Shown here: piece by piece, positions 1-64,000 of the stretch
Position numbering within the stretch: position 1 is the first letter of the stretch
How the letters are laid out: the number at the start of each line of letters is the position of its first letter
Origin: Opitutaceae bacterium
GTDB lineage: Bacteria; Verrucomicrobiota; Verrucomicrobiia; Opitutales; Opitutaceae
Length of the DNA stretch: 64,000 nt
Direction: 5' to 3'
Assembly (NCBI GenBank): GCA_018667915.1
Contig: JABIRI010000141.1
Location: 40,022 to 104,021, forward strand
Notes under the pieces: generated by a model
What the model was told of the DNA's origin: nothing
What the model saw: only the letters and a program-made list of their open reading frames with translations
Database searches by the model: none
Program-made: the position numbers and the translations under genes

Positions 1-1
1 G

Positions 2-142
2 GTCCCCCTACCGGATGCCAAGACTCGCGCGGGCTACCGGGATCTTCGCGCGGCGAGGTTCGTGGTCGTCGTGAAAGAGCACTTTAGCCGCTGCGTCGTG
101 GGAGCATACGCAGCATACCGTCATCCAAAAGGTCTGAAATAA
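2..142 (+). CDS. possible 3' end of a CDS entering from the left edge (C-terminus ...YRHPKGLK*)
   Basis: Frame open from base 2 to TAA at 140-142; no start inside window; no recognisable domain. Confidence 0.25.
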   Translation, partial: VPLPDAKTRAGYRDLRAARFVVVVKEHFSRCVVGAYAAYRHPKGLK

Positions 143-305
143 TCGCGTCATAGTTACCCTATAACGCGGCATAAAGCCTGCCAATTGCAGAAAAATGACA
201 TAATTTTTCTTTAAATCTGATCAGGGGACGACGCGATTGAGGGTATTCATCGTTTGCTTTACCCGTTGACCCCGCACGCTCTCCCTCTAGGCAAACGCTT
301 CCCAG

Positions 306-1673
306 ATGAACCGCGTCTACATTAAGACTTATGGCTGCCAGATGAACGAGCGCGACAGCGAGGCTGTTGCGGCGATGTTGCGTGACCGCGGATATCGCAT
401 CGTCGATGCCGAGAGCGATTGCGACATTATGTTGCTCAATACCTGCAGCGTTCGTGATGCCGCCGAGCAAAAGGCCTTGGGCAAGGCGGGTTACGTGACG
501 CACCGCAAGAGGAAGAATCCGGACTTCGTGTTAGGGATCCTCGGCTGTATGGCCCAGAACCGCGGCGAATCGATTCTAGAAAAATTGCCCGATGTCGATC
601 TGATCGTCGGCACGCAGAAATTTCACCAAGTCCCGGACTATTTGGATAATATTCGCGCGGCCAAAGATGCCGGCGTCCCGATTGGCAGCTCCATCGTCGA
701 TATTGGCGAAGAGGTGGATTCGCAGAATACGATTCGCGACCACCTCGAAACCGAAGAGCGCCAAGTCAGTGCGTTCGTTTCGATCCAGCAGGGCTGCAAT
801 ATGTCGTGCAATTTCTGTATCGTGCCCAAAACCCGCGGCGACGAACGTTCGCGGCCGATGGAAGATATCGTTGCGGAATGCCGCAACCTCGCTCAGCGGG
901 GCGTGAAAGAGATCACGCTACTCGGGCAAATCGTAACCAGCTACGGCCGTCGTGACTATCAGGGTATCAATGGCGTCTCCCCCTTCGTGCAACTCATCGA
1001 AAAAGTGCACGAGATCGAAGGCATCGAGCGCATCCGATTCACCTCTCCGCATCCGCGAGGTTTTAAGCAGGACCTGGTCGAAGCTTACGGTCGTTTACCC
1101 AAACTCTGCGAATACGTGCACCTGCCGATGCAGAGTGGCAGCAATACCATGTTGCGCGCGATGAACCGGCCTTACTCGCGGGAGCGCTACAAGGAGATCG
1201 TCGATTCACTCCGTGCCGTGCGCCCGGACATGTATTTCTCGACCGATGTGATCGTGGGTTACCCCGGCGAAACTGAGGATGACTTTCAGCAGACTAAGGA
1301 GCTCTTCGAGGCCTGCAATTTTGATATGGCCTACATCTTCAAGTATTCGATCCGCAGCGGCACGGTTGCGGCCGAGCTCGAAGATCAAATCACGGACGAG
1401 GTGAAAGAAGCGCGTAACCAAGCTTTGCTCGATGTGCTGCGGGTGAATTCCAAACGCCGCAACGAATCGCTGGTCGGGACGGTGCAAAAAGTGCTCCTCG
1501 AAGGTCCGGACAAAACCGGCAAACACTTCACCGGTCGCACCCGCGGAAATCGCGTCGCGATCGTCGATGCCGATCCCCGCTTGGTCGGCGAAATCGTCGA
1601 TATGAACGTGACGCGATCTACCATCAGCACCCTCTATGGCGATCTCGTGCTGGAAGGAGTGGGGGTGGAGTAG
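306..1673 (+). CDS. miaB: tRNA-2-methylthio-N6-dimethylallyladenosine synthase (radical SAM methylthiotransferase)
   Basis: N-terminal YIKTYGCQMN, radical SAM CNMSCNFCIVP, C-terminal TRAM-like region. Confidence 0.97.
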   Translation: MNRVYIKTYGCQMNERDSEAVAAMLRDRGYRIVDAESDCDIMLLNTCSVRDAAEQKALGKAGYVTHRKRKNPDFVLGILGCMAQNRGESILEKLPDVDLIVGTQKFHQVPDYLDNIRAAKDAGVPIGSSIVDIGEEVDSQNTIRDHLETEERQVSAFVSIQQGCNMSCNFCIVPKTRGDERSRPMEDIVAECRNLAQRGVKEITLLGQIVTSYGRRDYQGINGVSPFVQLIEKVHEIEGIERIRFTSPHPRGFKQDLVEAYGRLPKLCEYVHLPMQSGSNTMLRAMNRPYSRERYKEIVDSLRAVRPDMYFSTDVIVGYPGETEDDFQQTKELFEACNFDMAYIFKYSIRSGTVAAELEDQITDEVKEARNQALLDVLRVNSKRRNESLVGTVQKVLLEGPDKTGKHFTGRTRGNRVAIVDADPRLVGEIVDMNVTRSTISTLYGDLVLEGVGVE

Positions 1674-1715
1674 GGGGGGGGATTATTGCCGAATGTTCTC
1701 CGAGACTCGCTCCAT

Positions 1716-1752
1716 CATCTTTCTCATTACTCTTTATCCTTATCTTTATCTC
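1716..1752. repeat. left inverted-repeat arm of four-helix-bundle cassette
   Basis: CATCTTTCTCATTACTCTTTATCCTTATCTTTATCTC, inverted match to 2163-2200. Confidence 0.75.
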
Positions 1753-1772
1753 ACCCCGGCGGAGTCTTCACT

Positions 1773-2189
1773 ATGCGTAAAAAATTCGATCACGAAAAAC
1801 TTCACGCTTACCAGAAGGCCGTTGAGTTTTGCGCTTGGGCAACCCCCCTCCTCGAATCACTGCCAACCCGACTAGCCGCCCGTGATCAATTGGACCGCGC
1901 ATCAACGAGCGTCGTTCTGAACATAGCGGAAGGAAACGGGAAGCGATCCTTTCCTGATCGTTCGCGTTTTTTCGATATCGCGAGGGGTTCGGCTTTGGAG
2001 TGTGCCGCTTGTTTGGATGTTTTGATTTGTCGCGGTCAGGTGGACCTGGCCCGAGCGGATGAAGGGAAATCGCTCTTGCTCGAAGCAGTTTCCATGGTGG
2101 GTGGGCTGATTGCCCGTTTCGCTGGAGACGGTCGATTAGAAGAGGAACAAGCTGGATACGGAGAAGATAAAGATAAGGATAACGAATAA
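1773..2189 (+). CDS. four helix bundle protein (S23 / 23S rRNA intervening-sequence protein-like)
   Basis: FDHEKLHAYQKAVEFCAWA...LDRASTSVVLNIAEGNGKRS...ARGSALECAACLDVL typical of the family; start reassigned from ORF start 1686 to ATG 1773. Confidence 0.85.
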   Translation: MRKKFDHEKLHAYQKAVEFCAWATPLLESLPTRLAARDQLDRASTSVVLNIAEGNGKRSFPDRSRFFDIARGSALECAACLDVLICRGQVDLARADEGKSLLLEAVSMVGGLIARFAGDGRLEEEQAGYGEDKDKDNE

Positions 2190-2200
2190 AGATAAAGATC
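2163..2200. repeat. right inverted-repeat arm; overlaps and encodes the C-terminus (EDKDKDNE) of the four-helix-bundle CDS
   Basis: GAAGATAAAGATAAGGATAACGAATAAAGATAAAGATC. Confidence 0.75.
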
Positions 2201-2245
2201 TTTGCCCGAAGAACCCACGCGGTCTTTTGCCGAATTTCCCACACC

Positions 2246-2803
2246 ATGACCCTTTCCCTCGCCACGCTCATCACCGGTTTATTGCTCCTCATTCTTGGGG
2301 TTCTTTTTATCCTGCCGTTTCCGGCGATTGTGACCTCGATCAAGCGGTTTCCGCGTTCACGCACCTTTGCTTACGTGCTGTTTGGCGCGGGGGCGGCGTG
2401 GTTTCTCTACCGAATTACGAATCTTTCGGCGGCGGACTTTGGGCAGTATCGTAAACCACTCTTCATCTTCTTCGCGATTGTAGCCGTCAGCGCATTCAAG
2501 TTTGTGCCGGACTTTCTGGCCGTGCGCGGGGCCTGCGTGCTCGTGCTGCTTGCCGCCTCTCCGTTACTCGATGCGGGTTATATGGTTTGGGACTACGGAG
2601 AAATTACGGACGGGGGGCGAATCTACCTCTACAAAGTCGCCCTCTATATTGCGGCGGCGCTCGCCATTTATCTGGGAGCCTCTCCGTTCCGGATGCGCGA
2701 TTTCTTGGAATGGCTGTATCGTAAACCGGGTCGGGCTCGTTCGGTGGGCTTGGTAATCGCATCCTACGGTGCCGTCGTATCGGCCGTAGCCTTCACCTAC
2801 TGA
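2246..2803 (+). CDS. conserved-looking multi-pass membrane protein, function unknown
   Basis: Long hydrophobic segments, ATG start, ends just before gmk. Confidence 0.7.
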   Translation: MTLSLATLITGLLLLILGVLFILPFPAIVTSIKRFPRSRTFAYVLFGAGAAWFLYRITNLSAADFGQYRKPLFIFFAIVAVSAFKFVPDFLAVRGACVLVLLAASPLLDAGYMVWDYGEITDGGRIYLYKVALYIAAALAIYLGASPFRMRDFLEWLYRKPGRARSVGLVIASYGAVVSAVAFTY

Positions 2804-2810
2804 TTGAGCG

Positions 2811-3425
2811 ATGTCGGACGACTCTGCCAGTGCCGCTCCCGTTTTACTCGTGCTTGCCGGACCGGCGGGTTCCGGCAAAACCACGCTTTGCGAACGCATG
2901 GTGGCGGAAGTGCCCGGATTCTCCCGGGTGGTGACCAGCACGACGCGCGAGCCGCGCCCGGGCGAGGTGAACGGACGCGACTACCACTTTTTTACGGCTA
3001 AAGAATTTGACCACCGTCTCGCAGCGGATGCGTTTCTCGAATGGGCGCTCGTCCACCGCAAGCACCGCTATGGCACGTTGGCGGCATCCGTGTTCGATCC
3101 GCTCGCCGCCGGCCAGAGCCTTATCATCAACGTCGATGTTCAGGGCGTGGAGAATTTCCGGGGTGCGGCGAAAAAAAGCCCACTACTTGCGCGTCATATG
3201 GCGACGGTTTATGTCGATGTGCCCATCGATGAACTGCGGGTGCGTTTGACGGGGAGAGGCGACTCCGAGGCTGAAATCGAGCGGCGGATGGTCACGGCGG
3301 TAAAGGAACAGCAGGAGCGGGATAACTTTGATCATGTGATCACCAGTTCTTCCAAAGAGGCTGACTTTCAGGCCCTGGTGGAAATTTGGCGGGTGGCAAC
3401 GGCTCGAGTGGCCCAAGCAGATTGA
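2811..3425 (+). CDS. gmk: guanylate kinase
   Basis: P-loop GPAGSGKTTL, TSTTREPRPGEVNGRDYHF, IINVDVQG. Confidence 0.93.
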   Translation: MSDDSASAAPVLLVLAGPAGSGKTTLCERMVAEVPGFSRVVTSTTREPRPGEVNGRDYHFFTAKEFDHRLAADAFLEWALVHRKHRYGTLAASVFDPLAAGQSLIINVDVQGVENFRGAAKKSPLLARHMATVYVDVPIDELRVRLTGRGDSEAEIERRMVTAVKEQQERDNFDHVITSSSKEADFQALVEIWRVATARVAQAD

Positions 3426-3502
3426 TTACGTAGGCGTGCTGAGCTGTAACATTTACTGAATCGCACTCTTGCCGCCGGTCGCTGGCCCCCGTTGCCTCAT
3501 GG

Positions 3503-6500
3503 GTGCTACCCCGCATGGAACTTTATACCCCCCGATTTCCTTCAACTAGATTCGTTCGTGTCCTAATTGGGAGCGCTGCAGGTGTCGTATCGACGCTCTC
3601 GTGTGCGTGGGCGGCAGGGGTCCCTGCGGAGATTGAGTTTAACCGCGATGTGCGGCCGATTCTCTCCAACACGTGTTTCAAGTGCCACGGTCCCGATGAG
3701 GAGAACAACCAATCCAAGCTGCGGTTAGATCTGCGGGATTTCGCGATCGCTCCTCACGTCAACAAAGCGGGGCGCACCATCACGGGAATTGTGCCAGGCA
3801 AACCGGATGAGTCCGAGGTATGGTTACGCCTGACGAGCACGGATCCGGTAAAGATGATGCCGCCGCCCGATGCCTTGCACCAAGCGACCGATCTCGACCG
3901 AGCCATCATTCGCCGCTGGATCGAACAGGGTGCGGAGTATGCGCCCCACTGGTCCTATATCATGCCGGAGAAGGTTGCGCCTCCCGCGGTGGCCTCGACC
4001 GGTCTCGTTCGCAACGCGATCGACCACTTCGTTCTCCGTAAGCTCGAAGCTGCGGATATCACGCCGCATCCCGAAGCCGATCGCGCCACACTGCTGCGTC
4101 GTCTCTCGCTCGACCTCGTGGGGCTTCCACCCACGCCCGCGGAGCTCGACACGTTTTTGAATGACGTAAGCCCGGGGGCTTACGAGCGCGCGGTCGATCG
4201 ACTCCTCGAATCGCCCCACTATGGTGAGCGTATGGCGGTGCCGTGGTTGGATCTCGTGCGCTTCTCCGACACGGTCGGATTTCACGGGGATCAGCGCCAA
4301 AATATTTTCCCATATCGCGATTATATCATCGACGCGTTTAACCAAAACAAACCCTACGATGACTTCGTGCGCGAGCAGTTGGCTGGTGATCTCCTGCCCG
4401 ACGCGACTCCCGAGCAGATTGTAGCCACCGGCTTTAATCGTCTGAACCTCATGACCCGTGAGGGTGGAGCGCAGCCGCTCGAATATCTCGCCAAGTCTGC
4501 TGCCGATCGCGTGCGGGCCGTGTCCACGACCTTCATGGGTTCAACCGTGGGATGTGCGGAATGCCACGATCACAAATACGATCCCTTCACCACCCGCGAC
4601 TTCTATAGCCTCGCCGCCTACTTCGCCGATGTGAAACAATGGGGAGTGTATTCGGACTACAAATACACACCCAATCCCGACCTGAAGGGCTTCAATAACG
4701 ACTTTCCGTTCCCGCCGGAAATGGATGTTGAGAATGACTACCTGAAGCGCCGCGCAGCCCGACTTCAAGCGGCTCAAGCGGCGCGTATTTCTGAGGTGGT
4801 TGATTCCATCTTGGCCCGTCCGGAAGGACGCTCTCGGGTGATCGACTGGGCGCGCGCTAATGCTGATCCCTTGCTGGCATCAAACGGCGGATGGTCAGCG
4901 ATTCCGATCGTCCAAGTTACCGGTGATGCCGCGACCAAAATCACGCAGATGGACGACGGTTCCGTCCGGATGGAGAATATCCCCAAGAGTAAACAGGAGG
5001 GTGACGAAAAATATGGCACGAGGCTGATTCTTTCCCCGGCGTCGGGCATGATCGCAGCGATGCAGCTCGAAGCCTTACCCGATCTGCAGGGAAGCGGCAC
5101 CGTGGCGCGAAGTTCCTTTGGTTCGTTCACCGTCAGCCCGACGATTGAACTTCGCCGGCAAGGCTCAGCCAAGGCCGAGAAGCTAGAACTCGCGGGAGGG
5201 TTTCCGGATCGCGACTCATGGACGTTTTCCAATGCCTACATGGTCACTTCCGTCGAAGATCGCTGGCGAACGGATCCACAGTTTGCCGACGAAACCCAGC
5301 GGGTAATTTATCAACTGGAATCGCCGATTGATATCGAGGAGGGGGATGAACTCGTCGTGACGCTCAAGACAACGGATTTGGCCCGAGCTCGGCTGTATGT
5401 GTCGCCGTTGGGGTTGCGTCGAAATGGGGAAACGGTGGCGAGTGATTTATCTTCCACGATCGCGACGGCGGTCACGAGCGGAGGCGCAATTTTGTCCGAG
5501 GGGCAATGGCGACTCTTGGGGACGGAATATTTCAAGGGCACCGGGACGACCGATGCGGTGTCCTATGCAACGGCACTGGAAACATTGCGCGAGATTGCGG
5601 CCTGTCGGGACGGCATGGCTTTTACGATGGTTACAGAGCCCATGGAACCTTTGATCACGCGGGTATTGCCGCGTGGAAATTGGCAGGATGAATCGGGCGA
5701 AGTGGTGGCACCGGCACCGCCGGCATTTCTTGCGAAAAACGTGTCCACCTCAGGTGAGCGCGCGACGCGACTAGATTTGGCGGAGTGGATTGTATCATCG
5801 GAAAACCCACTTACGGCCCGCACGCAAGTGAACCGCTTGTGGAACCAGTTTTTCGGCACCGGGCTTTCCGCCGTGGTGGATGATTTGGGTTTACAGGGCG
5901 AGTATCCCAGCCATCCGGAGTTGCTCGATTGGCTGGCGGTGGAGTTCGTCGATTCGGGTTGGGACGTGAAGCACATGGTGCGGTTGATGGTCAACTCGGC
6001 GACGTATCGCCAACAGTCGGTCTTCCGCCCGGAACTGCAGGATATGGATCCCGACAATCGTCTATTGGCCGCCCATCCGTCTCGCCGATTGGAGGCGGAG
6101 TTTGTGCGCGACAATGCACTCTTTATTGCCGGTTTACTCGATCCGGAGATTGGCGGGCCGAGTGCGACTCCCTATCAGCCGGACGGTTACTACGTGTCGC
6201 TGAATTTCCCCAAACGCCGTTACCAAGCGGAGCGTGACGAACGCCAATATCGGCGGGGTGTTTACAACCATTGGCAGCGGACCTTTGTGCATCCGATGAT
6301 GGCCAACTTCGATGCACCTTCCCGCGAAGAGTGCACGGCGGATCGCACCGTTTCGAATACCCCGCAGCAGGCACTCACGCTGCTCAACGATCCGTCGTTT
6401 GTGGAAGCGGCCCGAGCGTTGGCGGAACGGGCCATGACGGAACCGGCACGAACGGATTTCGAAACCCGAATCGAACATGCGTTCCGATTGGTGTTGGCGC

Positions 6501-6709
6501 GGTCGCCGTCGGCTGAAGAAGCGACCGGACTCAAGAAGTTTTATTTCACCCAGCATGCGAATTATAGCGATGAACCAGATGACGCCTCCGCGTTGGATTC
6601 AGTCGGTTTGCATATGACCGATGCGATGTTGGATCGCGTTGAACTTGCCGCTTGGACGCAGGTCGCGCGTGTGCTGCTCAACCTCAACGAAACCCTCATG
6701 CGTTACTAG
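3503..6709 (+). CDS. PSCyt1 / DUF1549 / DUF1553 planctomycete-type cytochrome protein
   Basis: FNRDVRPILSNTCFKCHGPDE heme motif; VDRLLESPHYGERMAVPWLDLVRFSDTVGFHGD; C-terminal DUF1553-like NRLWNQFFGTGL; start could be ATG 3515. Confidence 0.92.
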   Translation: MLPRMELYTPRFPSTRFVRVLIGSAAGVVSTLSCAWAAGVPAEIEFNRDVRPILSNTCFKCHGPDEENNQSKLRLDLRDFAIAPHVNKAGRTITGIVPGKPDESEVWLRLTSTDPVKMMPPPDALHQATDLDRAIIRRWIEQGAEYAPHWSYIMPEKVAPPAVASTGLVRNAIDHFVLRKLEAADITPHPEADRATLLRRLSLDLVGLPPTPAELDTFLNDVSPGAYERAVDRLLESPHYGERMAVPWLDLVRFSDTVGFHGDQRQNIFPYRDYIIDAFNQNKPYDDFVREQLAGDLLPDATPEQIVATGFNRLNLMTREGGAQPLEYLAKSAADRVRAVSTTFMGSTVGCAECHDHKYDPFTTRDFYSLAAYFADVKQWGVYSDYKYTPNPDLKGFNNDFPFPPEMDVENDYLKRRAARLQAAQAARISEVVDSILARPEGRSRVIDWARANADPLLASNGGWSAIPIVQVTGDAATKITQMDDGSVRMENIPKSKQEGDEKYGTRLILSPASGMIAAMQLEALPDLQGSGTVARSSFGSFTVSPTIELRRQGSAKAEKLELAGGFPDRDSWTFSNAYMVTSVEDRWRTDPQFADETQRVIYQLESPIDIEEGDELVVTLKTTDLARARLYVSPLGLRRNGETVASDLSSTIATAVTSGGAILSEGQWRLLGTEYFKGTGTTDAVSYATALETLREIAACRDGMAFTMVTEPMEPLITRVLPRGNWQDESGEVVAPAPPAFLAKNVSTSGERATRLDLAEWIVSSENPLTARTQVNRLWNQFFGTGLSAVVDDLGLQGEYPSHPELLDWLAVEFVDSGWDVKHMVRLMVNSATYRQQSVFRPELQDMDPDNRLLAAHPSRRLEAEFVRDNALFIAGLLDPEIGGPSATPYQPDGYYVSLNFPKRRYQAERDERQYRRGVYNHWQRTFVHPMMANFDAPSREECTADRTVSNTPQQALTLLNDPSFVEAARALAERAMTEPARTDFETRIEHAFRLVLARSPSAEEATGLKKFYFTQHANYSDEPDDASALDSVGLHMTDAMLDRVELAAWTQVARVLLNLNETLMRY

Positions 6710-6723
6710 CGCGCGCGTTGATC

Positions 6724-8169
6724 ATGTTTACTCCCTCCGATCTGAAAAATTTCGAAAACCGCCAACGCGCCTGGTCGCGCCGGACGTTCTTGGGCAAGTC
6801 GGCACAAGCAGTCGGCTCGCTCGCGCTCGGTTCGCTGTTGAACCCCAGCTTGCTCGGGCAACAAGGTCCGTGGCGCGGGGTATTGGATGCGCCGCATTTT
6901 TATCCAAAGGCGAAACGCATCGTGCATCTTTGTATGGCGGGCGGGCCGTCCCACGTGGATCTATTTGATCCCAAACCGGTGTTGAATCGCCTACACGGGC
7001 AGCCCTTCCCGGAGTCGTTCACCAAGGGCGAACAGCTGGCCCAATTGCAGGGCACCGAGTTGCTCGCGCGAGGCACGCAAGTCGGCTTCCGGCGCTGTGG
7101 TATTTCCGGACAAATGATCAGCGACCTGCTGCCGCACACGCAGACGATTGCCGATGACATCTGCATCGTGCGCTCGTTGCACACCGAGCAGATCAATCAC
7201 GATCCGGCGCACGCGTTTATGAATGCGGGCTCGATCAACAAAGGTCGGCCGAGCATGGGTTCGTGGTTGCTCTATGGATTGGGTTCGGAGGCAGAGAACC
7301 TGCCCGGATATGTGGTGCTCGTTTCGGAAGGCGGCGGCGGCGCGCAGCCCATCTCCGCGCGCCAATGGTCGGCCGGATTTTTGCCCAGCAAATTTCAAGG
7401 CGTTCAGTTCCAAAGCCGCGGTGCGCCGGTGCACTACGTCGGCAATCCGGACGGAGTATGCCAGAGCACGCAGCGCCAAGTCATCGACGAAGTGGCGCGG
7501 CTCAACGGCCTGCAGCAGCAGCAGTCGCTCGACCCGGAAATTGAGACGCGCGTGTCCCAATACGAGTTGGCGTTCAAGATGCAGACGAGTGTGCCGGAAC
7601 TCGCGGACATCAGCGAAGAGCCCCAGTCGATGCTCGATCTGTATGGGATCAAGGAAGTGGGCGACGGTTCCTTTGCGGCGAACTGTTTGCTGGCGCGGCG
7701 CCTGCTCGAACGTGGCTCGCGTTTCGTCCAGCTCTATCATCGCGGTTGGGATCACCACCGGCAATTGGATGAGAATATTCAGGTCGCGAGTAAACTGTGC
7801 GATCAAGCGTCAGCGGCACTGGTCAAGGACCTCAAACAACGCGGTATGCTGGAAGACACGCTCGTGATTTGGGGCGGCGAATTTGGCCGCACACCGATGG
7901 GGCAGGGCACGGGTCGCGATCATCACATCAATGCGTTTTCCGTATGGATGGCGGGCGGCGGTATTCGCCCGGGAACCACGTGGGGTTCGACCGACGACCT
8001 CGGTTACCGCTACCTCAACGATGGACAAGAGGTGCATGTCCATGATCTGCATGCGACGATGTTGGCTTGTTTCGGCATCGATCACAAAAAGCTCACCTAC
8101 CGCTACCAAGGTCGCGATTTCCGACTCACCGATGTGCACGGCCATGTGGTCAAAGGCATCATGAGCTGA
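6724..8169 (+). CDS. DUF1501 domain-containing protein (TAT-type signal, alkaline phosphatase-like fold)
   Basis: SRRTFLGKSAQAVGSLALG; HLCMAGGPSHVDLFDPKP; GGEFGRTPMGQGTGRDHH; start reassigned to ATG 6724. Confidence 0.93.
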   Translation: MFTPSDLKNFENRQRAWSRRTFLGKSAQAVGSLALGSLLNPSLLGQQGPWRGVLDAPHFYPKAKRIVHLCMAGGPSHVDLFDPKPVLNRLHGQPFPESFTKGEQLAQLQGTELLARGTQVGFRRCGISGQMISDLLPHTQTIADDICIVRSLHTEQINHDPAHAFMNAGSINKGRPSMGSWLLYGLGSEAENLPGYVVLVSEGGGGAQPISARQWSAGFLPSKFQGVQFQSRGAPVHYVGNPDGVCQSTQRQVIDEVARLNGLQQQQSLDPEIETRVSQYELAFKMQTSVPELADISEEPQSMLDLYGIKEVGDGSFAANCLLARRLLERGSRFVQLYHRGWDHHRQLDENIQVASKLCDQASAALVKDLKQRGMLEDTLVIWGGEFGRTPMGQGTGRDHHINAFSVWMAGGGIRPGTTWGSTDDLGYRYLNDGQEVHVHDLHATMLACFGIDHKKLTYRYQGRDFRLTDVHGHVVKGIMS

Positions 8170-8191
8170 CGCGCCCGGATCCTGAATTTGC

Positions 8192-9646
8192 ATGTCTGAT
8201 CTCACGATATTTGTTGGCCGGTTTCACCCACTGGTGGTGCATGTCCCCATCGGAGTGCTGCTGCTGTTGGCGGTTTCGGAAGCGATGGGTTGGCGTTGGT
8301 CCAAGCTGCGTCTCACGGCCGGCGCGCGCATGGTGGTGTTGGGTTTCGTGGTGTTGGGCGCGGCGCTAGCGGCTGGCTGCGGTTGGTTACTCGCGCAGCA
8401 AGGCAGCTACGACGAAGCGTTGGTCGGCCGGCACCAGAATCTCGGTTTCATTACTCTCGGGCTCACGGTCGCGTTGTTTGCGGTTCAGAAATGGCTCAAG
8501 CTTTACGGGTCACTCTTGGCGGCTGCGGTTGCGATCATGGCGTGGACGGGCCACAACGGCGGCTCTTTGACCCACGGTCCCGGTTATTTGGCCGAGCATG
8601 CGCCGGCGATGCTCCGACCCTTGCTCGGTGGAGGTGCACCCGGTCGTCCGGCTCCCGCAACGCTCGCCGAAGCCGATGTCTTTTACGATGTGGTGCAGCC
8701 CGTGCTCAACGCGCGCTGCGTCGCCTGTCACGGTGAGTCGCGCGCCGATGGCGATTTGCGGTTGGACTCATTCGAGGCGATCCTTGCCGGAGGCGAACAC
8801 GGCGAAGCGATCGTGGCGGGCAGCCCCGCCGAAAGCCTACTATTGCAGCGGCTTTATTTGCCGCTCGACCACAAGGAACACATGCCGCCGGCGGGCCGGC
8901 CTCAACCTACGGATTTTGATCTGGCGGTGTTGGACTGGTGGATCGCGGATGGCTCCCCCGCTCAAGGCGGTTTCATGGCGCGCGCTCCTGATCCGGTGGT
9001 GGTCGAGATCGTTGCAGCGCAACTGGGATTGCCCCCACCGCCTATTCCGGATCGTGCCGAAATGTTGGCCATTGCGCGCGAATTGGAGGTTGAGCTTGGC
9101 ATCACCATCCGCCCACTCACGACCGAAGAACCTTGGTTAGGCGTGAACGCTCGCTTGGCTCGAGAGGATTTTGATGACGATACGCTGACCCGCTTACTCG
9201 TGCTGGCACCTGCCTTGCACCGCTTGGATTTGGGCGGCACGGGTGTGACCGATGCAGGAATGGTCCATGTTGCGCAGATGACGGAGCTGCGCCGCTTGCG
9301 CTTGGACGGCACCGCAATCACGGACACTGGGCTCGTCGCGTTGGCTCCGCTCAAACGCCTCGCGTCACTCAACCTGCATTCGACCGGCGTCACCGATGCC
9401 GCGACGGATGCGCTCACCGAACTGCCGCGGTTGCGCCAGCTCTATGTATGGCAAACGGGAATGACTCCCATGGCGGCGCTGTCTTTGGCGGAGGCCTTGG
9501 AAAACCGCCGCAAACTCGATCGTTATCGCGCACAGATTGCCGCCAACCAACGCCGTATCGCCGACGAAACCTTCCGGGTGGATTTCGGCGCAGAGCCGTT
9601 GGTTCTACTGGAAGAGGCTGAAGCGTCTCCGGCCGAAGACGAGTAA
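8192..9646 (+). CDS. membrane protein: DUF2231-like N-terminus + PSCyt1 cytochrome + leucine-rich repeats
   Basis: FVGRFHPLVVHVPIGVLLLLAVSE; VVQPVLNARCVACHGESRADGDLRLDS; LRR series LHRLDLGGTGVTDAGMVHV... Confidence 0.85.
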   Translation: MSDLTIFVGRFHPLVVHVPIGVLLLLAVSEAMGWRWSKLRLTAGARMVVLGFVVLGAALAAGCGWLLAQQGSYDEALVGRHQNLGFITLGLTVALFAVQKWLKLYGSLLAAAVAIMAWTGHNGGSLTHGPGYLAEHAPAMLRPLLGGGAPGRPAPATLAEADVFYDVVQPVLNARCVACHGESRADGDLRLDSFEAILAGGEHGEAIVAGSPAESLLLQRLYLPLDHKEHMPPAGRPQPTDFDLAVLDWWIADGSPAQGGFMARAPDPVVVEIVAAQLGLPPPPIPDRAEMLAIARELEVELGITIRPLTTEEPWLGVNARLAREDFDDDTLTRLLVLAPALHRLDLGGTGVTDAGMVHVAQMTELRRLRLDGTAITDTGLVALAPLKRLASLNLHSTGVTDAATDALTELPRLRQLYVWQTGMTPMAALSLAEALENRRKLDRYRAQIAANQRRIADETFRVDFGAEPLVLLEEAEASPAEDE

Positions 9647-9772
9647 GCGGCAAATTTCACACGGGTGAACGCGCTGCATTGATTTGGCGCGGAAAACGCT
9701 CAAGGTGATCGCGTATCAGCTTCGCAACGTCCTTCTTCCTCAACCCGCGGGGGGATCCGCTTCCCGCGCACG

Positions 9773-11656
9773 GTGGGGGGATGGGTCGCGCTGATCGCGA
9801 TCGTGTGGGGTGGGGTGGTGACGGCGGTGGGTGTGGCTCACCTGATGCAGGACGACTCCGTCGGTCCCGATAATCGTCCGGTCGCGGTATTGGATCGGGA
9901 TTACGTTTCATCGGAGACCTGCCGCTCCTGCCATCCGAGCAACTACGACAGTTGGCACGCCTCCTATCACCGGACGATGACCTAGGTCGCATCACCCGAA
10001 ACGGCGGCGACTGACCTCGAAGGATTTACCCAAGAGCTCTCGGGGAAAGTCTATCGCATCTTCCGCGATGGCGACCGCTTCAAAGCGCAGGATCGCGAAA
10101 CCAACGCGCCGAAGGACCAATGGAATCCGTCCCGCGAAATCGTGTTGATGACCGGATCGCATAACCTGCAGATGTATTGGCTCGAGTCCGGCGAAGGACG
10201 TTCGATGGAACCGTTCCCGTTTGCCTACAACATCAAGGAAGACCGGTGGGCGCCGGCGCATGACACGTTTTTGTTGCCACCGGAATTCGGCGCCCAAGTC
10301 GGCCACCACAATACGATCGGTGAATGGAATCAGGCCTGCATGGACTGCCATACGACGTTTGCCCGCCCCCGATTTGTGGATGGGTTGGAGTTCGATTCCC
10401 ACGTGGTGGAATTCGGTATTTCCTGTGAGGCCTGTCACAGCGGGGGCGAAGAACATATCGCCGCGAACCGCAATCCCTTGCGCCGCTACGCCAAGCATCT
10501 CGGAGAGGAAGGTGACGATACGATGGTCGATCCGATGAAGCTCGACGGACCGCGAGCGACGCTGGCCTGCGGGCAGTGCCACAGCATTTGGGGGTTTCGT
10601 AGTGTGGAGGACAAGCTTGCCTGGAATCGCGAAGGCACCCAGTTCCAACCGGGCGACGATAAGCTTGTTTTGCGCTGGATGATGGAGCCGACCATGGCCG
10701 ACGCCAGCGAGGAGCTGCGCAAAGAATTGCAGAACTACAACGCGGGTTATTTCGACAACCGCTTTTGGTCCGATGGCATGGTGCGCGTGACCGGCCGCGA
10801 GATGAACGGCGTGGTCGAGTCGCCCTGTTTCGAAGGCGGCGAGTATTCCTGCATGTCGTGTCACGAAATGCATCCGGATGACCCGAAGCCCGAAGTATTG
10901 GATGCGTGGCGTGCCGGTCAGATGCGCACCGATCACGGCAATACGAATCAAGACTGTTTGCAGTGCCATGAAACCATCGCGCAGGACATCTCCGCGCATA
11001 CCTTCCACGCGCCGGAGTCGGTCGGCAGCAGTTGTTACGATTGCCACATGCCGCACACCAGCTACGGCCTGCTGCGCGGCGTGCGCAGTCACCAGGTGTC
11101 TTCGCCGACCTCACGCGAGAGTATCGACACCGGACGGCCCAACGCCTGCAACCTATGTCATCTCGACGAGACGCTCGAGTGGACTGCGGACTACTTGCAC
11201 AATTGGTATGGTCAGGAGAAACCGGATTTCGAGGCCGACGATCGTAACATTGCGGCCGCCATTAACTGGTTGCTCAAAGGTGACGCCGGTCAACGCGCCG
11301 TGGTGACGTGGAACATGAGTCGACCGGAAGCCCAAGCGGCATCCGGCACGGACTGGATGTATCCCGTGCTCAGCCTGAACCTCAACGACCCCTACGCGGC
11401 GGTGCGCTTCATCACCTATTCAACGCTCCGCGATCTCCCCGGCATGAGTGACTTCGAATACGAATATGTCGGCGACGAAGCGGTGACCCGACCCCGAGTC
11501 AAAGTGGCCTACGAAAAGTGGTTCAACGAAATCAAACCCAAGGACCACGTCTTCGACTCCAGCACCCTGCTCCAACCCAACGGCCTCTTCCAACCCGGTG
11601 AAGTCGCCCGCATGCTAGAACTCCGCGATGATCGCCCGATCTTCCTAGCCGAGTAA
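9773..11656 (+). pseudogene. multiheme (8 x CXXCH) c-type cytochrome interrupted by one in-frame TAG at 9983-9985
   Basis: GTG start 9773; ORFs 9773-9985 and 9986-11656 share a frame; motifs CRSCH, CMDCH, CEACH, CGQCH, CMSCH, CLQCH, CYDCH, CNLCH. Confidence 0.8.
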
Positions 11657-11735
11657 GAGTCGAGGAAGGGATAACGCGCCCGAGTCGGGCAAGCATCCGT
11701 GTTGTCCGTTGCCAATGGAAAGCTCACTAAGATGG

Positions 11736-11801
11736 AGCTGTCGGGCGTAAAGCCCGACCCACGTTGCCTCTCAGGTGGGTCGGGCTTTACGACCGACAGC
11801 T
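11736..11801. repeat. nested palindromic repeat (GTCGGGC..GCCCGACCCAC family), 27-nt arms, 26/27 match
   Basis: AGCTGTCGGGCGTAAAGCCCGACCCAC (11736-11762) vs reverse complement of 11775-11801; between convergent genes. Confidence 0.85.
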
Positions 11802-11813
11802 TCGGTGCACCGC

Positions 11814-11833
11814 GGACCGGACGGAGCCGGTCC
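11814..11833. terminator. hairpin GGACCGG-ACGGAG-CCGGTCC followed by CTCCCTTTTA
   Basis: Perfect 7-bp stem next to the 3' ends of two convergent genes. Confidence 0.45.
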
Positions 11834-11843
11834 CTCCCTTTTA

Positions 11844-12320
11844 TCAACTCAAATCTTTGACCATACTGATGTCGGTGACTTCGTAGCCGCAGGATTGGTA
11901 GAGGTGGTGGGCGACTTTGTTGGTCGCGAAGACGTGGAGGCCGAGCCGGGTGCAGCCGAGGCGTTTGGCTTCGATTTCGGCGAGTCTCATGAACTCGCGA
12001 CCGTGGCCTTGACCGCGGTGCTCGGGGACGATTTCGATGTCGTAGAGCCACGCCAGTCCGGGCGGGCCGTCGGTGGCAAGACTGACCCAGATCCAGCCGA
12101 TCAATTCCTGAGTATCTTTATTCTCGATACGGCGAATGTGGTGGCCGGTGGTTGTAAATCCGTTGGGCAGCAGGGTGGTGTTTTCGGCTTCGGCGCGGGC
12201 GAGGGCGGACGCTTCGCTCCAGGCGCCACTGGCTACTTTCTCACGGGAATACTCGCGGGCTTGATAGGTTTGCCAGGCGGAGAATTCGTCGGGGGATGGC
12301 TCGATGGCGATTAGGCGCAT
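11844..12320 (-). CDS. GNAT family N-acetyltransferase
   Basis: LYDIEIVPEHRGQGHGREFMRLAEIEAKRLGCTRLGLHVFATNKVAHHLYQSCGYE. Confidence 0.93.
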   Translation of the reverse strand: MRLIAIEPSPDEFSAWQTYQAREYSREKVASGAWSEASALARAEAENTTLLPNGFTTTGHHIRRIENKDTQELIGWIWVSLATDGPPGLAWLYDIEIVPEHRGQGHGREFMRLAEIEAKRLGCTRLGLHVFATNKVAHHLYQSCGYEVTDISMVKDLS

Positions 12321-12412
12321 GGGTGGCGGGCTGGTGCTGCTGTGAGGCAGGATGGTTTACTCGCGCAATGACGCTAAGCTGGGTGGCAGGAGTTCTGAGA
12401 GGCAGGGATTTC

Positions 12413-12441
12413 GAGAAAGAGAACGAATAAAGAGAAAGATT
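12413..12441. repeat. solo copy of the purine-rich arm of the four-helix-bundle cassette
   Basis: GAGAAAGAGAACGAATAAAGAGAAAGATT matches 24/29 of GATAAGGATAACGAATAAAGATAAAGATC (2172-2200). Confidence 0.6.
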
Positions 12442-12477
12442 CTCCTTCGTCCTCGGTTTTGCCGAGGCGAGGGAGGA

Positions 12478-12900
12478 CTATGGCGCGAGGGGGCCGAATT
12501 GGCGTTCGAATTCTACGGGGAAGACGCCTTGGCCGGCGGGGGTGTATTCGCCTTCGAGTTTGCCGGATTCGGCGTTGTATTGGAGCAGGTAGTAGGAGCC
12601 TTCGTAGCCGGTGTCGTTGAGGTCGATGCGGATTTGTAGGCGGCTGCCTCCGACGCGCCAGCGGGCACTCGCCACGCGGATGGGTCGGGGGTTGAGGTAG
12701 GCGGCTTGGAGGATGCCGTTTGCTTCAACTTTGTTGATTTTCAAAACGTAACCTCCGTCGGGCCGAACCCAGGAGCCGTTTAGCACTTGGCCGGAAACGA
12801 TATTGGCGGGGAGTTCCTCGCCGGGTTTGGCGGAGTCCTCGGCGAGGAGCAGAGTGCCGCTCATTCCGAAGAGCAGGGCGGCAAGAGTGAGCAGGCGCAT
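12478..12900 (-). CDS. small secreted protein, function unknown
   Basis: Signal peptide MRLLTLAALLFGMSGTLLLAED; no recognised domain. Confidence 0.65.
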   Translation of the reverse strand: MRLLTLAALLFGMSGTLLLAEDSAKPGEELPANIVSGQVLNGSWVRPDGGYVLKINKVEANGILQAAYLNPRPIRVASARWRVGGSRLQIRIDLNDTGYEGSYYLLQYNAESGKLEGEYTPAGQGVFPVEFERQFGPLAP

Positions 12901-12968
12901 GAGTGCAAGGTGGGGTTGAGGGAAATTTGAACGTGCGATGAGTCACCTTGATTGAACAGGCTCCGGTT

Positions 12969-13457
12969 ATGCGATTATCTTTATGCCGGATGTGGGTGCT
13001 GTTGCTGGTGGCGGGTTTCGTCGGTTCCGCGAGTCTTTCTACGGCGGAGACTTCGACGGATGACGCAGCGTTTAAGCTCCCGCCAAAAGGTGGGCAGGTC
13101 TCTTTGGCGGAGATCAAAACGATCTGTGAGCATTATGGATTGATGTCACTCTGGGCCAAAATTGAAGCGGATCTACCGACTAAGCCTTTTAAGAGCGATG
13201 GGTGCACCAGTTGGGTGGATAAGGTCAAAGGGCGGAGCATTTACTCGGCGTGCTTTTTGCACGACTTGAAGTATTGGGCGGGCTATCCGGGGGAGAAGGT
13301 CGAGCGGCTGGTGGCGGACGCGGAACTGATGATTGATGTCGCGCGAATTTTGGAGAGCACTCCGATGGCGGAGACGATGTATGCGGGAGTGCGGGTCGGG
13401 GGCACCGAGCACTTGGGGGCTAAATTCTCGTGGGGTTTTGGTCGCCAGGACGATTGA
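12969..13457 (+). CDS. secreted protein with a phospholipase A2-like CxxHD segment
   Basis: Signal peptide MRLSLCRMWVLLLVAGFVGSA; DGCTSWVDKVKGRSIYSACFLHDLKYWAG resembles the prokaryotic PLA2 active-site helix. Confidence 0.5.
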   Translation: MRLSLCRMWVLLLVAGFVGSASLSTAETSTDDAAFKLPPKGGQVSLAEIKTICEHYGLMSLWAKIEADLPTKPFKSDGCTSWVDKVKGRSIYSACFLHDLKYWAGYPGEKVERLVADAELMIDVARILESTPMAETMYAGVRVGGTEHLGAKFSWGFGRQDD

Positions 13458-13471
13458 TCAACGCTTCGCTG

Positions 13472-14413
13472 ATGCTCATGAAAATCTGTCGCGCGATCGT
13501 TTTTGGGTTTAGTTGTTGTTGGGCGATGATGGCCGCTGCGGCGCCACTTGAGGTGGTCGAAGACGTGAATCAGATTGTGATCTCTCGCGGTCAGACTCCG
13601 GTTCTGACGTATCATAAGGCGGAGATGCCGCCGCCTCCGGGTGAAACGGAGTTGTTTCGGCGGAGTGGATTCATCCATCCGTTACATGCGCCCAATGGCG
13701 ACGTGGTAACGTCCATTCATCCGGCCGATCACATCCATCATATGGGACTCTGGCATGCGTGGGTGAAAACGAAATGGCAGGGCGAGGAGATCGATTTTTG
13801 GAATCTCAAGGGTGGCCGCGGCACGGTGCGATTTGTTGAGGTCATTGATCGCAATAGTCTGGGATTCAAAGTGCGCCAGCAGCAGGTTGCTTTGGCGTAT
13901 GAAGACCGCGCCGAAACGGTGGTGCTTGACGAAACCCTCGAAGTCTCGGTCACGAGTTCGGCTCAGGCCAACGTCATCGATTACACGATCACCCAGACCA
14001 ACGTTTCTGATGCCGTGTTGGAGCTACCGGCCTATCGTTATGGGGGAGGTATTACGTTTCGGGCCCCGGAAACGTGGGGTGAGCCCGACGATTCCTACGT
14101 CACGTCGACTGGCTTGGATCGGACTGAAGGTCACGCGACGCGAGGGGATTGGGTGGTGATGCATGGACCCACGGAGCAGGGGAGTGCTTCGGTCGTGATC
14201 ATGGGCCACCCGACAAACCATGATGCGCCGCAGCGCATGCGCATCTGGCCGAAAGGGAAGGTATTTTTCAACTATGCGCCGACGCAGGAATTTGATTGGC
14301 GCATCGCGCCCGCTGAAACGGTGGTGTTGCGCTATCGGGTGGTGGTCGATAGTCATCGCTTGGTTTCCGCGGATGTTGCGCCGTGGTGGCGAGACTATGC
14401 GAAGATCGACTGA
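13472..14413 (+). CDS. PmoA-family / DUF6807 secreted protein
   Basis: GFIHPLHAPNGDVVTSIHPADHIHHMGLWHAWVKTKWQGEEIDFWNLKGGRGTVRF; start uncertain (13472 or 13478). Confidence 0.8.
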   Translation: MLMKICRAIVFGFSCCWAMMAAAAPLEVVEDVNQIVISRGQTPVLTYHKAEMPPPPGETELFRRSGFIHPLHAPNGDVVTSIHPADHIHHMGLWHAWVKTKWQGEEIDFWNLKGGRGTVRFVEVIDRNSLGFKVRQQQVALAYEDRAETVVLDETLEVSVTSSAQANVIDYTITQTNVSDAVLELPAYRYGGGITFRAPETWGEPDDSYVTSTGLDRTEGHATRGDWVVMHGPTEQGSASVVIMGHPTNHDAPQRMRIWPKGKVFFNYAPTQEFDWRIAPAETVVLRYRVVVDSHRLVSADVAPWWRDYAKID

Positions 14414-14496
14414 ATGACTCGGCCGGTTATCATCGGGCTATAAGCATTTCTGGTGCCACGGTAGGAGGGTTTTTAGAGGAGAAATTCGGGAGATAT

Positions 14497-14509
14497 TGTA
14501 ACGGTTACA
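14497..14509. promoter_or_regulatory. putative LacI-family operator TGTAACGGTTACA
   Basis: Palindrome apart from its central base; upstream of TonB receptor; recurs near other genes. Confidence 0.6.
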
Positions 14510-14577
14510 TGAAATACTGGAGTGGGCGATAGCCCCATGATACCGGTGAGTCGCCGGGGTGGCAGGAGCCGCCATTG

Positions 14578-14590
14578 TGTAACGGTTTCA
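14578..14590. promoter_or_regulatory. putative LacI-family operator TGTAACGGTTTCA
   Basis: Identical 13-mer occurs at 38644-38656 upstream of the lacI-type gene. Confidence 0.6.
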
Positions 14591-14741
14591 CAGATGGCGA
14601 TTCGAAGATCTGACCGTTTGAGGGCTTGTTAGCGTCATACCAGCCCCAGAAGTGATCCGCGGACTCAAATGTATTGGCCCATCGGTCGATGCATTTTGCC
14701 GCGATTTTGACTTAGACCCACCCCCTAGCACCACACCTCAC

Positions 14742-17429
14742 ATGAAAACTATTCATTCAACCCGACAGTCCATGTCTCGTTGCCACGGTCCGTTTATTCG
14801 CCGTGTTTTATCCATAGCCGCCGTATTTGCCGGTGGTTCTTTGCTCGCCCAAAATTCTAACGAAGAAGTGGTGGAGATGGAGGCCTTTAAAGTGAGCGGT
14901 TATCGCTCCGCGTTGGCCGATTCGCTCGATGCCAAGCGGCAGTCCGATCAGGTCTCAGACTCGATCATGGCCGAGGAAATTGGCCAGTTCCCCGACACCA
15001 ATTTGGCCGAGGCGATCCAACGCATCACCGGCGTTGCGATGACCCGTAACAACGGTGAAGGCGAAAAAGTCTCGGTGCGCGGACTTAATCCCAACTTCAC
15101 TCGCGTCGAAATCAACGGTCGTTCCTCCATGGTGACGGTCGACGACTCCAGTCCGGAGCGTGATGCACAGTTATCCGTCTTTAATTCCGACCTCTACAAC
15201 TCCATCGAAGTCATCAAGTCCCCCTCCGCTCGCGACGTTGAGGGCGGGATCGGCGGCACGGTGAAACTCAACACGTTTAAGCCGCTGCAAATCGGCAAGA
15301 TGTCCTACGGTGGGGAGGTCAGTTACGCCACCAACGACTTCAAGGATTCCGATGAGCCGGGCTTCAGCGGATTCTATTCCAATATTTTTGCCGACGGCAA
15401 AGCCGGCTTCCTCGTTCAAGCTACCTATGAAGAGCGCGATCGCCGGGTTGATCGGGTTGAAAGCAATCAGGATTTCGACATTGTCGATACAGGCTTCCTG
15501 AAGGATGACTCGGACCCAGCCCAATTGGCATTGGTGGGATCAGCCTATCCGGAGCGCACGCGTTACTTCCAAAAGCGAGGAGACAATCCTCGTTTCAATC
15601 TTACCAGCACGCTGCAATTTCAACCCACCGAGGACTTGGAACTCTATATTGATGGTCTCATCTCGCGGGAAGAGCGCGATGAGGACCGCTCGCGTATCCA
15701 AATGACATGGAGCCGTGGTGATCTCATTAGTGGTGTGGTTGATCCGGTTACCGGCACTCTGGTGCAGGCGACAATTGACCGCCACCGGGTCGACCAAGAT
15801 GCCTTGACCCGCATCACCGATGTGGAATCAACCGGTGTCACGGGTGGATTTGTATGGGATCGTGATTTACTGAAAATTTCCGGTGAGATTAGCATCTCCG
15901 AAGGTTCTGAGGATTGGTTCCAGTCCACCCTCCAAAGCCGAGTCAATCGTGATGGGGCGGGATCTTACGACATTCGGCCTGATCATATGATGCCGGCCAT
16001 GACGACGCCGGGAATACTCCGCACGGCCGACAACATGGGAGTGCGGGCGTTGTTCCGCCAACATCGGATCATCAGCTACGAAGAAGACGTGATGCGTCTT
16101 GATTTGGAGCGGGCGTTGGAAGGCGAGTTCTTTACTTCGGTGGAGGCGGGAATTCGGACCACGGATAACATCTTTGATCGCAAACAAGGCCGATCAAACT
16201 CCGCCACCTCGACCGGTGACATTGATTATGCCCGCGGGATTGAACCCGGTTGGGGACTGCAGGGTGATTTCGGCTTTGGCAAGGGTTCGACTGGTTTCCC
16301 CACTAATTGGGTGATGGCCAATCCAGATGCGCTTATTGAGCAATACCCTCTGGAAGACACGGTTATCCCATTTAATAACGAACGAGTTTACACGGTGGAG
16401 GAAGATACTACGGCGCTCTACTTCATGGCCAACTTTGCCGAGAGTTTTGGCAACAGTCGTGTTCGCGGTAACATCGGGGTGCGCTACGTCGATACGAAGG
16501 CGGGTGGTATCGGCAATATCAATGCCGAGTCCAATGCCGGTGATGTCGTGGTCGTCGGTGAGCCGACCACGCTCGACCAAGACTATTCCGAGCTGTTGCC
16601 TTCGCTCAATCTGATCCTGTCGCCCGATGATCCTCAGGCTCCCTATCAGGTGCGTCTCGCCGCCTCCAAGGCCATGACTCGCCCGACGGTGGGTGAAATG
16701 AGCCCGGTGGTAATCGTCAGCGAACCAGATGGAGAAATCGAACGCGGTAATCCGTCGCTTGATCCGTTCTCGGCGTGGCAATACGACCTCGGCATCGAGA
16801 CCTACTTTGGCGAAAACGACGAGGGAATGTTCGCCATCACGGGCTTTATTAAAGATGTGGAGAGTTTCATTGTTCCGACTTCCTTCAATGAGACCGTTGG
16901 ATTTCCGAGTGCGGGAATTCCGTCCCAAACCTTCCAGGTCGACACCTTCAAGAATGGTGGCACCGCCGACATCAAAGGCGTGGAGATGAGTTTCCAGACT
17001 CCGTTCACATTCTTGCCCGCTCCGCTGAGTGACTTTGGCACGATGATCAATTACACGTTCATTGACTCGGAATTTATCGATGAGAATGGGAATTCAAACC
17101 CCTTCCCCGGCACCTCGGAAAACACCTACAACATTGTGCTCTTTTACGAGAAGGGCGGGTTCTCCACTCGGTTCGCTTACAACTTCCGGGATGACTACCT
17201 GCTGGTTCCATCGGCCGCCGCCAACGGCATGAACAATGAATTCACCGAAGGCGTCGGCCGCCTCGATATTGGTCTACGCTATCGTTGGGACAGCGGTTTC
17301 AAAGTTTCAGTTGATCTCATCAACGTGACCGAGGAGCAGGACTACATCTACTACGATGTGTTCGACCGCCTGGAGCAGCTCACGATGGAGAGCATGCAGA
17401 TCAATGTCAGTTTCGGTTACAAATTCTAG
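14742..17429 (+). CDS. TonB-dependent receptor
   Basis: Plug domain DSIMAEEIGQFPDTNLAEAIQRITGVAMTRNNGEGEKVSVRGLNPNFTRVEINGR, C-terminal beta-barrel ending in F; start reassigned to ATG 14742. Confidence 0.95.
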   Translation: MKTIHSTRQSMSRCHGPFIRRVLSIAAVFAGGSLLAQNSNEEVVEMEAFKVSGYRSALADSLDAKRQSDQVSDSIMAEEIGQFPDTNLAEAIQRITGVAMTRNNGEGEKVSVRGLNPNFTRVEINGRSSMVTVDDSSPERDAQLSVFNSDLYNSIEVIKSPSARDVEGGIGGTVKLNTFKPLQIGKMSYGGEVSYATNDFKDSDEPGFSGFYSNIFADGKAGFLVQATYEERDRRVDRVESNQDFDIVDTGFLKDDSDPAQLALVGSAYPERTRYFQKRGDNPRFNLTSTLQFQPTEDLELYIDGLISREERDEDRSRIQMTWSRGDLISGVVDPVTGTLVQATIDRHRVDQDALTRITDVESTGVTGGFVWDRDLLKISGEISISEGSEDWFQSTLQSRVNRDGAGSYDIRPDHMMPAMTTPGILRTADNMGVRALFRQHRIISYEEDVMRLDLERALEGEFFTSVEAGIRTTDNIFDRKQGRSNSATSTGDIDYARGIEPGWGLQGDFGFGKGSTGFPTNWVMANPDALIEQYPLEDTVIPFNNERVYTVEEDTTALYFMANFAESFGNSRVRGNIGVRYVDTKAGGIGNINAESNAGDVVVVGEPTTLDQDYSELLPSLNLILSPDDPQAPYQVRLAASKAMTRPTVGEMSPVVIVSEPDGEIERGNPSLDPFSAWQYDLGIETYFGENDEGMFAITGFIKDVESFIVPTSFNETVGFPSAGIPSQTFQVDTFKNGGTADIKGVEMSFQTPFTFLPAPLSDFGTMINYTFIDSEFIDENGNSNPFPGTSENTYNIVLFYEKGGFSTRFAYNFRDDYLLVPSAAANGMNNEFTEGVGRLDIGLRYRWDSGFKVSVDLINVTEEQDYIYYDVFDRLEQLTMESMQINVSFGYKF

Positions 17430-17457
17430 TTATTCATAGGTCAGTTCAAGAGTAGGA

Positions 17458-17486
17458 ACGATGGCCCGCGATTTGTGGGCCATCGT
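17458..17486 (+). terminator. terminator hairpin after TonB receptor
   Basis: ACGATGGCCC-GCGATTTGT-GGGCCATCGT perfect 10-bp stem, then CATTTGCC. Confidence 0.65.
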
Positions 17487-17569
17487 CATTTGCCTCCGGT
17501 CGGACCGACCGGTTTCGAATAACGTTCGATTTACACCCGCTGATTTCTCGTCGATAACTTTACTCAATT

Positions 17570-18943
17570 ATGCCCCCAATAACGTCTGCCCCCGTCCCTA
17601 GTCGCCGTGACTTTATGAAGACCTCCGCTGTCGCGGCCGGTCTCATGGCTGCGCCAAACTTTATCCGTGCTCAGCAGAGTGACTCTCCCGCCAACAAACT
17701 GAACATCGCCTGCATCGGAGTAGGCGGCAAAGGTAAGGGCGATGTCCGCGATGCGTCCTACCACGGCAACATCGTGGCGCTCTGCGACGTCGACCTCGAA
17801 GGTGACGCCGCCGAACGGATCGTGGATTTTCCCGGCGTCCCCGTTTTCACCGACTACCGGGAGATGTTCGACAAGATGGGCAACGAGATCGACGCGGTCA
17901 CGGTTACGACTCCCGACCACACCCACTACCCGGCCGTGATGATGGCGATGGCATTGGGTAAACACGTCTTTTCGCAAAAACCCCTCACCAACTCGATCTG
18001 GGAAGCCCGCCAACTCCTCCTCGCTTCGCGCCACTACGGCGTCGTTACCCAAATGGGCATCCAGGGGCACACCTTCCAGGGTATGCGCATCATGCGCGAA
18101 TGGCTCGAAGCCGACGCGATCGGTGATGTTGAACAGGTGCGATACTGGACCAATCGTCCGATCTGGCCTCAAGGTCCCGAAGTCGACTACGCACCGACCG
18201 CGAATCCACGCGGCGTGAATTGGGATATGTGGCAAGGATCGGTGGCGGAGGATCGGCCCTTCAGCGACGGACTCCACCCCAAGAAGTGGCGCGCCTCGTG
18301 GGAATACGGCTGCGGAGCGCTCGGCGACATCGGGTGCCATCTTTTTGATGCCGCCTTCTGGGCCCTCGATCTGGGTATTCCCGACGAAGTGGTCGTCGAT
18401 GCCGTATCGGATTTCACCGAATTGTCCGCTCCCGCCAGTTCCGTGCTACGTTATAAGTTCAGCCGCAATCGATCCGGCGACAAAATCAAGCCCGTCGAGT
18501 TCCTCTGGTCGGATGGTGGTCTCAAACCGACTCGTCCGGAAGAGTTGGCCGAAGGCGTGAATCTCCACGAACAGTTTGGCCAGATTCTCCATGGGTCGAA
18601 GGGCACGATCTATTCGCCAGGAGGATACTGTGAAAGTCTGCGGCTGCTGCCCGAGGAGGCCATGCGGTCCTTCAAGCGCCCGGCCAAGAAATACCCGCGC
18701 GTCAAAGGTGGTCCGATCCAAGAGTGGGTTGAGGCGATCAAAAATGGCACCCAACCGGGCGCCAACTTTGAGTATGCCTCGCGCCTCACCGAGGTTGTCC
18801 TGTTGGGCAATCTGGCCATCCGTCTCGGCAAGCCGATCAAATGGGATTCGGAAAATCTCAAAGTCATCGGCGCGCCGGAAGCCGACGCCATGATCCGCCG
18901 CGAATATCGCGAAGGTTGGGAGTTTCCTATCTTCAAGGCGTAG
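17570..18943 (+). CDS. Gfo/Idh/MocA family oxidoreductase with TAT signal
   Basis: SRRDFMKTSAVAAGL; IACIGVGGKGKGDVRD; VTVTTPDHTHYPAVMMAMALGKHVFSQKPLTNSIWEAR. Confidence 0.95.
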   Translation: MPPITSAPVPSRRDFMKTSAVAAGLMAAPNFIRAQQSDSPANKLNIACIGVGGKGKGDVRDASYHGNIVALCDVDLEGDAAERIVDFPGVPVFTDYREMFDKMGNEIDAVTVTTPDHTHYPAVMMAMALGKHVFSQKPLTNSIWEARQLLLASRHYGVVTQMGIQGHTFQGMRIMREWLEADAIGDVEQVRYWTNRPIWPQGPEVDYAPTANPRGVNWDMWQGSVAEDRPFSDGLHPKKWRASWEYGCGALGDIGCHLFDAAFWALDLGIPDEVVVDAVSDFTELSAPASSVLRYKFSRNRSGDKIKPVEFLWSDGGLKPTRPEELAEGVNLHEQFGQILHGSKGTIYSPGGYCESLRLLPEEAMRSFKRPAKKYPRVKGGPIQEWVEAIKNGTQPGANFEYASRLTEVVLLGNLAIRLGKPIKWDSENLKVIGAPEADAMIRREYREGWEFPIFKA

Positions 18944-18989
18944 CAGTTGGGGTTGGAGCCTCCACAAAACGCGTCCAGCTTCGCAAAAA

Positions 18990-19071
18990 GGTAGGGCGTG
19001 CTCGCCGAGCGCGCCGATCGGTGGAGTGGCCCAACCGGGTGAAACGGCGGTTTCGCCGAAACCGCCCTACC
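18990..19071. repeat. composite palindromic intergenic repeat GGTAGGGCG...CGCCCTACC with internal GGCGGTTTC-GCC-GAAACCGCC
   Basis: Outer 9-bp inverted repeat, inner perfect 9-bp stem at 19046-19066. Confidence 0.7.
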
Positions 19072-19290
19072 TCGAGTCGGACAACTCGTGTTCGGGGGCA
19101 ACAGCTCCGGCCTCAGAGAGACCGGCTACAACCGCAGAGACTCGACTCACGAGTCGGTGAAATTTCACGGCTTTCCTTAACTGGGAAAGGAGCTTTGGGC
19201 TGGAAGGACCACGCCTGTTTGCGGTAGTGATTGAGCTGCGTAGGGTTTGCTGCCTCGCACTCGAACACCCCGTCGAACCACCCCTTACCC

Positions 19291-20562
19291 ATGAAAAACG
19301 CCACCAATCTAAATCGTAGACAGTTTTTGCGCGGCGCTGGCGGACTGATGGCGCTGCCGTTCCTGAGCTCGATGCCACTCCCCGTTAAGGCAGCCAAACC
19401 ACTCGCGGAGGCCCGTAAACGGCTGGTCTGTGTGGGCACGTTCCTTGGGATGTATCCCGGCGAATGGCATCCTGAAGCGGGCTCCACCTGTGTGCCCAAA
19501 CTGCTCGAGCCACTCATGGAGCACCGCAACGAATTTACCGTCGTCTCCGGGGTCGATCACGGGATCAACGGCGGACACAAGGGCACGCCGTCATTCCTGT
19601 CCGGGGTATATCAACCGGAATTTATTGGCGAATCGGTGATGGTGCGTAACCAGATCACCCTCGATCAACTGGCGGCCAAGCAGCTCAGCGTAAACAGCCG
19701 CTTCCACTCCCTCCAACTTGGCGCGTCCGAAGGTAAACCTTCCCAGACCCTTTCGTGGGACGAAAACGGCGTGCCTCTTTTACCTGAAGCCGACCCGGTA
19801 AAGGCGTTCCAACGGCTATTTGTCGATGACCTGAATCCAGCCGCAGCCGATCGTGCGATGGGGTTTCAGCGCAGTGTGCTCGATATGGTCGCGGATGATG
19901 CGAAGGCCCTCCAAAAGGAAATCGATTACGAAGATCGGCAAAAGGTGGACGCCTACTTCTCCTCCATTCGCGACGTGGAAAAACGCATCGAGCGGCAGCA
20001 GCAGTGGATCAACACGCCCCGGCCCGAAGTGCCTCCTCTCCTCGAGCGTCCGACCACCTTTCACGAAAACCTGGACATCATGTTCGAGCTGGTTGCCTTG
20101 GCGCTACAACACGACTCCACCCGCGTCGCTTCGGTAGAGCTGCCCGCCGGCGGTCTCCCCATCACGCTCGGAGGTGAACAACTATCCGGTTACCATGGCC
20201 AATCCCATCACGGTAAAGACCCCGAAGTGGTGAACGAACTCGTGCGTATCGAACAAATGCATACGCGCTCCCTGTCGAAGTTCATCACTCGCCTCAAAGG
20301 CATCGATGACGGTGGGGCGAGCTTGTTTGACCGCACGCAAGTTCTCTTCGGCAGTGGTTTGGGCAACGGTAGTTCTCACTCGAACAAAAACCTGCCCGTG
20401 CTCGTCGCGGGAGGAGATCTCAACCACACCGGTGCGGATCTGATTTTCGAGCCTGGCTCTACGCCCTTGAGCAATGTGTTTGTGACCATGCTGCAGGGGT
20501 TGGGTATCGACCAAGACCGTTTCGCCGCGAGCACCGGCAATATCAATAACGAGTTGGGTTAA
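19291..20562 (+). CDS. DUF1552 domain-containing protein (TAT-type signal)
   Basis: NRRQFLRGAGGLMALPFLSSM; VSGVDHGINGGHKGTPSFLSG; LPITLGGEQLSGYHGQSHHGKD; start reassigned to ATG 19291. Confidence 0.92.
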   Translation: MKNATNLNRRQFLRGAGGLMALPFLSSMPLPVKAAKPLAEARKRLVCVGTFLGMYPGEWHPEAGSTCVPKLLEPLMEHRNEFTVVSGVDHGINGGHKGTPSFLSGVYQPEFIGESVMVRNQITLDQLAAKQLSVNSRFHSLQLGASEGKPSQTLSWDENGVPLLPEADPVKAFQRLFVDDLNPAAADRAMGFQRSVLDMVADDAKALQKEIDYEDRQKVDAYFSSIRDVEKRIERQQQWINTPRPEVPPLLERPTTFHENLDIMFELVALALQHDSTRVASVELPAGGLPITLGGEQLSGYHGQSHHGKDPEVVNELVRIEQMHTRSLSKFITRLKGIDDGGASLFDRTQVLFGSGLGNGSSHSNKNLPVLVAGGDLNHTGADLIFEPGSTPLSNVFVTMLQGLGIDQDRFAASTGNINNELG

Positions 20563-20581
20563 TATCCCTGACGACGTTGCT

Positions 20582-23029
20582 ATGGACTCGACTCCGCATG
20601 GTTTGAAACGGTCTGCGAATCACGCGCGTCGTGGTGTGCTCCTGGCGGCGGGTCTGCTTCTGGCCCCGGCGCTTTCGTGGGCGGAAGATTTTGAACGCCT
20701 ACTGACGCCTTTCATGGAGGAGCACTGCTTCAAGTGTCATGGCGAGGAAAAGCAGAAGGGTGATATCCGTCTCGATACCCTGGCAATGGATTTCTCGGAT
20801 GCAGCCAATGCGATCTCGTGGCAGGATGTGTCCGACATGTTGGTCATCGGCGACATGCCACCGGAAGAAGAAGTGCGCCCCGACGCCACGGTCATGGCGG
20901 GGGTTATTGAAGCGATTGATACGCGACTACGTGCGGCGATCGCCGCGCAGGGAAATCATGGCCGCATCGCGATTCGGCGACTGAGCCACACCGCACTGGA
21001 TAATACGGTCGTGGATTTGTTGGGGATCAATTTAAGCCTCTCGGATAATTTGCCTGCTGATCCGGAAATCGACGGTTTCGAAAACCTCGCGATCACGCTC
21101 GATGCGAGCCCGGAAATGGTGCTCAAACTGCAGAACAACGCCCGCCACATCGCTGAGCTCGCCATCGCTTCGGGACCCGACGTGCGGGCGGACCGGGTCT
21201 ATACGATCGGCACGATCGGCCACGGCAACAATGTCGAGGAGCGAGGCGATTTTGTGATCACATCGTCCAGTCGTGACCGCAAACACGTCATGTGGCCGTC
21301 AGGGTTTGTTTCCCCCCAGAAAGGGACCTACCGCATCCACGTCGAAGGGTTGGCGCGTGATCTGCGCACAAAGCTCGAGCGTGATGGCATCGATTACACT
21401 TACCTGCGGGACAACTACGAAAGTAGCCTTAAAACCCGCAAACGACGGTCCTCGGACGAACCAGGACTCGTCTCGATCGTTGCAATTCAAGCATCGGAAG
21501 CGCGGCACATGGATGCGGCCAGTGTGCCGGGTCGGCGCGTGGGATATTTTTACCTCGGTGATGAGCTCGAGCAGCAGGCCGTCGATGTGCGATTGCACGC
21601 CGGAGAGAATATCATGCTGCACTATGCTTCGGCGGCGGTGCTGAATCAGTCGCCGACCGCAGTGGTTGAGGGCGAGGAACGCTTGGTCGCTGATTTATTG
21701 GAGGTGAAATCGATCACGGTTTCGGGACCCGACATCCACGATTGGCCGACCCTCGCGCATCGCCAACTGCTGGGCGAGGATGCGGATGCCGATATCGATG
21801 AGCAGATTGCGCAGTTCCTATTACGAGCGTTCCGGCGTCCGGTGCCGGACACAACCGTAGCAAATTTTCAACGGCTCTACCGCGTGGGATTGGGCCAGGG
21901 CCTCTCCGCGGAGGAGTCGATGCGAAACGTTGTGGCGGGCGCGCTGTGCTCGCCGCGTTTTCTTTTTAACTATGACCAAGGGGAGGCGAGTGACGATTGG
22001 GCATTAGCCAATCGTCTGTCCTACTTCTTGTGGAATTCGATGCCGGATGACCTTCTGCTCGCGTTGGCCGATGCGGGTCAGCTCAGGAGTCCGGCGGTAT
22101 TGCGCGCACAGGCGGCTCGGATGTTGGCCGATCCGAAAGCGCGTCGTTTCGTAATCGATTTCACGGGGCAGTGGCTGGGATTAAATCACATCGAGTTGAT
22201 GAAGCCCGACCCCAAACTATATCGAGACTATGACCCGTTACTCGAATCTTTCATGAAAGAGGAGAGCGAAAACTTTTTTGACTTCGTGCTGCAGCAGAAT
22301 CTGTCGCTGAAATCGTTTCTCGATTCTGACTTCGTTGTGGTGAATGAGCGTCTGGCTCTACACTACGAACTGCCTGAAGTGAACGGTAGCGAATTCCGTA
22401 AAGTTATGTTACCCGAAGGGAGTCCGCGTGGAGGGCTACTCGGTCAAGCGAGTGTGTTGAAACTCACCTCCAATGGCACGCGAACCTCCCCGGTGGTGCG
22501 AGGAGTTTGGGTGTTGGAAAATATTTTGGGCGATCCGCCCTCGCCGCCGCCGGCCGATGTCGAGCCGATCGAACCCGATGTGCGTGGCTCCAAAACGATT
22601 CCCGAAATGTTGGCCCGGCATCGGGATGTCGAATCGTGCCGTGACTGCCACATGAGCATCGACCCGTGGGGATTCGGATTGGAGCACTTCAACGCGGTGG
22701 GTGAATACCGCAGTGCCTATCGCGGAGGTCAGCCGATCGATGCGCGCGGCAGTGTGCCGGGTGGCTCGTTTACCAATTCTGAAGAAATGAAACAGGTGTT
22801 GCTGGGGCGGTCGGATCAATTTGCCCGGGCTATCACCGAGAAGCTCTTCACCTACGCTCTCGGGCACCCGCTTTCAGTCGGTGAACGACTCGTGGCCGAC
22901 GACATGGCTGCCGTGGTGATGGAACGCGACCTGGGCCTGCAAGACCTCATCGTCGCGATTTGTTCCAGCCCGTTGTTCCTCGGAGAGTTCGGGGCTGCGG
23001 CCGTCGAAGTCGATGTTGCTCAGAATTGA
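20582..23029 (+). CDS. DUF1587/1592/1595/1588/1585 planctomycete cytochrome-type protein
   Basis: FMEEHCFKCHGEEKQKGDIRLDTL; LRAFRRPVPDTTVANFQRLY; HRDVESCRDCHMSIDPWGFGLEHFNAVGEYR. Confidence 0.93.
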   Translation: MDSTPHGLKRSANHARRGVLLAAGLLLAPALSWAEDFERLLTPFMEEHCFKCHGEEKQKGDIRLDTLAMDFSDAANAISWQDVSDMLVIGDMPPEEEVRPDATVMAGVIEAIDTRLRAAIAAQGNHGRIAIRRLSHTALDNTVVDLLGINLSLSDNLPADPEIDGFENLAITLDASPEMVLKLQNNARHIAELAIASGPDVRADRVYTIGTIGHGNNVEERGDFVITSSSRDRKHVMWPSGFVSPQKGTYRIHVEGLARDLRTKLERDGIDYTYLRDNYESSLKTRKRRSSDEPGLVSIVAIQASEARHMDAASVPGRRVGYFYLGDELEQQAVDVRLHAGENIMLHYASAAVLNQSPTAVVEGEERLVADLLEVKSITVSGPDIHDWPTLAHRQLLGEDADADIDEQIAQFLLRAFRRPVPDTTVANFQRLYRVGLGQGLSAEESMRNVVAGALCSPRFLFNYDQGEASDDWALANRLSYFLWNSMPDDLLLALADAGQLRSPAVLRAQAARMLADPKARRFVIDFTGQWLGLNHIELMKPDPKLYRDYDPLLESFMKEESENFFDFVLQQNLSLKSFLDSDFVVVNERLALHYELPEVNGSEFRKVMLPEGSPRGGLLGQASVLKLTSNGTRTSPVVRGVWVLENILGDPPSPPPADVEPIEPDVRGSKTIPEMLARHRDVESCRDCHMSIDPWGFGLEHFNAVGEYRSAYRGGQPIDARGSVPGGSFTNSEEMKQVLLGRSDQFARAITEKLFTYALGHPLSVGERLVADDMAAVVMERDLGLQDLIVAICSSPLFLGEFGAAAVEVDVAQN

Positions 23030-23052
23030 GCTAAACGAGCGGGAAGTGAACC

Positions 23053-23067
23053 GAGGTCAGCGACCTC
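23053..23067. repeat. short palindrome GAGGTC-AGC-GACCTC (REP-like, followed by TGCTACAG)
   Basis: Perfect 6-bp stem in convergent gap. Confidence 0.45.
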
Positions 23068-23085
23068 TGCTACAGCGTGAAACAT

Positions 23086-23104
23086 GTCGGGCGCAACGCC
23101 CGAC
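23086..23104. repeat. GTCGGGCG-CAA-CGCCCGAC palindrome (same family as 11736 and 28582)
   Basis: Perfect 8-bp stem, followed by CCACG; convergent gap. Confidence 0.75.
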
Positions 23105-23165
23105 CCACGGTAAAGCACCGCACTCCATGGTGGGGCAGCCTTATCCCCAAAATTGTCTCACCGCT

Positions 23166-24890
23166 TCACTCTTCGGTCTGCATCCGTTTGTAGATGCGGT
23201 AAGGGATGAGATACATCAGAATCGCGACGACCGAGCCGGCGGCGAGGTAGCCATAGTCGATTTGTTTATCGACCGCGTTCTTCACCAGTCCCAGTGGCGA
23301 GAAAATCATGAAGGTGAGCACCATGAGCACGAGGCAAAGTCCGCCGACGAGTTTGAAGTGTTTCCACGGTGTCATATCGATATTGGTCGCCGGAGTGGTG
23401 GGCTCGATGGAGCGGTCCAGCGGGAAGACTTTGGAGAGCCCGAACAACATGATAACATGTAGCACGAACAGGGCACCGAGTGCGTGCAGATAGTGCACCG
23501 GTAACGCGGGATTGAATTGGGAAACGGACAACGTGATCAGATAGGAGATCAACGTGATGTTGGCAGCCTTGGTGGAGACGGTTTTGGAAAAATAACCCAC
23601 CAGCAGAATGAGGAAAATTGGCGCGCCGAACAACACTTCGGCCTTCACCATGTAGACGAACAGTCCGTCTTGGAATTTCATGATGAACGGGGCGACGAAC
23701 ATGGTGAAGATGACCAAAAAGCACCCCACCCATTTACTGCGCTTAATGATGACGTCATCGGAGAGGTGGCTTCCCCACATCGGCTTGTAGATGTCGATGG
23801 CGAAGAGGGTCACCGAGCTGTTGAGCACGCTGTTGTAAGTGCTCAACACTGCGCCGAATATTACGGCTGCGAAAAATCCGACGAAGACGCCCGGCATGAT
23901 GTCGCGCACGAGGGTGGGGTAAATGAAGTCGTTATTCTCGAACGCGTTGCCGCCGTAAACGTGGTAGGCGATGATGCCGGGAATCGCGATGTAGAAGACG
24001 TTCAGAATCTTGAAATAACCCGCGATAATCACACCTTTTTGGCCCTCGGCCAAATTGCGCGCGCCGAAGCACCGTTGCACGATGAACTGATTGGTGCACC
24101 AGTAGAACGCGTTGTGCATAATCATGCCCGTGAAGAGCACGGCAAAGGGAACAAGGTCATTTTTGCCGCCGATCGAATCCAGCTTGTGGGTCTCGGTAGT
24201 GAACATGGTTTTGATGCCACCGAAGAAGTTGCCGTCGCCGACGTAGCGCACGCCAAAGATGAACACGAGCAGACCGCCGGTGAGGAGACCGATGCCATTG
24301 AGCGTGTCGGAAACGGCCACCCCTTTGAGTCCACCGAAGAGTGCGTAGGTGCCGCCAATGACGCCGAGCAGGCCGACCAGAATCCAGACGCACGTGGCCT
24401 CATCCACACCCAATAGGGTCGGCACATTGAAGAGGTGCATGATGGCGATGGCGCCTCCGTAAAGTGCCACCGGCATGCCGCCAAAAACATAACAAAAAAG
24501 AAAGAGCGCGGTGACGAGTCGCCGGGTGCTGGACCCATAGCGTTGTTCCAAGAACTCAGGTATGGTGGCGAAGCCCCGTTTTAGGAACGTCGGCAGCAAT
24601 ACGCCGGCGAAGAGCAGCAGGGGCGGGATCACGGCCACCGTCCAGGCAATGGGCGCGAGGTTGGTCGCGTAGACCTGCGCGGTCATGCCCGTGATGTTGG
24701 CGGCGCTTAGGTTGGTCAGCAGAAGCGACCCGGCGATGACCCAGCCACTGAGGCTGTTGCCACCGAGGAAGTAGCCCTGGGAGCTGTTGAGGTTTTCCTG
24801 ACGCGTGCGGTAGTAGGTGACGACCGCGACGAATGAGGTAAAAAAGAGGAAAGAGAGGAATGTTCCCATGGGGGTAGAGGGGGAGGGCAT
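23166..24890 (-). CDS. sodium:solute symporter (SSS/SLC5 family)
   Basis: Multi-pass; YFLGGNSLSGWVIAGSLLLTNLSAANITGMTAQVYA; GVLSTYNSVLNSSVTLFAIDIYKP. Confidence 0.93.
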   Translation of the reverse strand: MPSPSTPMGTFLSFLFFTSFVAVVTYYRTRQENLNSSQGYFLGGNSLSGWVIAGSLLLTNLSAANITGMTAQVYATNLAPIAWTVAVIPPLLLFAGVLLPTFLKRGFATIPEFLEQRYGSSTRRLVTALFLFCYVFGGMPVALYGGAIAIMHLFNVPTLLGVDEATCVWILVGLLGVIGGTYALFGGLKGVAVSDTLNGIGLLTGGLLVFIFGVRYVGDGNFFGGIKTMFTTETHKLDSIGGKNDLVPFAVLFTGMIMHNAFYWCTNQFIVQRCFGARNLAEGQKGVIIAGYFKILNVFYIAIPGIIAYHVYGGNAFENNDFIYPTLVRDIMPGVFVGFFAAVIFGAVLSTYNSVLNSSVTLFAIDIYKPMWGSHLSDDVIIKRSKWVGCFLVIFTMFVAPFIMKFQDGLFVYMVKAEVLFGAPIFLILLVGYFSKTVSTKAANITLISYLITLSVSQFNPALPVHYLHALGALFVLHVIMLFGLSKVFPLDRSIEPTTPATNIDMTPWKHFKLVGGLCLVLMVLTFMIFSPLGLVKNAVDKQIDYGYLAAGSVVAILMYLIPYRIYKRMQTEE

Positions 24891-25092
24891 CGACGGTGAT
24901 GACTATTTGTCGGTGCTCAACTGATTTTATGGATATTCTGATGAGTAAAAGCATTCGACCGTGGACCTCTGGAACAGTTACGGCCCGTCGCCATCGCGGT
25001 TGAGCAGGGGGTGGCTTGCGTCAGTTCCTGCCCTTCGTTTGTCTCGACCGTTCAAACCCCAGTTTGGATCCATTCGTTACCCCAATTCTCCT

Positions 25093-27156
25093 ATGAAACG
25101 CCTCTTTATTGGAACGCTTCTCTTTGTCTCGACCCTCGCGGGCTCGATTCACGCCGCCGCGCTCGGCAACGGTATCAAAATCGGCGAGGTCACCGCGACT
25201 TCGGCCATTGTTTGGACCCGGGTCACCGAGTCTAGGGAATATAATACGACGGGAGTGCCGTTTAAGGATGAGGACGAGGCCGTGCCGACAGGACTTACCT
25301 TGCCGGAGATGCGTTACAGCCTTACGGGCACGGCCGGCGATGTGCGGGTGGTGTATTGGCCTCGCGAGCACATTGGTGAGAAGGTATGGATGCCCTGGAT
25401 GCCTGCGGACCCGAATCGCGACTTCACCGCCCAGACGCAGCTCCATGGACTGACGCCCGGAACGCATTACACGGTCGAGGTGCACTTGCGGTCGGCCGAC
25501 CTGCCGGGGACCGTAGTGGGGTATCAAGGTCAGTTCCACTCTGCACCGGCCGAGAATGACGATGCCGCGGTCAACTTCACGGTGGTAACGTGTCATGATT
25601 TCATTCGGCGGGATGACATGGAGAACGGGCACCGCATTTATCCGGCGATGGCCAAGCTCAATCCCCAGTTCATGGTGCACGCCGGGGACGTGGAGTATTA
25701 CGACAAGCCGCAGCCTTGGGCCAAGAATGCGGAGCTTGCGCGCTACAAGTGGAACCGCATCTTTGCGTTACCCTTCCAGAAGGATTTCTACGGTTCAACC
25801 GGGGTATATTTTCAGAAAGACGATCACGATATTCTTAAAAACGATGCGTGGCCGGGAGACACCTATGGTGATCTGACTTGGGATGAAGGCCTGGGCATCT
25901 TTAAGGAGCAGACGCCAACGGGCGCGCGACCTTACCGCACGGTGCGGTGGGGCAAACATGTGCAGATCTGGTTGCTGGAAGGGCGTGAGTATCGCAGTCC
26001 CAACGATATCCCGGACGGTCCGGATAAAACCATTTTAGGCGCGGAACAAAAGGCCTGGTTCTACGAAACCTTCGCCGCATCTGATGCTACGTTCCGGATC
26101 GTCATGAGCCCCAATCCGATTCTGGGTCCGGATCGTCCCAACAAAAACGACAATCACGCCAACGAGGGATTCCAGCATGAGAGTCAGGAACTCCGAGATT
26201 TCCTCGCGAGTCAGGAAGACGTGTTTGTGGTCTGTGGTGATCGCCACTGGCAATATGCCACGGTCGATCCGGTGCACGGATTACGTGAGTTTGGCAGCGG
26301 AGCGGGCTCGGACAAACACGCGGGTGGTTGGAGTATGGAACGACGCACGCCGTCCCAAAAATTTCTCCGGATCAAAGGCGGCTTCTTGCACGTGAAGGTC
26401 GAGAACAATCAGGGGAACATTGAAGCCCGGGTGCAGCATCGTGCGGTGGACGGCAAATTGATGAACGAGGAGATCTTGGTGGCTCACCGGGCGCCCGCGA
26501 GTCAGAGATCGACGAAGGGTTATGGGTGGGGGTCTTTGTTCAGTGGTCAGGAGTCGGAATTAGCGGGATTCCATCTCTACAATGAAGGCGACGCGGTGCC
26601 CGAACGCTGGAGTGTGATGGGTGAGGTGTTGACTTTGGCTTCGCGAAAAGAGTCGCCCGGACTGCGCGAGAAGGAGGACATCGTGATCACAACTGCGCCG
26701 GTGAAGGACTTCGAACTGGAGTTGGATTGGAAGGCCGGGGAAGGCGCCAATGGCGGTATCTTCTACAAGTCGCTGGAGGGCGGCAAATATGAGAAACCGT
26801 GGCACACGGGACTCGAGTATCAACTGTTGGACAATGCCGGTCACGAAGAGGGCCTGATCGAATCCCATCGTGCGGGTGATCTCTACGATTTGGTGGGGGC
26901 AAGGGAGTTGTTGGCGCGTCCTGCTCTCGCCTGGAACCATTCCCGTCTCGTCGTGCGCGGGACCAAAATCGAACACTGGTTGAACGGTGAACTGATCGTG
27001 GCAGAGGATACGGCTTCGGCCGAGTGGGATGAAATGGTGGCGGACAGTAAGTATGCCGTGCTCACCGAATTCGCGCGTCCGATTCCCGGCCACATTGTGC
27101 TGCAGGACCATGGCGATCGGATGTGGTTCAAAAACATCCGAATCCGGAAACTTTGA
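25093..27156 (+). CDS. PhoD-like alkaline phosphatase fused to C-terminal DUF1080 domain
   Basis: NGIKIGEVTATSAIVWTRVTE; VCGDRHWQYATVDP; C-terminal FELELDWKAGEGANGGIFYKS...GLEYQLLDNAGHEEG; start reassigned to ATG 25093. Confidence 0.88.
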   Translation: MKRLFIGTLLFVSTLAGSIHAAALGNGIKIGEVTATSAIVWTRVTESREYNTTGVPFKDEDEAVPTGLTLPEMRYSLTGTAGDVRVVYWPREHIGEKVWMPWMPADPNRDFTAQTQLHGLTPGTHYTVEVHLRSADLPGTVVGYQGQFHSAPAENDDAAVNFTVVTCHDFIRRDDMENGHRIYPAMAKLNPQFMVHAGDVEYYDKPQPWAKNAELARYKWNRIFALPFQKDFYGSTGVYFQKDDHDILKNDAWPGDTYGDLTWDEGLGIFKEQTPTGARPYRTVRWGKHVQIWLLEGREYRSPNDIPDGPDKTILGAEQKAWFYETFAASDATFRIVMSPNPILGPDRPNKNDNHANEGFQHESQELRDFLASQEDVFVVCGDRHWQYATVDPVHGLREFGSGAGSDKHAGGWSMERRTPSQKFLRIKGGFLHVKVENNQGNIEARVQHRAVDGKLMNEEILVAHRAPASQRSTKGYGWGSLFSGQESELAGFHLYNEGDAVPERWSVMGEVLTLASRKESPGLREKEDIVITTAPVKDFELELDWKAGEGANGGIFYKSLEGGKYEKPWHTGLEYQLLDNAGHEEGLIESHRAGDLYDLVGARELLARPALAWNHSRLVVRGTKIEHWLNGELIVAEDTASAEWDEMVADSKYAVLTEFARPIPGHIVLQDHGDRMWFKNIRIRKL

Positions 27157-27167
27157 GGAGACCTCAC

Positions 27168-28556
27168 ATGATGTTCACTGCCTTCAGTCGTATGCGTGTA
27201 GGGATCGGAGTGGTGATAGGCCTCACCGCCGGGTTCTCCTATTCGGTCGGAGCTCCGGAATTGGAAAAACCCAACGTGATTGTGATCATGAGCGACGACC
27301 AAGGGTCGCTCGATCTGGGGGTCTATGGGGCCAAGGATCTGCATACTCCTCATTTGGATGCCTTGGCTCATCGCGGAGTGATGTTTACCCAGTTTTATAC
27401 GGGGTCCGCGGTGTGTTCACCTTCACGGGCTTCGTTGCTCACGGGCAAGACGCCTCAGGGTGCTGGGCTCGAAACCAACGCCGGTGCGCACAAAGGTCGG
27501 GTGGGGTTGCCGCCCGAGCAGGTCACCATGGCCGAGATGCTGGGCGAAGTGGGATACTCCACGGCCCATGTTGGCAAGTGGCACTTGGGTAACGAGGCAC
27601 CGCGTCGTCCGGACGATCAAGGTTTTGACTACTCCTTTGGCCACTATGTGGGGTGCATCGATAACTACTCGCACTTCTTCTATTGGGTGCCGCCCAACCG
27701 CCACGACCTCTGGGAAAATGGCGAAGAAGTTTTCGAGAACGTGAAATACTTTCCGGGCCTTATGGTCGAACGGGCGCGCCGATTTATCGCGGCCAAACGG
27801 GACGAGCCGTTCTTCATGTATTTCGCCTTGAATCTGCCGCACTACCCGCTGCAAGGACTGCAGAAATGGCACGAATATTACGACCATCTGCCTATGCCCC
27901 GGCGCGATTATGCGGCGACGGTGTCGACCATCGATGAACAGATTGGCCACCTCTTGGCCGAACTCGAGGCCTATGATGAATTGGATAATACGATCATCGT
28001 ATTTTTGTCCGACCACGGCCATTCCCACGAGGAACGCACCTTTGGTGGCGGAGGCTGGGCGGGCGAAATGCGCGGCTCCAAATTTGGTTTCTTTGAAGCA
28101 GGTGTGCGCGTGCCCGCCATGATTGCCGGACCGGGGGTTCCTTCGGGTGTGGTGGTCGAGAGTGCCGCGATGCAGATGGACCTGTTCCCAACCATCGCGG
28201 AATTAGTCGGCGTGAATCGACTCCCCGAGGGGGTGGAAGGCACGAGCTTGGTCCCGATGTTTACCCGGGATGAGCCTTCACGGGACACCATGCACTGGCG
28301 GATCAATCAACACTGGGCGGTGCGCAAAAGGGACTGGAAGCTGCAGGTAAACCCCCGCGACGATTCAAAGCTCTCTCCGTTGGATCCCGTGACGGACAAA
28401 GTCTTCCTTTCCAACATCGCAATGGATCTCAGCGAGAAAGAGAATCTTGCCAACAAGTATCCTAAAAAGGTCCGTGAGTTAATCGAGGTTCACCGCAGGT
28501 GGCAGCATTTCCAGTCCAAGGATTTGGTTGAGCTACCCGCCAGGTGGCGACCTTGA
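27168..28556 (+). CDS. sulfatase
   Basis: NVIVIMSDDQGSLDLGVYG; CSPSRASLLTG formylglycine motif; GKWHLG. Confidence 0.94.
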   Translation: MMFTAFSRMRVGIGVVIGLTAGFSYSVGAPELEKPNVIVIMSDDQGSLDLGVYGAKDLHTPHLDALAHRGVMFTQFYTGSAVCSPSRASLLTGKTPQGAGLETNAGAHKGRVGLPPEQVTMAEMLGEVGYSTAHVGKWHLGNEAPRRPDDQGFDYSFGHYVGCIDNYSHFFYWVPPNRHDLWENGEEVFENVKYFPGLMVERARRFIAAKRDEPFFMYFALNLPHYPLQGLQKWHEYYDHLPMPRRDYAATVSTIDEQIGHLLAELEAYDELDNTIIVFLSDHGHSHEERTFGGGGWAGEMRGSKFGFFEAGVRVPAMIAGPGVPSGVVVESAAMQMDLFPTIAELVGVNRLPEGVEGTSLVPMFTRDEPSRDTMHWRINQHWAVRKRDWKLQVNPRDDSKLSPLDPVTDKVFLSNIAMDLSEKENLANKYPKKVRELIEVHRRWQHFQSKDLVELPARWRP

Positions 28557-28581
28557 TGGGCTCGAAGTGTCGATGCGCGGC

Positions 28582-28655
28582 ATGTCGGGCGTAAAGCCCG
28601 ACCCACGTTAGGAAGCGCCCCGTTTGGGTGGGTCGGGCTTTATTTTGCCCGACAT
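28582..28655. repeat. nested palindromic repeat (GTCGGGC..GCCCGACCCAC family), long inverted arms
   Basis: ATGTCGGGCGTAAAGCCCGACCCAC (28582-28606) vs reverse complement of GTGGGTCGGGCTTTATTTTGCCCGACAT (28628-28655); convergent gap. Confidence 0.85.
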
Positions 28656-28687
28656 CGGATTGTTCCGTGGTAGAATCGAGCCGGCTC

Positions 28688-29131
28688 CTAGCTGGAGATA
28701 ACATTTCCTCCGGACAGGCCGAACAGTGCCGCGGATGCCAGCAGGTGCCGATCATTGCTATAGATCTCGGGGAAACGCTCCTCGGCCGCGCTGGCGAGAT
28801 GCAATGCGTCCGCCGCGCGCAAAAAGATATTTGCAGGCGCTTTACCGAAAGCCGCAGTAACGCGTTGAAGGTGGTGTTCGGTAATCGGCAACCAGTGAAG
28901 TGCGCCCGCCTGTTGATCGGTTTCGATTTGTTCGAGCAGGGTGCTGATTTGAATTTTGGTAGCCGCATTTTCGCGAAATTTACGATGAGCAGCGGCGATG
29001 AGTTCGGCTTTTCCATGCAGGGAACAAACGATCACATCGATGTTTGCGGCGTGGGCGCGAACGTCGTCGCTCCCCTGTTCGGGCCAATACAGTTTGAGCA
29101 GAAAGGTGGTGTCGTAGTAGGCCGCGATCAT
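28688..29131 (-). CDS. PIN-domain toxin (VapC/FitB-like)
   Basis: AAYYDTTFLLKLYWPE; ...LRAADALHLASAAEE; 4-nt overlap with upstream antitoxin gene. Confidence 0.85.
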   Translation of the reverse strand: MIAAYYDTTFLLKLYWPEQGSDDVRAHAANIDVIVCSLHGKAELIAAAHRKFRENAATKIQISTLLEQIETDQQAGALHWLPITEHHLQRVTAAFGKAPANIFLRAADALHLASAAEERFPEIYSNDRHLLASAALFGLSGGNVISS

Positions 29132-29409
29132 CGCATGTCGCGTTCGTTGGAAATACCTTCACTTGAGTCTTCTGTGCCAGAGAATGCGCCTTTTTTGAGG
29201 GCGCGAAGGTAGGCCGGGGTGAAGGCTCGCGTGCCCCAATAGGATGGTTCCTCGCGAACGGTGGTTGGTCTTTGCTGCTCCTCGGCTTCAAGGGCCTTTT
29301 CCAACAAATACATGGTTTCCTGAGTCACGGAACGACGATGGGCTACCGCCGTGCGTTTCAGCTTAGTGTGGAGCTTGGCGGGGAAAGATTTGATAACCAG
29401 CGTAGGCAT
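29128..29409 (-). CDS. ribbon-helix-helix antitoxin (FitA-like)
   Basis: MPTLVIKSFPAKLHTKLKRTAVAHRRSVTQETMYLLEKAL, ATGA overlap with PIN gene. Confidence 0.8.
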   Translation of the reverse strand: MPTLVIKSFPAKLHTKLKRTAVAHRRSVTQETMYLLEKALEAEEQQRPTTVREEPSYWGTRAFTPAYLRALKKGAFSGTEDSSEGISNERDMR

Positions 29410-29417
29410 GCTTCCGA

Positions 29418-29440
29418 AAAGAAAGCATTTTGCTTCCTTT
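29418..29440. promoter_or_regulatory. putative TA autoregulatory operator AAAGAAAGCA-TTT-TGCTTCCTTT
   Basis: 10-bp arms with one mismatch, immediately upstream of the antitoxin start. Confidence 0.5.
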
Positions 29441-29446
29441 TACAAT

Positions 29447-29462
29447 ATCAGACATGCCTGAT
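29447..29462. promoter_or_regulatory. second near-palindrome ATCAGACATGCCTGAT upstream of the TA pair
   Basis: 7/8 arm match. Confidence 0.35.
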
Positions 29463-29516
29463 CACGGTGGCCAATAGACCCCGAATGCCGAGAATCACCT
29501 GCGCTTTTTACCCGGT

Positions 29517-29539
29517 AAAGTAACCTATTAGGTTACTTT
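29517..29539. promoter_or_regulatory. perfect palindrome AAAGTAACCTA-T-TAGGTTACTTT containing AACCT-N3-AGGTT (MqsA-type operator)
   Basis: 11-bp perfect arms, 1-nt centre. Confidence 0.6.
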
Positions 29540-29599
29540 GGAAAGACGGGGAGTCCGTCGCGGAGAATTGGGTGGGATGAGATTCCCGAAGGAGGCCGA

Positions 29600-30514
29600 C
29601 TATCTTGCGAGCGCGTCTTCCACCGGCTTGGCGATCCACGCTTTGGGTGGGGTGACGCCGAGGACTTTGGCCAGGGTGGCGGCGGTGTCATAGGTGTTCA
29701 CGTGGCCGACGATTTCGTGGGCCTTTTTGACGCCGGGGCCGGCGATGATCCAAGGGATCTCGAGCTCAACCATACTTTCACCACCGTGTTTGGTGCCGAG
29801 GCCACCGTGATCGGCGGTGAGTAGAATCAGTGTGTCCTCCGAAACACCGGCTTTATCGATGGCGGCTACGATTTGACCCAGAAGTTGGTCCGTTTCCCGA
29901 ACCGCAAAAAGGTAGGGTTCACTGAGCCACGTTTTTTGGTGGCCCGCGTGGTCCACGTGGTCGAGGTGGATGAAGGTGAAGGTGGGTTTGTTCGTGACAA
30001 TATACTCGATGGCCGCCGCGGCAGTAGCGAACGCGGCTTCGGAGGTGTGTTTATCTCCCGGGGGATTTACGACGATGTCGCAGGCTTCCGTTTCGATGAG
30101 TCGAGCGAGCCCCTTCCAGTCGTGAAACAGGGCGATATTTGCGTTCGGACGTTGGTCCCGCAGCACGGAAAAAATGGTTGGGAACAGACCCCCAGCGCCG
30201 CGGGCGGTGGGTTCGATGGTGTAGTTGTCGAGCTGCCAACTGTTGGCGGTCACGCCGTGTTGCTCCGGTCCTGCGCCCGAAATCATGGATTTCCAATTGG
30301 AGCTGCTGCTGGTGGGCATCACTGCGCGGGCGTGCCAGGTGTAGGATCCCCGTTTCACCAAGTGATCGATGTTTGGTGTATCGGTGAGATGAATACCTTG
30401 GGGGCTGAGGCCGTCCACGCCGATTACGACGACATGGGTGGCCCGCGGTTCACCCGCGGTCAGCGTTGCGGTCGCGAAGAGAGCGAGGGTCAGTGAGCTG
30501 AGCGAGTGGCGCAT
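29600..30514 (-). CDS. alkaline phosphatase family / nucleotide pyrophosphatase-type protein
   Basis: HVVVIGVDGLSPQGIHLTDTPNIDHLVKRGSYT...LLTADHGGLGTKHGG; start reassigned to ATG 30514. Confidence 0.88.
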   Translation of the reverse strand: MRHSLSSLTLALFATATLTAGEPRATHVVVIGVDGLSPQGIHLTDTPNIDHLVKRGSYTWHARAVMPTSSSSNWKSMISGAGPEQHGVTANSWQLDNYTIEPTARGAGGLFPTIFSVLRDQRPNANIALFHDWKGLARLIETEACDIVVNPPGDKHTSEAAFATAAAAIEYIVTNKPTFTFIHLDHVDHAGHQKTWLSEPYLFAVRETDQLLGQIVAAIDKAGVSEDTLILLTADHGGLGTKHGGESMVELEIPWIIAGPGVKKAHEIVGHVNTYDTAATLAKVLGVTPPKAWIAKPVEDALAR

Positions 30515-30531
30515 GATAGGAAGAGAGGGGT

Positions 30532-32433
30532 TCAGCGCACCTGACGCGTGGTGTCTTCGAGTTGGTTGAGGGCCCGGTTGATGACGCGCACGACGTATTT
30601 GCCGCGCTGTTCGAGTTCCTCGCGTGGTTCGAGGGCGGCGTGCATGGCGGCCAAAACGGGGCGGGCTTGTTCGTCGATTTCGTCGAGCACGTTGGCGGCG
30701 TGCAGACGTTCCCATTGGGCGCCTGTATCGAGCACGGCGGTGAGCACGGTCAGTGCTTTGGCGGGTTTGCCTAGATTGCACAGCGCGCGGGCGGCGGCGA
30801 CTTGCACGATCACGTCCGGATCCTGCAGTGCCCGGGTGAGTCGGGCGGCCGTTTGGTTGGCGGCGGGTTGACCGATGTTGCCGATGCCGATGGCACCCCA
30901 GTAGCGAACGGAAGGCTGGGTATCGTCGAGGGCGGCGATGAGTTCGGGCAGGGCATCCGGTCCATTGGAGGCCTGATTGGCGATGTGGGCGAGGCGTTGG
31001 GAGAAGGTGGGGTCGTCGTTTTGCCGCAGGATGTCGTAGCGATTGCCGAGACGTTTTTCCTCAGTGACGAGAATGGGCTCGGGAATGAGACCGGTATCCC
31101 GGGTGTCACGGACCCACTGCAGGTGAACTTCGCGCAAACGGGCCAGGGTGGACGCGTAGGCCGGGTCGTCGGCGAGGTTGTTGATTTCATGCGGATCCGA
31201 ACCCACTTCATAGAGCTCTTCGACGGGTTTGCGGGGGGCGAAGAACTGGGAGGGAATGGGAGCGAGTTTGCCCGCATCATGCAGGCGGCGAAGGTCGGCC
31301 ATGGTCGTGCCCTTTTCCGGCGTATTCATGTATTGGTAATACGTCTTGAGCGGCTCGTAGTTGCGGATGTAACGGAAGCGTTGGTCGCGCACCATGCGGA
31401 TGATGTCGTAGCGCTCATCCATGCGATCGCGGGCGCCGTAGATGTATTGGCGGGCAGCCGGGAGATCGCGGCCGAGGAAGGGTTGCCCTTCCAGGTAGTC
31501 GGGTAGGTCGATGCCGGCGAGATTCAGCACAGTGGGGGCAAAGTCGATGGAGCTGACGAGTTGGGAATCGACCGTGCCGGGCGTGATCTGTCCGGGGATG
31601 CGAAAGGTGTCGGGAACACGCACGGCGAGCGGGATGTGGGTGCCGGATTCGTAGAGCCAACGTTTGCCGCGGGGGAGACCGATTCCGTGATCGGACCAAA
31701 AGAAGATGATGGTATTTTCGTAGAGTCCATCATCCTTGAGCTGTTGGATGAGATCACCGGCCCACGTATCCATGGCGGTGATGAGTTCGTAGTTTCGCTT
31801 CCAGTTATCGCGGGCGGCGGGCGTCTCGGGGTAATAGGGCGGGTAGGTGGTGAGGGCTTGCGGATCTTGTCGGTGTTCGGGAGCGAGATCGGCGGTGACG
31901 TCGCGATATTTGTCGTCGCTTTCGATGCCACTCTCGTGGGTGCCACCGAAGTTGAAGACAGCGAAGAAGGGTTGATTTTTGTCCGGCCGATTGCGCCAGT
32001 GTCCCTTGCCGCTGGAGTCGTCCCAAGCGCCTTCGGCGGCAGGTTCATCCTTGGGGAGTTGGTAATCGGTTTTGCTGTTGTTGGACGTATAGTATCCCGC
32101 TTGTCGAAGGTAGGAGGGAAACAACTCGATGTGGTCCGGTAGGTAAGCGGCACTACGCATGTGCTGAGTGCCGATGGAGGACTGATACATGCCAGTAATG
32201 ATCGCGCTGCGAACGGGGGCGCAGACGCCCGCACTGGTGTAAGTTCGATTGAAGACGACACCCTCGTTGGCCAACTGATCGAGGTGCGGCGTGATGGCAT
32301 GGGGGTCGCCCATGAAGCCAATGTGCGGGCTGATGTCTTCGGTGCTGAGCCAGAGAATATTGGGGCGATCAGCGGCAGAGGCGAGGAGACCGGGTATAGC
32401 GAGGAGGACGAAAAAAACGGAGCGGAATTTCAT
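30532..32433 (-). CDS. sulfatase with C-terminal HEAT-like repeats
   Basis: NILWLSTEDISPHIG; CAPVRSAIITG; FWSDHGIGLPRGKRW; C-terminal VRYWGAIGIGNIGQPAANQTAARLTRAL. Confidence 0.92.
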   Translation of the reverse strand: MKFRSVFFVLLAIPGLLASAADRPNILWLSTEDISPHIGFMGDPHAITPHLDQLANEGVVFNRTYTSAGVCAPVRSAIITGMYQSSIGTQHMRSAAYLPDHIELFPSYLRQAGYYTSNNSKTDYQLPKDEPAAEGAWDDSSGKGHWRNRPDKNQPFFAVFNFGGTHESGIESDDKYRDVTADLAPEHRQDPQALTTYPPYYPETPAARDNWKRNYELITAMDTWAGDLIQQLKDDGLYENTIIFFWSDHGIGLPRGKRWLYESGTHIPLAVRVPDTFRIPGQITPGTVDSQLVSSIDFAPTVLNLAGIDLPDYLEGQPFLGRDLPAARQYIYGARDRMDERYDIIRMVRDQRFRYIRNYEPLKTYYQYMNTPEKGTTMADLRRLHDAGKLAPIPSQFFAPRKPVEELYEVGSDPHEINNLADDPAYASTLARLREVHLQWVRDTRDTGLIPEPILVTEEKRLGNRYDILRQNDDPTFSQRLAHIANQASNGPDALPELIAALDDTQPSVRYWGAIGIGNIGQPAANQTAARLTRALQDPDVIVQVAAARALCNLGKPAKALTVLTAVLDTGAQWERLHAANVLDEIDEQARPVLAAMHAALEPREELEQRGKYVVRVINRALNQLEDTTRQVR

Positions 32434-32448
32434 GGAAGAGAAGGAGCG

Positions 32449-33999
32449 TTATTCCTGACCAATATTGATGGCGGCGACTTCGGGAGCGTTGTCGGCGATG
32501 TCGTGATCGAGGGCATCGTAGCGGGCAATCATCTCCGCCAATTTGGCGGGCATCGATTTGGCCAAATCGTTGGTTTCAGAGCGGTCTTTCACGATATTGT
32601 AGAGCTCCCACTGCTTGATATTTTTCTGCCAGGAGATCTTCCAGTCACCGTGGCGCAGGGCGCGATTGCCACCGAAGAATTGCCAGAGTTCGCGCGAACC
32701 CCCGGTTGATTTGCCTTTGATGATTGGCATGAGTGATTGGCCGCGGAGGGGCGCGATGTCGGCACCAGCGTAGGTTTCGGGGTAGGTGGCGCCAGCGAGC
32801 TCGTAAAGGGTGGGGGCGACGTCGATGAGGTGGCCGGGGCCATCGACGATGCGGCCGCGTTTGCCGCCGAGACCGTCGGGCCAGTGCATAATGAAAGGGG
32901 ATGAGATCCCGCCCTCGTGTTGGTTTTGTTTATACCAACGGAAGGGAGTATTGCTGGCGTGGGCCCATCCCTCGTCGTAGGTCCAGTAACTCTCGGCCGT
33001 CCATGGCATGAGCATCTCTTCGCGCGTCGGGGAACGGGTGCGTTGGAACGGGCAACCGCCGTTGTCGCTGAGAAAAATGAAGATGGTGTTGTCGAATTCA
33101 TCGCGTGCTTTGAGACGGTCGATGACCCGGCCGATGTTTTGGTCTACGCAGTCAATCATCGCGGCGTAGGTGGCCATGGTGAGGTTATGCTCACGGCGGA
33201 GTTCATCGCTGATGGTGTCCCAGGCTGGGACCTCGGGTGGGCGCTCGGAGAGCACCGCATTTTCGCCAATGATACCGAGCTCCTGTTGGCGTTGGTAGCG
33301 GGCTTTGCGTAGCTCATCCCAACCCATGTCGTAGCGCCCGAGGTATTTTTCGACATCGGCCTGTTTAGCGTGAAGCGGGTAGTGCGGGGCGTTGTAGGCA
33401 AGGTAGAGAAGGAAAGGCTGGTCGCTACTCTCCGGGATCTCTTCGTCGAGGAACATGAGCGCGTGATCGGTCATCGCATCGGTGGCGTAGAATCCTTCCG
33501 GAATTTCGTAGGGTTCACCGTCTAGACGGAAAGTATCGTAGCCCTTGGTGCTCTCGCCGTTGAAGAAATTAACCGCTCCCGCGAGGTGTCCGAAGTAGCG
33601 ATCAAACCCCTGCTGGGTTGGTTCGCCGAGTAGGTGCCACTTGCCCGACATCAGCGTCTTGTAACCGGCGGTGCGCAGGGTTTCTGCGAAGGTGACGGAG
33701 TTGCGGTGCTGGCCGGTGAAGGAGACCTCTGGGTAGTAGCGTCCCGACAACATGGTGGCGCGCGTTTGGGAGCACTTGGCCGTGTTGTAGAACTGACGGA
33801 AGCGCAGACCGTCGGCAGCGAGCTGATCGAGGTGGGGCGTGTCGATTTCACCGCCGTAGGGACCGATGTCGGAGAACCCGAGATCATCGGTAATAATCAA
33901 TACGATGTTCGGACGGTCTGCGGCGGAGAGCACTGCTGGCAGTGCAAGTAGGCAAAAGCCAAAAAACGGAGCGATGAATTTAAGAGCGGTAACGCGCAT
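32449..33999 (-). CDS. arylsulfatase (atypical CSQTR active-site motif)
   Basis: NIVLIITDDLGFSDIGPYGGEIDTPHLDQLA; CSQTRATMLSGRYYP; start reassigned to ATG 33999. Confidence 0.92.
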   Translation of the reverse strand: MRVTALKFIAPFFGFCLLALPAVLSAADRPNIVLIITDDLGFSDIGPYGGEIDTPHLDQLAADGLRFRQFYNTAKCSQTRATMLSGRYYPEVSFTGQHRNSVTFAETLRTAGYKTLMSGKWHLLGEPTQQGFDRYFGHLAGAVNFFNGESTKGYDTFRLDGEPYEIPEGFYATDAMTDHALMFLDEEIPESSDQPFLLYLAYNAPHYPLHAKQADVEKYLGRYDMGWDELRKARYQRQQELGIIGENAVLSERPPEVPAWDTISDELRREHNLTMATYAAMIDCVDQNIGRVIDRLKARDEFDNTIFIFLSDNGGCPFQRTRSPTREEMLMPWTAESYWTYDEGWAHASNTPFRWYKQNQHEGGISSPFIMHWPDGLGGKRGRIVDGPGHLIDVAPTLYELAGATYPETYAGADIAPLRGQSLMPIIKGKSTGGSRELWQFFGGNRALRHGDWKISWQKNIKQWELYNIVKDRSETNDLAKSMPAKLAEMIARYDALDHDIADNAPEVAAINIGQE

Positions 34000-34064
34000 T
34001 TGGGGTGGAGAGCGGGGTGAAGGCGTTGTAGTGCAAGGTCGCACGGTTTCAAACGTGAACGCAT

Positions 34065-34077
34065 TGTAACCGTTGAG
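34065..34077. promoter_or_regulatory. putative LacI-family operator TGTAACCGTTGAG
   Basis: Strong TGTAACCGTT half in a divergent intergenic region. Confidence 0.45.
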
Positions 34078-34095
34078 GCAACGACTCGGTTGCAC

Positions 34096-34108
34096 TGTAA
34101 CGATTCCG
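34096..34108. promoter_or_regulatory. putative LacI-family operator TGTAACGATTCCG
   Basis: Same divergent region, second TGTAACG half-site. Confidence 0.4.
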
Positions 34109-34166
34109 TGCGGGCGTGGTTCGCGGCTGGCTCTGGAACGGTTGGAGTGCTTCTATCCCACTTGTC

Positions 34167-36140
34167 ATGCCCCTATCCCGCCTGCGCCTTGTCCTGTTAT
34201 TAATGGTTTCAGTGTCCACCTGCGTCTTCGCTCACGAGGCGACAGAGGAGTTCACGGCCGATGTCACGACAGAGGCCAAACCGTGGACTCATCTCGAGTT
34301 TCAAAACGACCCGGATAATTTCCAGTTTGCCGTGGTCAGTGATCGCACGGGCAGTCCGCGTGCGGGGGTATTTCAGGATGCGGTTAAGAAACTGAATTGG
34401 ATGATGCCTGAGTTCGTCATCTCGGTGGGGGATTTGATTCAAGGCACCTCCGAGAATGCGCAGACGAACGACGCCGAGTGGGACGAGATGATGAGTTGGA
34501 TCGAGCCTCTCAAGATGCCGTTCTTCTTCGCCGCGGGGAACCACGATATCCAGATGAAGTGGATCGAGGGCCGCGTGCAGCCGGAAGACATGTTGGCTCA
34601 GTGGAACGAGCGCTTCGGCACAACGCACTACTCCTTTGTCTACAAGAACGTGCTCTTTGTCGTGCTTTTCACCAACGACAACAAAGAGCAGTTCATCGGC
34701 GAAAATCAGGTGGCCTATTTCGAACAAACGATGGCGGAGAACGAAGATGTGCGATGGACGTTCGTGCTGTTGCATCATCCGTTGTGGCTTTATCCGCACG
34801 AGAGTAATTTTTCGCGCATTGAAAACGCGCTGCGGGGTCGGAAACATACCGTTCTGGCCGGCCACCACCACCGCTACGTGCAGATGGATCGCAATGACAG
34901 TGATTACATCCTGTTGGCATCAACCGGTGGTGGATCGAAACTAAGGGGACAGGCCTTTGGCGAGTTCGATCACTTCGCGTGGTTTACCATGACGGATGAA
35001 GGCCCGGTCATGGCGAATCTGGAGCTGAGTGGCATCATGCCCAAAGACGTAGCCACGGAAAAGTCGTTCAAGCACATGCAGGCTTTGGAACAAAGCGCTT
35101 CCGCCAAAACGCACGTGATTCTGGAAACCCAGTCGGACGGGACGGTGATCGGTGGCTCCGTCTTTGTAGAACTGCAAAATCGTTCGCCTGAGCCGTTAAA
35201 AGTAACCGGACAATTTAAGCATAATCACAAGGTGTATCCTCGGTTGGAGGGGCCGATCGCAGAAGAACTCACCGGTCGACAAAGCCAGATCATAGAAACG
35301 GAGTTGATGATCGTAGAATCCTTTTCGGTGGCGGACGGCGAGATACTCGAATTAGACCTCACTTTCAGCCAGTCAGGATTGGCGGACATGGAGATTCATC
35401 AATCCATCGCTGTCTCGCTGGTTCCTCGTCGCGTCGATTTGATCGCTCTGGAAGAAATGGAATTTGTTGAGGTCACCGAACTCATGCTTCGAGCGCCGGA
35501 CGATGGGCGTAATATCCGCTACACGATCGACGGTTCTGAGCCTACAAAGGACTCTAATTTGGCAGCGGGGCCGATTTCCTTAAATGAAGATACGGTCTTA
35601 AAAGCGCGATTGATTACGAAGGGCGGCATCGGTGGGGCGGTGGATACGGTCCGCTTTAAAAAGATTCCGGCCGGCCGAGGGTTGATCGCTCGTTATTACG
35701 AGCATGATAACAGCAAAGGGCATGTGAATCAGATGCCGATCTTTACCGGCTTGAGTCCCACTTTGATCAAGCGGGTCGACAATATTGATCTAAGTCAGAT
35801 CACTCGGCGCGCCGAGGATTTTGCCGTTGTCTTCCGTGGCTGGTTTGATGTCCCGGAGTCGGGTAATTACGGGTTTCATGTCGAGTCGGCCGATGGCGTG
35901 CGGCTGATGATCGATGGTAAAGACATCGTAGATGATCAGATCAAACATCCCCGGCGTGAATCTTCGGGCTTCGCGAATCTCGAGGCGGGCCGACATGCGA
36001 TTGAACTCCATTTCTTTCAAGCCAACCGCGACAGCTACTTGCGCGTGGAGTATACGATTCCATCCGGACAACGACTCCCTATTCCGCCCGCCGCCTTGTT
36101 TCTCGATGAAAAACAAAGTCTATCGAATTCCCTCTTCTGA
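34167..36140 (+). CDS. metallophosphoesterase with chitobiase-type and PA14 C-terminal domains
   Basis: FAVVSDRTGSPRAGVF, AAGNHDIQ, LAGHHHRYVQ; IRYTIDGSEPT; PA14-like GLIARYYEHDN...FRGWFDVPESGNYGFHVESADGVRLMIDGK; start reassigned to ATG 34167. Confidence 0.85.
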   Translation: MPLSRLRLVLLLMVSVSTCVFAHEATEEFTADVTTEAKPWTHLEFQNDPDNFQFAVVSDRTGSPRAGVFQDAVKKLNWMMPEFVISVGDLIQGTSENAQTNDAEWDEMMSWIEPLKMPFFFAAGNHDIQMKWIEGRVQPEDMLAQWNERFGTTHYSFVYKNVLFVVLFTNDNKEQFIGENQVAYFEQTMAENEDVRWTFVLLHHPLWLYPHESNFSRIENALRGRKHTVLAGHHHRYVQMDRNDSDYILLASTGGGSKLRGQAFGEFDHFAWFTMTDEGPVMANLELSGIMPKDVATEKSFKHMQALEQSASAKTHVILETQSDGTVIGGSVFVELQNRSPEPLKVTGQFKHNHKVYPRLEGPIAEELTGRQSQIIETELMIVESFSVADGEILELDLTFSQSGLADMEIHQSIAVSLVPRRVDLIALEEMEFVEVTELMLRAPDDGRNIRYTIDGSEPTKDSNLAAGPISLNEDTVLKARLITKGGIGGAVDTVRFKKIPAGRGLIARYYEHDNSKGHVNQMPIFTGLSPTLIKRVDNIDLSQITRRAEDFAVVFRGWFDVPESGNYGFHVESADGVRLMIDGKDIVDDQIKHPRRESSGFANLEAGRHAIELHFFQANRDSYLRVEYTIPSGQRLPIPPAALFLDEKQSLSNSLF

Positions 36141-37462
36141 TGATTAAATATTCCCTTCGTTTCCTCGCGACGGTTACCGCCGCTCTGGTCGCTTCAGGCG
36201 AGCCCTCACGCCCCAACATTGTCCTCATCATGGCGGATGACATGGGTTACGAAACCCTAACGAGCTACGGGTCGGCGGACTACGAGACACCACGCCTTGA
36301 TGCCTTGGCCGCGTCGGGCATACGGTTTACGCAGGCGCATTCCCAACCGTTGTGCACCCCCACTCGGGTGCAGATCATGACCGGGCAATACAACGTGCGG
36401 AACTACACTCATTTTGGGCAGTTGCCGACTAGTCAGCGGACGTTCGCAAATGACTTACGCGAAGTGGGTTACACGACTGCGATTGCGGGAAAGTGGCAGC
36501 TGGGGAAAGACCGGAAGCTGATCGATCACTTCGGTTTCGATGAATACTGCTTGTGGTGGTTGGAGCGGAAGAGCTGGCGCTACGGGAACGTGGGAGAGCT
36601 GATTCAAAACGACGAAATCTTGCCGGGTGAGAAGGGCGAGTATGGCCCCGATGTGCTCAATAACTTCGTGCTCGATTTCATGGAACGTCACGTGGATGAG
36701 CCGTTCCTTGTCTATTACCCGATGCTGTTGCCACATTCTCCGTTTGTCCCTACGCCTAATTCGGCGGGTTCACCGGCTGCGGATGATGCCGATCCCGCTT
36801 ACTTCAAGGACATGGTGGAATACACCGATGAACTGGTTGGCCGGGTGGAGGACAAACTCGATGACCTAGGTATTCGAGAGAACACGCTGTTGATTTTTAT
36901 CGGCGACAATGGGACCAACAATGACATCACCTCGCACATGATTGATGGTCGCAGCATCAAGGGCGCGAAGGGGACAATGACGGATGGTGGCACTCACGTG
37001 CCCATGATTATGAATTGGCCCGAAACCGTGCCTGCGGGTTTGGTTTCAGAAGGGCTGGTGGATTTTTCTGATTTCATGCCGACGATGCATCGATTGGCAG
37101 GTTATGAGCCGTCGGCGGATCGCCCGATGGATGGTTTCGATCTGGTTCCGGTCATCACCGGTGAACGCCCCACGCTGCGGGAGTGGTCCTACTGCTGGTA
37201 TCGGCGGGGCAAGGACGAAGCCCGCGTATCGATTGTGGATCAGGAAGTGGATGCCTTCGCCCGCACCGTTCGGTTCAAACGGTATCACGACGGACGCTTT
37301 TTCGACACGGTAAGGGATGTTCTCGAAGAACGGCCATTGGACGCCGAAACGCTCGATGCGCCAACGCGTCAAGTATGGGCGCAACTCGGCGAAGTGCTGG
37401 CCGATTTTGAAGTTGTCGGCGCGGCCCGGGCAGATGGTCAGGCTCAGGGCCCGGTGCGGTAG
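36140..37462 (+). CDS. sulfatase (arylsulfatase A-like)
   Basis: NIVLIMADDMGYETL; CTPTRVQIMTG; GKWQLGKD. Confidence 0.93.
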   Translation: MIKYSLRFLATVTAALVASGEPSRPNIVLIMADDMGYETLTSYGSADYETPRLDALAASGIRFTQAHSQPLCTPTRVQIMTGQYNVRNYTHFGQLPTSQRTFANDLREVGYTTAIAGKWQLGKDRKLIDHFGFDEYCLWWLERKSWRYGNVGELIQNDEILPGEKGEYGPDVLNNFVLDFMERHVDEPFLVYYPMLLPHSPFVPTPNSAGSPAADDADPAYFKDMVEYTDELVGRVEDKLDDLGIRENTLLIFIGDNGTNNDITSHMIDGRSIKGAKGTMTDGGTHVPMIMNWPETVPAGLVSEGLVDFSDFMPTMHRLAGYEPSADRPMDGFDLVPVITGERPTLREWSYCWYRRGKDEARVSIVDQEVDAFARTVRFKRYHDGRFFDTVRDVLEERPLDAETLDAPTRQVWAQLGEVLADFEVVGAARADGQAQGPVR

Positions 37463-37464
37463 TC

Positions 37465-38550
37465 CTAGGTTTTGGCGGACGAAGTTTTGCGCGGAGCAGA
37501 ACTACGCGACCGATGGACGGGCGTGGCACTGTGGCCGTCGACCCATTCCCCTTCAACGAGGATCCAAAGTGGATCCTCCGGCACGCCGTTTTCGTTGCGG
37601 GTGAGTTGATCGACCACCAAGTTGACGGCAACCTTCCCCGCGCCACTCCACTTGGGGTTATAGCCGGCGTAGCCCTCATAGGAAGAGTGCCAACCGAGGT
37701 GAGCGAAACCCACTTTTTGGGGTTGAGTGTAACCGAGGGAATCGAGCTGATGGGGCACGTCCTTGCCGACACCCAATACGCAATCGGGTTGGTATTTTTT
37801 GAGCCACTTTTCGAGTTCGTTCAGATCTTCCTCACTATCTGTTTCTTCCCGGTAGAAGATGGGAATCAGGTCCTTTTCAGCGATATTGAGGTCTTCCGAG
37901 TGAAGGGCGGCGCTGCGTTTAAAATCGGAGGAACGCTCGAAAATTTTGGGGATGATCACGCCGAATCGTTGGTAGCCCCGGTCCTGCAATTTTTTGATCA
38001 GTTTGATCATGTTACCGTAGTGGTTTACTTCCACGCGATGCAGGTTGGGATTTAGATGAGCCCCACCGATGGAAACCATGGCCAAGCCGCTAAGATCAAG
38101 GGACGAGAGGTCTACCTCGCGCTCCATGAAGTGTTCGAAAATCACTGCTCCAATCCCGCGGGCCCGGATGATATCGATCAATCGGCGGGGGTTCATCCCC
38201 GGTTCATACCAGCCGAATTCCTCGACTCGAAATCCGAGCGCTTCGGCTTGGCGGTGAATCCCGCGGCGCAACGAGTCTGGATTTCCTTCCCGGTCGTAGT
38301 CCCAAGGTTGGCAATGAATCTCTGCAATCACGGGAGAGATGAGGGAGGTGCGTTTAAAACGCACGCTCGACATGACGGCCGACATGATGGGGTGAGATTC
38401 GTAACCAAGCTCTTGAGCGGCTTTGATGATCTTGTCTTTGGTGGCAGCTTTGTGTCCTGGCAGATTACGCAGGGCGCGGCTCACGGTAGCTTTGGACACC
38501 CCGACTTTGTCGGCGATGGCCTGAATGTTTACGCGTTTGGGGGTGCTCAT
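37465..38550 (-). CDS. LacI family transcriptional regulator
   Basis: VNIQAIADKVGVSKATVSRALRNLPGHKAATKDKIIKAAQELGY; start reassigned to ATG 38550. Confidence 0.95.
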   Translation of the reverse strand: MSTPKRVNIQAIADKVGVSKATVSRALRNLPGHKAATKDKIIKAAQELGYESHPIMSAVMSSVRFKRTSLISPVIAEIHCQPWDYDREGNPDSLRRGIHRQAEALGFRVEEFGWYEPGMNPRRLIDIIRARGIGAVIFEHFMEREVDLSSLDLSGLAMVSIGGAHLNPNLHRVEVNHYGNMIKLIKKLQDRGYQRFGVIIPKIFERSSDFKRSAALHSEDLNIAEKDLIPIFYREETDSEEDLNELEKWLKKYQPDCVLGVGKDVPHQLDSLGYTQPQKVGFAHLGWHSSYEGYAGYNPKWSGAGKVAVNLVVDQLTRNENGVPEDPLWILVEGEWVDGHSATPVHRSRSSAPRKTSSAKT

Positions 38551-38577
38551 GGGGTGAAGTAGGGAGGGGCGAATGGG

Positions 38578-38592
38578 ATGGAACTGTTCCAT
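38578..38592. promoter_or_regulatory. perfect palindrome ATGGAACTGTTCCAT in lacI-type leader (TGGAACTGTTCCA variant of the operator)
   Basis: 7-bp perfect arms, about 30 nt from the start codon. Confidence 0.5.
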
Positions 38593-38643
38593 TCGATGTG
38601 CTCAAAACGGTCGGTCTTCGATAGGAGCACAATAATTCATTAT

Positions 38644-38656
38644 TGTAACGGTTTCA
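38644..38656. promoter_or_regulatory. putative LacI-family operator TGTAACGGTTTCA
   Basis: Divergent promoter region lacI / MIOX. Confidence 0.6.
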
Positions 38657-38698
38657 TTGATGCTTTCCCCATAGATATGTTCCCGTAGGTGCCAGTGG

Positions 38699-38711
38699 TG
38701 TAACGCTTCCA
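38699..38711. promoter_or_regulatory. putative LacI-family operator TGTAACGCTTCCA
   Basis: Divergent promoter region lacI / MIOX. Confidence 0.5.
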
Positions 38712-38822
38712 ATAAGTGGACGGTGACTCTGCCGGGGTAACTCACAGCTTTCGTAGCACTGAACGGAACGGCGAACCGCAGCTGTTCATGTCCGAATTTG
38801 GATAGAAGAATTTACCTGCCCC

Positions 38823-39731
38823 ATGAAAGACGAATTACACACCCGCTCGACCGCCCCGCTGGAGAGCCTGGATGAATGGGAAGACTTCCTGAAGGAACGT
38901 TACCCAGAGCCCGCCTCCTCCGATCGAAAGATCCCATCAGTGGGCACCGATCCCGATAAAAATAAAGAGGAATTTCGCGACTACGAGGCGAACGCCCGTG
39001 ATACCGTTCGCGAGTTTTATAAACTGAATCACGAGGGTCAGACCCATGCGTTTGTCTTGGCGAAACGGGAGGAATATCTCGGCCTCAATCGAATGGAGAT
39101 GGGGGTGTGGGAGGCATTGCAATATCTCAACCAGCTGATCGACGACTCAGATCCCGACACCGATCTTTCTCAGGCCGAACATCTGCTGCAGACCGCCGAA
39201 GGGATCCGTCGCGACGGGCACCCCCGGTGGATGATTCTCACGGGATTGATGCATGACTTGGGCAAAGTCTTGTGTCTATGGGGTGAACCGCAGTGGGCCG
39301 TCGTGGGCGATACGTTTCCGACCGGTTGTGCCTTCTCCGATAAAAACGTCTTCCCGGAATTTTTTGCCAACAATCCCGACTCCCAAGAGGAAGCTTATCA
39401 AACCGAATGTGGTATCTACAAACCGGGCTGTGGGTTTGATCAGGTGGCCCTGTCGTGGGGTCACGACGAATACATTTACAACGTGTGTAAGGACTACTTG
39501 CCGGCCGAAGGCTTGGCCATGCTCCGCTACCACAGTTTTTATCCCTGGCACCGCGAAGGCGCCTACACCGCCCTGGCCAACGATCACGATCGGGCGATGT
39601 TGCCCTGGGTCCTCAAATTCAACGAATACGATCTCTATACCAAGAGCCACGGCTCTCCTCGCGAAGAAGAACTCCGTCCTTTTTACGAGGACTTGATCGC
39701 GGAGTTTTTCCCGAAGAAAATTCGGTGGTGA
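38823..39731 (+). CDS. inositol oxygenase (myo-inositol oxygenase family, HD-type di-iron)
   Basis: HLLQTAEGIRR, MHDLGKVLCLWGEPQWAVVGDTFPTGC, SWGHDEYIYNVCKDYLP, RYHSFYPWHREGAYTALAN, LPWVLKFNEYDLYTKS. Confidence 0.95.
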   Translation: MKDELHTRSTAPLESLDEWEDFLKERYPEPASSDRKIPSVGTDPDKNKEEFRDYEANARDTVREFYKLNHEGQTHAFVLAKREEYLGLNRMEMGVWEALQYLNQLIDDSDPDTDLSQAEHLLQTAEGIRRDGHPRWMILTGLMHDLGKVLCLWGEPQWAVVGDTFPTGCAFSDKNVFPEFFANNPDSQEEAYQTECGIYKPGCGFDQVALSWGHDEYIYNVCKDYLPAEGLAMLRYHSFYPWHREGAYTALANDHDRAMLPWVLKFNEYDLYTKSHGSPREEELRPFYEDLIAEFFPKKIRW

Positions 39732-39773
39732 GATTGTCCGGTCCCGCTACTCTTACCTCCTGCTTCACTCTCC

Positions 39774-41150
39774 ATGGTTTCCCCTAAACAACCCAATGTG
39801 ATCGTTTTTCTGACCGATCAACAACGGCATGACACCACCGGTGTGCACGGATGCACGTTGGGACTCACGCCGAACTTTGATCGTGTCGCCCAAGAGGGCA
39901 CTCACATCGCGAAAAGTTTTACCTGCCAACCTGTCTGTGCTCCGGCCCGTGCCTGTCTGCAGACGGGTAAGTATGCCACCCAAACGGGCGTTTGGCGCAA
40001 TGGTTACGAACCGGCGGCCGAGCTGCCCACGTTGGCCAATTACTACAACGACGCCGGCTATCACACCGGTTACATCGGCAAGTGGCATCTCGCATCCACC
40101 GATCATCACGGTGCGGTGCCCAGACACCTGCAGGGCGGCTATCAATCATGGTTGGGGGCTAATTTATTGGAGTTCGTTTCGGATGCCTACGACACGCGGT
40201 TATGGGATCAAGATGGTGAGGAACACCAACTTCCCGGCTATCGGGTTGACGCCCTCACGGACGCGGCAATTCGCCATATCCACGAACGCAGTAAAACCAA
40301 CCAGCCGTTCTTCCTCTTCGTTTCCCATCTCGAGCCCCATCACCAAAACTCGCGGGATGATTATCCGGCGCCTCGTGGTTATGAGGCCGAGCAGGCCACC
40401 TCGAAAATACCTCCCGATCTTCGGGCCGGCGATAGCACCGCGGTCCAGCACTGGCCGGGATATTGTGGCATGGTGAAGCGATTGGACGAATCATTCGGTC
40501 GCATGCTCGATGCGCTCGAAAGTCTCGGAATTACCGACGACACTATCGTGCTTTTCTCCTCCGATCACGGGAATCATTTCAAGACCCGCAATGCGGAATA
40601 TAAACGCTCCTGTCACGATGCCTCCATTCGGGTTCCGACTGCCATCACCGGCCCGGGATTCGAAGGCGGCGGACGCTTGAAAAAACTCGTCAGTTTGGTG
40701 GATCTTCCCCCGACCTTATTGGCGGCATCCGGTATTGATATACCGGATACGATGGAGGGTCGATCCATTCTGCCCCTCTTGCAAAACAACCGGGCGGAAT
40801 GGCCGGAAGAGGTATTCGTCCAAATAAGCGAGAGCCAAACGGGTCGGGCCGTGCGCACGGAACGTTGGAAATACTCCGTTCGCTGTCCCGATGTGGACGA
40901 CGAGGGTAATCCGATCTCTCAGCCGACGGCGGAGACCTACATCGATGACTGTCTCTATGATCTTAAAGCGGATCCGTGGGAGCTTACCAACTTGGTGGGC
41001 TATACCTCCCACGCCGACGTAGTTCGCGTGATGCGCGAGCGGCTTGTCCGCCGCATGGTGGCGATTGGAGAGCCCGAACCCAAGTTTGTGGATGCTCCGC
41101 CCACCGCACCCTACGAGCATATAGTCTCTCCCGAAGAAGCCTACGCCTAA
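39774..41150 (+). CDS. sulfatase
   Basis: NVIVFLTDQQRHDTTGVHG; CAPARACLQTGKYATQTG; GKWHLAS; 42 nt after MIOX. Confidence 0.93.
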   Translation: MVSPKQPNVIVFLTDQQRHDTTGVHGCTLGLTPNFDRVAQEGTHIAKSFTCQPVCAPARACLQTGKYATQTGVWRNGYEPAAELPTLANYYNDAGYHTGYIGKWHLASTDHHGAVPRHLQGGYQSWLGANLLEFVSDAYDTRLWDQDGEEHQLPGYRVDALTDAAIRHIHERSKTNQPFFLFVSHLEPHHQNSRDDYPAPRGYEAEQATSKIPPDLRAGDSTAVQHWPGYCGMVKRLDESFGRMLDALESLGITDDTIVLFSSDHGNHFKTRNAEYKRSCHDASIRVPTAITGPGFEGGGRLKKLVSLVDLPPTLLAASGIDIPDTMEGRSILPLLQNNRAEWPEEVFVQISESQTGRAVRTERWKYSVRCPDVDDEGNPISQPTAETYIDDCLYDLKADPWELTNLVGYTSHADVVRVMRERLVRRMVAIGEPEPKFVDAPPTAPYEHIVSPEEAYA

Positions 41151-41161
41151 GGCGTAGGCTT
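41137..41161. terminator. perfect hairpin AAGCCTACGCC-TAA-GGCGTAGGCTT whose loop is the sulfatase stop codon
   Basis: 11-bp perfect arms; sits between convergent genes. Confidence 0.55.
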
Positions 41162-41175
41162 AGGGAGTTGCGTGA

Positions 41176-41886
41176 TCAGAGTTCTTTGATCTGCACGTTT
41201 CGCATCCGGACTTTTTGGCCGATCTTTTCGGTGCTTTTGCCGATGCCGTGGAGTTGGAGCGCGATGGTGCCAGTGGCGGTCGCGCTGTCGCGCACGTCGG
41301 CGATAGGGGTGCCGTTGATCCAAGTTTGAAAGTGGTCGCCGTTGGCGATGATGCGAAACTGATTCCATTCGCCGACCTTGAGAGCTTCGGCGTTGTTTTC
41401 AGGGGCGTGAAGAAAACCGCGGGCACCTTCCTCGTAGAGCGAACCACTCCAGCCGCGGTCAGTCGGGTCGATTTCGATTTGATAACCCCAGTAGCGACCG
41501 GCTTCCCAGACGCGTTCGCGCACGTCGGCCTTGGAACCGTCTTTGTTCACCTTGCCGCCCCAACGCATGGTGGTGGTTTCTTCGGCGTAGACGTTGCTGC
41601 GGATTTGGATTCCGGAGTTGAGTAGAGGGTCGATCTTGATCTCGAGGATCAATTCGAAGTTGTCGTAAGGTTGAGCCGTGTGGAGGAAGCTGTTCGGTAG
41701 GGCTGGAGCGGCTTCGCCTACGATCATGCCGTCAGCGACATAGAAGTTGCCGCCGCCGTGGTTGACCCAACCGTCGAGAGATTGGCCATCGAAGAGATCG
41801 ACGAATTGAGGGCTTTCGTCTTGAGGCGCACAGGCAGCGAGAAACAGGGCGAAGCATACGGTCAGGGGTAGAGCTAGGAATTTCAT
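41176..41886 (-). CDS. DUF1080 domain lipoprotein/secreted protein (3-keto-disaccharide hydrolase-like)
   Basis: FVDLFDGQSLDGWVNHGGGNFYVADGMIVGEA; lipobox-like FLAAC. Confidence 0.88.
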   Translation of the reverse strand: MKFLALPLTVCFALFLAACAPQDESPQFVDLFDGQSLDGWVNHGGGNFYVADGMIVGEAAPALPNSFLHTAQPYDNFELILEIKIDPLLNSGIQIRSNVYAEETTTMRWGGKVNKDGSKADVRERVWEAGRYWGYQIEIDPTDRGWSGSLYEEGARGFLHAPENNAEALKVGEWNQFRIIANGDHFQTWINGTPIADVRDSATATGTIALQLHGIGKSTEKIGQKVRMRNVQIKEL

Positions 41887-41911
41887 TAGGGGTAGGGTTG
41901 AGAGTAAGAGG

Positions 41912-42586
41912 TTATTCGAGTTCCTTGATACGGAGATTTTTCCAGCTCACGAGACTCTTGTCGCCGGAGTGGACCTGCAGGCCGAAGAAACCTTCGAGTG
42001 TATTGTGTTCGGGGTCGGTATCCACGAAATGGGCGCGAAGTTCACCGTTGAACCAGATTTTGGTCACGTTGCCTTCGCACAGAATACGCACGTCGTTCCA
42101 TTGCTCGTGATTGATGATCTGTTGGCCTTGTTGGGTAAATGCGGCTTGGCCGCGCGGATCGGTGGAGTGGGGCTGCAACCATTTGCGACGGGCTTCATCA
42201 TAGATGCCGCCCGACCAGGCGCGCTCGGGTTTGTTGCCGTGCTCACATTGGTAGCCGTAGACGCGACCATTGTCGCCGGGACGCTGTAGCGCGCGGAACA
42301 TGACGCCCGAGTTGCCATGGATGCGTTTGTAGGAGAATCGGAAATCGAAATCGGTGTAGGTGCGATCGGTGCGGAGGAAGGTATTGCCTTTCACGTTCTC
42401 GCCATAACCGACAATCATGTCGTCTTCGGCCTTGAAGCTGCCCGTGCCGCCGACGATATGCCAGCCGTCGAGATTCTTGCCGTTAAAGAGGGGCTTAAAA
42501 CCATCTTCCTGGTGATGGGCGGCTTGGCCGATGGCGGCAGTGCCGAGGAGGAGAGATGCCAGAAGCAAAATGCGAGTGAGTTTCAT
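41912..42586 (-). CDS. DUF1080 domain protein (3-keto-disaccharide hydrolase-like)
   Basis: FKPLFNGKNLDGWHIVGGTGSFKAEDDMIVGYG. Confidence 0.9.
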   Translation of the reverse strand: MKLTRILLLASLLLGTAAIGQAAHHQEDGFKPLFNGKNLDGWHIVGGTGSFKAEDDMIVGYGENVKGNTFLRTDRTYTDFDFRFSYKRIHGNSGVMFRALQRPGDNGRVYGYQCEHGNKPERAWSGGIYDEARRKWLQPHSTDPRGQAAFTQQGQQIINHEQWNDVRILCEGNVTKIWFNGELRAHFVDTDPEHNTLEGFFGLQVHSGDKSLVSWKNLRIKELE

Positions 42587-42592
42587 GAGGGA

Positions 42593-45121
42593 TCAGGGGT
42601 TAAGTGTTTGAGAGAGTTTTTTGAGGTCGTTCTCGTTCCACGCGGCCGAGCGGTCGCCATATTTTTTACGCGCCGCCGCAACTTCTTCCGAAGTTACGGC
42701 CGAGGCGGTGTGGCCGAAGGAACGGCGGATATACGTGAGGGTAGCCGCGATAGCGTTGTCGTCGAGCGTTCCGAGCGGCGGCATGGCGAGTTGTTCTCCT
42801 TCTTTGCCTTTCAGCACGATGGCGGCGGCGATCTCGGCGGGGCCGATGGCCCACGGCGAACCGACGAGTGATGGGGCGAGCCCGTTCATACCGCGGCCGT
42901 CAGCTTGGTGGCATCCCGCGCAAAGCATGTAGGTGGTTTTCCCTTGTTCGAAAAGAGCCTGTTCGGCGGTGGTAAGCGGGATCGTTTGGGGACCGGCGGC
43001 TTGAGCGGCGGGACCGTCAATAAGCTTGAGCAGGTCGTTGGCTTTGTGGGCGAGGGCGGCGTTTCCTTTGCCCGCATATTTTTCCAAGGCCGTCGGTTCA
43101 ACGGGAAGTTTGAGTCGACGGCGTTCGCCATCTTTGCCGCCTGTGTGGGATTCGAATCCGGCGATGATGGCCTTGGCAAACTCCGGGTCGGAGCTAGGGG
43201 CCAGGAGGAGGTCCAGTGCTGCGGCAATTTCGTCGGCATTGCCGCGTTCGATGAGGGTCGATACCGCGAGGCGCACGACGGATTGGGCGTCCGCGTGCAG
43301 CGGATTGGTGAGTTGTTTAAGGAATGGGATTTCCTGACCGGCGATGCCACTCACGAGGGCTTCGTCCATGGCTTCGATGCGACTGCCTTGGCTCGCAAAT
43401 TTGGCGAGGTGAATGGTGCGGGAGTTCTCGGGCAACTCTCCTAGACTGAGCACGGCTTGGCGTTGAATTTCCGGCTCGGCGGCGTTGAGTTCGCTCGAGG
43501 CGTAATCCACGAAAGCGGGATCTCCTTTGGCTAACCACGGTTCACTGATTCGCAGCAATGCGGCCCGACCCGCCGGTGAAGTATTCTTGGTGAGTTTCCA
43601 GAATAGTTGGGTGTCGAGTTTGTCGATTCCGTGGAGCGTCCAGATCGCGTTGAGGTGTCCCGGGTTGGTCTTGTCCCGGGCGATTTTTTGCAGGCCGGAA
43701 ACGGAGGAGTAATCGCATTTTTCGACGAGTAAACGTTGGGCGGTTTCACGCCACCACGCGTCCTTACGATTCAACGCGTCGACCAGTTCGGAGGTGCTGG
43801 CCGTGTGGAGGGCGGGTTGCTCGGAGGCGGGTGCCTTATCCGGGACGACGCGATAGATGCGACCCATGCCGATGGGAGTTTCGAGGCCGCGTTCGATGAT
43901 CTGGGCGCGGAGGAAGCTGGTGACGAAGATGCGGTGTTGGATGATGCCGCGATATAGATCGACGATGTAGAGGGCACCATCGGGTCCGTTGTAGAGACTG
44001 ACGGGCCGGAACCGCTCGTCGGTTGAGGTCATGAAATCGAAGTGATCGTAGGCATCTGAACCACTCATGGCGCCTCCCGCGGTGGGCGACAGTTTCAGGC
44101 GCTTGATGAGATTGGCGGAAGGTTCAGGGATGAAGGCGTCGCCGTAAAACGTTTCGGGAAACAGGCTGCCGCGATAGATTACGGAACCACTGGCGGCGGT
44201 CATGTGGGGCAGGTAGCCATCTTCAGTGAGGTTCTTGTAACCACGATTGACGCCCGGGGTGATTCGACTGGGGAAAATGGGCAGATCCGTGTTTTTCACT
44301 GTTTCGCGGTTGATGGCGCGACGTTGGTGGAGGTCCGGGTTGCGTAGGAGATACTCGCCGGGGAAGACATCCATCTTCAACGGGCTGCTGTTGGTATTGT
44401 AGAACAGTCGTCCGGTGTCGTCTTGAGTGATGCCCCACTGGCCGCGATCGGGCGCGGGCGCGGAAACCCACTTGCCCTGTTTTAATTGGTAACGTTCGTC
44501 GTCGTTGGCGTTGTAAATCCAGTTGTCCAAGCCCGAGAGCAGCCCATTGGCGGTGTGTTCGGGGTTCTTGCGATCGCCGTAGGATTCCGAAACTACCGTG
44601 CGCTCGTCCGCGACATCATCGCCGTCGGTATCTCGCAGGTGCCAAAGCATGGGCGGGGCCGCGACGAGCAGGCCATCGTCGACGAGAGCAAGGGCGCGGG
44701 GCATCACAAATCCGTCTGCATATTCGATACGTTTGTCCATGCGACCGTCACCATCCGTATCGGAGAGGATCGCGATCGTGCCGATAGGCGCATCTTCGCC
44801 GATGCCATCGACATTGGGCATGTAGCCGCGCATTTCCACGACCCAGATACGGCCGTCGGGTCCAATCTGCATCGCGACCGGGTCAAAAACGAGGGGGTCG
44901 GCAGCGGCGACCTCGACCCGGAATCCGGGGGCAACCTCAAAGGTTTCTAGAGCCTGTTCAACCGTCAGGGCCGGTGCCGGTGGGATAACCCAGTGCGCGG
45001 GAGGCGGTTGTTGCGGGTCGTTGGGGCGATCGCCACTTTGGGCGAAGAGCGGGCTGGCGATTCCGGGGGCGAGTAAGGATGCGGCGAGGCCGACGGCGAA
45101 ACGGAGTGTTGGGGGTGCCAT
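42593..45121 (-). CDS. PVC-type membrane-bound dehydrogenase / heme-binding protein with cytochrome c and HEAT-like region
   Basis: DPVAMQIGPDGRIWVVEMRGYMP; MLCAGCHQADGRGMNGLAPSLVGSPWAIG; start reassigned to ATG 45121. Confidence 0.9.
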   Translation of the reverse strand: MAPPTLRFAVGLAASLLAPGIASPLFAQSGDRPNDPQQPPPAHWVIPPAPALTVEQALETFEVAPGFRVEVAAADPLVFDPVAMQIGPDGRIWVVEMRGYMPNVDGIGEDAPIGTIAILSDTDGDGRMDKRIEYADGFVMPRALALVDDGLLVAAPPMLWHLRDTDGDDVADERTVVSESYGDRKNPEHTANGLLSGLDNWIYNANDDERYQLKQGKWVSAPAPDRGQWGITQDDTGRLFYNTNSSPLKMDVFPGEYLLRNPDLHQRRAINRETVKNTDLPIFPSRITPGVNRGYKNLTEDGYLPHMTAASGSVIYRGSLFPETFYGDAFIPEPSANLIKRLKLSPTAGGAMSGSDAYDHFDFMTSTDERFRPVSLYNGPDGALYIVDLYRGIIQHRIFVTSFLRAQIIERGLETPIGMGRIYRVVPDKAPASEQPALHTASTSELVDALNRKDAWWRETAQRLLVEKCDYSSVSGLQKIARDKTNPGHLNAIWTLHGIDKLDTQLFWKLTKNTSPAGRAALLRISEPWLAKGDPAFVDYASSELNAAEPEIQRQAVLSLGELPENSRTIHLAKFASQGSRIEAMDEALVSGIAGQEIPFLKQLTNPLHADAQSVVRLAVSTLIERGNADEIAAALDLLLAPSSDPEFAKAIIAGFESHTGGKDGERRRLKLPVEPTALEKYAGKGNAALAHKANDLLKLIDGPAAQAAGPQTIPLTTAEQALFEQGKTTYMLCAGCHQADGRGMNGLAPSLVGSPWAIGPAEIAAAIVLKGKEGEQLAMPPLGTLDDNAIAATLTYIRRSFGHTASAVTSEEVAAARKKYGDRSAAWNENDLKKLSQTLNP

Positions 45122-45171
45122 ATAAGCGTAAGACGTTTGAAAGGAGTGGGACAACTAAAGGAAAGTTTGGG

Positions 45172-45948
45172 CTAGTCCGCGTTTTTTAGGAAGGCGTGTA
45201 AGGTCTTGGCATCCATGGCGAGCTGTTCGGTCGAATCATCGCGCACAAATTCCAGCATGATCGCTCGATCTGGCCGAGGTGAGGTGGCGACGACAGAGAG
45301 GTATTTTTGCCAATCCGCCTGTCCTTCAGACAACGGGCGGCGATCAAAGGAATCTCCGCTAAACTCCCAATGGAAGGCGTGCAGGTGGGACACATAGGGG
45401 AGTAGTTTTTGCAGGACGGCTAGGGAGTAGTCGGCCGATTTACCGTTCGATGACTGCCAGTAGAGTTTCACGTTGGGATGATCAATCGATTCGATCAGCG
45501 CCAAAGCGGAGTCGGGATCATCGGTGAGGGTGTTGGCGTGATATTCGATGCCAATTTCGATGTTCTGTTCAGCGGCGAGTTCGCCGATCCGCCGCAGATC
45601 GGCGGTGATTGCCTCGCGTTTGGCGGCGGAGGCCACAGCAGAGCCCGTGGTGCCCGCCCAAACCCGAATGACGGGAGCGCCCAACGCGCGGGCACTGTCG
45701 AGCACAGCATTAAAATCGAGTTGGTCGGCCTCGGCATCGCAACGGTAGTAGGATCCGTAAGCAGCAACGGTAAGGCCGGCGGCCTGAGTGGCTGAGCCCA
45801 CCTGAGTCGCGATTTCGATATCGCCATGAGGCACGTGCACGTCACCCCCCCATTCGATGGCGGGGAGTTCATTGATACGACAGAGTTCGATGATCTCGGA
45901 TACGGTGAGATTGCGAAAAGAGATCGAGACGAGTCCAGGGGTGAGCAT
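45172..45948 (-). CDS. sugar phosphate isomerase/epimerase family (AP endonuclease 2-type TIM barrel)
   Basis: ISFRNLTVSEIIELCRINELPAIEWGGDVHVPHGD; IGIEYHANTLTDD; start reassigned to ATG 45948. Confidence 0.85.
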   Translation of the reverse strand: MLTPGLVSISFRNLTVSEIIELCRINELPAIEWGGDVHVPHGDIEIATQVGSATQAAGLTVAAYGSYYRCDAEADQLDFNAVLDSARALGAPVIRVWAGTTGSAVASAAKREAITADLRRIGELAAEQNIEIGIEYHANTLTDDPDSALALIESIDHPNVKLYWQSSNGKSADYSLAVLQKLLPYVSHLHAFHWEFSGDSFDRRPLSEGQADWQKYLSVVATSPRPDRAIMLEFVRDDSTEQLAMDAKTLHAFLKNAD

Positions 45949-46058
45949 GAGGGGGGAAGGTTCCGACGGCGGAAGGATCAGAATAGAACTCAAATCAACC
46001 GCACGTCTAATCCCGAATCATGGAACGGTTCAGTTGTTTTGCGCGTGAAGGGGTTGCT

Positions 46059-47111
46059 CTATTCCGATTCGATGGCTTCTAGTCTCAGAATCTTCCCGTC
46101 GGTTCCGGTGGCGTAGCCAAATCCGTCGGGGTGGAGTTTCACGGCCCAGTAGTTATCGGCGGTGAGATTGATCCAGCTCGCGCCTTGGTCTGGGGAGTAA
46201 TCAACTCCGTTGGGCCCGCAGGCAATGATCAGCGGAGTTTCTGCCACGTGCACAATCGAAGAACCGTAGAACGCGCCTTTCGTGATGGGTTGGGATGTGA
46301 GTTGCCAGGTTCTGCCTCCATCATGGGTGATGGCCACGTTGTCAGTGTAGTTCTCTTTGTTGGCCAAATCACCTCCCACGATTAGGCCCGTTTGCGAATT
46401 CAACATATTGATGGATGCGACCCCCGCAGCATCGCCTTTGATGATTGGATTTGCGTGAACGGTCCACGTGTCACCAAAGTCTGAGGTTTGCAAAATTCGG
46501 GAGTGCCCGCCGGCCCCGGTTGCGATCCAAGCCTCGCCATCGGGCTGAACCGAAATACAGGTACCACTCGCCGCAAAGCCGCCTTCGCCCCTGCCAGCAG
46601 GTGGGAGGTTTTTGGAGTCGATTCGATGCCAGGAGCGCCCGCCGTCGGTTGTCTTTAAGACGAACAAGTCACCCTCGATTGAATCGCCATAGGCTAAGCC
46701 GATTTGGTCATCCCAGAATTCGATCGTGTTTAAAAACCCTTCCGGATGAGGCATGATGTAGGCCGCGGTGAACTCCTCGGAACCAGCATCGAACAGATAG
46801 ATTCGGGACCGCTCACCCGGCCCGGCACTCATCAAAACGATATGAGAATCATCAAATGCATGGATGTCTCGGAACTGCAGGGCACTATCCGGATGGGTGA
46901 AGACCTCCCAGTTTCGTCCGCCGTTTTGAGTGCGCGCAAACGTGGCGTCATGTCCGCTTACCCAAGCAACGTCTGCATCCAAGATAGAGATGGCCTGAAG
47001 CAGGCTCGCGGAACCGCTGGTTAAGGTGGTTTTTTCAATCGTGAATGGGTCGGCACAACACGTCGTGAATCCGATCAAGAACGTTAAAAATAGATTCCAA
47101 CCAAATGTCAT
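46059..47111 (-). CDS. secreted Ycf48/BNR-like beta-propeller protein
   Basis: Repeats such as FARTQNGGRNWEVFTHPD, LKTTDGGRSWHRIDS, SDFGDTWTVHAN; start uncertain (ORF starts 47168). Confidence 0.75.
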   Translation of the reverse strand: MTFGWNLFLTFLIGFTTCCADPFTIEKTTLTSGSASLLQAISILDADVAWVSGHDATFARTQNGGRNWEVFTHPDSALQFRDIHAFDDSHIVLMSAGPGERSRIYLFDAGSEEFTAAYIMPHPEGFLNTIEFWDDQIGLAYGDSIEGDLFVLKTTDGGRSWHRIDSKNLPPAGRGEGGFAASGTCISVQPDGEAWIATGAGGHSRILQTSDFGDTWTVHANPIIKGDAAGVASINMLNSQTGLIVGGDLANKENYTDNVAITHDGGRTWQLTSQPITKGAFYGSSIVHVAETPLIIACGPNGVDYSPDQGASWINLTADNYWAVKLHPDGFGYATGTDGKILRLEAIESE

Positions 47112-47250
47112 TGTGCTCCGATTTTGGGCGGCGAGGGCCGCAGAGAAGAGATACGAAGCATGCGACACTGCGGCAAGGGAGATGAGGCGGAGCCAAAGTG
47201 CTGTATGCGATGGGTGTCGAGTTGGTCCGCTCGTAGGGAGGCCGGAGTAT

Positions 47251-48735
47251 TCAGTAGGGTTGCCGCGGCTCGGGCAGGAGAGAAATAAACTGCGCTCCTC
47301 CTTTTGCTAATTCCGCGTCCAAGAGTGCCCGCAATTCCATCTTGGTTTCGTGGTATTCCGGACGCACTGCCAGATTCGAAAGTTCCTCGGGGTCTGCCGC
47401 CAAATCATACAGCTCATCGAGGTAGTCCTCGTAGATGTAGCGGATGTATTTGTAGTTGCCTTGACGCAACATCAGCCACGCCCGGATACCGGTTTTGTGG
47501 GTGATGAATTTACTCCAATCTCCGGTGTTGTGGGCGTTCTCCAACTCAGCGATCAGCTGCGGCTCTCCGCCATACATCGTGCCGACGTAGGCCTGCACCA
47601 TGGGTTCGTTGTCCCAATGGCGATCTTGGGGTTCGAGCAGAATTTCGGTCAGGTCCCGGCCGTCCAGTTTTTCCGCGGGTTTGACTCCGGCCAGGCTGTG
47701 GAACGTGCGAATGAGATCGACACCGTTGACGGGCACGGTGCTGCGGGTGTCGGCCGGCACCTTGCCCGGCCAGTGTACGATCAAAGGGGCGAGAAGATTG
47801 GCGTCGTAGGGGGCTATTTTGAGGGTAAACCCGTGCTGACCCCACGCGTAGCCTTGATCGGAGGTGAATACGACCACGGTGTTCTCCAACTGGCCGGTTT
47901 CTGCCAAAGCCTGCATGATACGGCCGACACTTTCGTCGATGGCCATCACCGCCTCGTGATACTGCTTCACCGCGGCATCCAGCGTGTCATCGCCTTTCAT
48001 GGGGATGCCGGTTTCGGGGTGAGGACTATACATGGTCAGATCAACCATGTGCTCCGGTTTGTCTGGGCGGGGTGGCCAGAGGTCCTTGGGGTAAACCATT
48101 TCGGGGGAGTCGCTCAGATTTCCGATGTGGCGATCCGCCGGGGTGTAGGGACCATGAACGGCGCCGTAGCAGAGCCAGAAATACCAGGGCTGGTCGGGCT
48201 CTTCCGCGCGTTCTTTCAGAAACTCAATGGTGAGGTCCGTGTAGGCGTCTGTGCTGTATTTCTTCAGAGGCAGCAGGTCCTTCCCGTTGATGCGCAGCGA
48301 CTGATCCCAGTAGTAATTTTTGTGATTTTCGGGAAGATGGTGCTCCCACACCGCTGACCAATCCCACGCCTTGTCATAGCGCGGCACATTCCAATGCCAT
48401 TTGCCGATCATGCCGGTGTAGTAGCCTTGGGAACGGAAGTTGGTGGGCCAGTAGGGTGTCTCCTTGCTGTAGTTGAATTGATGCATGCCGGTGAGGGCAT
48501 TGCCGCGAGAGGGCACGCATTTGGCACCGGTGTAACTGTAGCGAAATCTCAGTCCTTTCTTGGCCAATGCATCGATGTTCGGGGTCTGAATCCAGGGCTG
48601 GGCTTCGGTGTAAGCACTGATGGTCCGGATGCTCTGATCATCCGTGAAGATATAGAGAATATTGGGCCGTTCGGCTTGGAGGGCCGCCGCGATGAGCAGA
48701 AACAGGAGGAGGGAGAGCGGGTGAAAGCGGTTCAT
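47251..48735 (-). CDS. sulfatase
   Basis: NILYIFTDDQSIRTISAYTE; CVPSRGNALTGMHQ; GKWHWN. Confidence 0.93.
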   Translation of the reverse strand: MNRFHPLSLLLFLLIAAALQAERPNILYIFTDDQSIRTISAYTEAQPWIQTPNIDALAKKGLRFRYSYTGAKCVPSRGNALTGMHQFNYSKETPYWPTNFRSQGYYTGMIGKWHWNVPRYDKAWDWSAVWEHHLPENHKNYYWDQSLRINGKDLLPLKKYSTDAYTDLTIEFLKERAEEPDQPWYFWLCYGAVHGPYTPADRHIGNLSDSPEMVYPKDLWPPRPDKPEHMVDLTMYSPHPETGIPMKGDDTLDAAVKQYHEAVMAIDESVGRIMQALAETGQLENTVVVFTSDQGYAWGQHGFTLKIAPYDANLLAPLIVHWPGKVPADTRSTVPVNGVDLIRTFHSLAGVKPAEKLDGRDLTEILLEPQDRHWDNEPMVQAYVGTMYGGEPQLIAELENAHNTGDWSKFITHKTGIRAWLMLRQGNYKYIRYIYEDYLDELYDLAADPEELSNLAVRPEYHETKMELRALLDAELAKGGAQFISLLPEPRQPY

Positions 48736-48767
48736 AACAACGACGCGTGGTGGCGTTCGGTTAACCC

Positions 48768-50228
48768 CTATTTGGCGTGGAGCAGAAACGCTTTGGCGCG
48801 CGGGCTCTCCTCACCGAGAGGCCAGCCATAAAACATCAACAGGTCTTCCACCGGTTGGCCGTTGGGGAGCGTGACGGGTTGGGGATTGTTGTAGCGCCAT
48901 CCGGCGAATTCGGGGTCCTGCGGTGTAAGGTCGGCGGCCATGGACCAGGTCTTACCGTTGTCCCCGGAGGTCCACTCTTCGAGTCGGCCGCCGCCGTGTT
49001 TATCCATGTAGCCTCCCGTCTTGCTGTAGCCTTCCGAGCCACGCTCAAAGCGATCCGAAATCTGGCTGCTCTCCACCCACACCGTATCGATGTAGACCTC
49101 GCCGGTGAGCACGTAGGCCCGCCAAACACCGTCGGGCGTGTAGCGCAGATGGCTGCTGTTCCACTGATGGTTGGAAGCGGTCACGCGGTCGGCTTGCCAC
49201 GCGTTGTCGACGCGATGGTAGAGGAAGTAGTCGTGCTGTTCCGTGGTTTCTCCGGAGAGCACATGCAGGAAGGCGGGGTCGCCGTTCGCGTCGAACGTGA
49301 GGTCGGGTGGCACTCCTGCTCCACGCCAGTCCGTGTCCCAAATCCGACAGAGCGCATTCGCCTGATCGAGATCGAGGGGCAGGGTGAGAGGCTGGCCCTC
49401 GAAATTGACCGCTTCGTTCGTGTCGGTATCGATCCGCAGATAGTAGAGGTTGTATTTATACTCGTTGCTGACGGCCTTTTGGTAGCGCGGATTAAAATAG
49501 CGGTCGGTATCGCGCACCTTGTTATCATCGTAGGCGGTGAAGGCCACGTGCAAATAGCGTCCTTCCGGACCGAGTTGTTTCGTTTGGTAGGAGGACCATT
49601 GGAAGTGATCGATTCGATCGAGGTCGGTTACGATGACCGGTTCCGGGTCGTCCTTGAATCGACCGTCCTCCGAGATTTTGTAGCCCCAGGAACTGGTGTG
49701 GCCTTCGGTGCGGTAGTAGATCATCTGGCGCTGGCCGGAGAGCTGGAATACCGTCGGGTAGGAGTTGGAGGGCGAGAGGGGTGGGGCCGCCTGCCACGCG
49801 GAGAGGTTGTCGCCGGGATCGCCGGGAAGATCCGAAATGATGCGGTAGCCGGAGCTGTTGTGGCTGCCATACAACACGTGCAAATGCTCGCGTTGATCCG
49901 CCCAGATAATGGGGCAGTCGTGATGGTCCGAACTGCCGCCGCCTAGCACGAACGGCGTGCCCATGCTTCGGGTGGCGGGATCGTAGGAGACCAACATCGG
50001 CTGCGTCGGCGACTTTGCTCCCCCGTCGGGATCGCCTCCGGCGTTGAATACGATGACCGCACGATCGCGGATGAACACGGAGTTGGGCCGCTGTCGCCGA
50101 TCGTAGAGCATCTTAAGCTGCCCATTGTCGCCGAAACTGATGAGATCGTGGTGGGCGAAGCCGTATTCGCGAGGCTCCGCGGCCAGAATTTGCGTGCATG
50201 CGAGAAGGCCGAGCAGGGGGATTTTCAT
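48768..50228 (-). CDS. secreted BNR_4-type beta-propeller protein (possible polysaccharide lyase/hydrolase)
   Basis: AVIVFNAGGDPDGGAKSPTQPMLVSYDPATRSMGTPFVLGGGSSDHHDCPIIWADQREHLHVLYGSHNS; signal peptide. Confidence 0.65.
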   Translation of the reverse strand: MKIPLLGLLACTQILAAEPREYGFAHHDLISFGDNGQLKMLYDRRQRPNSVFIRDRAVIVFNAGGDPDGGAKSPTQPMLVSYDPATRSMGTPFVLGGGSSDHHDCPIIWADQREHLHVLYGSHNSSGYRIISDLPGDPGDNLSAWQAAPPLSPSNSYPTVFQLSGQRQMIYYRTEGHTSSWGYKISEDGRFKDDPEPVIVTDLDRIDHFQWSSYQTKQLGPEGRYLHVAFTAYDDNKVRDTDRYFNPRYQKAVSNEYKYNLYYLRIDTDTNEAVNFEGQPLTLPLDLDQANALCRIWDTDWRGAGVPPDLTFDANGDPAFLHVLSGETTEQHDYFLYHRVDNAWQADRVTASNHQWNSSHLRYTPDGVWRAYVLTGEVYIDTVWVESSQISDRFERGSEGYSKTGGYMDKHGGGRLEEWTSGDNGKTWSMAADLTPQDPEFAGWRYNNPQPVTLPNGQPVEDLLMFYGWPLGEESPRAKAFLLHAK

Positions 50229-50355
50229 TGGGGGTCGGGGGGGGCGAAAGAGAATTTAAGGCAGCCCTCAGAATGGGGCGAGGGCTGAAATTGCGGTGAG
50301 GAGTAAAGTGACCCAAGATGAAAACGCGCTCCCCGTTGTGGCGATGTTCTCGCGC

Positions 50356-50368
50356 TGCAACCGTTTCA
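50356..50368. promoter_or_regulatory. putative LacI-family operator TGCAACCGTTTCA
   Basis: 11/13 match to TGTAACGGTTTCA, about 130 nt upstream of the BNR_4 gene. Confidence 0.4.
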
Positions 50369-50467
50369 GGGGATAGTCTTGGACTGCGAAAAATCCAGAT
50401 TGAATCCTCGTAGTGCGAGTGAAACGGCGACGGTTGTTTGTCGCAGCGCAGAAAAGCCCAAACGGTC

Positions 50468-51442
50468 CTAAGCACACACCTCGCGGTTGCCGTCCCAGCG
50501 ATTGAATTTCTGCGCTTCGGCATCTCCCGATAGTTTGGCTCGTGCTTGGAGCCATGAAGTTGCCCAGGCGGCCGGATCGTGCAGCTCAGTCTCGGGATGG
50601 GTTCGACTGCGCGCTACGAACCCGGGGAACGCATCGCGGCCGGACGGTTGATCGGTTGGATTGTAGCGAAGGTCGAAGCTCCACCGCACCCGGTTGCTCA
50701 AATTGGGTAGGGACGAGTGACACGTGCGACGATGCAACAGCAGCACGTCACCTCGTTCCATGGGCAGAGACACGGCCTGCTGTTTCTCAATCAGTTTGTC
50801 CGGGATGCCAAAACCCGCGGCGCCGAGCGGGCAATGATCTACAATGCCGTCGCGGTGACTCCGAGGAATCACTTCCAAGCATCCAGACTCGATTGGTGCG
50901 TCCCAGAGTGGCAACCAAACCGTGATCATGTCGGTAGCGTCAGCCTCGGGAAGCGCCACGCCATTGTCCTGGTGCCACTGCGTCGCGCCTTGGAGAATCT
51001 CGCCTTGGTCGTCCCGCACGGCTCGGGCTTCGGGGAGTTTGAGGCGAGCGTGTTGGATCGGATTGGAGTAGATTTCCCCACCGATCAGTTGCTCCATGAG
51101 GTCGAGCAAATGAGGATGGCGCAGTAGGTTGAAAACGGCCGGGCCAGACCAGATCGGAGTATCCGCCTGGATGCTCCGCTGGGGGAGAGAAAAGTCGAAT
51201 GACTGCGCGTGAATCTTGCCGGTGTCTTCACAAATGCGAATCAGACGTTCGCTGAAATCTTCCTCTTCGTAGGTTGATTTGATTTCGCCAGTTGCGAACA
51301 ACCGATCCGCCAAGCGATCGAGGACACCGGCATACTCCTCTATTATGGGATCCAGGTCGGCTGCCGGATCGAAGAAATCCCGAATGACAAGATAGCCTTC
51401 CAGTTCAAATTTGGAGAGCTGCTCGGGGGTGAGTATGTTCAT
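50468..51442 (-). CDS. phytanoyl-CoA dioxygenase family protein
   Basis: ATQWHQDNGVALPEADATDMITVWLPLWDAPIESGCLEVIPRSHRDG; LLLHRRTCHSSLPN; start reassigned to ATG 51442. Confidence 0.92.
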   Translation of the reverse strand: MNILTPEQLSKFELEGYLVIRDFFDPAADLDPIIEEYAGVLDRLADRLFATGEIKSTYEEEDFSERLIRICEDTGKIHAQSFDFSLPQRSIQADTPIWSGPAVFNLLRHPHLLDLMEQLIGGEIYSNPIQHARLKLPEARAVRDDQGEILQGATQWHQDNGVALPEADATDMITVWLPLWDAPIESGCLEVIPRSHRDGIVDHCPLGAAGFGIPDKLIEKQQAVSLPMERGDVLLLHRRTCHSSLPNLSNRVRWSFDLRYNPTDQPSGRDAFPGFVARSRTHPETELHDPAAWATSWLQARAKLSGDAEAQKFNRWDGNREVCA

Positions 51443-51515
51443 GGCAATCCGAAGGGGTAAAGAATGCGAAGACCTCAGCCTGCGCGCTTCCAGCAACTGC
51501 GCAAGATTCGACGAC

Positions 51516-52625
51516 TCAGGCGTATTTACTTACGATCTGACGCATTTCGGCGTCCGCGTTTTCCATGCTTTGGAGCAAGGCGAATTGGCCGCGGGCTCGG
51601 TCCAGATTTTGGTTCGGCCGGTCGGTGCGGAAGTAGGTGTCGCCTTCCACGTAGTCGGTAAGGAAACGCAGACCGATTTCGTAGGTGATCAGGCGGCCGG
51701 ATACGATGAGGTTGTCGATTTCGGTGGCGTTGAGAATAGACCGTGCGCTGTCGAGATAACCGGCCACCAATTCCTCAAAAATTGGAAGTTGGACGCTGAC
51801 CTTGCTGAGATCGGTTTCGTCCTCGAGGCAGGGGTTGGTGGCGGAGCGCACCATGTCGCCAAAATCGTAGAGGCCGAGTCCGGGCATCACGGTATCGAAG
51901 TCGATCACGCAAACACCTTCGCCGCTGTCTTCGTCGATCAGCACGTTGCTGATCTTGGTATCATTGTGGGTGGTATGTTCGGGGATTTTGCCCGCTTCGT
52001 GGAGGTCGAGCAGCGAACTCGCGAGCGGTTCTCGGGCGAGGGCGAATTCGATTTCGGGGCCGACTGACGAAACGCGTGAGACGGTGTCAGCCTCGATCGC
52101 GGTGCGCAAATTCGCGAAACGTTGGCGCGTATTGTGAAAATCCGGGATGGTTTCGTTGAGGCGGGGTCCCGGCAGGTCGACCAGTTGGGCTTGAAATTCG
52201 CCAAACGAATAAGCGGCGGCACGAGCGACAGGTAGGGACGGAATCACGTCGTAGGATAGGGCGCCTTCGATGAAGTCGTAACACCGCCAATGGCAGCCGT
52301 GTTCATCCACGTGATATCCTTGGCCGGAGTGAGTCCGCACGAGGCGCAGGGGCCGCCGGTTGGGAGATTGCGGCCGCGAAGCGAGATGGTCGGTCACGCG
52401 TTGCACGTTTTCCATCAAGGCGGGCACGTCTTGAAAGACGTGGTGATTGACCCGTTGCAGCACGTAACGGCGAGAGATGTCGCCCCTTTTGCACTCCACG
52501 ATAAAGCTGTCGTTGATCAGTCCGTTGCCGTGGAGAGCCCCGTTGTCAAAAGGGGCGTCCAGCTCAAATGCCGCCGCTATGTTGGCGAGGTCCGATTGAT
52601 CAACAGGAGGAAAGGGGCTACTCAT
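51516..52625 (-). CDS. aminoglycoside phosphotransferase-type kinase (N-acetylhexosamine kinase-like)
   Basis: HGNGLINDSFIVECKRGDISRRYVLQRVNHHVFQDV; TTHNDTKISNVLIDEDSGEGVCVIDFDTVMPGLGLYDFGDMVRS. Confidence 0.88.
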   Translation of the reverse strand: MSSPFPPVDQSDLANIAAAFELDAPFDNGALHGNGLINDSFIVECKRGDISRRYVLQRVNHHVFQDVPALMENVQRVTDHLASRPQSPNRRPLRLVRTHSGQGYHVDEHGCHWRCYDFIEGALSYDVIPSLPVARAAAYSFGEFQAQLVDLPGPRLNETIPDFHNTRQRFANLRTAIEADTVSRVSSVGPEIEFALAREPLASSLLDLHEAGKIPEHTTHNDTKISNVLIDEDSGEGVCVIDFDTVMPGLGLYDFGDMVRSATNPCLEDETDLSKVSVQLPIFEELVAGYLDSARSILNATEIDNLIVSGRLITYEIGLRFLTDYVEGDTYFRTDRPNQNLDRARGQFALLQSMENADAEMRQIVSKYA

Positions 52626-52707
52626 GAAAGTGGGCGACCATGAAGGGCTTGATCAGGGGTGCAATCCCGTTCGAGGGGGAGTGGCTCTCGGAAAGAAGCC
52701 AAACGAA

Positions 52708-52731
52708 AGCCGCGCTCGGATGAGCGCGGCT
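52708..52731 (-). terminator. intrinsic terminator downstream of gnd
   Basis: Perfect 10-bp stem AGCCGCGCTC-GGAT-GAGCGCGGCT; on minus strand followed by TTCGTTTGG. Confidence 0.7.
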
Positions 52732-52741
52732 GGGAGTTCTC

Positions 52742-52770
52742 GAGAACGAGAACGAAGAACGAGTTAGATT
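52742..52770. repeat. second solo copy of purine-rich arm (GAGAACGAGAACGAAGAACGAG...)
   Basis: GAGAACGAGAACGAAGAACGAGTTAGATT, about 24/29 match to the copy at 12413-12441. Confidence 0.5.
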
Positions 52771-52783
52771 ATGAGATCGACCC

Positions 52784-54286
52784 CTACGCCTTGTATTGCG
52801 GGCGCTTGGGATCAGGCCAATCGACGTGGAAGAACTCGCCGCGAGGCTTGTCCAAACGTTCATAGGTGTGGGCGCCGAAGTAGTCGCGTTGGGCCTGGAG
52901 CAGGTTGGCCGGGAGGCGGGCGCTGCGGTAGCCGTCGTAGTAGGCGAGGGCGCTACTGAAGGTCGGGGCGGGGATGCCGTATTCGGCAGAGAGGGCCACC
53001 ACTTTACGCCAGCTGTCCTGCGCGTCTTGGATCGTTTTGTTGAAGTAAGGATCGAGGAGGAGATTGGCCAACTTCTTGTCGCGTTGGTAGGCCTCGGTGA
53101 TCTTTTGCAGGAAGGCAGCCCGGATGATGCAGCCACCGCGGAAGATCTGAGCGATCGCGCCGAAGTTGAGCTTCCAGTCGTATTCGTTCTGAGCTTCGCG
53201 CATCAGTTGGAAACCTTGAGCGTAAGAACAGATTTTCGAGCAATAGAGGGCGTCGTGGATCGCAGCGATGAGCGCCTTCTTGGATCCCTTGAATTTCTTC
53301 TTCGGCCCCTTGAGGATTTTCGAAGCGGCCACGCGCTCGTCCTTGACGGCAGAGAGGCAGCGGGAGAACACAGATTCGGCGATGGTCGGAGCCGCGATGC
53401 CCATGGAGAGGGCACTGTTGGCGGTCCACTTGCCGGTGCCTTTTTGGCCGGCGGTGTCGAGCACGACATCGACGAATGCCTTGCGAGAAGCAGGATCTTT
53501 TTGCTGGAGAATGTCGGCCGTGATTTCGACGAGGAAAGAATCGAGAGCGCCTTCGTTCCACTCGGCGAAGATCTCACCGATTTCCTTAGCCTTGAGACCG
53601 AGTAGGCCTTTCATTAAGTCGTAGGCCTCACAGATCATCTGCATGTCACCATACTCGATGCCATTGTGGACCATCTTGACGTAGTGACCGGCGCCGTTTT
53701 CGCCGATGTAGGTGGTGCAGGTGACGCCGCCTTTGATGGGTTTGCCGGGAGCAGCACCTTCGAGCGGCTTGCCGGTCTTTTTGTCGACCTTGGCGGCAAT
53801 GGCTTTCCAGATCGGGGCGATTTCCTTGAAGGCGGACTTGTCACCGCCGGGCATGAGGGAAGGACCGAAGCGGGCGCCTTCTTCACCGCCGGACACGCCG
53901 GAACCAATGAAGCGCAGGCCCTTGGCCTTGAGCTCTTTTTCGCGACGGATGGTGTCCGTCCAGAGGGCGTTGCCGCCGTCGATGATAATGTCGTCCTTGT
54001 CGAGCAAAGGCACGAGGCCATCGATCACCGCATCAGTAGCGCGACCGGCCTGGACCAAGATGATGATCTTGCGCGGGGACGAGAGCGACTTGACGAAACC
54101 CTTAAGGGTTTTGCTGCCGACGAGGCCACCCGGAGTGTCGGGATTGGCTTCGACGAAAGCGTCGGTTTTGGCCGTGGTGCGGTTGAAGACCGAGATCTTA
54201 AAACCGTGATCGGCGATGTTGAGAGCGAGGTTTTGACCCATTACGGCGAGGCCGATGAGTCCGATGTCTGATGGTGCTTTGGGCAT
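52784..54286 (-). CDS. gnd: 6-phosphogluconate dehydrogenase, decarboxylating
   Basis: [69 protein letters not shown]. Confidence 0.96.
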
Positions 54287-54393
54287 AGCGACCCTAGAAA
54301 TGACACAAAACCGGGTCGGAATACGACCACGAAATCCGCAAACGGATTGTCATTTTCCGTAGAGCAGAATGGTGGAGTTACCTCCCTCGATAC

Positions 54394-54798
54394 TCAGAAC
54401 ATCCCTTTACTCGGGAAGAATGGAGCGATCAGATTCACGTAAGGCGTAAGGAATCGCGGTTCGTTGCGTTCCCAAATCCACTGAAAGCCTATGGTAGTGG
54501 TCGCGACCAAAATGACCATTGCGAGGACCACCTTGTTCATTTGGGCGGCGTGACGCAGCAGCATGATACTCAACCACCCGCCGACGATGAAGATAGCCGC
54601 GTTGACCCAGAACCGTTGCGGAACTGCTTGGAGCTTCTCGAGAGTGGTGACTGCGAATAGGAGCATAATTACTACGAGCAGGATTATTGCCCAGACCCTG
54701 CGCAGAAACGAGGTATTTTCGCGGTTTGCAACTCTTTGACGCTTTATTTGCCAATGGCCCGTTCGGTTGCCACGTTGTTGGCATGGCCGAAGAGGCAC
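54394..54798 (-). CDS. small membrane protein, function unknown
   Basis: Three hydrophobic segments; start uncertain because the full ORF overlaps the divergent gene at 54783. Confidence 0.5.
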   Translation of the reverse strand: MPLRPCQQRGNRTGHWQIKRQRVANRENTSFLRRVWAIILLVVIMLLFAVTTLEKLQAVPQRFWVNAAIFIVGGWLSIMLLRHAAQMNKVVLAMVILVATTTIGFQWIWERNEPRFLTPYVNLIAPFFPSKGMF

Positions 54799-55862
54799 GT
54801 CCCCAACTCAAGAAACCCAGTTTTCCGATCAATGATCGGTTGTTGGAGTATCTGCGCCGTTACAAACGAGAGCAGAAGCTTCCGGTCACCTATGATCGAC
54901 TGAATGGCTTCGAAGAATCGATCCCCCTCGTTGATCGCAATGGCGTGCCAACCTTGTGGGACAGTGTGATCTACAACCGCCTCGAGATGGGACCGCTGCA
55001 TGAAGATTTGAAGCGGGTGTATGCGCTGCTCCGCACCGCAGGTGATACCTCTGTGTTGAAGCATGTTTACGTGGATCGGATCGACTACTGTTCGTTCGGA
55101 AATTCCCGGCCTTTTCGAATTCGCATCGTAAACGCCTACAACGACAACGCGGACCATTTCTACATCAAGCGAGGGGATGCTTCGCGCGTTTACGGATTGG
55201 AACTGGAGCATCTGCTTTCACCGAATCGGATGAACTATTTCACCTGTGGAGATTCGTTGGTGGAGGAGCACGTTGCCGGTATTCCGGGCAACGTATTTAT
55301 CGATGATTGGCTGGGTTCGAGCCGGGCCGAGCTCAACCCCGTGCGCGTAGCCAAGGAATTGGTGAAGTTCAACGAGCGGTGTTTCATTCGGCTGCTCGGC
55401 GATATGCGCAGTTACAATTTCGTGATGGTGGTGACCCCGGATTTTGAGGGCGCGCAATTGCGACTCCGCGCGATGGATTTTGATCAGCAGAGTTACGAGG
55501 GTCGGCTTAATTTTTATCGCCCACAGTTTTTCCCCGAAAACCGATCCTTCGCGTTGTTCTGTGTGCAGCAATTGCGACCGGAAACCGCGCAGCAGTATCA
55601 GCGGGAAGAACAGGTCGCGATTTTAAATCGGGCGGCAATTGCCGAAGAAAAACTCGGAGCAATTCTTGAAGCGATGGCGTTGGATACCATTTCGCCACCC
55701 GAGAACCGAGCGGAATTGAGGCAGGCGCTGGCCGACCACTTCAAACGCGATGCTTATTTGAAGTGCAATTCGATGGGAGAGCTCGTGCGCGAGAATCTTG
55801 AATCGATTCGAATCAGCGCGGCGTCACAGCCCTCCGGAACGCGCGGTCCCATTTTGGAATAG
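54783..55862 (+). CDS. uncharacterised protein with kinase-like signature
   Basis: FYIKRGDASRVYGLELEHL, EEHVAGIPGNVFIDDWL, LLGDMRSYNFVMVVTPD, LRAMDFDQQSY; start reassigned to ATG 54783. Confidence 0.7.
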   Translation: MAEEARPQLKKPSFPINDRLLEYLRRYKREQKLPVTYDRLNGFEESIPLVDRNGVPTLWDSVIYNRLEMGPLHEDLKRVYALLRTAGDTSVLKHVYVDRIDYCSFGNSRPFRIRIVNAYNDNADHFYIKRGDASRVYGLELEHLLSPNRMNYFTCGDSLVEEHVAGIPGNVFIDDWLGSSRAELNPVRVAKELVKFNERCFIRLLGDMRSYNFVMVVTPDFEGAQLRLRAMDFDQQSYEGRLNFYRPQFFPENRSFALFCVQQLRPETAQQYQREEQVAILNRAAIAEEKLGAILEAMALDTISPPENRAELRQALADHFKRDAYLKCNSMGELVRENLESIRISAASQPSGTRGPILE

Positions 55863-55880
55863 GAGAGGGGGGCATTGCTG

Positions 55881-55909
55881 AAACAGTCGGGCTTAAAGCC
55901 CGACTGTTT
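55881..55909. repeat. perfect palindrome AAACAGTCGGGCTT-A-AAGCCCGACTGTTT (GTCGGGC family, terminator-like)
   Basis: 14-bp perfect arms, 1-nt centre; convergent gap. Confidence 0.85.
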
Positions 55910-55932
55910 CGACCTACGGGACCGCCGCCCTA

Positions 55933-57354
55933 TCAACCATCGGCCATCGCTTTGAATTCGCTGACGACGGATTGCAGCGAGGCCTTGGCGTCACCGTAAA
56001 GCATACGCGTGTTGGGCAAGAGGAAGAGTTGGTTTTCGATCCCGGAGAAGCCGGCGCCCTTACCGCGCTTGAGACAGATGACGGTATTGGCCTCGTGGGC
56101 GTTGATGATGGGCATACCATAGATCGGCGAACTCTTGTCGCGGGCCGCAGCAGGGTTCACCACATCGTTGGCGCCGATGACGATGGCGACATCCATCATG
56201 GGCATCTGCGGATTGATGGAGTCCATCTCGACGAGCTGTTCATAAGGCACGTTGGCCTCGGCCAGGAGCACGTTCATGTGACCGGGCATCCGACCGGCGA
56301 CTGGATGGATGGCGAAGCGCACTTCGGCTCCGTTGTTTTCCAACATTTCGGCGAGTTCTCGCACGACGTGTTGGGCTTGCGAAACGGCCATGCCGTAACC
56401 GGGCACGACGACCACGTTGCGCGCGGCTTCGAGCACCGCAAAACTGTCCTCACCGGTGATGGGTTTGAGCTCACCCGTGATTTGGCCTTCGCTGTCGCCG
56501 CTCGAGGCGGCTGTCGCGTCGGATCCGAATCCGGAGAAAAGCACGTTGGCGAGCGAACGGTTCATCGCCTTACACATGATGATGGTGAGGATGACGCCAC
56601 TCGTGCCGACCAAACAACCGGCTACGATGAGCACGTTGTTGGTGATTACGAAACCGGCCGCGCAGGCGGCCAGTCCGGACAAACTGTTGAGCATGGAAAT
56701 CACCACGGGCATGTCGCCACCGCCGATGGGCATGACGAGGGTGATGCCGAGGATGAAGGCGATCGCCAGACAGGCGTAGAATGCCTGGCCGCCCATGTCG
56801 CCACCACCACCGTTGATGACGTAGATCACACCCGCCGCGATGAGGCCAAGAACGAGCGCGCCGTTTACGAATTGTTGGCCGCTAAACATCACGGGTTTGC
56901 CGCTCAGCTTGCCGGACAATTTGCCAAACGCGTAGAGCGAGCCAGTGAAGGTCACGCCACCGATCAACACGGCGAGGACAATGACCGTGCCGGTGAAGAC
57001 TGAACTGGTCGAACCGGCGGCCAGAATCTTGCCATACTCCGCCCAGCCGACGAGTAGCGAGGCGAGTCCGCCAAAGCCGTTGAGAAGCGCGACCATCTCG
57101 GGGATGGAGGTCATCTTGATCAGACGGGCACAAGCAAGGCCAATGACCGCACCGATACCGATGCCTACCGCGATCCATTGGAAACTAACGATCTCGCGGG
57201 CGAACAGGGTTACCACCACCGCGATGAGCATGCCCAGCGAGGAGATCATATTGCCCCGGCGAGCGGTCGTTTGCCGACCGAGCATTTTGAGGCCCAGAAT
57301 AAACAGAATCGAGGCGACGATGTAAGCGAAGTTGATGAGCGTTTCGGTGTTCAT
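55933..57354 (-). CDS. pntB: NAD(P) transhydrogenase subunit beta
   Basis: ITGELKPITGEDSFAVLEAARNVVVVPGYGMAVSQAQHVVRELAEMLE; NDVVNPAARDKSSPIYGMPII. Confidence 0.97.
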   Translation of the reverse strand: MNTETLINFAYIVASILFILGLKMLGRQTTARRGNMISSLGMLIAVVVTLFAREIVSFQWIAVGIGIGAVIGLACARLIKMTSIPEMVALLNGFGGLASLLVGWAEYGKILAAGSTSSVFTGTVIVLAVLIGGVTFTGSLYAFGKLSGKLSGKPVMFSGQQFVNGALVLGLIAAGVIYVINGGGGDMGGQAFYACLAIAFILGITLVMPIGGGDMPVVISMLNSLSGLAACAAGFVITNNVLIVAGCLVGTSGVILTIIMCKAMNRSLANVLFSGFGSDATAASSGDSEGQITGELKPITGEDSFAVLEAARNVVVVPGYGMAVSQAQHVVRELAEMLENNGAEVRFAIHPVAGRMPGHMNVLLAEANVPYEQLVEMDSINPQMPMMDVAIVIGANDVVNPAAARDKSSPIYGMPIINAHEANTVICLKRGKGAGFSGIENQLFLLPNTRMLYGDAKASLQSVVSEFKAMADG

Positions 57355-57659
57355 TGGGAACCCTCCTCTTTCTTAGTCGCGCCCTTTTTCTTAAACATCG
57401 CGAGCATACGGTCGGTGACGAGATAGCCGCCGATTACATTGATGGTCGCAAGCGCCACGGCGGTGGTGCCGAGAACCGTGGTGAGGGTCGAGCCGTCATC
57501 GGCCCCGGCGGCCAAGAGCGCGCCCACAATGGTGATGCCGGAGATCGCATTGGAGCCCGACATGAGCGGGGTGTGGAGTTGGGAAGGAACCTTCGCGATG
57601 AGCTCGAAACCGAGAAAGCCGGCGAGCACGAAGATGAAAAGCAGGAGCATTAATTCCAT
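57351..57659 (-). CDS. NAD(P) transhydrogenase subunit alpha, membrane part
   Basis: LGFELIAKVPSQLHTPLMSGSNAISGITIVGAL; ATG overlaps pntB start region. Confidence 0.95.
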   Translation of the reverse strand: MELMLLLFIFVLAGFLGFELIAKVPSQLHTPLMSGSNAISGITIVGALLAAGADDGSTLTTVLGTTAVALATINVIGGYLVTDRMLAMFKKKGATKKEEGSQ

Positions 57660-57662
57660 AGG

Positions 57663-57761
57663 GCTGAAAAGCTGAAAGCTGAAAAACTGAAAAGAAGAAA
57701 GGTTTGGCGGCGACGATGCGGTTGAGGAGGGAGGGTTGATTTCAGCTGTCAGCTTTTCAGC
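57663..57761. repeat. long inverted repeat between the two pntA-part genes (22-nt arms, 21/22 match)
   Basis: GCTGAAAAGCTGAAAGCTGAAA (57663-57684) vs TTTCAGCTGTCAGCTTTTCAGC (57740-57761); GCTGAAA direct repeats inside arms; right arm encodes the PntA C-terminus. Confidence 0.8.
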
Positions 57762-58897
57762 GTTTCAGCTTTTGTCCCAAAACGTTCGTGGACGATTTCG
57801 CCGTCGTGAGTGATGAGGCAGCCTTGGAGAATCTCGTCCTCGCGATCGAGCGTCAGCGACTTAGCTTCGTCATCCCAGAAATGGGTGATCCAGGCGGCGA
57901 AGTTGGCCGCAAGCACTTGAGAAGCGTGAGTGGCGATGGTGTTTTCCAAGGACGTATCGCCGAGGATCGTGACGCCGTTCTCAGTCACGATATCTTCGCC
58001 GGGGCGGGCGCCTTCAACGTTACCACCCGTCTCGAGTGCCATGTCGACGATTACACTGCCGGCCTTCATGCCCGCGACCATGTCGGCGGTCATGAGAATC
58101 GGCGCTTTACGACCAAACACCTTGGCGGTGGTGATCACGACGTCGGCTTGAGCACATATCTTGGCCATGCCGGCTTGTTGTTTGGCCACCTGCTCGGGAG
58201 TGAGTTGTTTGGCGTAACCCCCGGCAGTTTGACCGGTGTCACCGAGATCGATTTTCACGAAGCGGGCTCCGAGAGATTTCACCTGTTCTTCGACCACGGG
58301 TCGCGTATCGAAAGCTTCGATACGAGCGCCGAGGCGCTTGGCTGTGGCGATGGCCTGGAGGCCGGCGACGCCGGCGCCGATCACGAAAACGCGGGATGGC
58401 ATGATGGTGCCTGCGGGGGTCATCATCATGGGTAATGCGCTGCGCAAGCGGGCGGCGGCCTGGATCACGGCCGCGTAACCGGCGAGGGAGGCCTGCGAGC
58501 TGAGGGCATCCATTTTCTGCGCCAACGTTGTGCGCGGGATCATTTCGAGACTCACCGCGCTGGCCTTGGCGGCCGCAAATTTTTCGAGCAAACTCGCTTC
58601 GTTGAACGGATCGAGAAAGCTCAGGTGCAGCGCTCCGGGTTTGAGCGCCGCGATCTGCTCGGGCGATGGCTTACGGACCCGCAGCACCAAGTCGGCGGCG
58701 CTTAGCGCGGCCGCGGAATCACCGACGAGTTCAACGCCCGCTTTGGTGTATTCGTCGTCGAGGTAGCGACTGGCCGTGCCGAGCCCAGGGTCGGCTTGCA
58801 CCGTGAGACCAAGTTTGATCAACGCGGCGGCGGTCGTAGGAGTGAGTGCGGTTCTAAGCTCGCCGGAGGCGGTTTCCGCAGGAACGTAGCAAATCAT
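57749..58897 (-). CDS. pntA: NAD(P) transhydrogenase subunit alpha, soluble part
   Basis: CYVPAETASGELRTALTPTTAAALIKLG; VFVIGAGVAGLQAIATAKRLGARIEAFDTRP; start reassigned to ATG 58897. Confidence 0.95.
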   Translation of the reverse strand: MICYVPAETASGELRTALTPTTAAALIKLGLTVQADPGLGTASRYLDDEYTKAGVELVGDSAAALSAADLVLRVRKPSPEQIAALKPGALHLSFLDPFNEASLLEKFAAAKASAVSLEMIPRTTLAQKMDALSSQASLAGYAAVIQAAARLRSALPMMMTPAGTIMPSRVFVIGAGVAGLQAIATAKRLGARIEAFDTRPVVEEQVKSLGARFVKIDLGDTGQTAGGYAKQLTPEQVAKQQAGMAKICAQADVVITTAKVFGRKAPILMTADMVAGMKAGSVIVDMALETGGNVEGARPGEDIVTENGVTILGDTSLENTIATHASQVLAANFAAWITHFWDDEAKSLTLDREDEILQGCLITHDGEIVHERFGTKAETLKS

Positions 58898-59057
58898 AAT
58901 GGACTGACGGGGTTTGTGGCGGGAAGAGTTTCCAACCGTCGAAGAGTGCAAACGGGAAGAATCGTGCCGACAACTCTCGAAGCGATGAATATTTCTGAAA
59001 ATTTTGTCTGATTGGCGCTTCCGATGTTTCTTTTCGGAATCCCTGCTCGGATACGCC

Positions 59058-59750
59058 TCATGATGGGGTCAATTTCCCCAACATCGTGAAGAAGCGTTCT
59101 GGTTCGAGATCCGGCACAACTAAGCCGGCGCCCGCCGCTTCCAACCGTTCGATATTTTTACCGCAGCCGATGAACGGAATTTCTAATGTTTGGGTTGCCC
59201 GCAAATCCCATTCGCCGTCACCCACATAGATAGCCGATTCGACGGACCGGTTGGCCCGTGCGGCTGCGAGGCGAATGATTTCGGGTCGCGTGATGCGGTC
59301 GGAACTCGTGGCCATGGGTAGCTCTTCCCACGGAATCCCGGCAGCGTTCAGCTTGAGGGCGATTGAGTCTTTCCAGTCTCCCGTAGCGATAGCACAGGAG
59401 TAGCCTCGAGTCTTGAGTTCCGCCAGAAGCTCCACCGCACCTTGGGTCGCTGGAAAAGCTTCGGGGTGTTTTCTGATATCAACCGCCAGCCTGTCCCTAT
59501 AACCCGCCGCCACCTCTGAGATTGTCTGACGTAGCGCCTCTTCGTCGCGATCGGGCAAGGCGGTGTGGACGATCGAAGTCGCAGTTACCTCGGTGATTCG
59601 ATCGAAAAACCCCTCCGTGAATGGTGCACCCGTTACGTCCAAAAATGCCGCTTCGAATGCGCTCCAATCATAAGATTCCCCACCCAATAACGTCCCATCT
59701 ACGTCAAAGATGATCAACGGAGCGGTGGGTTCTGCCGAGGGTGGAGTCAC
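59058..59750 (-). CDS. HAD family hydrolase (phosphoglycolate phosphatase-like)
   Basis: LIIFDVDGTLLGGESYDWSAFEAAF; YVGDGEWDLRATQTLEIPFIG; likely GTG start at 59750 overlapping the moaE stop. Confidence 0.88.
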   Translation of the reverse strand: MTPPSAEPTAPLIIFDVDGTLLGGESYDWSAFEAAFLDVTGAPFTEGFFDRITEVTATSIVHTALPDRDEEALRQTISEVAAGYRDRLAVDIRKHPEAFPATQGAVELLAELKTRGYSCAIATGDWKDSIALKLNAAGIPWEELPMATSSDRITRPEIIRLAAARANRSVESAIYVGDGEWDLRATQTLEIPFIGCGKNIERLEAAGAGLVVPDLEPERFFTMLGKLTPS

Positions 59751-60205
59751 GAGGAAGGCCCTGCGTCGTCGGTGGAAAACTCGCCCTTGGTCGCGCAGTT
59801 GATCCAAGTGGACTCACCCGCGACATAATGCTCCTTCTTCCAAATTGGCACGCGGGCCTTGAGCTCATCGATGATGAAACGGCACGCGTCGAACGCGGGA
59901 CCACGATGGGCCGAGGCGACCCCGACCCATACCGCCATATCACCGATCTGAAGATGGCCCACGCGATGCACGGCTTCTGCCGCGAGCAGGTCGAATTTCT
60001 CCCGCGCCTCATCGAGGATGCGGTTGCCTTCGGTTTCAGCCAGTTCGGCGTAGGCTTCGTATTCGAGCGACGCGACAGCCTGTCCCTCGTTGTGATTGCG
60101 CACCCAGCCCTCAAACGTTGCGCAGGCACCTGCCCGTTCGTGTTGAAGCGTGTTCGCGAGTTCGCTTACCGCGATGGTTTTTGAGGTGATTTTAAAATGC
60201 ATCAC
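59747..60205 (-). CDS. moaE: molybdopterin synthase catalytic subunit
   Basis: GACATFEGWVRNHNEGQAVASLEYEAY; HRVGHLQIGDMAVWVGVASAHRGPAFDACRFIIDELKARVPIWKKEHY. Confidence 0.95.
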   Translation of the reverse strand: MMHFKITSKTIAVSELANTLQHERAGACATFEGWVRNHNEGQAVASLEYEAYAELAETEGNRILDEAREKFDLLAAEAVHRVGHLQIGDMAVWVGVASAHRGPAFDACRFIIDELKARVPIWKKEHYVAGESTWINCATKGEFSTDDAGPSS

Positions 60206-60211
60206 GTCAAT

Positions 60212-60454
60212 TCAACCGCCGGCGACGGGGGGGATGAAGACGACTTCGTCGCCGTCGTTGACGGGGGCGGGCCACGGCCGAAATTCGCCATTCACCGCGG
60301 CGCGGAGGCGATCGACCGGAAGGGTGAAACCGTGTTGCGCTTGCAGCTCTTCGTAGAGCGACTGGGCGTCGACGGACTCCGTGCGGAGCTGCTCTTCGGC
60401 GTCACCGCGTTGTTCGCGCAGGATGGCGAAATATTTAACCGTAAGGGTTTTCAT
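60212..60454 (-). CDS. moaD: molybdopterin synthase sulfur carrier subunit
   Basis: Ubiquitin-like, ends ...DEVVFIPPVAGG (C-terminal GG). Confidence 0.92.
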   Translation of the reverse strand: MKTLTVKYFAILREQRGDAEEQLRTESVDAQSLYEELQAQHGFTLPVDRLRAAVNGEFRPWPAPVNDGDEVVFIPPVAGG

Positions 60455-60939
60455 GCGTCGCTTTGGTAGTCGGATTTCCCGCCAGTCTTGGTGATGAGAC
60501 GGGTTTCACGGATTACGATATCCTTGGTGACGGCTTTGCCCATGTCGTAGAGGGTCAAGGCGGCTACCGTGGCGCCGGTCAACGCTTCCATCTCCGCTCC
60601 CGTCTTGGCCGTCACCGCGACGCGACAATGCACCTCAATTTCGACGGACCCGTCGGTCGCGACTTCGCGCGGTTTTAGGCTCACATTGCAGTCTTCTATC
60701 GGCAGGGGATGGCAGAGCGGAATCAGTTCGCTGGTGCGTTTGGCGGCCATGATTCCAGCGAGACTGGCGGTCTGAAAGATCGGCCCTTTGGGGCCCACGA
60801 TTTCGGCCCCTTCGAGTAACTGGGCCAGGGGTTGAGGCAGGTGCACGATCGCCCTCGCGTGCGCGTTGCGACGCGTGATCGCCTTAGCGCCGACGTCGAC
60901 CATGCGGGGTTGGTTGTTATTATCGATATGCGAGAGCAC
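60451..60939 (-). CDS. moaC: cyclic pyranopterin monophosphate synthase
   Basis: SHIDNNNQPRMVDVGAKAITRRNAHARA; TSELIPLCHPLPIEDC; TGAEMEALTGATVAALTLYDMGKAV. Confidence 0.96.
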   Translation of the reverse strand: MLSHIDNNNQPRMVDVGAKAITRRNAHARAIVHLPQPLAQLLEGAEIVGPKGPIFQTASLAGIMAAKRTSELIPLCHPLPIEDCNVSLKPREVATDGSVEIEVHCRVAVTAKTGAEMEALTGATVAALTLYDMGKAVTKDIVIRETRLITKTGGKSDYQSDA

Positions 60940-60985
60940 GAGTTTTTTGAAATTACGATTTTGGATTTACGATTGAGTCGAGTGC

Positions 60986-62200
60986 TTAAATCCAGCGCCA
61001 GAGTTCGGTGGAATGACCGACCGAAAATTCGGTTTGGTCGGCGGGGAGCTCGACGAAGCCGTCGGTATTCAGGAGGCCCCCGAGATCTCCCGAGGTGTTG
61101 AATTTGGCGGGATGAGCGACGCGTTGACCGTCGGTTTGCGTCGAGATTTTAACGGGCAACATAAATGCCAACGGACGATCAAAAGTGAACGGCGCGGCAA
61201 GTATCACGGTCTCGGGGGTGACGGGGTTCGCGGCGCCCATTTGGCGCAAGGCGGGGAAAACGTAGCGGTGCAGGCAGGTGTAGGTGGAGACGGGGTTGCC
61301 GGGTAGGGCGAAGATGGGAGTATTTCGTGGTGTGGTGCCAAACCACAGTGGTTTACCGGGGCGTTGCGCGATGCCGCGCAGGCGTTCGGTCGCACCGAGT
61401 TCGGCGAGCACTTCAGGCACATGGTCTTTTTTGCCTTTGGAAACGCCGCCGGTCAGAACTACGACGTCGAATTTGGCGAGTATGTGGCGAAGGCTCGCTT
61501 CGATTTCGTTGCGGTGGTCGCGCAGATGAAAGCGTTCGATGTGGCCCACGAGGTTACTCTGAGTAAGCGCGGCCCGGATCGCGTAGTCGTTGGATTTACG
61601 AATTTGGTGAGGTGCGATTTGCGGCGTGCCCACATCGATCAATTCGTCGCCGGTTGCGATCACGGCGATGCTGGGTCGTGCAGAAACCTGCACCCGAGCG
61701 TTGCCAGTGCTGGCGGCGACTGCGATCTCTCGGCCGGTGAGCATAACGCCAGTCGGGACCAGTTTCTTGCCGGTGGCACAATCCGAACCGCAGCGGTGGA
61801 TGTTTTGACCGGCGATGCAAGGAGCGCCTTCGCGGAGTCGGATTTGGTCACCTTCGCGTTCGATATCTTCGTAGGGCACGATGGCATCGGCGCCGTCGCT
61901 GAGCACGGCTCCGGTGGCGATTTCGATGACCGAGGCGGGAGTGGTCAGGGAGTGGGCGATCATACCGGCGGCTTGAAATCCGGTGACCTGGAGTGGGCTC
62001 GTGGGGGAGGAGGCCCAGTCGGCTGCTTTCACCGCGTAACCGTCCATTGTCACCCGATCAAAGGCGGGCATCGGACGATCCGCGACGATTGGTGCGCGCA
62101 GAATACGGCCGTGCGCGTGTGCGATACCACAGTCCTCTATAGGCATTTTGGGCAAATGCTGAGCGATGGTGGCGGAGGCTTGGGCGGGGCTTGAAAGCAT
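60986..62200 (-). CDS. moeA: molybdopterin molybdenumtransferase
   Basis: DRPMPAFDRVTMDGYAV; IATGDELIDVGTPQIAPHQIRKSNDYAIRA; VVLTGGVSKGKKDHVPEVLAELGA; FALPGNPVSTYTCLHRYVFP. Confidence 0.95.
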   Translation of the reverse strand: MLSSPAQASATIAQHLPKMPIEDCGIAHAHGRILRAPIVADRPMPAFDRVTMDGYAVKAADWASSPTSPLQVTGFQAAGMIAHSLTTPASVIEIATGAVLSDGADAIVPYEDIEREGDQIRLREGAPCIAGQNIHRCGSDCATGKKLVPTGVMLTGREIAVAASTGNARVQVSARPSIAVIATGDELIDVGTPQIAPHQIRKSNDYAIRAALTQSNLVGHIERFHLRDHRNEIEASLRHILAKFDVVVLTGGVSKGKKDHVPEVLAELGATERLRGIAQRPGKPLWFGTTPRNTPIFALPGNPVSTYTCLHRYVFPALRQMGAANPVTPETVILAAPFTFDRPLAFMLPVKISTQTDGQRVAHPAKFNTSGDLGGLLNTDGFVELPADQTEFSVGHSTELWRWI

Positions 62201-62321
62201 GGTCGAGGAATGACTGTTGATTTTTAACGACGGTCGGCAACCTCGCGTTGACCCTTATCGAGGTGGATTTTCGGAGGCGCGGGATTGTGTAAGACGAGAA
62301 TCGTATGTGGAGTAGGTCTGC

Positions 62322-63344
62322 GTGTCTCACTCCAACGTCGCCGACAAACTCGACCGGCCCTTACGCGATCTACGGATTTCTGTCACGGATCGCTGCAATT
62401 TTCGCTGCCCGTATTGCATGCCCAAGGAGGTGTTCGGGGCGGATTACGCGTTTATGCGCGACCCGCAATTGATGTCGGCCGACGAAATGGTTGCGATCGC
62501 GCGATCGTTTGTTGAATTGGGGGTCACTAAGATTCGGCTGACGGGCGGTGAACCACTGCTGCGCAAGGATTTATGTGAAATTGTGCGCCGCTTGAAAACG
62601 GAAGTCGGGGTGCCGGAAGTAGCCCTGACAACCAATGGTTGGTTGCTCGCCCGGTATGCGGAAGAGCTGCGCGATGCGGGACTGGACCGGCTGAATGTTT
62701 CGGTCGATTCACTCTCGGCCGAGACCGCTGGGAAAATGAATGGCATGGGGCTTGATTCGCGACGCGTGCTCGAAGCGATCGATCTGGCCAGCAGTTTGGG
62801 ACTACCGGTCAAAATTAACACCGCAGTGCGTCGCGGGATAAACGATCACGAGGTCGAAGATTTGGCGGAGTATTTTCGCGCGCGAGGCCTTACCCTGCGG
62901 TTCATTGAGTTTATGGACGTGGGCAATTCCAACGGCTGGCAGTCCGAAGAAGTTGTCCCGGCTCAAGAAATTGTAGATCGGATCCAAGCTAAATGGCCGA
63001 TCGAACCCGTGGCGCCTGCCTATCGTGGAGAGGTGGCATCTCGTTATCGCTACCGGGATGGGGCCGGAGAAATTGGCATTATTGCCTCCATTACAGAGCC
63101 ATTTTGTCGCGATTGCCACCGGGCCCGACTCTCAGCGGATGGAAAATTGCATACGTGCCTGTTCAGCGCGCTGGGCTGGGATGTGCTTTCCGAGCTGCGC
63201 AAAGGTTGCGATCAAGAAAGCATAACTCGTTATTTAACAGATATATGGATTGGTAGGAGGGATCGCTATTCGGATGAACGATCCGAGCGTGGCGGGCGGG
63301 GGGATGCCGAACCCAAGCCCGAGATGAGTTATCTTGGAGGCTAG
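62322..63344 (+). CDS. moaA: GTP 3',8-cyclase
   Basis: LRISVTDRCNFRCPYCMP; IRLTGGEPLLRKDL; C-terminal cluster FCRDCHRARLSADGKLHTCLFS; ends in GG. Confidence 0.96.
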   Translation: MSHSNVADKLDRPLRDLRISVTDRCNFRCPYCMPKEVFGADYAFMRDPQLMSADEMVAIARSFVELGVTKIRLTGGEPLLRKDLCEIVRRLKTEVGVPEVALTTNGWLLARYAEELRDAGLDRLNVSVDSLSAETAGKMNGMGLDSRRVLEAIDLASSLGLPVKINTAVRRGINDHEVEDLAEYFRARGLTLRFIEFMDVGNSNGWQSEEVVPAQEIVDRIQAKWPIEPVAPAYRGEVASRYRYRDGAGEIGIIASITEPFCRDCHRARLSADGKLHTCLFSALGWDVLSELRKGCDQESITRYLTDIWIGRRDRYSDERSERGGRGDAEPKPEMSYLGG

Positions 63345-63459
63345 AACGGCGTAGGCTCTGGAGTGTTAAATAGGGTTGATACCCCAGTCATAGTGGGTAG
63401 TATTACCGCCCCTATTCGTCTTGTGTGGGTTAGGGAATTTACCCTATATTTCTCTCATC

Positions 63460-63909
63460 GTGTTTCCCCGTCGTATTTATAGCTCCGTAGTCTTTGGCCT
63501 GTTTTTGGCTGGAGCCCTGCATGGGCAGGTGCTGGTTGAGAGTTTCAAAAATGGCACCACGACCGATCCTAACTGGGTGTTCGCGGGGACGGGTTACACG
63601 CCCGTATTGACGGGAGATGGACTTACGCATGATGGCACCACTGATACAGCCGGTGACGGTTGGCTTCGCCTCACGAGTAACGGTGGCAATCAAGCGACCA
63701 GTGCCTACAACAACACGTCCTTCTCGGCGGAGGGCACCACGATCTACGCCTCATTCCAATACGCGTCGTGGGGTGGCAGCGGTGCGGATGGCATCGCATT
63801 TTTTCTGTTCGACGCGAGTAAAACTTTTAACGTAGGAGCCAACGGCGGCTCACTGGGTTATGCCCAGAAAGTAGGCACGGGAGCGGATGATGAGGTTGCC
63901 CTGATTTGA
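63460..63909 (+). pseudogene. secreted lectin-like protein truncated by IS insertion
   Basis: FPRRIYSSVVFGLFLAGALHGQVLVESF; GADGIAFFLFDASKTFNVGANGGSLGYAQ; reading frame ends at the IS junction. Confidence 0.65.
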
Positions 63910-64000
63910 CGGACACGGAGGTGGGGACCAAATGAAAGGTCCCTTATGAACAACAAGTATGATGCTGAGTTTAAGCGCGAGGCGCTGCAACTGTGGCGTA
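63907..64000 (+). mobile_element. left end of an IS3-family-like insertion sequence (continues past window)
   Basis: TGACGGACACGGAGGTGGGGACC terminal sequence followed by an OrfA-type start MNNKYDAEFKREALQLWR. Confidence 0.75.
63946..64000 (+). CDS. IS3-family-type transposase OrfA, 5' end only
   Basis: MNNKYDAEFKREALQLWR typical transposase HTH N-terminus. Confidence 0.7.
   Translation, partial: MNNKYDAEFKREALQLWR

Follow-up and report, generated by a model that had tools for sequence, protein, structure and literature searches.

A small gene between inverted arrays

This locus raises the question of why a gene for a small four-helix-bundle protein stands between two inverted DNA arrays, and whether gene and arrays together make up a mobile unit, as the first-pass annotation had proposed, or the parts of some other partnership. 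In the window, by which we mean the whole 64,000-nt stretch of Opitutaceae DNA that was analysed, the gene occupies 1773..2189 on the + strand, is present as a single copy in its genome and encodes a protein of 138 aa of the S23-like (S23/23S-IVP) family PF05635/TIGR02436. Both the profile scores and the fold place the protein in this family, since it scores 70.4 bits against PF05635 (curated cut-off 33.8; E=1.7e-19) and 63.5 bits against TIGR02436 (curated cut-off 24), and its AlphaFold2 model (mean pLDDT 84.8) consists of four helices with a disordered, arm-encoded tail. The best fold matches in the PDB are the S23 proteins XCC0516 (2gsc), from X. campestris, and BT_0352 (2rld), followed by Avd (4dwl) and the DGR ribonucleoprotein (8ub7), and the solved relatives are pentameric rings. 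PF05635 was the sole family matched among the Pfam and NCBIfam profiles and no catalytic domain was seen.

The gene is preceded on the + strand by a conserved, putative miaB-like gene (306..1673), named from the radical-SAM motif CNMSCNFC in its translation, and followed on the same strand by a conserved 185-aa ORF (2246..2803) which matches no Pfam or NCBIfam family and served as the orthology anchor. The location had been described as a miaB-gmk spacer; the next gene 3', however, is the 185-aa ORF, with the gmk-like ORF (2811-3425) coming only after it.

The 17-nt perfect inverted repeat noted earlier (1734-1750/2166-2182; 18 nt when 1751/2165 are included) is present and forms the core of longer arms of 35 nt each (1717-1751/2165-2199) that are 89% complementary. 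Both arms have a period of 6. The left arm (1717..1751) is a purine hexamer array on the - strand (GATAAA/GATAAG/GATAAA/GAGTAAT/GAGAAAGAT) and is pyrimidine-rich on the + strand, and the right arm (2165..2199) is a purine hexamer array on the + strand (GATAAAGATAAGGATAACGAATAAAGATAAAGAT). With the same scoring, the inverted match of the flanks reaches 25 at this locus compared with 13 or less for about 1,900 intervals drawn at random from the window. The repeat encloses the gene as had been stated, except that the right arm is not outside it: this arm codes for the last residues of the protein (EDKDKDNE), holds the stop codon and continues past the gene.

The gene is long established at one site

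With the protein as query, 57 genomes yielded 11 close orthologs besides that of the window, at 60-69% identity and one per genome, each adjoining the conserved 185-aa gene. The single-copy ortholog is thus found at one site in 12 genomes, with arms at all 12, and in every case it lies between two protein genes and not in an rRNA gene. Named genomes contributed 80 loci in a further scan. Among those analysed, both neighbours are present at 37, nearly all of which are clearly armed; the genomes of these 37 are partly shared with the set of 12. Distances between the four-helix proteins follow those between the neighbour proteins (Mantel r=0.45, p=2e-4, n=31), conservation is higher in the four-helix protein than in the neighbour (68% vs 58%), and a pN/pS of 0.15-0.26 indicates purifying selection. 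Since the orthologs occur one per genome at one site, with correlated distances, a conserved protein and low pN/pS, the gene is vertically inherited with losses and not recently inserted.

This bears directly on the first-pass annotation, which had seen in the gene and its arms a candidate small mobile unit, taken here as a recent insertion, whose ends could be marked by a target-site duplication of TTGCCGAAT. The inverted repeat and the 9-mer are indeed both there, the latter on the + strand at 1686..1694 and again at 2227..2235. As a target-site duplication, however, TTGCCGAAT must be rejected, since none of the 11 orthologous loci tested has the repeat, which is private to the window genome, and 1.5% of random intervals have a 9-bp direct repeat in comparable flanks; we judge both copies to be a chance repeat outside the system. 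Spacers without the gene do exist in relatives, but they are too diverged for boundaries to be placed at 1695/2226. As the gene occurs once per genome, keeps one site in several Opitutaceae genera and is under purifying selection, the orthology refutes a recent insertion, a reading that we now consider scarcely credible, and a mobile unit consisting of the gene cassette itself is not supported.

The miaB-like/185-aa spacers of some relatives lack the four-helix gene. A lone arm remains at the miaB-side site in genome G028, and in one such spacer (L069) a single arm of the type seen in the window is left; in others (L070, L072, L073, L081) there are heptamer hairpins or single arms that belong to other types.

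The two arms change together

At the orthologous sites the letters of the arms differ while their kind is kept, being of GATAAA type in the window genome and of GAGAAC type in others. Across 38 orthologous sites, an arm matches its own partner better than the partner from another site (22.4 vs 16.6), and none of 20,000 permutations reached the observed value (p<=5e-5). This means that both arms change together. If pairing in the mRNA were what is selected, G.U mismatches should be preferred over A.C on the sense strand; the ratios are 38:40 and 17:30, without G.U excess, which gives no hint of selection for pairing in the mRNA. We therefore rejected pairing at the mRNA level, and the lack of wobble bias would speak for a DNA-level or copying process instead.

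This result weighs on the proposal that the system is regulatory, with the protein binding RNA or DNA arms at its own gene (autoregulation) as well as at the dispersed hairpins described below, which would serve as terminators or mRNA-stability elements and whose spread would be incidental. The overlap of the right arm with the 3' end of the gene, the frequent position of the hairpins in short spacers at gene ends and their long, stable stems all agree with such a role. Besides the missing wobble excess, it is opposed by the differences in hairpins between sister species and by the Rfam scan, in which no family reached the gathering level; the sub-threshold matches were to miRNA-precursor models only, which we read as generic long hairpins. 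Taken together, we regard a regulatory system as distinctly improbable.

Gene-less hairpins of the same kind

Searches with two arm patterns found 53 arm matches in the window genome and as many as 65 in related genomes, whereas the reversed patterns, run as controls, gave almost none; both patterns were counted in all genomes, and diverged arms are missed by these counts. Most of the matches sampled are hairpins without a gene, composed of two arms of about 30 nt each around a loop with a median of 36 nt. Their polarity is fixed (84:2 among 86 pairs), with the pyrimidine arm first, which is also the polarity around the gene. The first-pass annotation had likened the locus to a REPtron in which a four-helix bundle takes the transposase's place, and this likeness is borne out both by the arms at homologs and by these dispersed, matching hairpins.

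In one spacer between conserved genes, a hairpin is common to G000 and G006, G002 also has one, and G007, G003 and G005 have none, which means that hairpins are gained or lost between species. The sequence is too diverged between these species for the exact hairpin boundary to be read at that spacer, and no target-site duplication was evident by eye around gene-less hairpins. We infer from the presence/absence pattern that the hairpins are mobile and, with the association described next, that the protein may have a role in their mobility.

Dispersed arms are far more numerous where the gene is present, with a median of 38.5 per genome compared with 1.0 where it is absent (12 vs 25 genomes, MWU p=1.4e-4), in a base of 37 genomes searched with the two patterns, many of the assemblies being metagenome bins and all comparisons being between species. 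The difference holds after subtraction of the gene's own matches (p=1.7e-3) and outside the genus (p=7.6e-4), and independent contrasts on a three-gene tree give r=0.44 (one-sided p=0.01). The type of the arms at the gene also agrees with the type of the dispersed arms (Spearman 0.65, p=0.02); a similarity matrix between dispersed and gene arms was set aside as biased by the search patterns. One sister contrast that fits the association is that of G010 (49 arms) with G027 (2 arms). There are counterexamples, namely four genomes without a miaB-type ortholog that have many arm matches (G001, 51; G024, 65; G034, 33; G012, 21) and two with the gene and few dispersed arms (G004, G007). For G001, G024 and G034, which lie within or beside gene-bearing clades, recent gene loss is plausible from their position in the tree.

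What may move the hairpins

Because some hairpin-rich genomes lack the gene, the chief rival to a role for the protein stays alive, namely that the hairpins are MITE- or REP-like elements spread by another enzyme and that PF05635 genes merely hitchhike as passengers in their loops, much as S23 genes are lodged inside a 23S rRNA stem (PMC4990558). The gene and the hairpins are indeed alike in loop position and polarity. However, a passenger would not be expected to become long fixed and kept under purifying selection with arms that go on co-varying, nor should PF05635 clades then differ in the period and letters of their arrays, as they do (see below). Furthermore, a RAYT was rejected as the other enzyme on a scan that covered the transposase family Y1_Tnp: this is widespread, but arm number shows no correlation with it (rho 0.17, p=0.30), it is absent from the hairpin-rich genomes G024 and G029, and no arms were found beside 30 Y1_Tnp loci, a result which is weak alone since chance would place about one arm there at the density seen. 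On balance we consider it rather unlikely that the genes are passengers.

A reverse transcriptase was rejected as the mover as well. The Avd-like fold would fit a retro-element in which the protein has a reverse transcriptase as its partner, as Avd does in DGRs, and the hairpins spread via RNA. Against this, there was no RVT_1 match in six hairpin-rich genomes (G000, G006, G010, G030, G036 and G024), and the arms have no wobble bias, leaving a retro-element very unlikely.

The reading that we find best supported, at a probability of somewhat under one half (about 0.48), is that of a pair resembling REPIN/RAYT. The single-copy, vertically inherited locus would supply its protein half, with a ring protein that handles nucleic acids in the transposase's place. 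The other half would be the scattered gene-less hairpins, with inverted, hexamer-periodic arms of the type that flanks the gene. In such a pair, the S23/Avd-type ring would recognise the arms by reading the 6-nt register of the folded hairpin strand and would promote the copying or fixing of hairpins. Since the protein is without a catalytic domain, the chemistry would presumably be done by a host polymerase or recombinase. Other PF05635 clades may do likewise with 7-nt arrays.

Relation to known systems

RAYTs are single-copy and vertically inherited, and REPINs are more abundant where a RAYT is present (PMC8049555). The proposed pair resembles this system in its dispersed gene-less hairpins of two inverted arms that match the flanks of a gene, in a partner gene that is single-copy, vertically inherited and flanked by the same repeats, and in repeats that are commoner where that gene is present. 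It differs in that the partner is an S23/Avd four-helix bundle whereas a RAYT is an HUH/Y1 tyrosine transposase, in that the arms are 6/7-nt periodic arrays whereas REPs are GTAG-tagged, and in that movement is here read only from between-species presence/absence and correlation. Because the defining HUH transposase is missing, the system is not a member of REPIN/RAYT. Dispersed palindromic repeats without a dedicated transposase are also known as CGTC-tagged REPs (PMC3733652), which share that property with the present hairpins but are short palindromes with a CGTC end and no known protein partner.

With the intervening sequences of 23S rRNA the locus shares a protein of the same family inside a stem, and in Coxiella tandem heptamers, GACAGAT, come before the S23 ORF (PMC4990558); the present locus differs in lying outside rRNA, in its dispersed gene-less hairpins and in its co-varying arms. 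The resemblance of PF05635 to Avd has already been published (PMC10053308). Avd, which shares the fold (4dwl, 8ub7), is part of a nucleic-acid-handling RNP, but the genome of the window has no match to RVT_1.

Arrays around other PF05635 genes

Inverted arms around homologous genes, which the first-pass annotation had thought worth looking for, are common. Within the genus, inverted flank repeats above the 99th percentile of the control are found at 34 of 45 PF05635 genes, and among wider relatives of the window protein 75 of 77 have inverted arms. Relatives of the other clade in viral contigs and plasmids, mostly cyanobacterial with Gemmatirosa in addition, exceed the shuffled control in 20 of 25 cases. 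The arms are periodic at lag 6 in the clade of the window (identity 0.66-0.73) and at lag 7 in others (0.69-0.71). The recurrence of this inverted-array layout in several phyla suggests that short DNA repeats of unexplained origin have a protein partner.

Bacterial heptamer repeats have been reported repeatedly without a mechanism, and no function is assigned to the widespread PF05635 proteins. Inverted arms with a 7-nt unit also flank PF05635 genes on cyanobacterial plasmids, whereas the window's own array is of 6 nt. The cyanobacterial STRR heptamers are further comparable repeats. Intergenic 7-nt arrays of unknown origin are described in the searched text of PMC4692102 for Xanthomonas (GGGAATC) and Nostoc (GGGGA(C/T)T), with 70 nearby inverted pairs among 186 Xanthomonas sites, and in that of PMC4679880 for Beggiatoaceae (TAACTGA, again intergenic and of unknown origin); the same searched text of the two papers contains no mention of S23 or PF05635. 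Among open-access papers we found none linking PF05635 genes to dispersed repeats, so that a prior description is possible. The family may be linked to these bacterial heptamer repeats. Should the repeats have this protein as their partner, both puzzles can be tested together with a 138-aa protein and 35-nt DNA, and the pair would be a REPIN-like system whose partner is a non-transposase.

A wider proposal, which we put forward tentatively and hold to be possible though doubtful, is that PF05635/S23 proteins constitute a second, transposase-free class of REP partner, which would recognise and spread clade-specific 6-/7-nt hairpin arrays. They would then be the hidden origin of the heptamer repeats of cyanobacteria, Xanthomonas, Beggiatoaceae and others, and the 23S rRNA intervening sequences and the Avd of DGRs would be offshoots of hairpin handling.

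Other repeats and other PF05635 loci

The window also contains a gene-less hairpin with heptamer-periodic arms (57663-57761; GCTGAAAAGCTGAAAGCTGAAA / TTTCAGCTGTCAGCTTTTCAGC), which are like the arms of another PF05635 gene in the same genome (L015). A different REP-like hairpin (GTCGGGCGTAAAGCCCGACCCA...), with no 6/7-nt period, is found at 11736-11801 and 28582-28655, and its motif occurs in L028 as well. At L023 (G000, C63 at about 19202) there is a palindrome (AAGGGGTCAAACGCAAAAGATAAAGATAAATCTTTATC...) with the arm order reversed, some 600 bp from a Y1_Tnp gene (C63:19803-20132), which is probably a RAYT-type repeat outside the family of hexamer hairpins.

The hairpins of G001 are rather homogeneous. 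Two of them (L197, L204) carry, next to only one of their arms, a GC-rich mini-hairpin (TGACGACGC...GCGTCG). The two ends of the G001 element are thus distinct, and it is present in both orientations.

PF05635 genes in cas loci have been reported (PMC3936711), and on plasmid pPg_01 of Pseudanabaena galeata such a gene (L460) lies between cas6 and cas4, with no clear arms. Another PF05635 group, found in five genomes of the genus (L010, L036, L037, L038, L041), has heptamer arms of GAGTAGC and, since several of these loci have pheS-like flanks, it too seems to be at a fixed site.
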